Assembly: GCA_036365515.1 (NCBI GenBank)
Contig: CM070873.1
Span: 69,500,529-69,564,528, forward strand
Direction: 5' to 3'
From: Torymus aiolomorphi
Taxonomy: Eukaryota > Arthropoda > Insecta > Hymenoptera > Torymidae
DNA length: 64,000 nucleotides
Shown: positions 1 through 64,000 of the stretch, one piece after another
Numbering within the stretch: the stretch's first letter is position 1
How the letters are laid out: every line of letters starts with the position of its first letter
The notes under the pieces: model-generated
What the model saw: only the letters and a program-made list of their open reading frames with translations
Told to the model about the DNA's origin: nothing
Database searches by the model: none
Translations under genes and position numbers: made by a program

Positions 1-369
1 CTCTTAATAACGAGTTTTTTAGAATGGAAGATATTTAGATAATGATATATCTTATCGGAATATTCTAGCAAATTATTTCATTAGCGATGCTGGTCAAGTA
101 CCCTGGCAGTGGCAAAAAGCATTTGTTGTTTGAAACAATTATTTTCCAGGTATATGTATATAATGATTTAATATATATGTAGAATTAATATTCCAAAATT
201 CATTTATAATGGGAAAGCTTTATTTTTTCTTGAAATGTTAAATTAAACTATATCATATATAAATAAAAAATACATTATAGAAAACTAAAAATTTTAATAG
301 TTTCTTGCATCTTCAATACATTTTATGATTTCACTAACGCAATCATCTCTTTTTTCTTCTTCTACGTTA
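1..369. other. AT-rich DNA, no gene seen
   Basis: AT-rich sequence with no sustained reading frame or repeat that I recognise. It lies downstream of the broken MADF-like gene on the minus strand and may hold its 3' flank. Confidence 0.4.
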
Positions 370-1240
370 CATCATTTTTCATACAATATATTAAAATAGT
401 CTTGGCTGATCGAATTTTCTTTTGAATTTTTTTCCAACAATTGTAAGATTTTACTAGAACTATCTTTTATGGTATTTTTGACATCTGCTACCATTTCAAC
501 TGCAACTGCTTGCTTCTTTTGCGCATGGGCACCCCATTCAGGTTTTTTAAATCCTTGATGATGAATGGTATGAGAAGCTTTTTGTGGTAAACTTTGTTTA
601 TGTGGTTCTTGCCAAATACTTTTAAAATCAATATCCCTATTATTTTCCATTAAATAATTATGCTTCTGTGAATCTTGCAAAATATTTGTAACCGGTCTGT
701 TCTTGATACAAGATTATGGTAGTGATGAGAGTGCTGGTCGATGCTTACATATGTCTGCCAGAAATAATAAATTTTCATACTAATCACAAGTTGATGGAGG
801 AATGGCAGCAGATCCTGATGGCTTATTTTTGTTAGCTTCATGAATTTTTTTAAAGTTCAATGACAAATCACTCCACATACTCTTGATGTTTACAGCTAAG
901 AAAGAAAATGAAATGAAATTGTGAAAAATGGTTTAACTGAAAATAAAATTTTTTATGTGCTAAGAATTTTTTAAGATAATTTCTTTAAGCTTTTCTGAGA
1001 ACAAATTTTTATTGCATTACTTACGTGATAATGGAATTCCCAATGTTTCAGCAAGAAATTCGGAAGCCGTTATCTTTCAAATCATTATTTTTGTAGTCAA
1101 AACTTTTGTCATATAAATAAGGTCTCTTCCTTATTTGTTCGATTATTATTTCATAAAAATCCATGATTTTACGTTTAGATGTACGATGCACAAGCAACGA
1201 GACAGCTGTATACTTCACGAGTGCAGCAAACACGGACCTA
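370..1240 (-). pseudogene. MADF-domain (MADF/BESS-like) protein, broken
   Basis: The minus strand reads MDFYEIIIEQIRKRPYLYDK from about 1164 downward, the typical start of a MADF DNA-binding domain (acidic start, then RKRPxLYDK). It continues through KNNDLKDN and, after a one-base frame change near 1070, through FLAETLGIPLS to a GTAAGT donor near 1023. A second block near 600-890 gives KSMWSDLSLNFKKIHEANK and then GSAA, the expected second half of a MADF domain, but has in-frame stops (near 790 and 710). The tail, 372-680, is an open 102-residue stretch rich in His, Lys and Gln ending QDYFNILYEK. MADF proteins are often encoded by PIF/Harbinger-type transposons as well as by host transcription-factor genes; here the frameshift and stops argue for a dead, probably transposon-derived copy. 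No transposase was found beside it. Confidence 0.6.
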
Positions 1241-1379
1241 TAGACGGTTTATAGACAAGTGCGCCTTGTCTATAAACCAAGGTTCAGTGTAAAGGTCAAA
1301 CACGGCAAATCTACACGCAGTCTTCGTCCGGAAGCCAGAGTGACTACATCTCTACTATATTTATCTTAAAAAAGCATTG

Positions 1380-2490
1380 GAAAATGGCTCAACGATTGGA
1401 TAAAACACCGAGAGATGAACAAAATGCAATTGATAATTGCATTGCTTTCTATGTAAGCAAGGAACCTTATATATAACAATCAATTAAACAGTGAAGGAGG
1501 AAGGAGGCAATTGTTTTTTCTGCAACTTTCTGAAATTTTAGAAAGGGATTATGGACTTTACAGATCAGGTAACTACCTTAATCTTTTTTTTTTTATTTTA
1601 ATTAGATCTTTTACTTAACAAAATATCGAAATAAATAATTCATTTTTGTATTAAAAAATGATGTAAACAAAACTCAGTTTTATTAAATGTATTGTGTTCT
1701 ATATATTTTTTTATCATATTAAAAATATCAATTCTTTCTTTTTTGCAGGAGAATACTTAAATAAAAGATGGAGCTATTTGAAACAATTATACTCAAAGGC
1801 TCACCTAAAAGTACGCAATCCAGGAAAACATTAACACCATCAGAAAATGAAGTATATTTTCTGTGTCATTTTTTGGATCCACACATTAATCATAAGAATA
1901 AAGATATTACTGACGAACCAATGATGGATGATACTGATGATTTTCTCGAGCAATTTATAAATGTTCCTGAATTGACACAAAAAAATAATAACAACACTGG
2001 TTTTTCAAACAATAATGAAGAAGAAGACAACTGATCGATGGAAGTATTAGATGAATATACTGACTATGTACCCAAATGAAATCCTCAAGTTTTAAAACCA
2101 AAAGATAGTTTTATGCCTAGGCAAGATCTTCAGCAGATTAATCCTTCTTCGTGTTCTTTAGAATTGAATCAAGGCACTGTCTCTTCCTCATCTCAAGACT
2201 TGCAACAGAGTGAACGTTCTTTGTATTCTGAAAGCTCAAATGTGCAGAAAAATATATTTGGTTCTGCTCATCATAAAGGTCTGTAGCAGAGAGACAATTC
2301 TTCAATAAATCAATATTTACAGAAGACTCATCTTTCTTCCACTCTTCAACCTTCGCAGCAAGCTACTCCTCATTCAGTACTTCATTTCACTAGAGATGCT
2401 GCACTGTGCTTTGAATTCATACCAATTGAAAGAGAATGGTGCAAATTTAAAAAAAAAAATAAGAAGTCTATAAGATAAAGATACAGCTTA
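1380..2490 (+). pseudogene. Myb/MADF-like DNA-binding protein remnant, broken
   Basis: The plus strand from 1384 reads MAQRLDKTPRDEQNAIDNCI, followed after frame changes by a helical stretch SEILERDYGLYRS that ends at a GTAACT donor near 1570. It resumes after a TTTTTTGCAG acceptor at 1748-1749 with GEYLNKRWSYLKQLYSKAHL, the pattern of the third helix region of Myb/SANT- or MADF-like domains (KRWxxLK). After another frame change comes an acidic, Asn- and Gln-rich tail (1768-2034, then with stops to about 2480) ending FEFIPIEREWCKFKKK. The order basic helical domain then acidic low-complexity tail resembles accessory DNA-binding proteins of DNA transposons. It is divergent from, and adjacent to, the MADF-like relic at 370-1240, so both may be leftovers of one element. 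Family assignment is tentative. Confidence 0.4.
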
Positions 2491-2639
2491 GGTTAAAAAC
2501 TTGAAAAAATTTAAAAATCAACCTCTTAATGTTCAATTATCAGAAGCAATACAAAAATTACAGGCGCAAAAAGAAAATATGCAGTCATCGTCAGTTGCAT
2601 CCTTTGTGAATATTATATCATCTATTTTGTGACATCACG

Positions 2640-2990
2640 CGTGACAGAACATGCCATCACACTATTCTGACCGCTCCCTAATAGTAAAATTTTAAGTTTT
2701 GTTAAATCGCTCTAGAAACATGATTAAAAGTGTTAGTAGTTTAAATCACATGATTTTAGACAATGTCTGTATGGATATGTGGTGTGTGTGAGTGTATGTG
2801 TGCGTGTGCGTGTGTGTGTACGTATGCCGCTTTATCCCAGGGTCTAATCGATCGATTTTAACCAGACAGGTCTCATTTTTATGTTTTTTTTTGTGCGAAT
2901 GCGGAAAAAATACTACATTGTGCAACTAGGCAGGAAAGTTGACTTTTTCTAGCGAGGATAATGATGAGCACGAGTGGCACACGAGGGCGC
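2640..2990 (+). repeat. GT-rich microsatellite with dispersed-repeat flank
   Basis: A (GT)-rich tract at about 2780-2822 is followed by sequence about a GATCGATTTTAACC motif. The layout (microsatellite, then a 'gaccgatttt'-type segment) is like that of the dispersed repeats at 13.6, 20.8 and 23.3 kb, but the match is loose. Confidence 0.35.
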
Positions 2991-3012
2991 CTGGTACAAG
3001 GTTATTGAACGT

Positions 3013-3122
3013 GCCTAGTCAATTTGAAAATCCTGCAATTTCATTGGACAATTCCAATTTGGGGTTAATGTTTCCACTTGAATTGTCCAATGGGATTGCA
3101 GGATTTTGAAATTACCCGCGGC
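3013..3122. repeat. Short inverted repeat (hairpin, MITE-like)
   Basis: Arms containing AATCCTGCAATTTCATTGGA on the left and its near-complement on the right (CAATGGGATTGCAGGATTTT) surround a spacer of about 25 bases. No clear target duplication was found. Confidence 0.6.
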
Positions 3123-3214
3123 ACGTTCGACAAGAATCAACTTCCCTCGGGTGTACATGTTTCATATGAAATCATTTTTATATTCAATCAGGATAAATAA
3201 AATAAACCATAAAT

Positions 3215-3585
3215 ACACACAGACAAAATGTAAACTTTACTTTTTTTATAAGAAAATTTATTATTTTCATAGTAGCGCTAAGGCACATTCGACATGTGGG
3301 ATTTTTACACTTTTAAATAGTAATTTTTATGATTTTCGTAGTAAATGGATTGATACTGTGATATTTCGTTTTAGCAGTCATAAAAATTACTATTTCAAAT
3401 ACCAAAATTTTCTACAAAAATAATAAAAATTATTATTTAAAAAGTAAAATTCGCTACGAATATCTTAAAAATTACTATTTAAAAAGTAAAAATCCCACAT
3501 CTCGACTGTGTCCCAGCACTACTATGAAAATAACAAATTTTCTTATAAAAAAGATAAAGTTTACAAATAAATTTTTCTCCGTGCA
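3215..3585. repeat. Imperfect inverted-repeat element (MITE-like)
   Basis: The left arm (about 3215-3345) and right arm (about 3455-3585) are inverted copies: both contain the TAGCGCTAAGGCACATTCGA / GTGTCCCAGCACTACTA region, the AAATCCCACAT motif and the TTTTCTTATAAAAAA motif in opposite orientation. The middle has several short inverted copies of TAGTAATTTTTA. The reading frame over this area (3106-3423) is a by-product of AT-rich repeat sequence. Confidence 0.6.
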
Positions 3586-4405
3586 AAAACCATAAAATGA
3601 TGGACTTATATTGTCATACCGAGCACAAAATCGGAAAAATGGACTTGTGTTGTTACGTTTTGGGTGTATTCTAGCTTTAGGGCAATATTTTAGCTACTTC
3701 TGGACCCACTTGAAGATACGAAATCTAAGGTTTCTCCAATTTTTAAAAAAATGGACTTATATGTTATGCCTCGAAACGACAGAAATATAGTTTTATGCTG
3801 TTGACTCAATTAAATAATTAAAAGCATTTCAAGGGTTTGATTCAGAAATACTGGAGTGTATCTGGCAATATATACCACTGTAAATAAAGAAAGTTTGAAA
3901 AGTTTAGAATATAAAACACTATGTTTGGTTAAAATGGTAATATAAAAATCCTCCATACATGGAGAATAATCTTTAAATTGAAAACATTAATTATCATACA
4001 GAATCAATTTATTCGAAAAACTTGTATTCCGCTGTTCAAGTTGTGCGTGTATATAATTACAGCTACAATTTGTTATCAACTGAAAAAAATATTATAAAAA
4101 TATGTACGTAAAATATAGAAATAGAAAAATAATTATTGATTGAATATGAAAATAATAAGCAGTTTGATGAATTTGGAGTGGAACGCAGCGCTTAACTGGT
4201 CCGCTATAAAATTGAAGTTAACTATAGAATTTCGCGACTTTGGAATTTAATATTTGAACTTGTTTTAAATAAGTTTATGTTGTACCTCTATTTACTAAAA
4301 ATGAAAGAGGTATAAGAAACACTTTTTCAATATTATACTATATAGTAAAATAATAATTTTAGAATAACTATAATGAGTCCAATTTAAAATATCTGCGGAA
4401 TAAAC
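3586..4405. other. Noncoding AT-rich DNA
   Basis: No gene, RNA or clear element seen. The phrases 'aaaatggacttatat' at about 3592-3610, 3640 and 3755 recur, so the first 200 bases may be part of a degraded repeat. Confidence 0.35.
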
Positions 4406-4621
4406 ATATTTATCTCCTAATAGTTTTGAATTTTTAATCGGACTTCAACGAGCAAATCTCTTATGCGTTAGTCGAATGTCTATTCTCAAATCGAGAAAGG
4501 TAGCTTTTGTTTAAGCTTTCTCCTCTCTCGATAAGAATTTTTTGACAAACGGCGACACACATAAGAAACAAATTTTTTTAAAATGAATAACTATTAATTT
4601 CGGAATAAAATATAATATCGG

Positions 4622-4688
4622 GGAGTTTCGTCCTTGTCGTACTTGGTGGACTCGTCAGGAAGACCCAAGTAGACATATCTTCGACTCC
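4622..4688 (-). ncRNA. Type III hammerhead ribozyme, copy 1
   Basis: Read on the minus strand: stem III strand GGAGT then C17 (cleavage expected after GGAGTC), stem I GAAGA...TCTTC, core CTGACGA (consensus CUGANGA), stem II GTCC...GGAC, core GAAA, then stem III strand ACTCC. All invariant core bases are present. The open stem III makes it type III. Length 67 nt. Confidence 0.87.
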
Positions 4689-5069
4689 AAAATAATGAAA
4701 TTACTCTGAATTCTTATAGTGTGTAAGTTGTAATTTTATATGTGGGTTTGAAAAATTGGTTGCCATCTAGTGTCAAAAGGTTGGAACTAAGATTATACAA
4801 GAAAAGGCATTTTAGTGTCCGAATGCCATTTGATTCTAAATATGTTAAGCGCTCGTGGTGCTATCTTAATAGTTTTGAATTTTTAATCGGACTTCAACGA
4901 GCAAATCTCTTATGCGTTAGTCGAATGTCTATTCTCAAATCGAGAAAGGTAGCTTTTGTTTAAGCTTTCTCCTCTCTCGATAAGAATTTTTGACAAACGG
5001 CGACACACATAAGAAACAAATTTTTTTAAAATGAATAACTATTAATTTCGGAATAAAATATAATATCGG

Positions 5070-5136
5070 GGAGTTTCGTCCTTGTCGTACTTGGTGGACT
5101 CGTCAGGAAGACCCAAGTAGACATATCTTCGACTCC
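5070..5136 (-). ncRNA. Type III hammerhead ribozyme, copy 2
   Basis: Identical in layout to copy 1 and 448 bases to its right: GGAGTC, stem I GAAGA/TCTTC, CTGACGA, stem II GTCC/GGAC, GAAA, ACTCC. Cutting at copies 1 and 2 of a minus-strand transcript would release one 448-nt monomer. Confidence 0.87.
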
Positions 5137-5403
5137 AAAATAATGAAATTACTCTGAATTCTTATAGTGTGTAAGTTGTAATTTTATATGTGGGTTTGAA
5201 AAATTGGTTGCCATCTAGTGTCAAAAGGTTGGAACTAAGATTATACAAGAAAAGGCATTTTAGTGTCCGAATGCCATTTGATTCTAAATATGTTAAGCGC
5301 TCGTGGTGCTATCTTAATAGTTTTGAATTTTTAATCGGACTTCAACGAGCAAATCTCTTATGCGTTAGTCGAATGTCTATTCTCAAATCGAGAAAGGTAG
5401 CTT

Positions 5404-5457
5404 TGTCTACTTGGGTCTTCCTGACGAGTCCACCAAGTACGACAAGGACGAAACTCC
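5404..5457 (+). ncRNA. 5'-truncated hammerhead at the array junction
   Basis: Starts inside the stem I loop (TGTCTACTTGGG) and keeps CTGACGA, stem II GTCC/GGAC, GAAA and ACTCC, but lacks GGAGTC and the 5' strand of stem I. The loss coincides with the junction of the two arrays at 5402/5403, so it marks the 5' truncation point of the right array. Confidence 0.8.
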
Positions 5458-5839
5458 CCGATATTATATTTTATTCCGAAATTAATAGTTATTCATTTTA
5501 AAAAAATTTGTTTCTTATGTGTGTCGCCGTTTGTCAAAAAATTCTTATCGAGAGAGGAGAAAGCTTAAACAAAAGCTACCTTTCTCGATTTGAGAATAGA
5601 CATTCGACTAACGCATAAGAGATTTGCTCGTTGAAGTCCGATTAAAAATTCAAAACTATTAAGATAGCACCACGAGCGCTTAACATATTTAGAATCAAAT
5701 GGCATTCGGACACTAAAATGCCTTTTCTTGTATAATCTTAGTTCCAACCTTTTGACACTAGATGGCAACCAATTTTTCAAACCCACATATAAAATTACAA
5801 CTTACACACTATAAGAATTCAGAGTAATTTCATTATTTT

Positions 5840-5906
5840 GGAGTCGAAGATATGTCTACTTGGGTCTTCCTGACGAGTCCACCAAGTACGACAAGGACGA
5901 AACTCC
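5840..5906 (+). ncRNA. Type III hammerhead ribozyme, copy in right array
   Basis: Plus strand, 67 nt: GGAGTC with expected cleavage after 5845, stem I GAAGA/TCTTC, CTGACGA, stem II GTCC/GGAC, GAAA, ACTCC. Complete core, same as the two minus-strand copies. Confidence 0.87.
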
Positions 5907-6155
5907 CCGATATTATATTTTATTCCGAAATTAATAGTTATTCATTTTAAAAAAATTTGTTTCTTATGTGTGTCGCCGTTTGTCAAAAAATTCTTATCGA
6001 GAGAGGAGAAAGCTTAAACAAAAGCTACCTTTCTCGATTTGAGAATAGACATTCGACTAACGCATAAGAGATTTGCTCGTTGAAGTCCGATTAAAAATTC
6101 AAAACTATTAAGATAGCACCACGAGCGCTTAACATATTTAGAATATTTATCTCCT

Positions 6156-6666
6156 CTCTAATAAGATGATATACGTATTATTATGTGAGAAACTAAAAAT
6201 GTATTTTGAATTAAAACCATGTTTTCTGTAGTACTATGAACATCAGTAATAATGTGAGAATGCCTATTGAATTAAGGTTACTTAATAACTATGGATAAAT
6301 TAGAAATTTTTAAATTTTTATTTTGTACAAATTTTACATTGCATGTGCAAAACAATAAAATAAAATTAACTGTTCTATTCATTTATACATAGTATACCGT
6401 TGTATTCATTTGCTAAAAGTTTAATGTCAAATATTTGTAATAAACAAAAAACAAGTTTTCTAGTGCAATTACATATTATGTACAATAAAAGTATAAAATC
6501 GAAAGTTAAATGCCAGAAAGTCAACATAATTTGATTTTGATATTTTTTAATACCTTGAAAATAAATAAGTTTCACTGAAATCTATACTTTTATCAAATTC
6601 TTGCAGAAAAAAATCAAGAATCACAGCACTCGATACCTTATTTTTTCAAGATTAACAATATAATTT
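6156..6666. other. Noncoding AT-rich DNA downstream of the dehydrogenase gene
   Basis: Lies beyond the stop codon of the minus-strand dehydrogenase gene; part of it is likely 3' UTR. No other feature seen. Confidence 0.4.
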
Positions 6667-9600
6667 CTAAAAAGGAATTCGCATTTTTTCCAAATCATCT
6701 ATTTCACCAGTGTTAAATGGCGGTTCGTTATTTTGTGCCAGCCAAACATCACCAGACTTTCCTCTCTTTATGATTTCTACGATGGCTGAAGCCACGTTAT
6801 CTGGCCTATGGAAATAATTGAGACAGTGAAATCAGTGAAATTGTGTATTTTCTCAAAGATTATATTTTTGAAAGAATAAATTTTAACTTGAAATATATCC
6901 ATAATTAATTACATCAATAAAAAAGAGTATTTGACCGCGTAAAAGAAATTAAGATGATTAAAAAATCGCTTGAAGATACATCTCGATTATGACCGTTTTT
7001 GTTACTTTTTAAGATGGCAAATCTCAACGAATAATCTAGATGATTTTAATATCTTATTAATTATCGCCTTTGAAATATTTTTAAGATGATTTTCAGACAT
7101 ACGAAATTCATTATTTAATATCATTTTAAGATAAATTTGAGATGCTTTTGAAATGAATTTGAGACGAATTCGAGACGAAATTTCGTACTAAATTTAAAAT
7201 GATTTTTAGATTTTTTAAGATGATGATAAGATTAACTTGAGACAAACTTTTATGACAACTTTAAGATGTCTGATAAATGAATTGATTCGAAAATTTTTAA
7301 ATTTATTAAAAAATTTATTTAATCGATTCTTTAAACCCGATTAAGGACGTTCTTCGGGTCGAAACTGAAATTTTAGTTTTTATATTTTTAAATAATGTTT
7401 TATTAATTTTATAATCCAAAAGTAAGTACATGTAACAAATATATACTTAAAAGAACATAAGACAATTTTTTTCAGACAAATTCAGGCAATAGTCACTATG
7501 TTATTGTTACAATTAAAGACTTTTTCAATAAGTTTTTAAAATTTTTTTATTTTTTATCCGATCTTAACGAAATAGAGCTTATTTTGTTCGTTAAGAAATT
7601 TCAGGGAAGTATCGATGGGAAAATTTATGATACGAGTTACCAGTACGGCGCAATATCAATTTGTTTAAGAAAGTTTTGATGAAAACTTGACTTACTTTTC
7701 TACTTTTCTTAAACAAATTGATATTGCGCTGTACTGGTAACTCGTATCATAAATTTTCCCATCGATACTCCCCTTAAAATTTTTGAACGAACAAAATAAG
7801 CTTTATTTCGTTAAGATCGTATAAAAAATAAAAAAATTTAATGAACTTATTGAAGTTTTTGTCTTTAATTGTAACAAATCCATAGTGACTATTGCCTGAA
7901 TTTGTCTGAAAAAATTTGTCTTATGTTCTTTCAAGTATATATTTGTTACATCTAGGATTATCAAATTAATAAAACATTATATAAAAATATAAAAACTAAA
8001 ATTGCTGTTTCGACCCGGAGACAGTGCGCCGATATTGTAAGGTAGTCTGGCGCCTGCGCACTAGAGCTCTTCGCTGATTGGGCGCTCGGTAGGCGGCCGA
8101 AAAGTACGAGTGGTACTACTGTAGCGCGCGCGTTCAAACAACGAGCGGAGGACTTGGCGCGTGACACGAGGTCCACACATATAACGGAGTTACGTAGATG
8201 CGCGGTACTAAGCAAGACGAGAATTAAAATCATTTCTAAACCCAAGTAGGCGAGGGACGCAAGGTCCACGCATATTAGGAAATTACATAAAAATGCTACA
8301 ATAAGCAAAACAATTATTTAAATTTAAATAATTTTTAAACCAAAGTAGCCGGGGAAAACAAGGTCCACGCATATTAGGGAATAACATAGGAGTGCTACAA
8401 TAAGCAAAACAATTATTTAAATAATTTTTAAACCAAAGTAGCCGGGGGAAACAAGGTCCACGCATATTAGGGAATAACATAGGAGTGCCACGATAAGCAA
8501 AACAATGATTTAAATAATTTCTAAACTCAAGTAGTCGGGGGAAACGATGTCCCCGCATATTAGAAAATTACATAAACGTGGTACAAAATAAGCAAAACAA
8601 TTATTTAAATAATTTTTAAACCAAAGTAGCCGGGGGAAACAAGGTTCACGCATATTAGGGAATAACATAGGAGTGCTACGATAAGAAAAACAATGATTTA
8701 AATAATTTCTAAACTCAAGTAGCCGGGGGAAACGATGTTCCCGCATATTAGGAAATTACATGAAAGTGCGACAATAAGCAAAACAATTGTTTAAATAATT
8801 TTTAAACCAAAGTAGCTGGGGGAAACAAGGTCCACGCATATTAGGAAATTACATAAGTCCGAGAGATTCAGCCTTTAAATCACTCTTTAACAAGAGTCTA
8901 AACTTCAAGGCTTGCCTTACTTTTGGTATAAACCCCCTTAATCGAGTTTAAAGAAGTGATTAAAAAATTTTCTTTTTAAATTTTGGAATCAATTCATTTT
9001 TCAGACATCTTAAAGTTGTCATAAAAGTTTGTCTCAAATTAATCTTATCATCATCTTAAAAAATCTAAAAATCATCTTAAATTCAGTACGAAAGTTCGTC
9101 TCTAATTCGTCTCAAATTCATTTCAAAAGCATCTCAAATTTATCTTAAAATGATATTAAATAATGAATTTCGTATGTTTGAAAACCATTTTAAAAATGTT
9201 TTAAAAGGCCGATGATTAAAAAAATATTAAAATCATCTTGATTATTCGTTGAGATTTGTTATCTTAAAAAGTAGTAAAAACGGCCATAATCGAGACATAT
9301 CTTAAAGCGATCTTTTTGTGATCTCAACTTTTTTTACGCGGGTAACTTTCTGAATTTAATCATTTACTTAAGACGAAATATATTTTTAATGACTGATAAA
9401 TGCATGAATGAGCAATTAATTATCGAGATTATTAAAAGTGAATCTACCCTGGTAGAAAATTAATCATAAGTTGGCCAGAATATGGCTAAGCCATATGCTG
9501 GTTAAGCATATTCTGGCCAACTTATGGTTAATTTTCTACCAGGGTAGTCTTTTTTATGAGATTTGATATATATTATATATGAAAAAATATGCAAAGTTTT

Positions 9601-10969
9601 ATCGCTTTCCGCAAGCTGAAATAGTTTATAAATTTATTTCGAAGCACACCTTCCGGATTTGATTGATTGTACTGAATAGTTATTATTATTAAAAATATTT
9701 GAAACTCGCGTTTCTTCCACCTTCTCCACGGAAAGATCGTATATAAAATTTCAAAGAAGAAAAAATAAATCCAAGATAAACGAACTCTCTTCTGTATTTT
9801 TCGGAAGTAAAAAAAAATATTACCCGGAAGATGTGTCAAAAACAAATTTTTATGATTTTAGTTTATAAATGTTTTGTAGATTTCCTCATGCATTTATCAT
9901 AGAATAAATGCGTAAGCTTAATAAACTTTATTACGTACTTTTGAACTGAGTAGATTTTTAAACTCTCTGCGATGTACATAGGGTGCACGAATGTAAGAGA
10001 ACCTTTCTGTAGATTTTCCATATCGACCATGTTTGTGTGGGTCATTCCTGGACATGTTGCAACAATTCGAACACCCAATACTTCATTATGTTCCTAACGA
10101 AAAATGTTACAAATATAGAATAATTCAATAATAATTTATTTTATTAATCCATTATTTCCATGAAATCTATAACTAACAAAATTATATTTATTTTTGGATG
10201 GTTACCTTCATGGATCTGACGAAAGAAACGACAGCGTGTTTTGTAGCGTTATATACAGGGTATAATGGGGTGTTTACCAATCCAAGGAATGAAGCAATGT
10301 TGACTACCACACCACCTTTATGATTTTTGTGTTTTCCCATATTGTCGATTGCAATCATAGTGCCATGTATTACAGCTTTCTGAAAATATGTTTAATAATT
10401 ACTTACAATGTTAATATTATATTTTTATGAAAATGCTGATTAACTATAAAGTAAATTAAACCATACTTTGTGATCATGTTTTTAAATACTTACTAAGTTA
10501 ACGTCGATGGTTAAATCTATATCTAGATCATTAGCGACTCCAGCATTGTTGACGAGGATGTCAACATATTTTTTCTGTTCCGTGACTTTTTCGTAGCACG
10601 CTTCAAACATACGTAGACATAATTAGATTTAAAGTAATGTTTTATTGTCTGCATCATAGTTATTGCAATTTACCTTTAAATTTTTCAACGTCTCTAATAT
10701 CAACAGCATAGTATCCAAACATCACCTTTTTGAATTCTCCTTCCAATTTTTTTAATTTATCGATCACAACAGGACTATCGGGTTGAGGAATGTCAAAAAT
10801 AGCAACATACTACAATTGAAAAGATTAATAACTACTAATGCAATAATTAGATTTTAAAAACACTTTATATTTTTACCTCTGCGCCATTTTTTAAAAAGTA
10901 TTGAACCGTTGCAAAACCAATTCCACCTATGCCACCAGTGATAATGGCAACTTTATTTTGTATTTCCAT
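6667..10969 (-). CDS. Short-chain dehydrogenase, 15-hydroxyprostaglandin dehydrogenase-like (6 exons)
   Basis: Exons on the minus strand: 10877-10969, 10674-10809, 10494-10600, 10206-10379, 9939-10093, 6667-6805; all introns are GT-AG, phases agree, and the sum is 804 nt (267 aa), close to the usual length of 15-PGDH. The start ATG is at 10969 (MEIQNKVAIITGG). Visible motifs are the NAD-binding TGGIGGIG (residues 11-18), NNAG (94-97), catalytic Ser142, and YNATK with Tyr155 and Lys159, followed by CPGMTHTNM; the C terminus ends RIPF. The Ser-Tyr spacing of 13 and the Tyr-xxx-Lys pair match the classical SDR active site, so it should be a soluble NAD-dependent dehydrogenase acting on a hydroxyl of a lipid or similar small molecule; the substrate cannot be read from the sequence. 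Insects have several paralogues of this type. The last intron (6806-9938) is about 3.1 kb because it holds element A1, a palindrome, a satellite and a MITE. No stop or frameshift was seen. Confidence 0.92.
7350..8019. mobile_element. Palindromic element C nested in A1
   Basis: Arms of about 315 bp (7355-7672 and 7703-8018) are near-perfect inverted copies around a spacer of about 30 bp. The ends read TCGGGTCGAAAC and GTTTCGACCCGG. Inside both arms are TTAACGAAATA and CAGGCAATAGTCACTATG in opposite orientation. No coding potential; it would fold into one long hairpin. Confidence 0.75.
8165..8858. repeat. 93-bp tandem satellite, about 7 copies
   Basis: The marker GGTCCACGCATATTAG or its variants recurs near 8168, 8262, 8362, 8455, 8549, 8642, 8736 and 8829, so most units are 93-94 bp. 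Two variants occur: AAGTAGCC...AAGGTCCACGC and AAGTAGCC...CGATGTTCCCGC, the second at 8549 and 8736. Because 93 is divisible by 3, the minus strand shows a repeated 31-residue reading frame (MRGPCFPRLLWFKNYLNN type), which I take as an accident of unit length. Confidence 0.85.
9447..9544. mobile_element. 98-bp palindromic MITE with TA target duplication
   Basis: Terminal sequence CCCTGGTAGAAAATTAA with a near-perfect inverted copy at the other end; the arms share CATAAGTTGGCCAGAATATG. It is flanked by TA at 9445-9446 and 9545-9546, as expected for Tc1/mariner-type elements. It lies in the last intron of the dehydrogenase gene. Confidence 0.75.
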
Positions 10970-11439
10970 TTTGTATGAAAATATTATCAGAGGTTCAGTA
11001 TTTATTTTAATTTAGACGACGTACTTCCTTGGTAGTTTCGGGTGCAATGATGGGTCACGAATAACAAGAAGATTCAACTCTACCTTTATATAACATTATC
11101 TTGTCGAAAAAAAAACAATATATGAGAAGATGATAAAACGCCCTGAAATGTTGTTTGTGTTGCCTCCGAGAAAGTTTGATAAAGAAATTCAAGATAAAGG
11201 TATCATTTGTGTTCAAAATAAGGAAAGGGCAATTTTAAAATTAAATTTCTATAAATAATACATATTTATCATAAACAAAATGATCTATTCTCAATTTTAT
11301 ATCTATTTGAATTAAATAAAAATTCTTATTTAGGGTGACAAAACCATAAAATAATCGTTGATACGGCTTACTGTTATTAAATAAACCTGATATAAATGAT
11401 ATAAATAAGTTGTATTAGACTGATTTTACATTCTTCTTT
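10970..11439. other. Upstream region of the dehydrogenase gene
   Basis: Intergenic DNA between the dehydrogenase start (minus strand) and the Helitron relic. It should contain the dehydrogenase promoter; no specific element can be supported. Confidence 0.35.
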
Positions 11440-13580
11440 TCAGTGAAATGAAATATAGATTTGAAAAGTTTGTACAAAGATGAGTTAATAAGTAAAAACG
11501 TTGGTACAGCATTAACTGCTTGGTTCAAACTAAACAAACGTGATATAGATGCTCGCCAATATTTGTACATGGAAATACCTTATTATTATGTATTTGATGA
11601 CAAAAGTAAATCTTGGAATAAGAGGAAAAAATTTAATAAATCTATTTTAAGTAATGTATTTAGTAAGTCCAAAACAGCAGAAACGTTTCTTTTTAAGAAT
11701 GTTGTTATTGTACATCAAAGGAGCTACTTCGTTTGAAGATATAAGAACATATGACGAGATAACATATACAAGTTATTACCCTTTCGTAAATTATAAATGT
11801 TAATAACAGTTAATAACTGTCAAAAATTACTTAAAACAAAATGTAGGGTTTTGGACACCTTTTCAAATAGTTATTAGCAGTTTTAAACAGTTTGAAACAA
11901 TTTCAAATAATTTTGAATGATAGTTAAAAAAAATTAATAATTTGTAATTAATTAAACTATTATTAACTAATAATAATAATTAATAAATTAATAATTCATA
12001 ATTAATTAAACAAATGATATTTAAAAATTATATTTATGAATGATATTTAAGAAGAATTAATAATTTGTAATTAATTAATCTATTATTAAGTAATTAAACA
12101 ATAGTAATAATTATTAATTAATAATTTGTAATTAATTAAACTATTATTAACTATTAAAAAACTGTTCAAAACTGCTGTAAACTATTACAAACTGTTATAA
12201 ACAATTAATAACGTCCAAAATCCTACATTTTATAACATTTTTAAACAGTTTATAACTCTAACAGTTTTTAACTTTTTTTAACAAAAATATTTCCGCTAGG
12301 GTACGAAGCTTCTATAGCTAGAAATTTAATAGTAACCGATGAAGAGTGGGATAAATGTTTAAATGAATCATGTCAATATAGATTTCCTCGAAGTATATGC
12401 AATCTATTTGCCTACATATGTGTATTTCATAACTCTGTCAATTCGCGAGAATTGTTCAATAAATATAAAATTCATTTCTATCCTCCAAAAATGAATGAAG
12501 AAGAAGGTGAACGATATGCATTGAGTATAATAAATAGCATTTTAACTACACATGGATTTACTTTATCAGATTGTAATTTATCTATTTTACATGTCACTTA
12601 CATTTTTGAAGACGAAAATTCAGTTTTATATAATATTGACGAATCTAAAGTTATAAATGATAAAATTCAAAGTTTTACTGATGCTCAAATGATAATATTT
12701 AACACAGTTAGAAATGCAATAAATAAAGAATGCGATGATAAGTTTTTATTTGTAGATGGTCCTATGGAGGAAGCTGTAAAAGTTATTTATTGAATACGTT
12801 GCTTTTATATTGTAAAATTAACAATATTAATATTTTACCAGTTGCTTGGAGAGGAATAGCTGCCAATTTATTGCATGGAGGTAAAACAGTACATGTAAAT
12901 TACGATATTTACGACATTTAAATTACCTTTAAATGTTGATAATCAAAGTACATTAATATAATACCAAATAGCAAAGATGGAAAAAATATGAAACCAGTGA
13001 AAGTTATTATTTTGGATGAAATTACAATGACCTCAAAATATGCCTTTGAAGCTGTGGATCGTATGTTTAGAGACATTTGTAATAATAACAAAATTTTTTG
13101 GAGAAAAAGTCGTGATTGTTTCGGGCGATTTTCGGCAAACATTAACAATTGTAAGGCATAGAAATAGAATGCAAATAATTGAAAATTGTGTTAAAAACAG
13201 TAACATATGCAGTAATTGTAAAACTATGTCATTAAAAGATAACAAAAGTGTCATCGAAAAAGGTACAGAATTTAAAAAATGGCTTTTATCAATGGGTGAT
13301 AGTAAATTTTCTTCGAAATTTGAAAATGATAATAATGCTTTAAAAATTTGTCAAGAAATAATATCGAATAGTAATCTAATAGAAGAAATATATGGCAATA
13401 CAATCGACATTAATAATACAGAATTTTATGAAAGTATAATATTAGCTCCTAAAACTTCAGATGTATTAGAAATTAACAATAAAATATTACTCAAAATATC
13501 ATTAGCTATAAGCAGTAAGAATATAAAAGTACTGTTATATATAATACGAGCAGATTCATCTACATTATCGTATTAGGTGA
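11440..13580 (+). pseudogene. Helitron Pif1-like helicase remnant, interrupted by a MITE
   Basis: Conserved pieces of the helicase part of a Helitron Rep/Helicase run in order on plus. 11461-11736 contains LTAWFKLNKRDIDAR and YLYMEIPYYYVFDDKSKSW. 12302-12793 contains TDEEWDKCLNES, FPRSICNLFAYICVF and FLFVDGP, where the Walker A glycines and lysine should follow but a frame break comes instead. 12800-13030 contains WRGIAANLLHGGKT, then KVIILDEITMTSKYAFEAVDR (Walker B). 13080-13576 contains VVIVSGDFRQTLTIV and IILAPKTSDVLEINNKILLKI. Stops and frameshifts occur near 11737, 12794, 12920, 13085 and 13577. The Rep nuclease half was not found. Translated family patterns identify it well; it cannot be active. 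Confidence 0.82.
11779..12301. mobile_element. 523-bp MITE with TA target duplication inside the helicase relic
   Basis: Ends CCCTTTCG and CTAGGG with inverted subterminal sequence (AAAATGTAGGGTTTTGGAC on the left, GTCCAAAATCCTACATTTT on the right). TA flanks it at 11777-11778 and 12302-12303. Removing the element and one TA joins the helicase frame exactly (ACATATACAAGTTA then CGAAGCTTCT reads TYTSYYEAS), which proves the boundaries. The interior is AT-rich with repeated AATTAATAATT motifs and no gene. Confidence 0.85.
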
Positions 13581-13585
13581 TTGTA

Positions 13586-13772
13586 ATGGGAGCTTTCTAC
13601 ATACGTTTTGCTTTATCAAAGAGAAAGCTTTGTAACGGTGAAAGTTTTCGAATCAAAGATTTTGATGAATTTCGATGTTTTTGAGGTCCTTGAGTCAGAA
13701 TTATAGGTTTTTAGAAAATGTATGTATGTATGTATGTATGTATGTATGTATGTATCTATATATGTATGTATG
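13586..13772 (+). repeat. Dispersed repeat R, left half, ending in (TATG)n
   Basis: Contains AAAGAGAAAGCTTTGTAA, GGTGAAA and CGATGTTTTTGAG, shared with the copy at 23290, then a (TATG)n tract at 13720-13772. The rest of this copy appears at 20818, on the other side of element T. Confidence 0.65.
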
Positions 13773-14372
13773 TGAGGCGTTTCACGTCAACTGCCCCAGC
13801 GCCGCGCGCGAGCGCCAAATCGTGCTTCTTCTAACTCATGTTTATAATACTAAAATGTAACTAAAAAAATTGTTTCATAAGCGTTTCCGACGTATTTTTT
13901 CCTCAGCTTTCCAATGGTGTAGGCAGTTTTTCTGAAATTTTCCATTTTCACCTTCAAAAAGTACAAAACGTCTTATATCTCAAAAAGTGTATTTTTAATA
14001 TTTTTTTTTACCATTTACATCGAAACCTGAGCATTTTTTACATAGGAAATGATTTTTTTCATAATTTGCTCAGGATGTTTTCTTCGAGAAATAGTACGTG
14101 AAAGAGTAGTACAACGGCTCTCCTGCGCGCGGGACGTCGCGCGGAACGTCGCGTTAACTATGCCTGCCTCGCTACCTAATAATCTTTCATAATCTTTACC
14201 TTTTCCTTCGAATTCTTTGTAATGTAAGAATAATATTTTATTGGCTTTTTTATAAAAAAAAAACAGAGTTTCATAGCTAACAGCAATATAGTAACTATAC
14301 TAACGCTTTTTTCTCAGTGCAGATAATTTTTCTTTGTTTTTTCTAACAGTTTTTCTCGGGAAGATTTCCCAC

Positions 14373-16500
14373 GTAAAAAAAGTTGAGATCACAAAAAGAT
14401 CGCTTTAAGATATGTCTCGATTATGGCACTATTTAATACTTTTTAAGATGAAAAGTATCAACAAATGATTGAGATGATTTTAATATTTTTTTAATCATCG
14501 CTACATTTGGCCTTTTAAAGCATTTTTAAGATGGTTTTCAAACATACGAAATTCATTATTTAATATCATTTTAAGATAAATTTGAGATGCTTTTGAAATA
14601 AATTTGAGACGAATTCGAGACGAACTTTCGTACTAAATTTAAGATGATTTTGAGATTTTTTAAGATGGTGATAAGATTAATTTGAGACAAACTTTTATGA
14701 CAACTTTAAGATGTCTGAAAAATGAATTGATTCCAAAATTAAAAAAAAAATTTTTTAATCATTTCTTTAAACCCGATTAAGGGATTTATACCAAAAGCAA
14801 GGCAAGCCTTGAAGTTTAGACTCTTGTTAAAGAGTGATTTAAAGGCTGAATCTCTCGGACTTATATACTCTCAACGTTTCAATTTGTTTAGGGGTGCCCC
14901 GATCGATGCGCCGCGTAGCGTTTAACGACGGTAACAACCGATCGGAAGTAACCGAACTCATGGTTGTCATTTGCCGTCGCTACGCGGCGCATCGATCGGG
15001 GCACCCCTAAACACATTGAAACGCCGAGAGTATATAAGTCCGAGAGATTCAGCCTTTAAATCACTCTTTAACAAGAGTCTAAACTTCAAGGCTTGCCTTG
15101 CTTTTGGTATAAACCCCTTAATCGGGTTTAAAGAATCGATTAAAAAGTTTTTTAATAAATTTAAAAATTTTCGAATCAATTCATTTATCAGACATCTTAA
15201 AGTTGTCATAAAAGTTTGTCTTAAGTTAACCTTATCATCATCTCGTCGGGTGGGAGGAAAAAGGAGCTATTTCGAATGAGCGTTGAAAAAGGAGCTATTT
15301 CCAATGAACGCCCAAGAAGGAGCTATCTCGGGTCATTTTTTTTTCTCAAAATTTAAGTTGGCAATACTGTAGTATAGAGAAGAATATGTTTAATATTAAC
15401 ATGGTATTTTAACTATTAACATGCCATTGTAACTATTAACATATATATTTTAATAGTTACAATGCCACGTTAAATATAAACATTTTAATAAAACATTTTT
15501 CTTAGTATAGAAAAATACACTCACACATTTTTAGAATACATTTACATACGATCAATTATATTATATTCTTTAACTGTTTTTATTTCATTAGTTCTACATA
15601 ATAATTTAAGAATTCATGAGGAATCAAATTGTGATCAATCATGTATTGAAGATCCTTTTTTTTGTCCAGATCTAGCAACAACTCTTCCTCATAACAATTC
15701 GTTAAGACAGCTGATTCGCTATATCAGGACATCAAATTTATTAAAGTTGTTGCTAGATCTGGACAAAAGAAAAGGATCTTCAATATATGATTGATCACAA
15801 TTTGTTTCCTCATGAATTCTTGAATTAATTATTATCTAGAACTAATGAAATAAAAGCAGTTAAAGAATATAATATAATTGAGCGTATGTAAGCGTATTCT
15901 AAAAATGTGTGTGTGTTTTTCTATACTGAGAAAAATGTTTTATCAAAATGTTTATATTTATCGTGGCATTGTAACTATTAAAATATATATGTTAATAGGT
16001 ACAATGGCATGTTAATAGTTAAAATACCATGTTAATATTGAACATATTCTTCTCTATACCAACTTAAATTTTGAGAAAAAAAATGACTTCCGAGATAGCT
16101 CCTTTTTGGGCGCTCATTCGAAATAGCTCCTTTTTCAACGCTCATTCGAAATAATTCCTTTTTCAACGCTTATTCGAAATAGCTCCTTTTTCCTCCAACC
16201 TGACGATCTTAAAAAATCTAAATATCATCTTAAATTCAGTACGAAAGCTCGTCTCGAATTCGTCTCAAATTCATTTCAAAGGCATCTCAAATTTATCTTA
16301 AAATGATATTAAATAATGAATTTCATATGTCTGAAAACCATCTTAAAAATGTTTTAAAAGGCTGAATGTAGCGATGATTAAAAAAATATTAAAATCATCT
16401 TGATTATTCATTGCGACTTTTCATCTTAAAAAGTATTAAATAGTGCCATAATCGAGATATATCTTAAAGCGATCTTTTTGTGATCTCAACTTTTTTTACG
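14373..16500. mobile_element. Foldback-like element A, copy 2, split by element B
   Basis: Ends with CGTAAAAAAAGTTGAGATC inward on both sides. Left arm 14373-14875, right arm 15035-15243 continued at 16210-16500. The core between the arms is a second inverted repeat centred near 14940 (GGGGTGCCCCGATCGATGCG and its complement, about 75 bp each). Same arm sequence as copy 1 at 6937-9345, but here the core is intact where copy 1 has element C and the satellite. No coding capacity. Confidence 0.8.
15244..16205. mobile_element. 962-bp foldback element B with ATCT target duplication
   Basis: Terminal CGTCGGGTGGGAGGAAAAAG on the left and its near-complement on the right; inverted arms of about 430 bp (15244-15679 and 15747-16205) around a spacer of about 65 bp. 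Each terminus has about three copies of a 27-bp subrepeat with AAAAAGGAGCTATTTCGAA. ATCT at 15240-15243 and 16206-16209; removing B and one ATCT restores the continuous A arm as seen in copy 1 near 9050. No gene. Confidence 0.85.
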
Positions 16501-17204
16501 CTGACATTCAAAACTTAAAGAGGTTTTTTGAGCTTCAATGTACTTTCATCAATTGGAATAATAGCATGGTATTGTAATGTGCCTGGTATGAATTTAGCCT
16601 TATCCAGTCTTGGTTTTAGTTTCAAGACAGTATCTTCATATGATTCTTTACTGCTATAAAAAAACTTTGGTTTCTTTGCAATAATCTTTAGCCCAGTTAT
16701 AAAGCTTTTCTGGCGTTAAAATATAATTATTAGGAGAAACTTGTAGACTCACTCGTTTTGCACCTCTTTTTAGGTTGGCGCCTATACCATCGCATGTACC
16801 TTTGCCATGCGCCGTGGCATAAAAATGCCACTCAGCTGGAACACCAAAATCTTTCTCATGAAAAAGAAGATTTAGAAAATTAGATTTATTTTTAAAATGC
16901 TGACCCGCTCCATCAGTCAAATAATAGACTTTTTTACTATGAATTTAATTTTGAGGTAAGATATTATAACTTTTTGATATTCATAAATGGCAACAGTATC
17001 ATGGTTTAGATTGTCGGAAATCACAGCAATGCTTACATGTTTAAGCTCTTCATTTTCTTTATAATACGCAACAACTGTAAAAACAGTTACTTGATTGTTG
17101 TTCCAGTGCAACGATTGTGTAGAATTTTTTGTTCTATCGATACTAACGGTCGTGCTGTCCAAGGAGTCAGGATGGTAAATGACAAGCAGAGTGTTTAGCT
17201 TAAT

Positions 17205-17247
17205 GTCGACGTTTCGGACTCTTTTTTTATTGAGTCCCTTCTCAAGA
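17205..17247 (-). ncRNA. Hammerhead-like motif at the 3' end of the Penelope element (degenerate)
   Basis: Minus strand: TTGAGAA, stem GGACTC / GAGTCC with an A-rich loop, then GAAACGTCGAC. This has the layout of the hammerhead cores known in Penelope-like elements, but two bases of the CUGANGA box differ (U for C, A for G), so activity is doubtful. Confidence 0.5.
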
Positions 17248-17621
17248 CTCTAATACAAAAATCATATATTATAAACTTTTGATACAAAAATGATAGAAAA
17301 ATTTATATACAAATTACACATAATTACTTACAAGAAACAATAATCTAACAAATTTTTTTGGTGGTCACAGCGATACCACCAGTCAATTGAAAGTAAATTC
17401 GCAACATTTTGGCCTTTATATACAGTGGAGAATTACATATGTATTTGTTACATTAATACAAGAAGCCAATCATACATTGTATAAGGCGGTGCTTATTAGT
17501 TGTACAGAGAGAGAGTATTAGACAAATATATGTCAAGGAGGTGTCAAAGAGACGGGGAGGGCCCAAGATGACTGTGATTTTATATTTTGGGCGTGGCCAT
17601 CTCTTTGTCTAACATACTCTC

Positions 17622-19017
17622 CTAATACCTTCTATCTTCTGTGATTGTGTTTGTAGGATATTGCTGTTGTAGAAAATGATTTTTATTGATAAAAGATTTA
17701 TATTCGAACCTGAGTGTTTTTGTATCTTGTTGATTATTAATATATTGTTTTTGCGCATGTATGAAAAGCATCTCAGCTAACTTTCGTTTAAACAAAAAAC
17801 GTTCATTATGTAAAATTTTCACTTTTTCAAAATTGAACTTATGTTCCGTTTCTTCCATATGAGTATAAATAGCAGACCCTCGATCATTATTTTCGCATTT
17901 TTTGAAATGTTCGTTAATTCTAATACCTAAGCGTCTTTCCGTTTGACCTACATATGATGCGTCACAATCGTTACATTTGATTTGGTAGACAACATTAGTT
18001 TTTTCCTCTTTCGTACTCACATCTTTACCTAATTTAATAAAGTAGTTTAATTTATTTATAGTGCTGTTAATGACCTGTGTGTTATATTTTCTAAAAAATC
18101 TTAAAATAATTGAATTGAGTTCATTCACGTATGGAATGACTATGTGAAATCTATTTTGTTCCAACTGTGGTATAGTTTTATTGGCGTAATTTATGCTTCT
18201 GAGTCTTATTTTTATATAGTTATTAATAAATTCTATAGGATAGTCATTCATAGTTAAAAACTGCTTAATTAATTTTAGGTTTACATTATGGAATGATGTG
18301 TGTGAAAGATTGATTGCTCTGTCTACAAGTGAGTAAATAATCGCTATTTTGTTTTTAATAGGATGTTGCGAGTTAAAATTTAGAAATCTACCCGAAAACG
18401 TTGGTTTTCTATACCAATTAGTTATTATTTTTTTGTTTTTTATTATAACTTCGATATCTAAAAAACTGATTTTATTATTACACGATGTTTCAGTCGTAAA
18501 CTGTAAGTTTTTGTCATAACTATTAAAAACGTCTCGTGTATAATTAATTAGGTTTCTTGGCACACATAACAAAATATCATCTACATAACGAAAATAAAAT
18601 ATACTATCGAAACAAAGTTTATTTAATGCATAAGATTCCAAATCTTGCATTATGATATCAGCTAGAATGGGGCTAATAGGATTTCCCATCGCTGAACCAA
18701 ACTTTTGTTTGTAAAATTGGTCGTTAAATTGAAAGTAGTTATTTTGTAGTATAAACTTTATTGATCCTATAAATTCACTGCAAGTTAAATTTTTATAATT
18801 ATATAATTGTGTCCAACGTTTTTCAATAGCTACACAAATTAAATATTCGGGTACATTTGTAAATAGACTGACCACATCCAAACTAATAATTTCAAAGCCA
18901 TCGGGAATAGTAATAACTTCTATTTTCTTTTTTAATTCGAGGCTGTTACTGACATGTGAAGACGGTCTTTTAAGATGTTTATATAAGAAGTTAGAAAAAA
19001 TCTTGGAAATATTGTAG
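17622..19017 (-). pseudogene. Penelope-like reverse transcriptase / GIY-YIG endonuclease (N-terminally truncated)
   Basis: About 464 residues are open to the stop at 17622. Reverse transcriptase motifs: block A IISLDVVSLFTNVP, block B GSAMGNPISPILADIIM, catalytic YVDD in FYFRYVDDILL, then FLDIEV. The C-terminal endonuclease has the CNDC pair typical of Penelope-like elements, then ASYVGQTERRLGIRINEH (a GIY-YIG variant with the conserved Arg) and the downstream Glu in KRKLAEMLFI. The N-terminal part of the reverse transcriptase is missing. The frame runs without a stop from transposase sequence (starting at 19376) into the retroelement, so an automatic prediction would give a 584-residue chimera; only residues from about 121 onward belong to the retroelement. 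Confidence 0.9.
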
Positions 19018-20221
19018 GTAGAATTTTGTATAACAAACGCATAATTTTCGGCAAAATCACAACACACAAGAAATTCTCCTTGTTGAAGGTTGTTTTTTAA
19101 GTCACTTACAAAAAGTGATTGATTCTTATCAAAAAAATCGTGAGATTTTAATTTTATCAATTTTTTTCCCAGTATGTCCATAAATTCATGAACATTTACA
19201 GTTTTAGAAGCTATTGTACACCGATCTGTTTCAAACCATGATTCATACTCTATTTGAAAAATATCACTTTCATCAAAACATTCAAGCAAATGTTTACGTA
19301 ATATGGACATATTGGGGCAATCTAAACAGTCACCCAAATAGCATCTATCGCGTGCATCATAATTGCTTGGATGCAATCATGGTAGTTTATAAGAGGCAAT
19401 CTAGTATCTTTTGTTAAATTTTCTAGATCCATAGCACTTAGCATGAGCTTTATGTTTTCGTGATGTACACACACGCATACATTATGCGTACCACTACTTC
19501 CAGCTAAAACACAATGTGGTGACCTCAATTGTGTAAATTTAGTAAAACCAATATTAACGTGTTCATTTTCTATTTTATATAAACTATACAGTTCATTTAA
19601 ATTACCAAGCAGTAATCTTTTTTGAACATGTTCTCTTTTGCCATTGCTTTGCTTAACAGATATGTAATCTTTGAAACCCGGCATAATTCGGCTTACATCA
19701 TCTTTTTCATAAAATGTTTTCACTGAATTTACAGTTTCAGCTAAAAGTAATTTGCCACTTTTATTAGCAGGTATTGAAAAAATTCCACTTTTAGCTACTA
19801 AATTTTTTGCTTCGCGAGCTTCCCGTTCAGTGCAAGCGAATTCTCGCATTAAGTCCCTACGAGACCAAAACTCAGGCGCAAGAGTTAGTAACTGAATTCT
19901 CTCTTGCTTATTTGTTGATTCTGAAATTTTTTTCTTTATTTGTTCAAGAACTGCAACACCAGCTTTGTGATACTCATCGTTACACACTGTTTTAGCTTTT
20001 TTAGCATCAGCTGGAGGTAAACTTGATTTATGTTTGTAAATTTGGCGTTGACAGTTAGAACAAATTTTTGCTTTTTCTGGTAATAAGGAATATGCGCTTC
20101 TTAAAGGTCTTGGAAAGTCGATCAAATCTTTTATTTTATGTGAAGGGTGATCATTTTTATTTAAAGAATTTATCCATTTCAATTTCCAAGTTGAATCCAT
20201 TTTAGTTGCTACAATAAACAA

Positions 20222-20429
20222 AAGAAATAACGAAACAAAGAGTTACCGATGATTTAATCATCAAATACAGGAAAAACACTATGAAATCCAAGTTTGGCTG
20301 TATTGACAGAAATTCAAAAAAATTTCAAAGAGGAATAAGATGAAAAGTCATTGCAATTATATACTTTTGACGTGACGATTCACATACGGATAGAAAATTC
20401 CGATATGAAAGCCACCTATCGAAAGAAAA
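20222..20429. other. Leader of the element T transposase gene
   Basis: Short segment between the transposase start and the right terminal repeat of T; it presumably holds the transposon promoter. Nothing specific seen. Confidence 0.3.
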
Positions 20430-20817
20430 ATGAATCATGCGGTGCCGCGCGACGTCCCGCCCGCAGGAGAGCCGTTGCGCTACTCTTTCGCGTTCTATTT
20501 CTCGAAGAAAACATCTTGTGCAAATTATGAAAAAAATCATTGCCTATGTAAAAAATGCTCAGGTTTCGATCTAAATGGTCAAAAAAAAATATGAAAAATA
20601 CAGTTTTTGAGATATAAGACGTTTTGTACTTTTTGAAGATGAAAATGGAAAATTTCGAAAAAACTGCCTACATCATTGGAAAGCTGAAGAAAAAATACGT
20701 CGAAAACGCTTATGAAACAATTTTTTTAGTTACATTTGTGTATCATAAACATGAGTTAGAAATAGCACGATTTGGCGCTCACGCGCGGCGCTGGGGCAGT
20801 TGATGTGAAGCGCCTCA

Positions 20818-20985
20818 TGTATGAAACCAAATTTTGGCCCCGTCATAACTTTTGAACGGATGGAGGGAATCAGCTGATCTTTCGCATGCACCTTGGGTAT
20901 GTCTCAACTTAGAACTGATTAAATTTTGGAGTCAAATGGACTTCAAGGTCTTATTTTTTTTAAAATAACAATTTTGCAATAATTT
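20818..20985 (+). repeat. Dispersed repeat R, right half
   Basis: Begins with TGTATG and contains CATAACTTTTGAACGGAT, matching the ATAACTTTTGAACGAATT segment near 23509 in another copy. It completes the R copy broken by insertion of element T. Confidence 0.55.
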
Positions 20986-21039
20986 TTTTTTTCAAAGTTG
21001 GAGAGGGGAAGGTGGATGGTGGTGGGGGTAACAGGAAAT

Positions 21040-21200
21040 AAGTGGGTATGGGTATATAAGGAGGTTTATTACGGGTTTCATTTCAGTCCCTGAGGAGGAA
21101 CCGGAGCGAGTTCGAAACGTTGGGCAATTGGGCAATTTGGTGGTGGGGGGCAGTCAGATAGTCCTTTGCTAATAAAGTTTTTTTTTCCAGGTTTTAATTA
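21040..21200 (+). mobile_element. Penelope-like terminal fragment with hammerhead-like core
   Basis: Plus strand has CCTGAGGA (fits CUGANGA), a weak stem (GGAAC / GTTC) and CGAAACGTTGG at 21090-21122. This CTGANGA...GAAACGTYG signature is characteristic of Penelope-like termini. No Penelope reading frame follows, so it would be a solo terminus. Stem II is weak, so the ribozyme call is tentative. Confidence 0.4.
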
Positions 21201-21369
21201 AGTTTTTATTTCAGATTCTGCAGGGGTGATTATAAACAAGGGCAATCTGACTGCCATAAATACTAATTATTTTAATTTAATTTATAAGACTGTAAGATCG
21301 ATGGAAAAATTCTGATCAGTTTAATAACAAGTGTTTAAAAGCTTTAAAAATAATAAATAGATTAGAAGA

Positions 21370-22290
21370 ATGGATAAGAAGAAAGATTATAATGATAAAA
21401 GAAAACCTGGTGGGCCAAGTCAAAAAAATACTTTGGGAAGAGCTCCAAAAAGAAAAAAGTCTTTTATAAAAAAGGGCACTTCAGCCCCAGCACTTCAGCC
21501 AGGAAAATCAATCAGGATATTGATATCGAAGCTGGGGAAACCAAGAACAGAATTATAGAAAATTAATATTTTATTTGAAAGACTAGGACAGATCATTTCC
21601 TATCAAGATTGCCATGATCAGATCAAACTATCTGAATTCTGCTCTAGAGGACTAGGATTCAAAATTGAAGTGAAGTGCGAACAATGTCACAAGAAGACCA
21701 CAATAAATTCATGCAAACTCATAGGATCACAGTCGAATGCCTATGAGGTTAACAGAAGGTCTGTATTAGCTATGCGTGCTCTGGTCCAAGGGCATGCTGG
21801 ACTATCGACCTTCTGTGGACTGATGGATTTACCATCACCAGTATCTCACAGCAACTATGATAAAATTAATAAAGTTCTTAGTGATGCTTGTGAAGTAGTT
21901 GCAGAGAAATCTATGAGTGCAGCTGTTATTCAGGAAGTCGCTTTAACAGAAAGTGACAAATTAGTATGTGTCTGGTAATGGTTCGTGGAGGAAAAGAGGT
22001 TTCACTTCTCTTCAAGGAATAACCAGTGTTAATAGAAATAAAACTGGAAAAGTGATTGACGTCTCAACCAAGTGCAGCTTCTGCAAAGCTTGTTGAGCAT
22101 GGGAAGGCAAAGAAGATACTTCAGAGTATGAAGAATGGTTTGAGACTCACAAAACAAAGTGCTCATGTAACCACATAGGCTGTACTGGCAAGATGGAAGG
22201 GGTGGGTCTAGAAAGATAGAGAAAGTGATAGACAGACACCTTGCCATTCAGAAAATTAAAAATAGAATATTTGTGCCTCATTAGCAGATG
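21370..22290 (+). pseudogene. Mutator-like transposase-domain protein, broken
   Basis: Plus strand: a basic N terminus (MDKKKDYNDKRKPGG) with a stop at 21556, then CEQCHKKTTINSC, AYEVNRRSVLAMRALVQGHA, LSTFCGLMDLPSPVSH and VVAEKSMSAAVIQEVAL (21670-21960). In shifted frames come GSWRKRGFTSLQGITSV and KCSFCKAC, EYEEWFETHKTKCSCNHIG (21975-22200). This order (Cys pair, YEINRRS-type motif, AMR.LG.GH, FCG.M..P.P, DGSW.KRGHTS, then Cys-rich EYE.W...H...C..NH.G) is that of the Mutator-like transposase domain found in many arthropod repeat proteins. Several stops and frame breaks show it is dead. The end near 22290 is approximate. Confidence 0.75.
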
Positions 22291-23289
22291 CACGACTATC
22301 CCAATGCGTTTCGATCAGAAAGTAGAATTACTAGAATATATAAATATAGAAAAACCTTTATAGAATTGATTTAATATTACAATACGATAACCGAAATATA
22401 GAAGTTAGAAATAATAAAAGTAGAAAGTATATCTCAGAATCTAGAAACCAATAAAAATCAACAAACGAAACCAAGAAAACATATAGTACGAAAGGCACAT
22501 TTATAGAAAATACATAAGGCAAATGCCAAGCGTATAGAAAATCTTACCAAAAAATATAGAAAAAAAAAACTATATTTTCTTCTATATTTGTGGCAACAGG
22601 TGGAAAAATGTTAATAACAATACAAAATCACACTTTTTGTTTATTATGATAAAAAATATTGAACTTATTAAAAATCTGCTCCGCTCATTTTGTAGAAATG
22701 TGTATCAGAAAGTTGTTTACCAAATTTCAGCTCATTTCGTCAAGCGGTTCAAAAATTAGTCAACGAGAACACATAAAATCTAAAATAAATAATGTTATTG
22801 TTTATGTGATTATTATTATATTGTCAAAAAAAAGTTTAAGAGGGCTTAAAATGTTCATTTTTATATATTATTTAAAGAGTTTGCATTGCTTTTCTATTTT
22901 TTTCGTCACGATCGGATAATATTAAGTGGATTAAGGTTATGACCCGTAATATCCCATTCTAATGCGCTAATTTAGACATAATGACGATTTTAAAACGCGA
23001 TATACCAATTCTACAATTCTACTTCGATTTCCAATTTTTAAAGCTTATAATATTGTTATTACATTTATATATAGATCGCGAAAACTCAAAATTGATTATT
23101 TACTTTAAATAATTATTTATCGCAGTTTTAGCGTTAAAAACTAACTTTTGTATGGGATGTTATGGGTCATACAATCTTAAAAGGTATAAAGAAAAATATA
23201 AAAATGTCGAAAATAATATTTTTCATCGCTGAGTTTGGAAATCTGCTAAAAATTAGAGCATATTCTTAAACTGCTAGTCATTTTATTTT
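22291..23289. other. Noncoding AT-rich DNA
   Basis: 22290-22570 has a loose recurrence of TATAGAAA-type words and no gene. 22690-22790 has a segment resembling dispersed repeats (CAAATTTCAGCTCATTTCGT). Nothing else supported. Confidence 0.35.
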
Positions 23290-23427
23290 CTTACATATTG
23301 CTTCCTCAAAGAGGAAGCTTTGTAATGGTGAAAAAAATTTTTGGAACAAAAAATGTTTAAAAACATTTTTTAAGACTTTTGGCACCAATATCCGATGTTT
23401 TTGAGAACAAAAATTTTCGTGTCTGTA

Positions 23428-23492
<65 letters not shown>

Positions 23493-23570
23493 CGGCTATA
23501 ACTTTTGAACGAATTGACCGATTTTCATCTATGAGGGCTTACTCTCTTCGTTTGGACATAGAATAGAGAT
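23290..23570 (+). repeat. Dispersed repeat R, uninterrupted copy with (GT)n
   Basis: CCTCAAAGAGGAAGCTTTGT, then CGATGTTTTTGAG, a (GT)n tract at 23425-23491, then ATAACTTTTGAACGAATTGA. Same order as the copy split by element T at 13586 and 20818. Confidence 0.65.
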
Positions 23571-23769
23571 AGCTTAACCTATTTTTTCATTTTATCGTTT
23601 TTCTTTTGTTTTATAACCAAAAACTGATTTTGAATTTTCAGTTTTTTTGATTTTTTCATATCATACAGCCATTATTACATAATATAGTAAACTGTTTTTG
23701 AAAGGTCTTCAAATTACCTACAATTTCTTTTTTTAAAAGTTGAATTATCTTTACTCTGTCATTTGTTAT

Positions 23770-24935
23770 TAAGGAAAACATTTTTATATTTCATAAATTA
23801 ATTTCTCAAAAAATATTTTATTTATCGACTTGAAATTTTAACCACTTATAACAATCAGTGAAGACTATATTTGGTTAAAATTTCAAGTGATTATCTTCAT
23901 TTCTTTTCTAGAAAAAAAATATTTTTGAAAAAAATCACATTTTTTTTCGGACGCGATAACAGGAGTAAAAATCAACCAATCGTCTTGAAATTTGGCACAG
24001 AGATAGCTTTTTTATATCTTCGAACCGAGTTCGTTGCCCAAAAAAATCGGTCAATTACGATTAAAGATATTTGAGGTTAAAAATTTTTCTTTTTAATTTT
24101 CGAATTGCGTTTTTTCAGAGGATTGTTGATTTATCGACCTAAAATTTTAACCACTTATAACACTCATTGAAGACTATATTTGGTAAAAATTCCAAGTGAT
24201 TATTTTCATTTGTTTCAGAGAAATAAAATATTTTTGAAAACAAGGGAATTTTCTTTCGGATACGTTAACGGGAGTAAAAGTCAACCAATCGTCTTGAAAT
24301 TTGGCACAGAGACTGATTTTTTTTTTTATATCTTCGAACCGAGTTTGTTGCCAAAAAAAATCGATCAATTATGATTAAAGATATTTGAGGCTAAAAATTT
24401 TTTTAATTTCCGAATTGAGTTTTTTCAGAGAATTGTTGATTTATCGACCTAAAATTTTAATCACTTATAACCCCCTCATTGAAGACTATATTTGGTTAAA
24501 ATTTAGAATGATTATCTTCATTTTATTCATAGAAAAAATATTTTTGAATAGAAGTGAATTTTTTTTTCTTTCGGACACGATAAAAGGAGTAAAAGTCAAA
24601 CAATCGTCTTGAAATTTGGCACATAGACAGCTTTCTTATATCTTCGAACCGAGTTCATTGCTCAAAAAAAATTAGTAAATTAATAAAAAGATATTTGAGG
24701 TTAAAATTTTTTTTTTAATTTTCTAATTGTGTTTTCTCAGAAAATTGTTGATTTATTGACCTAAAATTTTAACCATTTATAATACTCATTGAGGATTATA
24801 TTTGGTTAAAATTTAAAGTGATTATCTTCATTTGCTTTCGAGAAAGAAAAATTTTTGGAAAAAAGTGCTTTTTTCTTTTGGACACGATAACAGGAGTAAA
24901 AGTCAACCAATCGTATTGAAATTTGGCAAATATAA
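23770..24935 (+). repeat. Tandem array of a 305-bp unit, about 4 copies
   Basis: Blocks containing TTGATTTATCGACCTAAAAT, GAAGACTATATTTGGT and CAACCAATCGTCTTGAAATT recur at about 23.82, 24.13, 24.43 and 24.74 kb, giving a period of about 305-310 bp. Similarity between copies is moderate. Short reading frames over the array (for example MVKISSDYLHFF and MVKIPSDYFHLF) recur only because the unit recurs. Confidence 0.75.
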
Positions 24936-26450
24936 ATGTATTAATATTAGAATAAAATTAGATCAAAATAACTTGAGCTTAATTTATTGTAACTGTAATA
25001 ACATTATTTTTGCACGTAAAATTTGCGTAAAATAGTATTAATCATAAATGCTGTACACTATATTCAGATAAACTAAGTGCTGGGCAATTGTAAAAAAGTC
25101 AATTTGGAAATCATCAATTATTAATAACAAATAGTTTCTTCTTCAATAAGATAAAATTAAAAAATTATATTAATATAATCTTACAAAAATATTCTATTAA
25201 TATGAAAATGTATTTTTTAAAAGTCATAAATTTGAGATAATTTAATTTAGAAAATTTTTTATTTTTTTTTTGTGAAAAATTTATTATTATAATTTCAATT
25301 TAATGAAAGGAATCGATAAATTGTTTTGAGGAAGCTAAGTGCCAGAGAATTGGCAGCGGTTTTTTATAAATAATACTTAAAACATTTTCTTATAATTTTT
25401 TATATATTTTTTTATAATTTCAGTAGATTTCGTCGGGTGAGAAGAAGGTTCTATCTCACCTTCTTATCTTTTTCCTACCCAATGATTTCACTCTTATCAT
25501 AAAGATTTTTTTGATAATGAATCCTATTTCAATGAATTCATTTATTTAACATATACTCACGCGCAAACAACCATGTATGAAAAGACTTTGTCAATTTTAC
25601 TTTTTGCATACACCTTTGTAATATGTATAATTTCGTTTAATTATATTTTATAAAAAAATAATATTTATATTTAAAATTTTATTTTTTTTTATTTTAAGAA
25701 AATTTGTACTGTAAAAAACGAATTATTTCCAATCATCATTATTCTAGTTTATGACAGCAATTCATTTCGCCTTTTTGATTAATAAATAGCATTTGATGAT
25801 ACATCAAATTTTTTAATTTGCAATGTAATAATTACAACTTTTACTCCGTAAATATTTTTAAATATAATTTTATATATACTTTTGAATAATGTATTTATGC
25901 AAAATCAAATATGCAGAAAGAATGAATATACATTTAAAAAAATTATTTGATGTAATTCAACTATTCTCTTTGAGAAAGCATTCTGCTAAAGCAATGGTTT
26001 TTTATTATATGATAATGTATCTTTTTACAAACAATGTTTACTGTAATACCGTATAATGTAGTTAAATACTTCAATAATTTATTTTAATTAAGAGTGCACT
26101 ATCTCTTAATGCTACAAGGTTGTTCTTGCACAAACAAGATAAAGTATCTTTAACGACTAATAATATAATTGCAACATAAATTAAGAGCTTAATGAACTTG
26201 ATATTCTCCCTATTTTGTTGGGTATTTATTACATTTATTAATTTATTGCTAGCTTAATCTTTTTTCTATTAGAGTAAAGTAATATAAAGTAATTATTTAA
26301 TCATCTTTCTTAGGTATACCATTTTTTTAAACACAAACTTTAAAAATATATGCATATTACAACAGTATTATTATTTTAATTACCTTAGCCTAATTAGCAT
26401 TTAACAAACTAAAATCAAGAACTTTTAAGATTCTGCGATTTTACATTAAG
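24936..26450. other. AT-rich intergenic DNA with one short hairpin
   Basis: A small hairpin at 25433-25485 begins CGTCGGGTGAGAAGAAGG, similar to the termini of foldback element B, and ends CCTACCCA. Otherwise nothing seen. Confidence 0.4.
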
Positions 26451-28860
26451 TATTTCAGAAATAACTTCACGAATATTCGACGCCAAAGGAAACTTGGACT
26501 AACGAGAAGACTGCGCAAGAAAAGCGAAGTTGAGAAATATCGATCAGCAATAATTAGCTGCTCGATTAACTTGCGTCTGCAAGGCTGGGAGGAGGGGAGT
26601 GGATGGCGAGAGGAAGCAGATGAACCTCGTAATAAAGCAAAGCTTTATGAAACGTACGCCCGCGCTTGCGCGCCCGAACGAACGAGCGAGCACCCAATCA
26701 AGTATGGTAATGAATTCCGCGAATTCTCCTGTTAATACGCTCAGAAATTAATCAGAAAAATTATTATTAAGCTATTCGGCTTTAATTACGCGACTTTTGC
26801 AATTTTAAATGACAGTAAAATTTCTTTAATAAAGCAGATCTATGTTATTTCTACGTGTGTTGTTTTAATTGCTATAAATTAAGAGCTATAGCTAATTTTG
26901 ATTATTTCCAAATCTAGCCTTATTATTAAAGTAACATAAAGGAAAGTTCTACAGCCTAGTGGATATAAGTATTGACTACCAAGTGTTTCTCGTTTCTAAT
27001 ATAATGACTTTTGGCATTGGACCACTAGCTAGGTTTAAAATACCAGATTACAGAACAGGTTTTATTTAGTTTCATAACATTTAGAATATGAATGGTAATC
27101 ACAGCTAAAATTTATTTTGAAGAGTTTCGTTTTTCGTTTTATATCTGAGGTATAGCATTTTATCACAGTAATTTGAATGTTTTTAGTGCCCTAAAAAAAA
27201 TTTATCCGTGATTGAGCTTATTAAATCTCTTTGCAGGTTATTAATTATCAACCCCTCGATTGTTGCCCAATAATATGAGAATCAATTCATAAGCGGGCTC
27301 AGAAGCCGTTTATAGCGATATCAGGTAAAAATTAGCACATTGTAAGTGGATGTAAGTGAATTAATATTCCGTTACAGAAGATTTGAGTGATTTTAAATTT
27401 CTCGAGACTTCGGTTTCACGAGGCGGGAGGGTGTTCCTTTTCTTTTTATTTGATTAACGTGAGTATAAAAATATATATAGATCAATTTCATTTTGGATAT
27501 AGGAATTTTGCGCAATTTTAATTTTTCTTACTAATAATATTAGGATTAAGAAATAAAATATTATAAAATCAAGATAGAATTAATTTAAAGTTAAGACGTA
27601 AAATCTACATCCACTGTACATAAAACTTATCTACTTTTTTTTAATCTTAAGATACCCTCTTTTCACGAATCCCTACAACATGTTCATCCCACCGAAATCC
27701 AGAACTTTTCAACAGCCAGCCAAGTTTTCACAGCTCCACGAAACAATAAGTTCAAGACGATTCTCACAGCGAGCCTCTCGCGGGGCAAGTTTCGAGTTCA
27801 GTCGACGCAAACGACTCGGGCCGATGGAGGGCGCAACAATAGCGGCACGCGAAGAAGCTAACAGCTCATAATGATTTCTCAAACGTCGGTCCAATACAGC
27901 GAAAAGTCTATTATGCCTTTTCGGCGCTCGAGGAGCGATAGGTCAAAAACGTGCCGATCGCATTCGCCTCTACTCGCTCGTGAAATCTATACTAATTCGT
28001 CCCACGGGACGCCGAGCCGCGCAACCCTTTTTACAACCCGTTCCTTGTTTCGGCACAAATCGGCTGGCAGGATTAAAGCGTAAAATTTGTACGCCCCCCC
28101 CCGCGTGCCTCGAATATAAGTAGGTCGAGCGTATATATATATTCTCTCTCTCTCTACTCGTGGTTGGCGCCCGGGGAGTTACAATGTGGCCTCTTCCTTG
28201 GCTTTTGACATGTAATGCAGAATGAGTCGCTCTTCGCGCCGGGACTGTCGTGTTTAACGAGATTTTTCTTGCAGAGGAGCGTGGGGACGAGGGAAAAGGA
28301 CATTTCGCCAAGCACGCGCCGACTGTCCCCCCATGAGTTATTTTTCCGTTGTTTTGGGATTATGCGGTGTCGAGCGCGCTGAACGTCCGCTTGGAATAGC
28401 AAACACTGTGAAGTGGCTAAACGGATTCGTGGGAGGAGAATTATTGATTTCAGAGAGACTGTGACACGTGATTTATTATTACAAAGGGTTTTGGATAATG
28501 AAGAGATCATCAATAGTAAAATGGTTTTTGTTTATACTGGCACAAGAAAATGTAATTAATTATAATATATTGCTTTTCAAATATAAAACAGTAAGTTTTA
28601 TGTGAAATTTATTATTTTATTTTATTTATTTTATTTTATTAAGAATAAACGGGAGTTACCCCTTAGTTTATACAATATACGCAGTATAAATATTATACTA
28701 AATTATGAATACATCTTTTTTGCAGATTCAAATAATGTTAAAGTACGAAGACACCCAAAAAGAATAAAGTGGTCTGTCTAAAAGTCCAGATTAGCACGTA
28801 AGAATTTTCAGATATCTTAAAAAACAAAGTTTAGCATTTTTATCAATTTTGCCAACTCTT
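26451..28860. other. Intergenic DNA with CpG-rich islands
   Basis: GC- and CpG-rich stretches (26480-26700, 27700-28420) alternate with AT-rich DNA. Overlapping open frames on both strands in 27680-28510 have no recognisable domain. It could be regulatory or an exon of a gene outside the window, but I cannot support either. Confidence 0.3.
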
Positions 28861-28879
28861 GATATCAACGCTCCCTACG

Positions 28880-29265
28880 AAAACTAGCACCTTTTTTGGC
28901 CTCCTCACGAAGACTAGCACATTTCAGAAAACTGCAACGAAAACTAGCATAACTCACGACTTTGCCGCGAATACTAGTACAATTCGCGAGGTTGCCGCGA
29001 AAACTAGCATCATTCACGAGTTTGCACCGAATAATAGTACAATTCGTAAGCTTACGAGGAAAAGTAGCACGATTCGCGAGTTTGCGACGAAAAGTAAGAC
29101 GATTCGCAAGCTTGCCGCGAAAACTAGCACTTCGCGTCACCGTGTTAATTTACATAAGAGGTAGTGGAATGTGCTAGTCTTCGCCGTAATCAAGCGGATC
29201 GGGCTAGTTAGTCTTCAACGAAAATCAATGGGGCGTGCTAGTCTTCGCGGCCAACGCTGAAATGG
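28880..29265. repeat. 30-bp minisatellite in the left terminal repeat
   Basis: About 11 units of the form ACTAGCACGATTCGCGAGTT plus TGCCGCGAAA, with phase kept by ACTAG and CGAAAA. The right terminal repeat has just one such unit (32075-32100). Since 30 is divisible by 3, reading frames on both strands show 10-residue repeats such as KTSTIREFAA; I do not regard them as genes. Confidence 0.85.
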
Positions 29266-29509
29266 ACTAAGGTGAAACACCCTATAACGGGACAGCATTT
29301 TTTGTTATCGTGGATTTCGCCATTTTAAATGAAACATAATTATTTTTTAAAAGCTTTAACACAATATTCAAATTATTTAAAGTAATTTTCATTAAAAAAA
29401 AAACATTTTTCAACTGATATTTTAATTGTATTAACAAAAATAAGTCTAACCTATAGTTGGACATATTGAATTCAAATTACACTAATACCTGGACAGAGGT
29501 GCAACCTAC

Positions 29510-29663
29510 GGCATGGTGTGGTTTGTGCACATAAGAATTATGCACATATTTATTGTGCACACTTTAGCATTGGTGTATATCTATATCTATGTGTATACTC
29601 CAATGCTAAAGTGTGCACAATAAATATGTGCATAATTCTTATGTGCACAAACCACACCATGCC
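29510..29663. mobile_element. 154-bp perfect palindromic MITE with 8-bp target duplication
   Basis: GGCATGGTGTGGTTTGTGCA begins an arm of about 65 bp that is repeated in perfect inversion after a 23-bp loop of TATATCTA type. CAACCTAC flanks it at 29502-29509 and 29664-29671. An 8-bp duplication fits hAT-type mobilisation. Arm identity suggests recent insertion or gene conversion. Confidence 0.85.
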
Positions 29664-29769
29664 CAACCTACACCGGGACAAATTAAATTTAAATGCAATT
29701 ATATTGGCAAATTGAACTTTATTGAATCATTAACTTCAGTTATACATCGAAATATAATATTTAACAGTA

Positions 29770-30270
29770 AATAAACAAAAATTGAAATCCTTTTTTGTTT
29801 AATTGGCATTTTTTGTTGCAAAACAAGCATTTCAAGACATGATAGTTTTTTCTCCAGGTCGTCTAATTGTGTGCATAATTTTGTTTTCTCTTCCTTGATT
29901 TCATCTCAATTTTCTTTAATTGTTTCAGACCTTATTTTTTTTACATTATCGTTAATTTTTAACTTAATGTGTTTAATTTGTTGGCTAATTATCTTTTTTC
30001 TTTTCTGTAACTGTTTATTGATTTCTTGTTCTTTTTCTTTTTTTTCTTTGTTCCTCTCTCTCTTCCTGCTTTTTTGACAAATTTTCTTCTTTTATAACTC
30101 TGGTTTCTTACTCTTTTATTCAAAACATTCAATTAAATCTTCTACAACGGAGGCTCCAAGTATATCATTTTTATTATTTTTCGTTCTAGGTATTTTTAAA
30201 CTAGGAACAGGGAAACTATCTTTCATATGACTAAATATGTTTAAAGTGTTGGCATCTAAAACAAAAATAT
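29770..30270 (-). pseudogene. Transposase C-terminal fragment (tentative)
   Basis: Minus strand from about 30260 reads LDANTLNIFSHMKDSFPVPS then KIPRTKNNKNDILGASVVED, followed by a stop and a Lys/Glu-rich coiled-coil-like stretch (KERNKEKKEKEQEINKQLQK) with more stops. A Pro/Arg linker followed by a Lys/Glu-rich tail is seen at the C terminus of pogo/Tigger-type DDE_1 transposases. The catalytic domain is not present, so this rests on composition and context. Confidence 0.4.
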
Positions 30271-30379
30271 GGATATAAATTTATACTTTTCTAAGTAATG
30301 AAATAACTATAAGTATATATAGAAATATTCTTACTGTCAGATAGTGGTAACTGTTCTGTTTTACTTGTTATTACGTTCA

Positions 30380-31215
30380 CTTTATAATACATGAAATATC
30401 AAACAAAATGATAGGTTGACATAGATAAAATTTTAAGATTAGTTCTAGTTAGCTTACAAATACTGTAAAAAAGTTTAAAAAAGTAGAATTCCTTCCAATT
30501 AGTACCTTTTTCATGACAAAAACTGATTTTTTTGCAATAACTTTTTCCATTTTTTTTTAATTTTTAGGGTTTTTAGCATGGAAAAGGTACTTTTACATAA
30601 ACACCTTAAAATTGCAACTCTTGGGCCCATAACTACACAAATTAGAAACAATTTGCACTTTGTCCCATGAAAATCCATCATGCGGTCCCAGAGAAAGGTT
30701 ACGACCAGCTCTTTTTCTTGAAAATGCTATAACTGAGGATAAAATGAGTTTAAGGATCTCTGCCTTGGCTCAAAATAAGTTAATTTACAATATATTTTCA
30801 TTATTTCATTATAATAATATTTTTTATCATTTTTTTAGGTAATTTTGGCCAGAAAGGCCTACAGGTGTAAGACCGACTTAAATTATAAAATTGTCCTCTT
30901 TTTTAAATAAATATTTAAATATTTATTTCAAATTAATATTTATTTATTAATATTTATTTTTTATTTATTTATTTAAAAAGAGGACAATTTTCTAATTCAA
31001 GCTACATTACAAAAGCACAACAACATTTTCATTAGTTTATATTAAAGAAAAAGTATGTTCACCGTAGACTTTTATTTTTCATCGCTTGGAAGAATTTGAA
31101 GGAATTCGAGTTTTTTACCCTTTTGTACAGTATTTGTAAGCTAACTAGGACTAATCTTAAAATTTTATCTATGTCAATCTATTATTTTTTTTTTATATTT
31201 CATGTATTATATTGA
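30380..31215. mobile_element. Inverted-repeat element nested in the 28.9-32.1 kb transposon
   Basis: Left arm 30380-30510 and right arm 31075-31215 are inverted copies of about 130 bp (TTGACATAGATAAAATTTTA and AGCTTACAAATACTGTA on the left, their complements on the right). A second inner hairpin at 30868-31012 has GAAAATTGTCCTCTTTTT-type arms with an AT-only loop. No gene inside. Confidence 0.7.
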
Positions 31216-32117
31216 TGAAGAATTTTAAGTAGGCTATATATTAAATGTTAAAAATTGAGTTTTGGAGTGAATAGCATCCTTAACATCACAAATTAGATTT
31301 TATATAAATAAGTTTATAATCTGAAAAAATACTTTTGTTAAGAGTTATTTTGACATAGATAATTTCCTTTCACTTACTGTTTTAATACAACTTACCTTCT
31401 AACTACTTTTGAGGTTATGTTTTTGAAGCTGCTAATTTTCACAGTTGTTACAGCACTAGCCAAGACTATTCAGATACATACTAATTAATAATTTATTTAA
31501 GTTACTATTTACGTACAATTACTTCAATAATTGTACTATTTCTGTAGATAAGCCATGCGTAGATTGCACTGTCCGACTTAAGGAATGCGCGTATCGAATA
31601 CTTACCTATAGTTGGACAGCTACTGCTGTCGTGTCCCGGTATGGAGCACTCCTATTTCAAAATAGCTCTATAGTTGGACATGGAATATTTTAATACATAA
31701 TTATAATTTAAGTTCTGTTTACGTCCTAATTTATTTCAAAATATGAATATTTTGATTTGTGATCATTTTTTTTTTTACTTTGGGGTTAAATTATGTCTTT
31801 TTTCTTATAAAAGGTCAAGCTATAAAAAATACATGATTTGTATGAAAGTAGACTACTTTAAATGCGATTTGGAGGTAAACTTTTAATTTATTTTATAGTT
31901 TAAATTAATATTTAAATCAAACAATATTCACGCCTACTTGTAGCTAAAACCTTGGAATATTTAAAATAATTATCTTACTGCTTAAACATTTATTTTACTA
32001 CCCGTGTAAAAATTATATGAGCTCTTTTACATCACTTTTAGCTTGTCCCGACTTAGGGCATTTCACCTTAGTCTTCGTGGCAATCTGAATCGTACTAGTT
32101 TTCGTAGGGAGCGCCGA

Positions 32118-33513
32118 TATAATATTAGCCCCTTTAAACTCCATTTTAAATCGTAATTATATGATTTTCTTTCGTGTTTAGGAGAACAAATTCTCTTCTT
32201 GTGTGTACCTCTGATATCAGTATACTTATTTTTGTATACATCGTTTTCTAAAAATATATTATTATATAAATTAAAAAAAATAATCAAATAAATTTTAAGA
32301 GATATATTTTTACCAAATCGTGATTAAAAGCAGACATCTAGTCTCACGTACCGAATTTTCGCCACGAAGAAAAACAGTTTTAATTAAGTAATTTTAAGAT
32401 TTATGAAAGAAAACAGAAAGTTTCACCACTACAAAGACCAAAACTCTCAAAAATCAACAACACCGCAATCTTCATATTTTTCCACAACCATTCTACTCTG
32501 ACGCTAATTCAAAGAATAGTTTACCCTCTCTCCAATGGCACAAAGCGCGCAACTTTATAATCATAAAAGTTAAGCAAATTCACGCAGCGTACCTGCAACA
32601 ATGGCCCTGCAGCATTTTCTTCTTTCTCTCCCTCTCTCTCTCTCTCTCCCTTACTCGCGACAGAATAAAAATCGCAGCTCACCCGGCTAAGTGCAATTTC
32701 CCGGCGAATCGCAGCTCGCGTACATCCTCCCCCGTATTTTTTTTTATCCCGCTGCTACTGTGCGCTCGCGCTGAAAACAAAGGCGCAAGTGCGTATAAGC
32801 GAGCGAGTGCCCCGGCAAAAGGGAAACGGAGAAAAAAGAAAAGCAACGGTGTAGCGAAACACGACGCGCGCGCGCGCCGAGCTACGGCTGGAAAATAAAA
32901 ACCCTTTGAATCCCTCTTTTACCGGCGCGCGCGCGCGTTTGTTCATTTTACGCGCAAATGATTTCGACCTATGCGAAAAAGCGAGTCGGCTGTAAGCCTG
33001 GCAGAGGAAAAGCGAAAGAGAGGGAGGGAGAGAGAGAGAGGAACGTGGATGTATGTAACGCATATATGCGGGTGGCAAGGCGCCGAAGCGTAGACAAAGA
33101 AATTCAATTTTCCGAAATTGTGGAGCTTTTGGAGACGAGGAATGGGATGCATGCGAGTTTTTCGCACGTGGGTAGGTGAAATCTGTATGGGTGGTGTGTA
33201 CGTGATACACGTGTGAGAAATATGGGGATACGTGATTGCGCTATGTATTCTCATGGTTTTATTATTAATCATGTATATATTTCGGTTTCAGAGTGTACAT
33301 GATATCTCTAAATATATGTGAAGCACTGAAAATATTCATAGAAAAGTTTTCTATTTTAAAATTGAATTTTTCATTTCATATGATAAGGCACATAAGGTCA
33401 TATTACTAATATTTGAATCTTTAGATCTTCGTAATATACGGTACCTGGCATGTAATTCAATCGTTGAAAATATTGTTTTCAATTTTCGCAGAATTTTAAG
33501 TACTGGAATTATA
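32118..33513. other. Intergenic DNA, GC/CT-rich in the middle
   Basis: A (CT)-rich tract at 32628-32650, CpG-rich DNA at 32680-32940 including GCGCGCGCG runs, and (AG)-rich DNA at 33010-33045. Open frames on both strands here have no recognisable domain. Confidence 0.35.
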
Positions 33514-33858
33514 CGCACTGAAAAAATGTTAGCACGCGAGACGTCCCCACACGAAGACAGAGGGCGCCCTTCGATTTCACGCGTCTCTTGTCCCGCGTGG
33601 TGCATCTCTTGTTCTGCGCGGTGCATCTGTTGCGCTAAATTAGGAGCTATTTCGTCCTATTTTGTGGGACAGGAGCCGCACAAGTGCGATAGCGCAGCAG
33701 ACGCCCTGAAGAGGAACGAGAGCGCTCCCTTGTTAGCACAACAGACGCACCACGCGGGGCAAAAGATGTACGTAAATATTAGGAGGTCAGACGCCCTTTG
33801 AAACGGGAATGCTGTGTACTACAGAGGGCAGCCGATGCGCTAAACATTTTTCAGTGCG
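33514..33858. mobile_element. 345-bp MITE-like element
   Basis: Terminal repeats CGCACTGAAAAAATGTTAGC (left) and, read inward from the right, CGCACTGAAAAATGTTTAGC. The interior is GC-rich compared with its flanks. No clear target duplication. Confidence 0.6.
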
Positions 33859-36800
33859 GGTTTTAAATAATATTGCTCAATTTTACTCCTCAGTGCTCAA
33901 ATCATTAAATTATTAATTTATTACTAACTTGTAGAATATATAAATTTACGCTTATATCATATACCAAATATCAAAAGCTAACATAAGGATTCTACTACAA
34001 CTTTATTAGAAAAGTTTATTTTATCATGTGAAGCCATGAAAATCATCATTGCTCATATCAATAAACAACTAATAAGCATTTAATAATAAAAATTTTCTAT
34101 TTTTTTCTAATAAAATAGGAAATTCTTTAGCGATCTTCTGTGCATATCACATCATCATATGAAAATTCCAGCGTGATTTCAGCGTCGTAAGAAATTGAAT
34201 ACCGTTTCGTACGTGGATGCATCAAACCCGTTCCTCTATGCCTTACAAATAAAAGATATACAGGAATACCACCTATTTCAATCATTCCTCCTACATTGTA
34301 CGAGGATCGACACGCGCGTGTGCAACTCAAAAGTGCAACGCACGTCTATGTACATGATATTACATTTGGAGAAACCACGCGCCAAGCATATCTCGAAAGG
34401 CTATACAACCCTCCTCTTCGCCCCTGCACGTCAGAGCGCAAAAGCTCTGGCAATTTTTATACGCGACGCCGTTTCTATTCCGTAAAATTGAAAAATATTG
34501 AAACACTTTTTATCGTTTCGGATGGTTTTCTACAGTTTCCTATCTGCTGTTCCTGGACGTTTTATAATTTTCAATTTAGCCGAAGAATTTTCATTTTTCG
34601 GTTGTGTAGTTTGGAAAAATTTGCAAAAAATTTTTGTAAAATGATAACATTTTTGCTTCCTCAAAAAGAAGTTATACAAATTTTGAAACGAAAAAATCCA
34701 CTACTTCGATAACGTATATTTTCCATAACATTCTCATCGATTTTGACCAAACAACTTCTTATTTTCGAAGAAAATATTCAACCAATTTTATAGCCGATTG
34801 ATTTCTTTTGTTTTTCTATTTTTGTACGTATTTTTTTGTACATTATAGCGCAAATACTTTTGATATTGTAAAATGAATATTTCATTTTTTTGCAAAATTA
34901 TTATGTCATTAAACCTAGAAAATTCTTTCAGCTGTTTAAATTTCAAGAAGTTATGTGTATTTGTATTTGGTTACAAGAAAATAAGAATTAATTATTAATT
35001 TTTGGATCCAATAAATAACATAATCAAACAATAAACTCAATTTAAAGAAGCTAAATGTCAATGAATTCACACCTTTTTTGTAGCCTTATTGTCATGAAAA
35101 TTAACTGTAGTGATCACATTTTCTTTGGAATTGAAAACAAGATGTTTACTTTGTTTTGAATTTTTTAACATGTCCTTATATTTTCTAGAAATCAGAATAA
35201 TGTAGATGTCAAATATAAAATATTTTTTAACGATTAAAATTCTCACATTGTAAGGTGAGAAATAATATAGTATAATACACAAGTATTTTAAGTAGTGGAA
35301 AAAATTTTTTTTTTAAATTTCAGTACTTGTAAAATAGATATCGTCAATTTCAAAAATGATTTAACGAATCATTACTATCTTTTTCACTTTTGCTCCGATT
35401 TCAATGTGGAAATGCTTATTTTATGAAATTGCATTAAGAGATATAATGGGACGAATTGAAAAAATGTTAAAACCTGGAAAGTTTATTGCACGAATCTGAT
35501 ATGAATTCGTTAAACTCAGTTAAATAATTGCATATAACTTGTCTATTATACTATATCGTTTCTCACCACGCAATCTGAGAACAATTCATTAAAAACTATT
35601 TTAACTATTTTGTATTTGAGACCTATATATATATATATATATATACCCATAGAACAACCTTAAGGACGTTCTCTGAAAAATTACATTTCTTGTGATTTTT
35701 TTGGAACTTGTAGAGAAAGTTTAATTAGTGTCCTTAATACATGCTTCAAAACCCGGCATCCGAAACAGTATCCGAACAGTTGCAGAGTTAATGTAGGATC
35801 CCTATTATCGAAGCTCGTTTGAAAAATACATTTTGATTTACTGTGAAAAAAGTTTTCTTCGTCTTTTTTTTCAACCGTGAGGCATACAATTAACATGATA
35901 TAATCTTCAATATAGCAAGTGTGATTAATTTCAAAGACATAGCAACATAAAGAAAGACTTCCATGTTATTTGTATATCTATATATAGTCACACCGCGTAA
36001 GTGGCACCTTCTCTCTTACGCCGTCATTTTTTATTATTTTTGAAGTAGTGTATAAAAGTTCATGAAGGGTTCATAATATTTTTAGATCACCATTTTTCCG
36101 ATATTGATGAAATTGAGCACCACTGCCCCTGGAGAACGTCTTTAAAAAGTTTAACACCACTTCACAGTCTTCAGCCTTAAATCCACATAACAATAATTGC
36201 GTTATAGGTATGAAAACGTCGAACCAAGAATTTTCTTATTATTTGAAAACAATGTTATACAACGATTTTGTGGATAATACTTTATGTGTGTGTTTTTCTG
36301 ACAAGAATCTCTTATGTGACTTTTTACTTCCATTCATCAAAACTTATGTATTCGCTTACTGGAACATTTTCGTTAAATGCTATTGTGGCTTCTTCCCAGC
36401 AGAGCAAATAATTTCCTACTTTAAAAATAAATGTTCGTTGAGTACGGTATCTCTTATATATTCAACGTATTTTTAGAAGTAACTTCCTATTGTATTCATC
36501 AGTATAGGGAAGTCCTTCATTTTTACAGTTAATTTTTATTTCAACTTTAATAAGTATTATATGATTGCAAATGTCGAATAAAATGAATAAAAACACAGTC
36601 TGCTTTTATTGTTGGTTCTTCTCAATTAAAAGAAAAACAGATATGTTATTTATCCTGCAAATTTGATATTTAAATCTATTCACTTGCAAAGATTCACACA
36701 TTTTGTGAAAATATTTATAATTAAAGTATGCGAGGTACATAAGATTAGAAACGTAACAATTTTACCTAAGAACTTTTCAAAGGGGAGAAAAGAAAAGTTT
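33859..36800. other. AT-rich intergenic DNA
   Basis: No gene recognised. 34655-34700 has CTTCCTCAAAAAGAAG, similar to the start of dispersed repeat R. (TA)n at 35626-35645. An open 88-codon frame at 36210-36476 (plus) has no recognisable domain or splice context, so it is not called. Confidence 0.35.
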
Positions 36801-36805
36801 TTTTC

Positions 36806-36948
36806 GTCATACGTATCCATAAAGTACGTACTTTACGGATACTTGTAACGAAGTAGTATATTATGCACCAAGGGAGTAAAGCAGGCTATTGACTTCCGCG
36901 AGAGACTTGATGCCCGAGCAAAGCGAGGCGTCAATAGCCTTCATTTCT
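36806..36948. repeat. Hairpin element of the GAGCGAAGCGAG family (two short hairpins)
   Basis: GTATCCATAAAGTACGTACTTTACGGATAC is a perfect-type palindrome at about 36808-36841 (given here as two halves: GTATCC...GGATAC), followed by AGGCTATTGAC...GTCAATAGCCT at 36870-36945 with the loop CCCGAGCAAAGCGAGG. The loop word resembles those of the hairpins at 56.55-56.76 kb. Confidence 0.6.
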
Positions 36949-37439
36949 TCCGTCTGCAATATAAAACTTTTTAGTACCCTATTTAGTAACTTTTCAGTAA
37001 CTTAGAACCCGTAAATTATTTAAAATTGCAGCGAAATTCAAGAACATACTTTTTGCGTACCTTTTATTTTTAAAATAATCCTCAAAGATCGTACCCATTT
37101 TCAAGCGACAAAAGACTGTTTCTACAACACGTTATACGGTGTTTCTCGCAAATCATCAATAGAATGGAATACGGTAAATCAAAGAAAAAAATCAAAGAAG
37201 GGAGAGAAAGAGAGAAAGAGAACACGCCCAATAGAATATGTACGTCACGTATAGGTATAGCACTCGAGAGAACCGATGAAAACAGAGAGTCGACGACGAC
37301 GAGAAAGGGCGAAGGAAAAGCAGAAATCCGGACTCTCCCACACGGCTCTCGTAGAACGGTGGGGTGGGGGAGTATAGGAAGTACGCGAGAGCCAGTTGAA
37401 CGGGGTGAAGAAACGGGACAAGGGGTAGGGGATATAGAA

Positions 37440-37442
<3 letters not shown>

Positions 37443-37491
<49 letters not shown>
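37443..37491. repeat. (CT)n microsatellite
   Basis: Near-pure CT dinucleotide run. Confidence 0.95.
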
Positions 37492-37495
<4 letters not shown>

Positions 37496-37806
37496 ACTCT
37501 GTCTCGACGTACCCGCGGGTTATATCCCCGGAATCAGCTGCCAGATTATTCTATTACCGCGTATCAACATGGGGCTTGTTTGGTCTGAAAACACGGTCTT
37601 GCCACATTGTTTCAGGGAGATAAAGAATTTAACGTCGGGGATAATTAAAAGGTCGCTAGTTCTACCCCTCTCCGGTCGTCTCCTTCTCCTCTCTTTCGTC
37701 CTGTCGAGACTGTTATTCTTACAACTTAAAAATCTTTGCTCCCCTCTTACTATGTCCTCCTCGCGCGGAGTCTTTTCCTCTGGTGGCCCATTTGCGCGAT
37801 GCAAAT

Positions 37807-37813
37807 CTCTCTC

Positions 37814-37850
<37 letters not shown>

Positions 37851-37863
37851 ATCTCTATTTCTA

Positions 37864-37911
<48 letters not shown>
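37807..37911. repeat. (CT)n microsatellite, interrupted
   Basis: CT run interrupted by CG at about 37826 and by a CTATTTCTATCTC block near 37852-37868. Confidence 0.95.
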
Positions 37912-37913
<2 letters not shown>

Positions 37914-39249
37914 GGACGTTTATATAATGTACGTGTTATCGTTTCGCGAGGAAAGTTCGAAAAAGGACGGACCAAGTTGGAGTTTTCCGTTGGCGAGGCA
38001 GAGAGAGATGGGAGAGAGTGAGGAATATTTATTTTGTGAGTAACAGAGCGCCGCTTAAATGGAGAAGGAGGAAGACGAGGAGGATGGAGTGACGTTGAAT
38101 ACGAGATTTGCCCGAATGAGGAATACTTAAGTGTGTTTTTCTTATTCGCGGCTAGAGGATTCGCTTCTTGGGCGACGACGAGGGTCGTCTTTTTGTGAAA
38201 GTATTAGAGCCCTGCTGAAATGGAAGTCGTCTGCGTAAATATTAATCCGTTCGTGATATCTTATTCTGTATAAAAGTTTAGTTGTTTGATGTTAAAATAA
38301 AAATGATAAACTTGCTTTGTGAAATCAATAAGTCATTTGTTAATGGACCGATACGATTAAATCTCGTATATTTAAAATATGAATCTATTGTATGCATATC
38401 ATCGGTAAAGAAATTATTAAATATTCGGTAAAGAGAAAAGAAACGAAGGATTTCATCCTAGAAAAATGAATTTCTTTGAGTATTCACTATTATGCGTAAG
38501 TGGCAGTATTTTCAGGTGAATTGAATTTTATTATTTTTTCTAGTATTGTATTCAATTTCTTTGATATTCCAATGAGAATATAATAATAAGCTAACAGTCT
38601 GATATAACGATGTTTCATTAATGCGAGTACATACAAAAATTACTTACTACCAAAACGACGCTGAATTTATTATCTACAAAATAATTTAAATTCATTACAG
38701 CTGAACGGACGTTATTAACCTATACAATTTACCCGTAGGAAAATTCAGAAGCTTCTGGAAAAAAAAATTTAATTGTCAAATTTAATTAATTCCGACTCGC
38801 ATACCAGCCATTTTAAAATTAAATCCATATAGATTTGAAATTAATCATTGTCATTCATTTATCGTCATCTAAACGCATAGGCGAAATTTAAACAAACTGC
38901 ATAAAACGCATTCCTCGACCCGCGCGATCCGGACATCCATCCAACTAAAACGTCATCATCATCATCATTATCGCCAACGATACGACCGCACCGGTGCAAG
39001 CTGACGGATAGAGAGAGAGAGAGAGAGGGAAAGGGACTCGGAAACAATAACAATCGGCTAGCTGGATGGTCGGTCGGAATGGCAGCCGGGCAAAGCGGTA
39101 ATTAAAATAAAATTAATTGGATTGGCCGGGGCGCTCGCCACCACCCCCGCAGGGGACGCGTATCGAAAGCGGCGACTGCGGCTCTGCCACGGCTGCCGCG
39201 GGCTACAGTTTTCTGCGCTGCCGCGCTCATTCGCGTGTAATGCACTGTT

Positions 39250-39252
<3 letters not shown>

Positions 39253-39321
<69 letters not shown>

Positions 39322-39334
39322 ATATATATATATA
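39253..39334. repeat. (CT)n(GT)n(TA)n compound microsatellite
   Basis: About 57 bases of CT, then about 12 of GT, then about 14 of TA. Confidence 0.95.
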
Positions 39335-42300
39335 CGCTCTCCGGACGCGTTTATATGAATAATCGCAGCGCGCTATCCATTTCGATGGAGGATATAGAAT
39401 ATATGTGCGCGTAGTATGTTCCGGACTAATATTTCAATCGGACGTCGGGGACGCGGTATAGGATACGGTTTCGATTTTGATACGCGGGTATATGAGAAGC
39501 GTTTATTCATTAGTAATTAGTTGAGAGAATGCGCGACGGAGGTATGCGCAAGCCGGGGCATATTAATATAAATACGTAAATAATAGGTATGCCTATTACG
39601 GGTAATGACGATCACGGCAATTGCAAATTAATGACGAAGAAGGCGAGGGCGTGAGGCTGCATTTATTAAGTGTATTTGCAATGCGATAGAGAAGTTTGCT
39701 AGATATTGCCGTTGCCAAAAGAAATGCCGAAAAAGTATATCTCATTTAAACTAATAATTTGGTTTTGCAATGAAATAGGTCTTTAGTTTTGTTTATCTCA
39801 TTTTACTTATAGATGTTATTGTATAAATCTGGTACAAACACTATTGCTTTACTTTGTTTTAATAATAATTTTTTTAGAATTAATGTTATTGTAAAAAGTA
39901 CACGTATTATTATATTGCACGTTTATACGTTTCGATTATATGAATTCATATGAAGCCCTAAAAGTTTGCAAATAGAATGGAGAACCATTACAGAAGTTTA
40001 AAATATTTATTATAAAATTGTAAAAGCGATCTCGTCTTGTATAGATAGGTAATGTAAAACCATTAATAATATTATGAATAAGTTCATTGATATTGTGTTA
40101 CACGCATAATAATAATATTTACCGTTTTATAAGTTTATTGTTTGTTGAAGGGAATTATATCTATAATATATTTAAAAAAATTGAAACAAGTAATGAGACA
40201 GGTGTTTTGTTTGCAATTGAAATGCAAAACAAATATATTCTTGAATCCTCTAATTAAAATTTTTACGAAGCGAAAAAAAAAGCGGAGCAAAGAGATATTT
40301 ATCGTGCATTTACATCGGAAGGCAAAAAATAAATGAAGAAAAATTAATTAAAGCCCGGAACTCGCGCTTATGAGTCAATCAAATTGGAAAAAAATCACAA
40401 TAATAATGAACGGCTATTAATTAATTTTCTACGATATTCAGCGCTGGCGCGTAAAAAAGCATCCATCAAAGGTAAAAATAATAGAATGAAAACTCTTTTA
40501 TTACCTTTTGTGTCGCTTCCCCGCGGAAAAAATGGGCGCTGAAAATTGAAAATCATTATGAAAGAATGCAAACTCGCGCTATACAGTTCGAATTGATCTC
40601 GGACGCTTACACTTTTAACAAAAGATTTGATGAAAACTATTATTTAAACTTTTTATAGAAAAAACTTTTACGCTCTCTATCGTATGAAACAAATATAGTT
40701 GATATTATAATCTATCCAAAGTTTTAAAGTAATACGAATAATTATAGTAAATATTTCTTTCGTTCGTGTAAATAATTTTGTTCAAGTGATTCCATTTAAT
40801 ATAATTTATGAAATACTAAGAATTCAATGAATTGTATTACATTCTTAAAATATATCATAGTTTAAAGGATAATTATGAATTATTTTTGATAATGTTTAAA
40901 GTCAATTATTTATTGATAATATTTTGTATATAATGTGTAAGAAGAATAACGGGTTCCCTACTAGCTATATGATTACTGATTTATCAATGTCACTTTTAAC
41001 TAAAATCGATTTATATGAGAACAGGGCGATCTTAAGCTAATAATTGATATATATTATATGAAAAAAAATTAGACAATGACAATAGGTACCCAAACAATAG
41101 TTTCATTTTAGTATAGAGATTGCTAAAGCCAAGTTAGCCACTTCATTCAATTAATAATTATTACAATCGCCATTAACCTTTCTTCTACATTCCCAAATGT
41201 ACTTCTTTTTATCCTCGGCACAAACTCCCCGGCCAAGACAAATCGAAAGATCCAATCGCGCCGCGCGCGATTGCATGAAAAATGCAGACCGCTCCAGCCG
41301 ATTTCCCGGCTTCAGCTCCTCGAATAACGGCGAAAGATACACGAAGAAGTAGCCGAGTAAGAAACGCAAACTCCCGCAGGTATAAGAGTTTCTCTCCGGC
41401 CCGAGAAATCCAGCGGCCGGGAAAACAAGGGATAGCACAAAGCCAGCAACAGCAGCGGCAGCCGCGACTTGTTTATTCGCGCTTTCGAGATTTGACGCGA
41501 AGAGGGAATCCGACAGCCGATCGCAGTATAGATACCCCCGTGTAAGTATTTCATTAAACTTTCAGCGAGTTTCGTCTGAGGTTTCCTACGCGCAGCCTCG
41601 TGCAAGGTTCTCTTCGGTAGTTTAAAGCGACTTTGTCGCTTGCAGAGACTGCGCGCAGTTGAGATCAATCGTTGTAAGCGCTGTCTATATTTTTGTTTTT
41701 TTTTACGTTTTTAGTTGGAAGTTGTTCTGTGTGTTAATGCTTCTAAATGTATCGAAAATTAAAAGTTGTACAATTAAAAAGCTGATTGAAAAATGTATAA
41801 AAGATTTAAATTAGTTCTAAATGATAGAATTTATATATTTAAAAAAAATAATACATTGCGCGATATTCAGCTTTTGCGCATATTAGTATCTAGCTCATCC
41901 AAACACGTCATTATTGTAATAGCTTAGAGTCGTATTTTAATATTATAATATTATATATGATATTATTATATAATCAATATCTGAATAATAATCTATAATA
42001 TGTGATCGTACACAAAGAACTAACCGTGGAATTTTCGAAAATTTACGTTAAATTTAAGCACTTTGCCCTTTGCTCGCGATAATGACTCGTAATCCCAATT
42101 AATTACTCGTGCTTTTGGAAACAGCATTGACAATTTTATGCTCCTTGCATATATTACGATTGAATATTATGCTTATTCGGCATCCAGATGATATGTATAG
42201 AGTTGTGTCACATCGCCAACAACGAAGATTATTACTGTTTGCTAATTAGCCAGTTTAATATGCTAATGAAAGATGATTTGTCTTATATTCTAAATTGATA

Positions 42301-43654
42301 TTCGGATATATGCTTTGTGTTATTACTATTACCTGATATAGCTTTTAAGCGTTTATATGAGTACATCCATTTACGCCTTTACACAAACCACATATCCTTT
42401 GTTACAAAATTATATAAAATATATACACTTATAAAATTAACACCTAAAATTTAACTCTACAAACTGTTCTGAAAAAATAAAAACAAGTCCATCCACTACT
42501 CCTCCCCGCCCCTCCTCTTCGCTCACGACTTCATTTTATCGGCGCAAGCGAGCGCGCGCGCACTAACTGGATTCCCAAATCCAATAATGATTTGAATACC
42601 CTGCGCCGCTCTCGAGACAGAATAAACCAGCCTTTTCTCCCTTTCCACCCCGCCCAACCTCAACATTCAGGGGCTTCGCCGCACATTATTTCTCCCCGAC
42701 GAATCGTCCGGTAATTTTATAAAGACTTTGAAAATCTCACGTCGCTTAACTGGCTTCGTGCGCGCGCGCGCGCGCACGCCTAGATTGCACGCGGCCGCTT
42801 TACGGCTTCGCCGGAAAATAATTAGAAAATCGCGCGCGCGTGCACGCCGCAGGGCGCCTGACGACTGAGCTTTTCTCCCTCCCTCCCTCGCTCTTTCTCT
42901 TTTATGCGTGCCGCCTGTAAAGCGAGAGCTTTGCCGAGTTTGCGAGTTTTACTTGAACGATTTCACGGGAAGAGTGTGTGCGTCCCGTGTACGAGTGCAG
43001 ATTTTTGTTGGTTGTACTTAGGTGGTAGTAGAGAGAAAGAGAGAAAGTCGCGTTTGTCGAAGTTAACGAGGTTAATAATTGAGGGATAATTAAATAGTGA
43101 ACGATAGAGCGGGAGAGTTTGGATTGCAATAAAGTGTTTTATTGTTGAATTTTCCGTCGTTGCGGTGGGGATTGGCAATGAAATTAGGTGGTTGTTGTTT
43201 GCGGAAATCATTTTGATATGGATATATGTGTATAAATATAATTCATCTGTTAGCCGAATAGGGAAAATTTAATTGCGTGAAATAGTTCGTATGGTACCTA
43301 AATGTAAAAAATATTGAATTTATGTTTAATTATTAACGAATATGTTATGGTCTTTTCTGAATTCTAATTATAGAATAATTATTAATTGAAATTATTGCCC
43401 ATTATATATAATACAACTATAGTTGTAATGTAAAGTAAACAATACATATATAGACACATGGCGTTTAGGAATTCATCCTACTTAAGTCCATCACTTGTTT
43501 TGTATTCAACATTCTTAACCTGCAAAATGTAAAAGTACAAAGGTTATAAACAAACCATGCAACACTAATGAATTTGGATTTTATGTAAAAATTTAAAGTT
43601 TAAAAAAAAAAACCATTTCTCAAATTACGATCATTGAATAATTTTGAAAACAAA

Positions 43655-46600
43655 ATGGAAGAGGATGATGCTTCAAAACTATCTGAACAAATTTCCGAAA
43701 GCAAATCTGATAATTTAAAAAGTTCGTCACCAGTACCATCCACGGCTAATTATAAAGCTTCGGCAGATGGTAGCACAGCTAAAACACCATCAGAACAGAT
43801 TTCTGCTATAAGAGAGGAACGAACCGATTCAGGCAGCAAAGAAATATCAGTACAGCCGTCGGCTGTTACATGTACTACTATAGAAAGACTGAAAACAAAG
43901 CGTGTAAGGAAAGTCGAAAACAGAAAATGTCCTCAGAAGTGGGAGTGCGAGGACGAAGCGCTATGGAGAGTGTACATGCAATTGTAAGAACAATAATGTG
44001 AAATAATAAGTTAATAATGTCAAAGCTTATTTGTTTACATCTATTGCGATTGTAACCTTGAAGTAATACTGTAGCATTTTATTAGAGTTCTAGTAAACTT
44101 TTTGTTGCATTGATTTAACAGAGTTTTATAACATAATAAATGAAATATTCATATCCACTAATAAATAATAGTAGAAATCATACATCTGTTTAAAGATATA
44201 CAGAAGCAACAAGAAAGAAGTTAGAGGAACGCGAGGAATGGGTACCCAAACGCAGGAGGAAGCGAGAAGAGCCAAGGCGTTTACTGGACGCGCCGATGTC
44301 AGTGACGCCGTATTGTCAAAAAATGAATGCATTTAACTGGCAGGGACGACAATTGGGAACGGGCGGTGTAACTTTAACCAGTATATGGGATACCATGATG
44401 AATCCTAAAATGGTTTGATACTTTTAACAATCTTTTTCACAATTTTAAATTCATTGGCGGTTCTTTATATTTGCAGTATAAGGAACCATCTATATCTAGT
44501 CTCACAGACAGTGACATCGAATGGCCCAAACAGTGGCCGTGTTCTAAGCGAGATGTGATAAGAGAGCGAAAAATTCTTATGAGAAAGGCAAAAATGAAAA
44601 ATTCGGGTGCTACAGCTTGTGAGATTGATGAAATCGACTCTCCTGGTCTGTATCATAATTTTATCAATCAATATTAATTAATTGTAACTCTACTGGTTGT
44701 CATAAAAATATGCGTATGTTCTTTATAGGAACTAGCGATGATGAAAAACTCCAAGAATTAGCAAACTTAAAAGAACTAGGCCACGCGAGAATTCCGCCGA
44801 CTCATCCGAAGAAACCGAACATTATTCTAGTAGACCGAGCGGTTGGCGAAAATCCCGGATTGGTCAATGGGGATTATTATACCATCGAATTATGTTCTAA
44901 ATCGGGAGGCAGAATTTACGCAAATGTTTGCTTGCGAGGGTTGGTGGGGATGCATATTGCAGAATTGACGCGATGTCGCGACAAGACGTGGAAGTTTTGC
45001 TTGTTTCAGGCTCTCGTTGCTTTGTTAGCAAAAACTCAATTAAGGTAATCATTTTGTGATTCTTCATTCTTATATACAATGAGCCTTATGATAATCTTCT
45101 ATTAGGTATAAATATGCGTGGGGAGCAAACATCGACTATATCTATGAACATGCCTGGATGCTATTCTTGCATATCGGCTTTATTAATGCGAAGAAAAATC
45201 AAAGATTCAATGACGTTCTTGTTTACAATTACAAGTACGACGTGGAACTCCAATTAGTTCATGAATTAAAAGATGTCCCAGTTGTTAAGGGTGTGTCTTT
45301 TAAATACGTGGAAAAAGCATTACACAGACAACGAATGAAACCGAGGAAAGAATTAACACTTGTAAAAAGTGCGTTTGGAACTGAGACAACTAAAGATAGC
45401 TTTAAATTATCCGTGCATAAGGGGACTAAAATCATAGAAAAATGGTTCGACGAGCTGGACGAGTGTTATTCAAATTGCATTTTTAAGTAAGATTTTCAAT
45501 TTTCAATTTTGTTTGTATAAATAAATTTTTATTAATTATGCGTCATGATTAACAAATTTTCAATGCTCAATTTAAAGGACAACGAGATTTTCCTTGGCTT
45601 TCTGGCGCGATGGATCTTTCTGGTATTTGTACAATCCTTACCGCTGTGATAAATTCGGCCTTTGGCAGAACAATGGCGCCGCATGCATCACGAAATTCTG
45701 CACGAGAGATTCGTTGAGAAGGCACTTAATGATTCTTACACTGAGAGCTTACGCGTGTGACTTGAAACACGCGCAGGACGATGAAGATGGCAAGAATACT
45801 GTTGGCGAACCGGTAGAATCAAAAGGATGCACAGGAAATACATCGTTTTCAATTCAGATATATCAGATTATTTATCACTCTTGTAAAATTCACAACGTGA
45901 AACTGTATTTGCGAACTCCCTTGAAGTCCAAGCCTACAGTCGTTGAGAAAAAGGAAAGTGATCCCTGTACTTTCGACCCGCTTGCTCATTTGGCGCCTAT
46001 GCCCTGTAACAGTTCGATGGAATCTGCAGAATCACAAAGACTGGAAGAGGTAAGAAATGCGTCTATTATTTATTTATTTCGTCGTTAAAATAATTACTTT
46101 TCAAATGTTGAATTTTTCTATAGTAAATTGTACGTTACATATCATATAAATAACAGAACAATATCAGATACGATTTTCAAGTTTTTTCTCCTGAAAGAAA
46201 GGCATTGATAACCATTTTAGATCGAGGGCAAAATGGAAAAAACATACTGGCTGCAGAACCCCGAGCTATCCTGGTCCAAGCGAGCAAGTGAAAAGAAGGA
46301 GAAAAAGAAGGCCGAGGAGGAGGACGAGGAGGAAGACGAAGAGGACCCGATGTGGCACAGTTTCGAGATAATCGAAGCCCGCCGGCTCTACGTGCTCTGG
46401 GGCAAGAACTACATAAGGGATTGGATTTTCGCCGAGGAGAATCGTGGCAGGCAGACCGACTGCTGCTACGCCGTATGCGCGGGGATGACCATGATAAACG
46501 TGCCTGAATACTGGAGCGGCGAGACGCTGGATGCTATTGTCATTAGTGGGGATAGGTGAGTGTTCAAGTTAGGCATAATTACCATAATTTGGAAATAGTA

Positions 46601-47338
46601 AAGTAAAGATTATAATTCTAACGTTTTCCTATTTCAAAAGAAAAAATATTGCTTACCCAATCATAATCCATAAATGCTGACAAGAATATACTTTATTCCA
46701 GATTCTACACTGAACGCAAATCAAGATCCGCGCTACCACAAAACCCCTGCAACCCGCACGAGACCTTCGGGGTCGACGACTGGGACGACGATCCATCCGA
46801 CAACTTCCGCATAGGCGACACGCTGTTGGAGCTCCGCGCTTTGCCCGCCGTTGACGGCCGCCTTTACGTGAGCACGAGCCAGTGCCTCTGGCGTACCCTC
46901 GAGTGGTTCTTTCAGAAGCACCGGTTCGGCATTCTCAGCTGCGAGAGCGCGCGCTTAGGCGTGTTTAAACACTGTGGCGCTTACTACATCTACGACGTGC
47001 GGTCGTACGGGCCACCGATTTACGAGAAGGGCAAAGGTGCGACGTATCTGCTGAGAGCGCCGTGTTTCATCGATTTCGTGAAGAATTTGGTGCTGATTAT
47101 AGGGTCGCCTGAGTGCAGTAAGTTCAAGCTGCGGCCGCTGGAGATAGGGAATATCGTCGATATAGCGAACGAAGGGTGTAGGAAGAAGAAAGTTTGGAAG
47201 GAGGAGAAGAAGGGCGGAGGGAAGGTGGATGAGGATGTTTGTCCGCTGGAGGAAGAAAAGAAGAAGAGTAAGAAGAAGAGTAAGAGGTCGTCGTTGGATA
47301 AGGATAAGAAGGAGAAAAAGAGGACAGTTTGTCATTGA
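43655..47338 (+). CDS. Uncharacterised 951-aa protein with duplicated module (8 exons)
   Basis: Exons: 43655-43983, 44196-44412, 44477-44645, 44729-45044, 45106-45486, 45578-46049, 46221-46555, 46702-47338; all introns are short (61-212 nt), GT-AG, and phases agree through 2856 nt. The ATG at 43655 has a good context (AAAATGG). I do not recognise the family. The N terminus is Ser/Thr/Glu-rich and probably disordered, followed by a basic block (KRRRKREEPRR, about residues 125-140). The middle (about 245-470) looks globular with several Cys (CSKSGGRIYANVCLRG, RCRDKTWKFC). Two diverged copies of one module follow: about residues 475-515 (LAFWRDGSFWYLYNPYRCDK ... AACITKFCTRDSL) and about 825-870 (LGVFKHCGAYYIYDVRSYG ... 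ATYLLRAPCFIDF). An acidic linker (about 665-680) separates them. The tail from about 905 is Lys-rich (KKKSKKKSKRSS) and ends RTVCH. No signal peptide or membrane segment seen. The modules faintly recall the C-terminal half of papain-fold peptidases, which is speculation. Confidence 0.85.
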
Positions 47339-47487
47339 GGGAATTCTTGAAAAAATATTATATTGTTTTTTATGTAGACTATAAATTGTAAGTTTTGTTT
47401 AGCCCAATCATGTCATTTTTTGGTTTTTTAACAGATCGAATTGAGAAACGTTGTTATTGAAATCAAAATGCATTATATTTTGGCAAA

Positions 47488-47493
47488 AATAAA
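47488..47493 (+). terminator. Candidate polyadenylation signal
   Basis: AATAAA 150 bases after the stop codon of the 951-aa protein gene. Confidence 0.5.
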
Positions 47494-50400
47494 TATTATT
47501 GGAAATACAAACTAATCTCAGGCACGTTTCAACTCAATTACCCAACAAAATATCTGCGAAATCTGTATTTATTATTCGACAGTAGATAGCTAGATATCGT
47601 TCGCATCGAAAAAATATTTTCCTAGCAAAATTGAAAAATCGGTTTCGATTTTTGGACTATCCATTCGCATACACCGTGGCGCACAAACACGAAGAGACAG
47701 ACAAATATTTATCCAAGAAGGATTGTTTTCCACATAAAAAATAATAAATAGATTTTTTCGTTCCAAATCCAACTTTAATTATACCTCGACCCTCTCGGGG
47801 CTACCGAAATAAAAACACCTTTCCCCCCCCCCCCAAAAAGAGAGAGAGGAAGAACCGAAGAACCGCCAAAAAGCGGATTATACGAGCGAGACGACCAGCC
47901 GAAGACGACCATCGACGGCACGAGCCGCGACGCCCATTGTCCTGTCATTAAACACACCCTCGCTGCCTCGCATCCTTCCTCTCGCACGCGCAGGTACTTA
48001 TCTCCTTTTCTCATCATCTCTCGTCATTGTCCGCTCACCCGCTAAGAAAATTAACCGAGAGAGAGAGAGAGAGCTCCTTCGTCGTCTCCACTTCATCGAA
48101 CCACAATGACTTCTAGCGGCAAGTGTAATCCACTTTGCCGGTCCCCGCGGGACTACTATAGCCTTATTACCAGGGCGCGCGCGAGTGAGAGAGCGGCTTT
48201 ATTATATACTTAGCGCGACTTGCGAGTGAGCGCGCGTGCCGTAAGGATCGCCCCCGTTAACAATCCTTTGACGAAGTTCCAGAGCAGAGCGACTTACGGA
48301 GTTGGAGAGCGCAGAGGGACGATGAATAGTGGAGTGCGCGCCGCTGGTCATTTCGAGAGAAGGTGGTCTCTGTGTTTGGAGAGGATTGAGAGCTGCGGCC
48401 GCCGAGGTGATGAATGGACCAGTTTGTAGTTTTAAACGGTTTTGGCTGCGGCTGTATAGGAGTTTCTCGCGAAGCTGGAATAAGGGACGGAGATTGGAGC
48501 TGCGCAGGTCTCTAACGTATTTTTTTCTCTGAAGGTGGTGACTATACGAGGAAGTCGAATGTCATTCGGGAAACTTTGTCGAGTGAAAAAGTTACGCGCT
48601 ATTGTTCGTTTAAAAATGTTGTATCTTTATTGCGTGTAGGGAGATATATGTAATGGAGATGGGGAAGATAATAGTTTTCATAATGTTTTAACAAAAATTA
48701 AATTAAACAAAAATAGTTTGATTTGAATTAATATTGTAAAATAAAATAGATTGTTTAATCATTCTAAACGGCTCTAGTTGATTAATGCAATGGCCAACAT
48801 TCATATATTGTTAAAAATCAAAAACTTAAAAATTAATTAGGATTATGATCGGGTGTCGGATATAACAAAACCGAAATAACAATAATGCAGCGATTATATG
48901 ATTCATTCAATTTATTAAATACACGTTTTTGTTCGTTGAAATATATCTAAAAGAGGAATCGTGCTTTTTGATTTTCACTTCGTCTTATATGCGCCTTTTT
49001 TTTATTTCGTCGCATAAAATTCTCCATCGGCATAAATAAGAAAATTCGCTATCACTCGGCTTATCGCGTACTCGGTGCTATAACTTACTCGGTGTTTATA
49101 CACATTTAGCTTCAATCGTATTTACAATGTATATTTACAGTTCCAACATCGTATTTACATCATCGTAAGCGAGACTCGTTACAGAAGGTTTTTAATTGCA
49201 CGCGGTCTTGAAAAATCGGCTTACTTCGACAACCCTCACTTTTTTCTACATACGCTATTTAGCGGTCGATCACGTTAGTTTTATTGTTCGCTTGCGCATC
49301 GATAAACAACGCGCCTCTTCGTCGCGGTGCATATATATTGCATCTGGTATATTTGATTCAATTATCCTATATACGGAACAAATGGCATTGTTTGGAAAAT
49401 GCGCGTTGTTTGGCGACTGGCGAAAATGGCCGTGATTGTCGAGCGTATACTAGATTTTTCTCTGTGCGCGCTCTCAGTGCTCCTATATATATAACTTCGC
49501 AACGTGTTTTTTTATTCTTCTACAAACAAGAGATCATCGGAAAGGAAAAACTTAGTCGTTTCCAAAATCGGCGCACGCGCACGCGTTTGCTTCGTATCAA
49601 ATGCGGCCTGGCGGCCGTATTTTTTCGTCTATAACGTTTAAATTAAGTTAATGATAATTAAAATTATTTCTCGGTATCGACGAATGCATTAGATGCATCG
49701 CGCGCAACATTTTCTAGAGGTTCATATTTTCGTCGGTCTTAATAAACGCAATTCTATAACTTTACAGGATTGTTTTTCTTCTCACTTTAAAGCTGATGAA
49801 AACGCTTTGCTATTGCGACCAAATTTATTACGTTTTAAATTTGGGATAGCAAATATTTTCTCTTTTTTTTTGTAGCGTGTATCAACACGAAACACACTAT
49901 ATTTCACTACATTCATCGGTATACACTAACGTGTACTATTACCGCGTTTACTCAATTTCAAAAGGTTATTCAATTGCTAGTTTATCAGCATTTGAGAATA
50001 AACATGGCTTCGTAAGGCAATTCCAATTAATTTATCGCAAACCCTTTCAGTTCAGTAATTTTTATTTGTTTACAAATAAAAAAAAACTGCGTTTAACGGA
50101 TAATTAACGTTTGAACTAAAAATAATGTAATAATGTGCTAAAATCAGTTTAGCATAATTAGTTCTCATATTAAAGTTCATTTGTTTAAAACTAAAAGTTC
50201 GTGTCGCTTTGCGAGTAGCACGAGAAAAAAATTCAATAACAACAGAATCCAATTTCACGCGAACACCCGCATAAAACCAACACCTCAATACTTAAAATAA
50301 ATCAATCGAGATCACCTTACGAAGACCACCCAACTCATCCCCAACAGAGAACCTAACCAGCCTATATATATCAGTCCCCTCTCATTCTCTCACTCCAAAA

Positions 50401-50496
50401 CAACTGGTCTAAAAACTTGGCCAAGGAAATTCCACTCCATCCATGCATCCCCTTTTTTTACTTTTAATAACACTCTAAAGAACACTGGGACAATTC
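47494..50496. other. Intergenic DNA between the 951-aa gene and goosecoid
   Basis: No gene supported. A C-run at 47824-47834, an (AG)n tract at 48057-48073 and CpG-rich DNA at 47850-48420. The part next to 50497 is expected to hold the 3' UTR of goosecoid (minus). Confidence 0.4.
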
Positions 50497-53400
50497 CTAC
50501 GCGACCTCGAGGTCCGAGCTGTCGGTATCCTGGTCGGTGTGCGCCTGCTGGTGCTGGTGTTGCTGCTGCTGCTGCTGCTGACGCGAGACGGCTAAATGGG
50601 CGGCGGAAACGCGCTGCAGCGGAGTGCAGGCGACGCCCTCGGCGCCGGCGGTCGAACCGCCGCGCGAGCGCTGCTCGATCTGCAGCTTGCGCAGTCGCTC
50701 CTGCTCCTCGCGCTTCTGCTTGCGCCACTTGGCTCGCCTGTTCTTGAACCATACCTGGAACAGCGAGATGAAGGGGTTTAGGATTAATCGAGAGTTTCTA
50801 TAAGTTAATGATTTGTGATTGTTATGGAGAATTGTGTGTTAGGAAATCACGTCGTTATGAAATTTATCTGAAGGTATACTTATGTTCACTCAAGCTATTA
50901 CGCTGAGAAAAATATATAGGGAAAGTAACAGATAGCTTTGCAAAAATTACCACAATTTTTCGAAAAGCTATCAAAGACTGGATCCAAAAACATGCTATCA
51001 CCATTCATAAACCCTACATTTTTGTCAAGATTCAGATTCAGAATTTATCCGACAGTAAATAGTTATTTCTGCTAAGATGATTTTTTCTACTAAACCTTCG
51101 TTTCAGGGCACTAATACAAATGCTAATAATTAATAAATAATAATATTTCTGATTTTAATGTAAAAATTAGTATGTTCATATCGAAATAGTTTGAATTAAT
51201 TGACGCCTTAAATAGATTATTTAAATTCTATTATAAAACTAACGAATAACTTTTTGCGAATTTTAGTATTTATGATTATTAGGTAATAAGTATCACAGTA
51301 GCTCACGGACATCATTATACCAATATTGCTATCCCAATTATCGTTCTTATATGACAAATGTGTCCAAATAAGCACGAAATTTTCTTTCGCAATGGCCTTA
51401 AAACCGATAACAAACTTCATAAAAATTAACAACACACACGATATCACAACTAATCATCCCATCAATCAGTGCCTAATAAAATAAACCCTCCGCCACAATA
51501 ACCACATATCCATCCACCCAAATCAAGCGATTTCCTTAAGTCAACAGAAAAAACCCTACAACAGACAACGCGCGCGCGAGCGAGATCTTTCAATATACGC
51601 TCATATCGCCCCATACAATTCGCATAATGCACACTCGCACACGCGCATTCGCTCATATACACACATATATATATATTCGAATCGCTGTCACTTCCAAAGC
51701 AATGACGGCGTCGACGAGAGAAGCAGAGGGGCTCGGTCACGCGAAGACCCGAAAGCCAGAGAGCGAAGAGGCTGCCGCGATCATAATGGAAACCCGGTCG
51801 ATTATTATGCCAAGGGGTCGGCTTTTGATTCCCCCGCGTATGCGCGCCCGCGCGAAATCGATTCGGACAGGCGTGAGAGGAAGGAGAGAGAGAGAGAGAG
51901 AGAGAGAACGGATCACTTACAAATGCGTATATGGAGTATATGGATAGAATATAAGTGTGTATGATGTGGGTTTGTTTAAATTTATGTGTGCGCGAGAGCT
52001 GTACTATTTGCAATGGGCTAGAATGTTTGGTTTGTGGAGCAAAGGTACGATTGAGCTCTACTTCGTTTATGAAAGAGAATTAGTTTATGTTGATTGAACG
52101 AAGAATGGATATTTTTTTGGAATAATTTTTATATTTTTTTTTATGTGGATTTGTATTTTAATTTCTATATTAGGTATAGATTTTGAAAATTTAATTTCAT
52201 GTATTATTATATTGATTATAATTAAACAAAATATTACTCTAATTTATAGGTTTAATTATCGAGAAAGATTAAAGCAATTGTTTATTTTGATAGTAAATTG
52301 CTAAGCGCTGGGGCTGCGATAACCCCATATCGCCACATTTCCGCCTACAACTTATTTTCGTAGACAAACATAGAAATGTAATTATGTCAAACGAATCACA
52401 TAATAAAATAATTAACAATACGTATAATTATTGTTATTTTGACAATCAGTATATTAATTGAATTCTGCATCCAAAATGCAACAACGTTTTTGGCTATTAA
52501 AAGAATATTAAGTTAAATAAATATAATTAAATTATTAATAAATTATTCAGCAACAATTTCAAACTGCACACCTCTCAAATTTGTTTGTTAACACAATGGT
52601 TTACGTAATTACATTTTATAAAATACGCGCTATTAATTATCGAGTAATTTTCTTTGCGTACGTATTTTGAAGCAAAACTTTCTATTAAAAATTTCATCAA
52701 TATTCAATACAACTTTGTTTTACAATTAATTACAGTTCATATATTATCAACTTTACTGTACAACTACCAAAACTCTTTCTTTATTAACAATTTTATCAAC
52801 GACATACTCCTCACTTAGTGCGCACAAAAAAAAACATCAGGATTATATATAATTCAACGCAAAGCCTATCTTCCAATATCCGTTCCTCCTATGCATCAAT
52901 CAATTTTCCCGCAAGCATAACACACTCCCAAACACACAGCGCTCGGAAAAACAACAACCTCGAAATCCAATCTGCAAAGCCATCAAGTCGCAAAACCCAT
53001 CACGCAGTCCCACAGCGACGCGCGCGCGCAAACGCGAATCATCCGTCTAATTTATCCGCTAAACTTTGATAAAGCAACGTAAACTTCATTGGCAAATCAA
53101 ATCGTCCATATCGCACATCCCCTCTGCGCCGCATATACATATAACGAATACACGCGGTTATGCATGTGTACATATCCCATCTCTCGGCTCGGAAACGCAA
53201 ATACAAGATTATGTTTATTCATAGAGGGAAAAGCGCCAGCGTATGCGCGCGGATCTTCCTCTCTGCGCCGTGTGTATGTGTGTGTGTGTGTGTGTATTTA
53301 TGAAGGGTTTTTACGAGGGCAAACAGCGTCATTGTGCCGCGGCGGCGGCAACGGCGGCGGCTCGCCCGCGTCGTAAAACCGAGAAAACTGTTTTCCTTCT

Positions 53401-56400
53401 TTTCATCCCTTATACCTAATACCTTCTTCCCACTCCTTTCTCGAAGAGATGTGTGTGTGTGTGTGTGTATGTGTGTGTGTATATACACACACACACACAC
53501 ACCTGACTCGCTTGCGCGCTTCTTTTCTCTTTTATTCCGTCCTCATGACGTATTCTTCAGACTCTATTGTTGAGCAGTTGAGAGTTAATTTTTAGCTTGT
53601 AGTCTTTAGACCGTATGCAAAATTGGAAGATATAAACCTTAACGTCTATATGCCTAGTTAGTAGTTTGTAAGTTAACATTTTTTTATATGTAATTTTTAT
53701 TGAATTTGGATATTATAACTATTGTCAATAAGATGATCTATATATTTAATTAATTATTTAAGAAATTTTAAATTCGATTAAAAACGTATATGTTTTCAAA
53801 TGATAAGACCATAAACAAAATAAGAAACACTCAAAGAACTACTTCCGGCTTACTCGATATCAAGCAAAAAGCAAACTAACTTATCTTCTACCTTCATCAT
53901 AATTTCTAGCATATCCATGTAAGGGTATCTTACATTTTTCTCATCCTTTTTTCTCTTAAACCTTGCCTCGTAATCTCGCAAGAGCTATCTCGCCTGCACC
54001 TTCATTAATCACCTATATACCTATACCCCGCTCAAAAAATAATCTGTCCGTCCAAACAAGAGAAAAAAAATCCCAACAATATCGCTTTCTCCTACTCCGA
54101 CTGTCTAATATTTACAGACAAATTCACCTGACGCAAAAACCACACGACTCGCCTCATATACACACGCTTTTCCTACACACAGCTTTCCCCGAACGCGCCT
54201 TATCTCTCAACATCCCTCGTAACCGACGCTCACTCCTTCCCTCGCGCTTATCTTTATTCCCGCTATACAAGGAAAGAAAAAAAAGGAATCTCCCTTTCGG
54301 CCTCTCCTCGAAGTCGCGTCTTACTAATTCACGGCAAACACACTCGCGCAAGCTACGAAAGGGCAGGTGTATGTGCTCAAAGGAAAAGGGGATTTCTCTC
54401 TCTGTTCTTTGGTCGCGCGCGCGCGCGAGTGTAATATACACATGGGTGGTCCCGCGGCGGCGGCGGCGGCGAACGTTTTCCTTTCGGGGTGACGTGAGAA
54501 GAGGATTGTTGTTCGCGCGCGAACGATTATGCGGCCCGAGAGAGAGGGAGAGAGAGAGAACGTTTATATTCGTTTCTTCTCTCGTTTTTTTTTTGTTGAG
54601 TGTTGAGAAGAGGCGCGAGGATGCGAAAGGAGGGCTTAGAGGGTTTTGTGACGGCGATCGGCCATTTTGATTCGGTGAGATGCAAAGTCGGCCGGGCTAT
54701 ATAAGAGGATGCGTAGAGTAAGGGGAAAGTGATACGGTATTATAGGTTGAAAATATGCGCGTTTTCAACTGAAATATATCTCGGGGGGTGGAATGTTCAG
54801 TGTTTTCGGATTTTTATGATATTCTCGATAAATAAAATTGCAAGATTACAAGTGCAATTGAGATGGCAGTTGTGAAAAATGAATTTTGAAATTTATAAAA
54901 GAATATATAATTGTTTGTGTTATTTACTATCTTTTAACAGTTAAAGTTGACATTATACACCGTATTATAATGCTTGATATAGAATCGCATATTTCATGAA
55001 ATTTACACGATCTCCGCATTAATAATACCTGCAGAAATTCGGAGATCGTCTATACACAATCAATCGAACCATTTATTATTCATCATAAAATACAATAATC
55101 GAATTAAATTTACCATGTAATGTGCAAATTAATATTGAACAAAGCTCGCTAAAAAATGCATAACCTTCTACAATATTAATCAATCGGGGTACCGCAAATC
55201 CAACAAATTGAAATCCCGAATATTTTACATCCCTTACATACTTAATAATAAACTCAAGATATTAAACGATTTTTCGTAACATTTTTCTGAACCACCGAAA
55301 AAAAACGCTTCCAACATCCAAAACAACAACGCTCTAGAAATCCCGCGTTACTTATGCACGCTATCGCGTATGCACAAATTTGCACAAAAGATCTCGATAG
55401 CACACACCCACACACGCGCCCAATAGTTCAATCAGCTTTCGGCCACTGTGGATATAGCGCGCGCAACCATATTTACCATCCACGGCGCGACGTAATCTAC
55501 TGCATAATATATTATAAAATCCCGGCCGTAATCAGCGAGATCGCGACACACAATTCACATTACCGGATCCATAAAGCCTTTAATCTAACGCCCGACGCGA
55601 AACAATGCCTCGTCCGACGTAACAACGCGTGGCGCTCGAAATAGTGCGTGAATAACGCATATATATAGTTTGGTTTATTTATTATGAAAACCGTTATGTT
55701 TTATTGATTCGAATGACCCGCATATGCGCCCACGCGCGCGCGTTTCATTGTGTGCGTCTTTTTAAGTATTTATGGAGGAACTGTTCATCGGATTTTACGT
55801 GATTTTGTACTGGTCGAAATGAAATAAGCTTTCGTGTACACGCTTTTCTTCGTTTTTTTCAGGGATCTCAAATATTTAATCGCCACTCGATCGATGGGTA
55901 CATACACGCGAGTTCTGAGAGCTGGCGCACATACGTTGCCTACATGGAAAATTTTGTCGGTTTTCACGAGCGGAACTGAGAATACAAAGTGACGGGGGAC
56001 GAGTTAACAGGATCGGCGACAAATTACTTTTCTGATCTGAAAACTCCCTAAGAGTATTAAGTTTCGACGGTTCGTCACGCGCAATTAAGAAGGCGCGCGT
56101 GCACGCTGCCGATTGAGTGCACATACAGACATCGGCCGGCGACGTGTCGAATTTGTCTTTCGTGTTTGCTGTCTACAGCATTGTGTTTGCAGTATTTTTA
56201 AACGTGTCTAGACAGTATGGTAATGTGAGACGCTGTTTTATATATTTTACATATTTATATGAACTGTATTCTCTATATTGCATTTGTGACACAAGATTTT
56301 TCCATTTATTCATAACGGAGATAATAAATGTTTTAAAAAACTAACATATAGCTTATAAAATTTCTTTAACGAAAAATAAGATGTTTTATTTAAACCTCGT

Positions 56401-59400
56401 TCACAATACCCTTGTTCTTATGAATCAATGTGTACATAAAAATAACAAAAATCTTTGTAAACAAATTGTTACTAATGTAACACTTCTATTCATAAAAAAT
56501 TATTACGAGATTTGTAAGATAAAACCCTTCAGAAAATAGTACTTTTCGATACACTTGTGATAAATATGATTCTAGCTCGAGTGTGGTTTGTCGCCCGAGC
56601 GAAGCCAGACACACACTCGAGCCAGAATCATATTTATCACAAGTATCGAACTAGTACATTTCGACACGGGTGGGGAAGTCGATTATTTAGCTGGTGTGAC
56701 TTTTTGCACGAGCGAAGCGAGTGCGAAAAAGCCACACCACCTAAATAATCGACTTACGCACTAGTTTCGAACGGTATTTTATACCACGAGCGCCGAAAAA
56801 TCATATCAAAGTTGTGATTTTGAGGTTAGAGTGGTATAAATTATTTTATGACACTTCGTGTGTTAAGTAACATTTTTGAGCATTCTTGTTTTAGCAAGTG
56901 AGCGTAAAATTTCTTTTAAAACGTGTGCTGTACTTATAGTTAAACATTAAAATTTTGACAGAGAAATATATTTTTAAAATCTCTGAGATAAAACAACAAT
57001 ATCGTGAAAAATAAAATACAAAACCCACCTCTATTCGCTCCTCCTTGAGATCGACCTGCAGAGCGAGCTGCTCCCGCAGCAGCACGTCCGGGTAATGCGT
57101 CTTGTCGAAGGTCGCCTCGAGCTGCTCGAGCTGTTCCTCCGTGAAGATGGTTCTGTGTCGGCGCTTCCGCTTGGCCATGGGACCAACGCCTGGCCCACCG
57201 CTGGGACTCAGTTGATACGGATGCGCGCCGTGGTAAAAGGCGCCCGGCTGGCCGTGCAGCGAGACGCCCGCCGCGGCCATCGCCGCCACGTAGCCGCCCG
57301 GGTACAGGCCTGGGTACGCCGCCGCTGGAATAGGAAGAGAATCGGATGGTTATTATTTGAGTACTTGAATTGGTTTGATGAGGAGATGGTGGTGGGTGGT
57401 GCGTAGAGTAGAATGTGGAGTTGATGCGATGTGTGTAGAAATAATTCAGTTTGAAGTTATGAATAAAATTGAAGCATTAGATAGAACGTTAAGTAAATTT
57501 ATCGAAGTTCATTGACGTTATTTTAATATATTATACATTTAAAATCTTAATACAATTGCCTAAGATAAGAGACCTACTGTGCTGATATATAGATTAATCG
57601 GGCTACAATAACTAGAATAAAGCAATAGTGATTTGAATAAGAGAGCAGCATCGTAAAAGCCAGTTGGAATCTTTTAGTAACTATTTTCAAATCAACCGAC
57701 TCTTATCTTATAATAGTATCATCATCTAAATACCAAACCTACATGATTTCTATAAACAACATTTATGATATAAATCCACAATGAATTATTCATCGTCCCT
57801 ATAAAACTCTTAAGAAAATCAAAACCTCGTCATCTTTCAAAATCCACAATATACATTACTTCTTCGTACCCCGTTCCGACCCCTTGAAAAAAGAAAAAGA
57901 CGAGGCCACCTACGAGCGCCGTGGCGCGAATTCCCAGGCGCCTCTAATAGCAGCTAAGGGCGCGCCGCAAAGAAAAATATCGAGCGAGCGAGCGAGAGGG
58001 AAAACCTCCGTAGTCGTGCCGCACGCAGGGCGATCTCTGGGGACGTTTTACACGAAAAATCTCGAGGCCATAAAAGCAGCTTAAGCATAATGTTTTTCTC
58101 GCCTGCGCTCTCTCTCTCTCTCTCTCGGCATTGAGAATATTTTTCTACTACTTCCTCGGCTTTGCTCTCGCGCGCGATATTTCACGTCGGATTTTGCCGG
58201 CGCTCGAGCGCGCGGCAGCCGTTGGAGCGCGACAAACGCGGATTCGAGATTTCCTCGCTCTCGCGCGCGTTTTCGCTCCCTTTCGTTTGCTTGCGCGAGT
58301 TGGGAGCTGCGTGGTATTATGTAATTTTTCCGCAAAGAGATGAAGTGATTATAGGTTTGAATATATTTGTGTCGAGAGTAAATTTTACGATAAGAGAGGG
58401 ATTGTTTATTTGGTTATAATATAAGAAAATATTTAAAGATTTTTTTTATTAAAATAAGCATCGATGATAGTTTATACTTTTCAATAGTGGTTATAAACTG
58501 CGTCAGTTTATTTAAATTGGTAATCAAGGATGCCATATTAATTCGTGATATTAGAAGCCAAAGGAGTTATGTATGCAGAATTTTGAAATCGTGTATTCGT
58601 TTTGATTACTGAACATTATGAGTAAATAGCTCAAAACATCGAAAGCATAAATTAATACTGCGAACAAATAATATCATTAATCAGACAAAGAGGAAGCCAT
58701 ATATGACCAAGTAAAATTTTAACGATATAACATGAGATTTCGTAAAATCATAAAAATCTTGTCCCCGGTAACCTAAACACCTCTACAACCATGTAACACT
58801 ATTTCCTCCCCCACCTCATCTAACATCAACCTCTTATCATCTCTTAAAAAAGTGATAAATGAAATCTGTCATCATAATAAGACTGATTTGATTGGCTGTT
58901 AAATACAAGATGGTGATATGGCATGGAAATTTGAAATTTAAAATTTGATCTTGTACTTTTGTTAAAAGTGTAATCTTAAAATTGATTTAATTTGAAAGCA
59001 TTCTGAACAGAAGCATAAAGTAAGCGAAGCGCGCGTAGATCTTGCTAGTATCATTAAAAACACATTCCTCCCGCGTTCCCGCGACATTTAGCTATACACT
59101 CGACCTTCTTGCGTCACGATCCTACCAGCGCATTAGGTTTTCTCGTCCCTCTCAGACGCGCAAAAAGAATTGACGAACCTGCGCGGGCGAGAGATTTTTC
59201 TCCAGCGCACTCGCCGCAAATCCCCGGGGATTTCGCGCAAATCCTTTCTTTACTCGCGGCGCGCGATGCAAAGGCGCCTTTCGGAAGAAATCGCGCGCGC
59301 GGCTCAAGGAATTTTGGGCGCCCGCCGGCTTTGCTATTAAAATGCGCGCGCACGCTTTTTTACACGGAGTGTTTTAAGAAGATTTGTCGACCGAGTGACG

Positions 59401-60461
59401 GGTGGAATCTCCGGGGAGTTGTAGTGTGCGAAAGACGGACTTTGTAGCTTTGTGATTTTAAAGGTATAAGAAGGAAGCGTTTTCAAAGGAGAATGGTAAT
59501 TAGTAGGAAAAGTTGAATTAATGGTGTACCTATATCACTGAAAAAAATGATCTAATAAAAATTACTCTAACACATAGTAACGTCGGGCCATATTTGCAAT
59601 GTTAAAATAATTATTATGTTTTATGGTAAAATTGACGTGTACATAGTAAAAATTACCATGTATTAGAGTAATTTTTATTACATCACTTTTATATAGAGTT
59701 TTGATGTTTAATTGTGGATTACTTATATGACAAAATAGTGTAAAGACCAATTATAAAAGCTTTTACTATTGCTAAAAGTATATTGTGAACATAAAAGAGT
59801 ATCTTATACAGTTTCGTTTTTACCATAAAATTATCAAAAAATTTATTTAATCAAAATTCAATATACATTATACAAAAAAAGTATAACTTCAAATAAAACT
59901 TCCATCCAGTGATTCGAAATACTTGAAAATACATCACCCTTCCCCCTCACACCCACACCCATAATCCCACTCACCGAGAAAATCCGCCGACGTGAACGCC
60001 AGATGATGTAGCTGCTGCTGCAGGGGATGCACGGCAGCGGCGGCGGCGGCAGCCGCAGCGCTCCTCGCGCTGGCCACCCCGGCGGCGTTACTCCCGTCGC
60101 TCCCTTGCTGCTGCTGCTGCTGCATCGCCGCCAAACTCGCCGCGGCCGCGGCAGCCGCAGCCGCCGGAACGTTGCCCATCGGCCTCGGCGCCAAAATACT
60201 ATCTATCGTGAACAACGACGCGGCCGTCGTAGTAACACCACCGGCGCCGCTCGACGTCCTCCCCTGATGCGCCTGTCGCTGAAAATGCTGATGCTGCTGC
60301 TGCTGCTGGAGGATCGTATCGGGCGAGCGGGAGTATAACAGCCGGGTGGCTTGCTGGCCGTAGGCCGGTTCCTGGCTGAGCCGGTGCTGGTGGATGGGCG
60401 AGGGCGACTCGGTCATCGGCGAGCGCGACGACGAGTCGCCGTTGTAGCCGCTCTCGACCAT
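50497..60461 (-). CDS. Gsc: Goosecoid homeobox transcription factor (3 coding exons)
   Basis: Coding exons on minus: 59975-60461, 57029-57324, 50497-50754; donors GTGAGT and GTGGGT, acceptors TTCCAG, phases 1 and 0; 346 aa from the ATG at 60461. Near the N terminus FTIDSILA (residues 84-91) is the eh1/GEH-type motif that recruits Groucho co-repressors. Poly-Gln and poly-Ala tracts follow, then [19 protein letters not shown]. The homeodomain (about 216-275) starts [20 protein letters not shown] and contains [15 protein letters not shown], with Lys at position 50, the hallmark of goosecoid/bicoid/Otx-type specificity. The intron after homeodomain residue 46 is the usual paired-class position. 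The C terminus is Gln-rich and ends SSDLEVA. It is expected to be a nuclear repressor in head and foregut patterning. The N terminus is uncertain: the frame stays open upstream to about 60685 without an ATG, and TCGCTCAG near 60622 could be an acceptor for an upstream exon. Introns are 6.3 and 2.65 kb. Confidence 0.93.
56547..56649. repeat. Hairpin element with GAGCGAAGCC loop
   Basis: Arms TCGATAC, TTGTGATAAATATGATTCTAG and CTCGAGTGTG in inversion around GTTTGTCGCCCGAGCGAAGC. The arm is about 42 bp with few mismatches. It lies in goosecoid intron 2. Confidence 0.75.
56676..56756. repeat. Hairpin element with GAGCGAAGCGAG loop
   Basis: Arms AAGTCGATTATTTAG and TGGTGTGACTTTTTGCAC are inverted around GAGCGAAGCGAG. 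It lies 27 bases from the previous hairpin and has a different arm but the same loop word. Confidence 0.75.
57325..59974 (-). other. Goosecoid intron 1
   Basis: Phase 1 intron. It has CpG-rich DNA at 57860-58330 and 59050-59400, a (CT)n tract at 58107-58127 and the small inverted-repeat element at 59.54-59.70 kb. No other gene seen. Confidence 0.75.
59536..59697. repeat. Small inverted-repeat element (MITE-like)
   Basis: TAATAAAAATTACTCTAA at 59553-59570 is mirrored at 59663-59680. The outer ends (ATCACTGAAAAAAATGA and TACATCACTTTTATAT) are not complementary, so limits are approximate. Confidence 0.5.
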
Positions 60462-61400
60462 CGTCGCCGCCAGCGTGCCGACGACGACGCCGCTGCCCGG
60501 CGAGCTCGACAGCCCACGCCGATGCTGATGATGGGGGTCCGTTATCGGGATGCCGCGCGCCAGCAGCCTCGACGATGCCGCCGCCGTGGTTAGTTGCGAT
60601 ACCGCGGTTGGCCCGAGTGCTGAGCGACGGGGATGGAGGTCGACTCGATAAGGTGTGAGATCAATGGTTCTTTTTCATCTTTATTGTGGCCGTCATCTTT
60701 TTCTTTTTTAATGTTTTGCCGTGGAAGATAATGTAAAGAACTATAGGTGGTACTTTGCGGTTACGTTCGGTACAGTATTTTATTGTTTATGTGTCGCACT
60801 AAAGTTCACGATTTGTCAGTAGAAAATTATTCATTCTCCACCAAGCCCCTCGATTTACAACAATGTCAATGTACAATCTTCTTCCGCCACCGCTATATCC
60901 TCGCGATAGTATCCGATATTAACCAATCCACTGGACACTTACATTACAATCACTGCATCTATATATATCTCATCTGTCGACAATGTCACCGATCAAACAA
61001 CAACAACAACAACATCACCACCAACAATAATCAAATCGCCTATGTCTGTTCCATCCAAGCGAGGTGAAAACGAGGAAAATCAGGCGGTGTGCTGCACGCG
61101 GTAGCCTCGCCGACGACGGAATGACGATATACGGCGGTCGACCTGCGCCTGCATCCCCCTGTCCGTGCGGCGCGCGGTGCACAGCAGTAGCGACAGCAGC
61201 ACAGCCTTCTGCCTTCGCCGAGAGTGTGTTATAATACGTCCGCGCCGGCGAGGACCTTCGTCTCTCTCTTTCTCGCTCGCTAGCTCGCACGCGCGTGTAA
61301 CGCGCAGAGGGGGTGAGAAAGCAAGCGAGTGGGCGTGGCTTGCCGGCGGACTGTACCGACGCCTCTGCCCTCCCCGCGGTATAGGTATATATATACAAGC
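60462..61400 (-). promoter_or_regulatory. Upstream region of goosecoid (5' UTR/promoter expected)
   Basis: Directly upstream of the goosecoid start. CpG-rich with TATA-rich patches near 60960 and 61382-61396, and a (CAA)n run near 60997-61030. No single promoter motif can be assigned; the role is inferred from position. Confidence 0.35.
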
Positions 61401-64000
61401 GAGGAATGCTGCACGTCGTGCTGCTGCAGTTTTCTTCGTTTTTTGGAAGAGACGAGAGATAGGAGCTGGCTGTGTGTGTGAGAGTGTTTTTTTTTTTGCA
61501 ACGTTTGGAAAAGGGTGGCTAGAAGGGGGGGGGGGGGAGAATTATGAATAATAAGGGGAAAATAGTAAGGATGGTGATGATGGTGTTAATGATTTGACAG
61601 TATGGGGTTGGTAATGATGGTTTTCTATTGAATGGATAAAAAAATAAATAGCGTTATGTGATGTTATAGGCGATACTTACCACCGGTAGTCCCGTAACCG
61701 ATATACTCTTGATCTCTTGAAAAAAATTACATGTTATAGATTGTATTCATTTTTATAATGTTAATCATCCCCTATACCTTTTTGGGAAATGTCCCTTGAA
61801 ACATAGAAATAGAATGAAAAATTTTTTCTCGTGATTAGCGTTTTTTTTTAATGTATTGTGGTATTATTACAAAGTATATATGCAAAAATAAATGTACAGC
61901 AAGTAATCCTAATTCTTATATACTAATAATATATTTATTGTGAGCAGATATAAAAATTCTTCCCACATATAATTACAAATTACAAATAAAAAAATAGCTC
62001 ATATTCTCAAACCCATCCCTAAATAATCATATTCATCATTTCAAATACCATTCCGGCTAATCCTCGCCTAATCATCCACCTAAAACCGTTAAAAAACCAA
62101 ACACACCCCCAGACACATCCACTCTCGCAAGCAGATCAGGACTCTGCACACCATCATATTATACCTCCCGTAATTGCGACAGACGCATCAGAGTCCTATC
62201 TCTCTCCCTCTCACCGCTCCGCAAGTATACAGCGCCGACAAAAAAGGACATCGTCGCCTCGAACCAGCGTGCCGTGGGCGTGGCCAGCTACGCTCCACCT
62301 ACTTGGAACCTCTCTCTCTCTCTCTCGCCCCTCGCTGCTGCTGCTGCACGAGCTGCATGCAGCATCCTCTCGCCGCGCGTTGTCACTGTCGACCGGGGAG
62401 AGGGGAGGAGGCGCGACGCGCGAATATCTATTTATTACGACGCGCGGCGCTTTTACGATGGCTGCGCGACGTGTAATCGCGCGTGCGGCGAATGAATTTG
62501 GTTGGCCGGTGGCGATGGGTCTTGGATAATACGAGTGAGGTGTGGATTATAAATTGGTTGTAGGAGGTTTTTATGAATTTTGTTATAGGTGGTTGGGATG
62601 TGAGGTTCTGGGAAATGCGTTTCGAATTGTGCGTTTGGAATGGACGTTGAGTTTGGTGTACTATAGGTGGGTAATGAATCAACGCAACAAAGAAATTGTA
62701 CTGAAGTTAGTGCAGTAATGATATTACGGGTTTATGCTTATGAAATATGTATTAATTAAATTATGCGGGTAAAATGGAATGGTTTGCTCAATTAATTAAA
62801 TTAATTGAAGCTAGGCGCAAAGGTTGAAATGAAAAACACGGCTGTGCGATCATTAATTACGTACATGTAATTCAAAAACGAATAATTTTTCGTATATTAC
62901 AATATACACTTCGTATATTACAATATAGAGCTTGTATATAATACTCGACTGTCGTATCATAAACATCAAGATAAATTAGAGATGAGATATATTATTATGA
63001 AAGTATTTTATCACTTTAAAAATCTTTCTAAAGCATTGATTTAAAAAATTACAGTATTATATTATATATAATAATATATTGCAGTAAATAAAATGAAATT
63101 AAAAATGATGTATTGTGGTTTTCTTATGATGGAAGGATGGAAACATGTTTACAATATATATGAGTCAACGACATATTACAAATGCATCTGCTTTACCTTA
63201 GTACTGCCACTTTTTTGTGTTCTCATTATAAGTATTATTATTGTATTTTATGGGTTGATCAAACTAAATTACCAATCGTCTCAAAAGTTAATCAAATTTT
63301 AATACCACTATAGTGATTCCTAAATAACGACACCATAAAACCAATATCCAAACAACTCATCATTCATTTAAAAATAATCAACCAGTCCCTCTCACCTTTA
63401 AACGCCCAAATCACGCGAAATTCCAAACATCTTTACATCCATCAAACCATTCCTCTCCTCACCTCCACTCGCAATTCCACCCCCGCGCACACCTCCGACA
63501 CCGAGAGGAGATACCTACCCCCGTCGATGTCAATTTAGCCGACGCTCTTCTCTCCCCCTCGCAGGCACACATACGACCGCATACCACAATCGAGGGAGGG
63601 CTCGGCGCGTGGGCGGCGTCGCGAGGAGAGGCGCATAGGGGGAGGGGAAGGCTGGGGAGAGGGGAAGAGAGAATGAGGGAAAGGATAATCGGGGGCTCGA
63701 TCCCCGCGCATTACGCGTCTTTGTGCGACGCGCGCGCGCTGCGCTACGATTGGGCGTCTTTGGCGTGCCGAGCGAAGACGAGCAGTTACGCTCGCGCGTT
63801 TAATTAAGCTCTAATTAGGGGAGGGAGAAAGTTTCGATTGCGTGAAAAAGAGAGAAAAGCGCTTTATCGTTTCGGGGAAACCGTGCGGCGGTGGAGGTTG
63901 AGGTGTGTTTTAGGTGTAGGGCTGTTTTGTCGGAGGATGAATAATGAAATAAAACAATAAAAATCAATGTAAATTCATAAATCTTATATTGAGATATTTT
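61401..64000. other. Upstream intergenic DNA
   Basis: No gene supported. G-run at 61527-61539. CGTATATTACAATATA is repeated directly near 62892 and 62912. GC-rich blocks at 62170-62480 and 63470-63800. Several open frames there are low-complexity. Confidence 0.4.

Follow-up and report, generated by a model that had tools for sequence, protein, structure and literature searches.

A candidate type III, Penelope-mobilised class of hammerhead retrozyme-like element in the genome of Torymus aiolomorphi

Metazoan retrozymes are described as repeats of 150–450 bp that carry type I hammerhead ribozymes and give circular RNAs of ~170–400 nt (Cervera and de la Pena 2020, PMC7229834). The same ribozyme type and circle sizes are given for printed animal retrozymes in the relevant passages of PMC7761336 and PMC11722881. 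The mover of animal retrozymes has the status of a proposal, a LINE or a Penelope-like element (PLE), in the sections on mobility of PMC7229834 (2020) and PMC11722881 (2024). Plant LTR retrozymes (PMC4918200, as described in parts of PMC7229834 and PMC7761336) form circles of ~600–800 nt and contain LTRs, a primer-binding site and 4-bp target duplications. Type III hammerheads with paired loops are reported in PMC7936874 for delta-like RNAs as well as for the genomes of termites, dipterans and D. pseudoobscura; the portion of that paper on its structure search gives no type III hammerhead for hymenopterans. Insect elements with type III hammerheads are mentioned as 'in preparation' in a passage of PMC7761336.

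In the description of copy structure in PMC3846280, published PLE copies have pseudo-LTRs arranged head-to-head, one of which may carry a 31-bp tail, and target duplications of 8–10 bp or none. At A+T-rich targets, a PLE protein from a lizard cleaves the two DNA strands and extends them, and it starts inside its RNA at two sites that bound a 30–40-bp tail, as outlined in the main account of PMC11167929.

The window, the whole 64,000-nucleotide stretch of Torymus aiolomorphi DNA analysed here, contains an insertion (positions 4419–6142) that consists of two head-to-head arms of a 448-nt unit, with hammerheads on the minus strand and then on the plus strand. The 13-bp direct repeat that the sequence-only reading had placed around the whole insertion is found at both borders as an exact target-site duplication with no strand assigned (ATATTTATCTCCT at 4406–4418 and 6143–6155). 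According to unit comparison, the left arm (4419–5404, sense on the minus strand) covers ~2.2 turns of the unit between an inner end at unit position 175 and an outer 'short' end at ~264. The right arm (5405–6142, sense on the plus strand) covers ~1.65 turns between an inner end at ~8 and an outer 'tail' end at ~296–298. The outer ends share microhomology with the duplication, 1 nt (T) in the left arm and 2 nt (AT) in the right arm. The tail (6111–6142, plus strand) is defined by arm comparison as the ~33–34 nt by which the right arm exceeds the left-arm outer end, and contains CCACGAGCGCTTAA at 6119–6132, a motif spotted by eye. Units of 448–449 bp had been reported earlier and were recovered as a 448-nt unit whose passes differ only in an A5/A6 run. 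The simple tandem layout that accompanied them does not hold, because the two arms are inverted relative to each other, with hammerheads on opposite strands.

The unit has a G+C content of 33.9% and contains no long reading frame when read round the circle, with longest stop-free stretches of 55 codons in the sense and 78 codons in the antisense direction. The predicted fold of its sense circle is tight (z −5.5 relative to 60 shuffles). The ~3.9 unit passes in the window copy exhibit no substitutions, and the A run has a length of five once and six three times. The substitution bound of ~0.23%, obtained from 1279 redundant sites, therefore identifies the window copy as young. Matches to the MIR8007 and MIR1435 models in the Rfam search fall over the insertion, and we think that they stem from its own inverted repeat. 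Self-primed fold-back was considered as the cause of the inversion in the window copy and rejected, because the left arm (987 nt) exceeds the right-arm template on offer and the right arm extends ~33–34 nt beyond the left-arm end.

The hammerheads of the insertion comprise three complete 67-nt type III sequences and one truncated copy, and all four were located as listed in the sequence-only reading, with all core bases and the named stems present in the complete copies. Two complete copies are found on the minus strand (4622–4688 and 5070–5136, with predicted cuts after bases 4683 and 5131 read on that strand) and one on the plus strand (5840–5906, with a predicted cut after base 5845). The truncated copy at the right-arm inner end (5405–5457, plus strand) is without the stem III 5′ strand and the stem I 5′ strand. 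The type III assignment is based on the CUGANGA and GAAA boxes, a NUH cut site (predicted as GUC/GAAGA), three stems and an open stem III, all of which are present. A covariance-model search of the window, suggested earlier as a check, was borne out in part: the Rfam type III model RF00008 matched at 33.6 bits (E of 6.9e-5 for a search space of 2 kb and of 0.0022 for 64 kb), and neither the window hammerheads nor anything else in the window reached its gathering score of 48.5 bits. Both loops of the window hammerhead are longer than those of the model. A descriptor composed of the core and stems matched three times in the window and never in 300 mononucleotide shuffles of it. The sole type I hammerhead match in the Rfam search of the window (15.3 bits, E of 5.2) overlaps the truncated copy, and the opposite strand of the insertion gave no match to a hammerhead or another ribozyme family in that search.

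Loops 1 and 2 of the window hammerhead are complementary. UACUUGG in one loop can pair with CCAAGUA in the other, and the pairing extends to 11 bp with one bulge; shuffles equalled this complementarity in 6 of 20000 cases and, in a second run, in 7 of 20000. The lowest-energy structure predicted without pseudoknots forms an alternative hairpin at the expense of stems I and II (−19.8 versus −10.4 kcal/mol for the ribozyme fold), and hammerhead activity therefore cannot be assumed. In the window's family, the core and stems are intact in 200 of 215 ungapped hammerhead copies, and the 7-bp core of the loop 1–loop 2 helix is kept in 209 of the 215. Ten sites have a minor state of at least 20%: nine are located beyond the hammerhead and one, site 64, borders stem III on its outer side, a distribution that amounts to a weak test of purifying selection on the ribozyme. 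IMG/VR contained no exact matches to the hammerhead stretch or to a third pattern, and its five matches to a shorter pattern included no hammerhead as judged by eye. A search for similar DNA in genome_contigs gave no matches.

Several other features are observed in the window. Tandem arrays at 8209–8856 (93 bp) and 23820–24928 (~310 bp) contain no hammerhead match (Rfam, E up to 10). A repeat of ~376 bp occurs as an inverted pair (13773–14147 and 20442–20817, 93% identical), and a near-perfect palindrome of ~140 bp (29516–29657, MITE-like) matches several microRNA models on both strands. A PIF1-like helicase fragment (13040–13576, plus strand) is presumably Helitron-like, and a homeodomain exon (56891–57289, minus strand) resembles, we assume, goosecoid.

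The window's own 1.08-Gb assembly (G000) was searched with the whole insertion as the query, which yielded 347 matches (395 candidates, 34 scored). Thirty-four loci were examined, consisting of the window and 33 loci fetched from the matches listed; exact-pattern matches indicate further loci of the family beyond these. The head-to-head order is found in 31 of the 34 loci, a share that is biased upward because the loci are the best-scoring matches of a head-to-head query. The other three consist of three plus-strand pieces (L026) or one arm each (L030 and L034). Strand order was also assessed independently of this query, using the first 100 listed matches for each exact pattern, all on contig C1. 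Clusters with at least two matches numbered 13 and 11 for two patterns, and 7 and 4 of them contained matches on both strands; all 11 both-strand clusters run minus then plus. One very long head-to-head copy (C1:6355012-6370809) contains 26 listed minus core matches followed by 7 plus matches.

Exact boundary repeats of at least 10 bp flank 27 of the 31 head-to-head loci (mode 13 bp, with exactly 13 bp in 13 loci), compared with 11 of 930 control pairings in which the left and right flank came from different loci. The exceptions are L014 (4 bp) and L038 (5 bp), at which a clear duplication is absent, L037 (8 bp), and L021, which has an assembly gap by its left end. The duplicated targets of the window's family have a G+C content of 12%. 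Loci with a duplication of at least 8 bp number 28, and each of them has one outer end below unit 280 and the other above it. The lower ends cluster at unit ~250–270 (one at 232) and the higher ends at ~290–297 (one at 314), and the probability of finding one of each end in 28 of 28 loci is 3.7e-9 under independent choice at even odds. The side of the tail varies (16 left and 13 right among 29 classified loci). No consistent poly(A) tail is present at the outer ends, though several ends adjoin A/T runs of the target. Judged by the alignment borders, the arms meet cleanly at some inner junctions, and at others they overlap by as much as 3 nt or are separated by as much as 15 nt. The genome search and end comparison thus confirm the dispersed family with target duplications that had been anticipated, with two preferred ends, and the family is not a satellite confined to one array. 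The target duplications and the mostly intact type III hammerheads likewise uphold the proposal that the window copy is a young, retroposed, retrozyme-like insertion.

The arms also provide information about their template. Arms longer than one unit account for 50 of the 58 classified and reach 6076 nt. Such arms cannot come from a cleaved linear monomer, and the template was therefore circular or an uncleaved multimer. The mean difference between arms is 0.32% within a locus (29 pairs, of which 14 are identical) and 1.49% between loci (1919 pairs), with pairs sharing fewer than 200 sites excluded, and passes inside a single arm differ by 0.47%. Three same-locus piece pairs, in L026, L037 and L016, differ by more than 1%. 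Because same-locus arms are closer to each other than between-locus arms, each insertion mostly copied one variant. In our reading, a single circle was copied by two reverse transcriptases, one per target end, an arrangement that would explain why the two ends use different start sites. Two circles from one source locus could also have provided the template.

Further hammerhead families are present in the genome. A search of G000 with RF00008 at the default cut-off (148516 candidates, 68 scored) listed two loci, both below the gathering score; the window's family was not among the matches listed. At one of the two loci (L067) the tandem unit measures ~353 nt and the left arm is inverted; the other (L068) has hammerhead copies ~850 bp apart. 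An exact core pattern with a 4-bp stem II gave 921 matches in G000 with a 14-nt loop 2, several families together, and 381 matches with a loop 2 of 15–34 nt, counts that omit the short loop 2 class CTGANGAGTCCN{4,13}GGACGAAAC; reversed-pattern controls gave 0 for both loop-2 classes. Families D (L069, 870 bp) and E (L070, 602 bp), each read by eye at one locus, adopt the head-to-head order with a 13-bp duplication and have tails of ~36 and ~35 nt, respectively. The unit of family E measures 457 bp in array L073, and C1:148217937-148238970 is a tandem array of the 457-bp family E with 45 listed matches on one strand. The hammerheads of families D and E are 78–85% identical to that of the window's family, with short blocks in common; the remainder of the unit is largely different. 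As judged by eye, the three families also have a tail motif near ACGAGYGYNTAA in common (D versus E, 16 nt, E of 0.28).

Loop 1 pairs with loop 2 over 10–11 bp in all five families (−14.7 to −18.9 kcal/mol). None of 20 between-family loop swaps is as strong (−2.1 to −12.8 kcal/mol), a comparison in which each family is represented by one copy and families A, D and E are related, so that the swaps are not independent. The copies used were the L067 copies with the longer loop 2 for family B (the copy found by RF00008 has a shorter loop), the first copy of L068 for family C, and array L073 for family E (the L070 copies carry loop changes). We take this covariation to favour a real loop–loop helix, which may serve as a pseudoknot or as a switch.

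PLEs of the same genome were analysed for comparison. A 5′-truncated PLE fragment on the minus strand of the window (17121–19021) has a 10-bp border repeat, GTAGAATTTT, and its scores are just below the Pfam cut-offs for RVT_1 (27.7 versus 29.6 bits) and GIY-YIG (22.5 versus 22.6 bits). A 584-codon ORF (17622–19376) consists of the PLE RT/GIY-YIG part and ~114 upstream codons that are unmatched in most other copies. Among the best 120 of 490 protein matches, every organism-named row is hymenopteran (ants and parasitoid wasps). Among the 76 matches to this ORF in G000 (26408 candidates, 75 scored), several carry an open 951-codon frame.

Twenty PLE loci (L047–L066) were cut out for end analysis, and head-to-head arms are found within the stretch analysed in 10 of them. 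Most outer 3′ ends are located at positions 126–131 or 163–172 of the reference copy, ~40 nt apart; deviating ends occur in L058 (108), L064 (123, with the other arm ending at 2017) and L052 (3271). The two complete head-to-head PLEs with a clear duplication (L060 and L063) each have one end of each kind and a 13-bp duplication, and no duplication was found at L064, also head-to-head. Single-arm copies have duplications of 10, 11, 14 and 11 bp. The overall span of PLE duplications is 10–14 bp as read directly from the flanks; the mismatched-flank control covered the retrozyme loci. In the two PLE families examined, the start regions show no significant similarity to that of the retrozyme (equalled by 64 of 500 shuffles), the tail motif ACGAGYG does not occur, and no sequence of the pseudo-LTR or start region is common to the 448-nt element. 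Both PLE families (L049, L071 and L072) carry a hammerhead-like CTTGAGAAGG...GAAACGTCGAC with a non-canonical CUGANGA box, and GCAGCTGTCGTTAGAATC near the tail is common to both. The 448-nt element exhibits the head-to-head arrangement, the 30–40-nt tail on one end and the short target duplications of a PLE-like copy, and this geometry, common to the element and the PLEs of the genome, forms the core of the Penelope case.

The same ribozyme circle could instead have been copied by a LINE-type (non-LTR) reverse transcriptase, with the inversion resulting from ordinary twin priming, which yields the same head-to-head topology; 13-bp duplications are also LINE-like. Twin priming is seen in a minority of L1 copies and its second sites are scattered, unlike the inversion in 31 of 34 loci and the two preferred start sites, one per end in 28 of 28 loci, observed here. 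A LINE is further disfavoured by outer ends without a consistent poly(A) tail and by the same geometry in the PLEs of the genome. This mover, which is left open in print in the discussion of mobility in PMC7229834, appears improbable.

An endogenised viroid-like or delta-like RNA would generate inverted arms through RNA-to-RNA rolling-circle replication in both polarities. Type III hammerheads with loop 1–loop 2 pairing do occur in the toad and termite delta-like RNAs covered in PMC7936874, and the tight fold of the sense circle agrees with such an origin. However, ribozymes in both polarities, expected of a viroid-like or delta-like replicon, were not found, as the opposite strand has no hammerhead match, and there is no long reading frame. 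Both arms begin at the same sense-strand sites, and a sense template therefore suffices. The many genomic copies, with duplications at 27 of 31 head-to-head loci and hundreds of pattern matches, also oppose this origin, which is very unlikely. Satellite DNA could spread at the DNA level through unequal crossing-over or reinsertion of circular DNA, with the hammerheads as passengers, and long arrays such as C1:148217937-148238970 and C1:6355012-6370809 (33 listed matches in the latter) are compatible with this process. The dispersed copies with duplications, the two preferred end sites, the minus-then-plus order of all 11 both-strand clusters among the first-listed matches and the intact state of 200 of 215 ungapped hammerheads are not; the satellite explanation is already disfavoured and can be given hardly any weight.

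With considerable confidence, we regard the insertion as a young, non-autonomous, non-coding retrozyme-like copy of a hammerhead RNA circle that was produced by a PLE reverse transcriptase/endonuclease. Self-cleavage, RNA circularity and the action of PLE enzymes in trans are deduced from sequence and would combine as follows. A multimeric transcript would be cut by its own type III hammerheads into 448-nt monomers, which a host ligase would close into RNA circles. The PLE reverse transcriptase/endonuclease would bind a circle and cut A+T-rich DNA with a stagger of ~13 bp, and reverse transcription would start from both target 3′ ends on that circle at neighbouring internal sites (unit ~262 and ~296). 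Each copy would extend round the circular template over anything from part of a turn to many turns, and the two would be joined on meeting, which would yield a head-to-head pair whose outer ends are of the short kind on one side and of the tail kind on the other.

The element resembles metazoan non-LTR retrozymes, as characterised in the main text of PMC7229834, in its non-coding hammerhead units of low G+C content, its dispersed occurrence as dimers to multimers, its duplications of more than 4 bp and its long arrays. It differs from them in the ribozyme and unit size (type III and 448–457 nt, compared with type I and 170–400-nt circles) and in its head-to-head arms and PLE-type ends. Like plant LTR retrozymes in the summaries of PMC7229834 and PMC7761336, it is non-autonomous, contains a type III hammerhead and presumably has a circular RNA, but its duplications have a mode of 13 bp instead of 4 bp. 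Without the type I hammerhead of metazoan retrozymes and the 4-bp duplication of plant retrozymes, the element is therefore called retrozyme-like. The hammerheads presented in PMC7936874 are likewise of type III, with enlarged hairpins and Watson–Crick pairing between loops 1 and 2, but those detailed there pair over ~4 bases (GCCR/YGGC) rather than 10–11 bp and belong to delta-like RNAs or, in termites, to isolated genomic motifs rather than to retroposed units. The head-to-head order, the single end with a 30–40-bp tail, the short duplications and the A+T-rich targets are shared with PLEs as portrayed in parts of PMC3846280 and PMC11167929; unlike PLEs, the element has no ORF and no sequence in common with the two PLE families examined, and its hammerhead is of type III, whereas the one described for PLEs is a minimal type I.

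A possibly undescribed lineage had been proposed on account of the long unit and the open stem III. Of these two traits, the unit length of 448 nt is only slightly above the animal sizes published in the size survey of PMC7229834, and having stem III open is simply what defines type III. What distinguishes the element is its type III ribozyme, in which loops 1 and 2 are complementary, together with its Penelope-type ends. Among the papers listed for the open literature, a scope that takes in few subscription journals or preprints, none was recognised by title or abstract as describing a retrozyme with head-to-head copies or Penelope-type ends. On these sequence features, we call it a candidate new, type III, Penelope-mobilised class of retrozyme-like element. 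A broader proposal, for which we see about equal reason for and against, is that several type III circle families with 10–11-bp complementary loops parasitise Penelope enzymes and form a distinct class of animal mobile RNA. Two reverse transcriptases would act on each circle at start sites that are never identical, making the pair of tail and short ends obligatory, and the loop helix may act as a switch that puts the RNA either in a cutting fold or in a closed one, in which the circle is protected.

The stereotyped ends of some thirty insertions tie a ribozyme-bearing unit to Penelope-type integration, a link that is testable with one purified protein and one RNA. These insertions expose Penelope priming without an ORF, with two start sites, one per target end, and mostly one template variant. 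Moreover, they place large numbers of loop-paired type III hammerheads in an animal genome, alongside the ribozymes found in delta-like agents, and point to a machine that may move hammerhead elements in animals.
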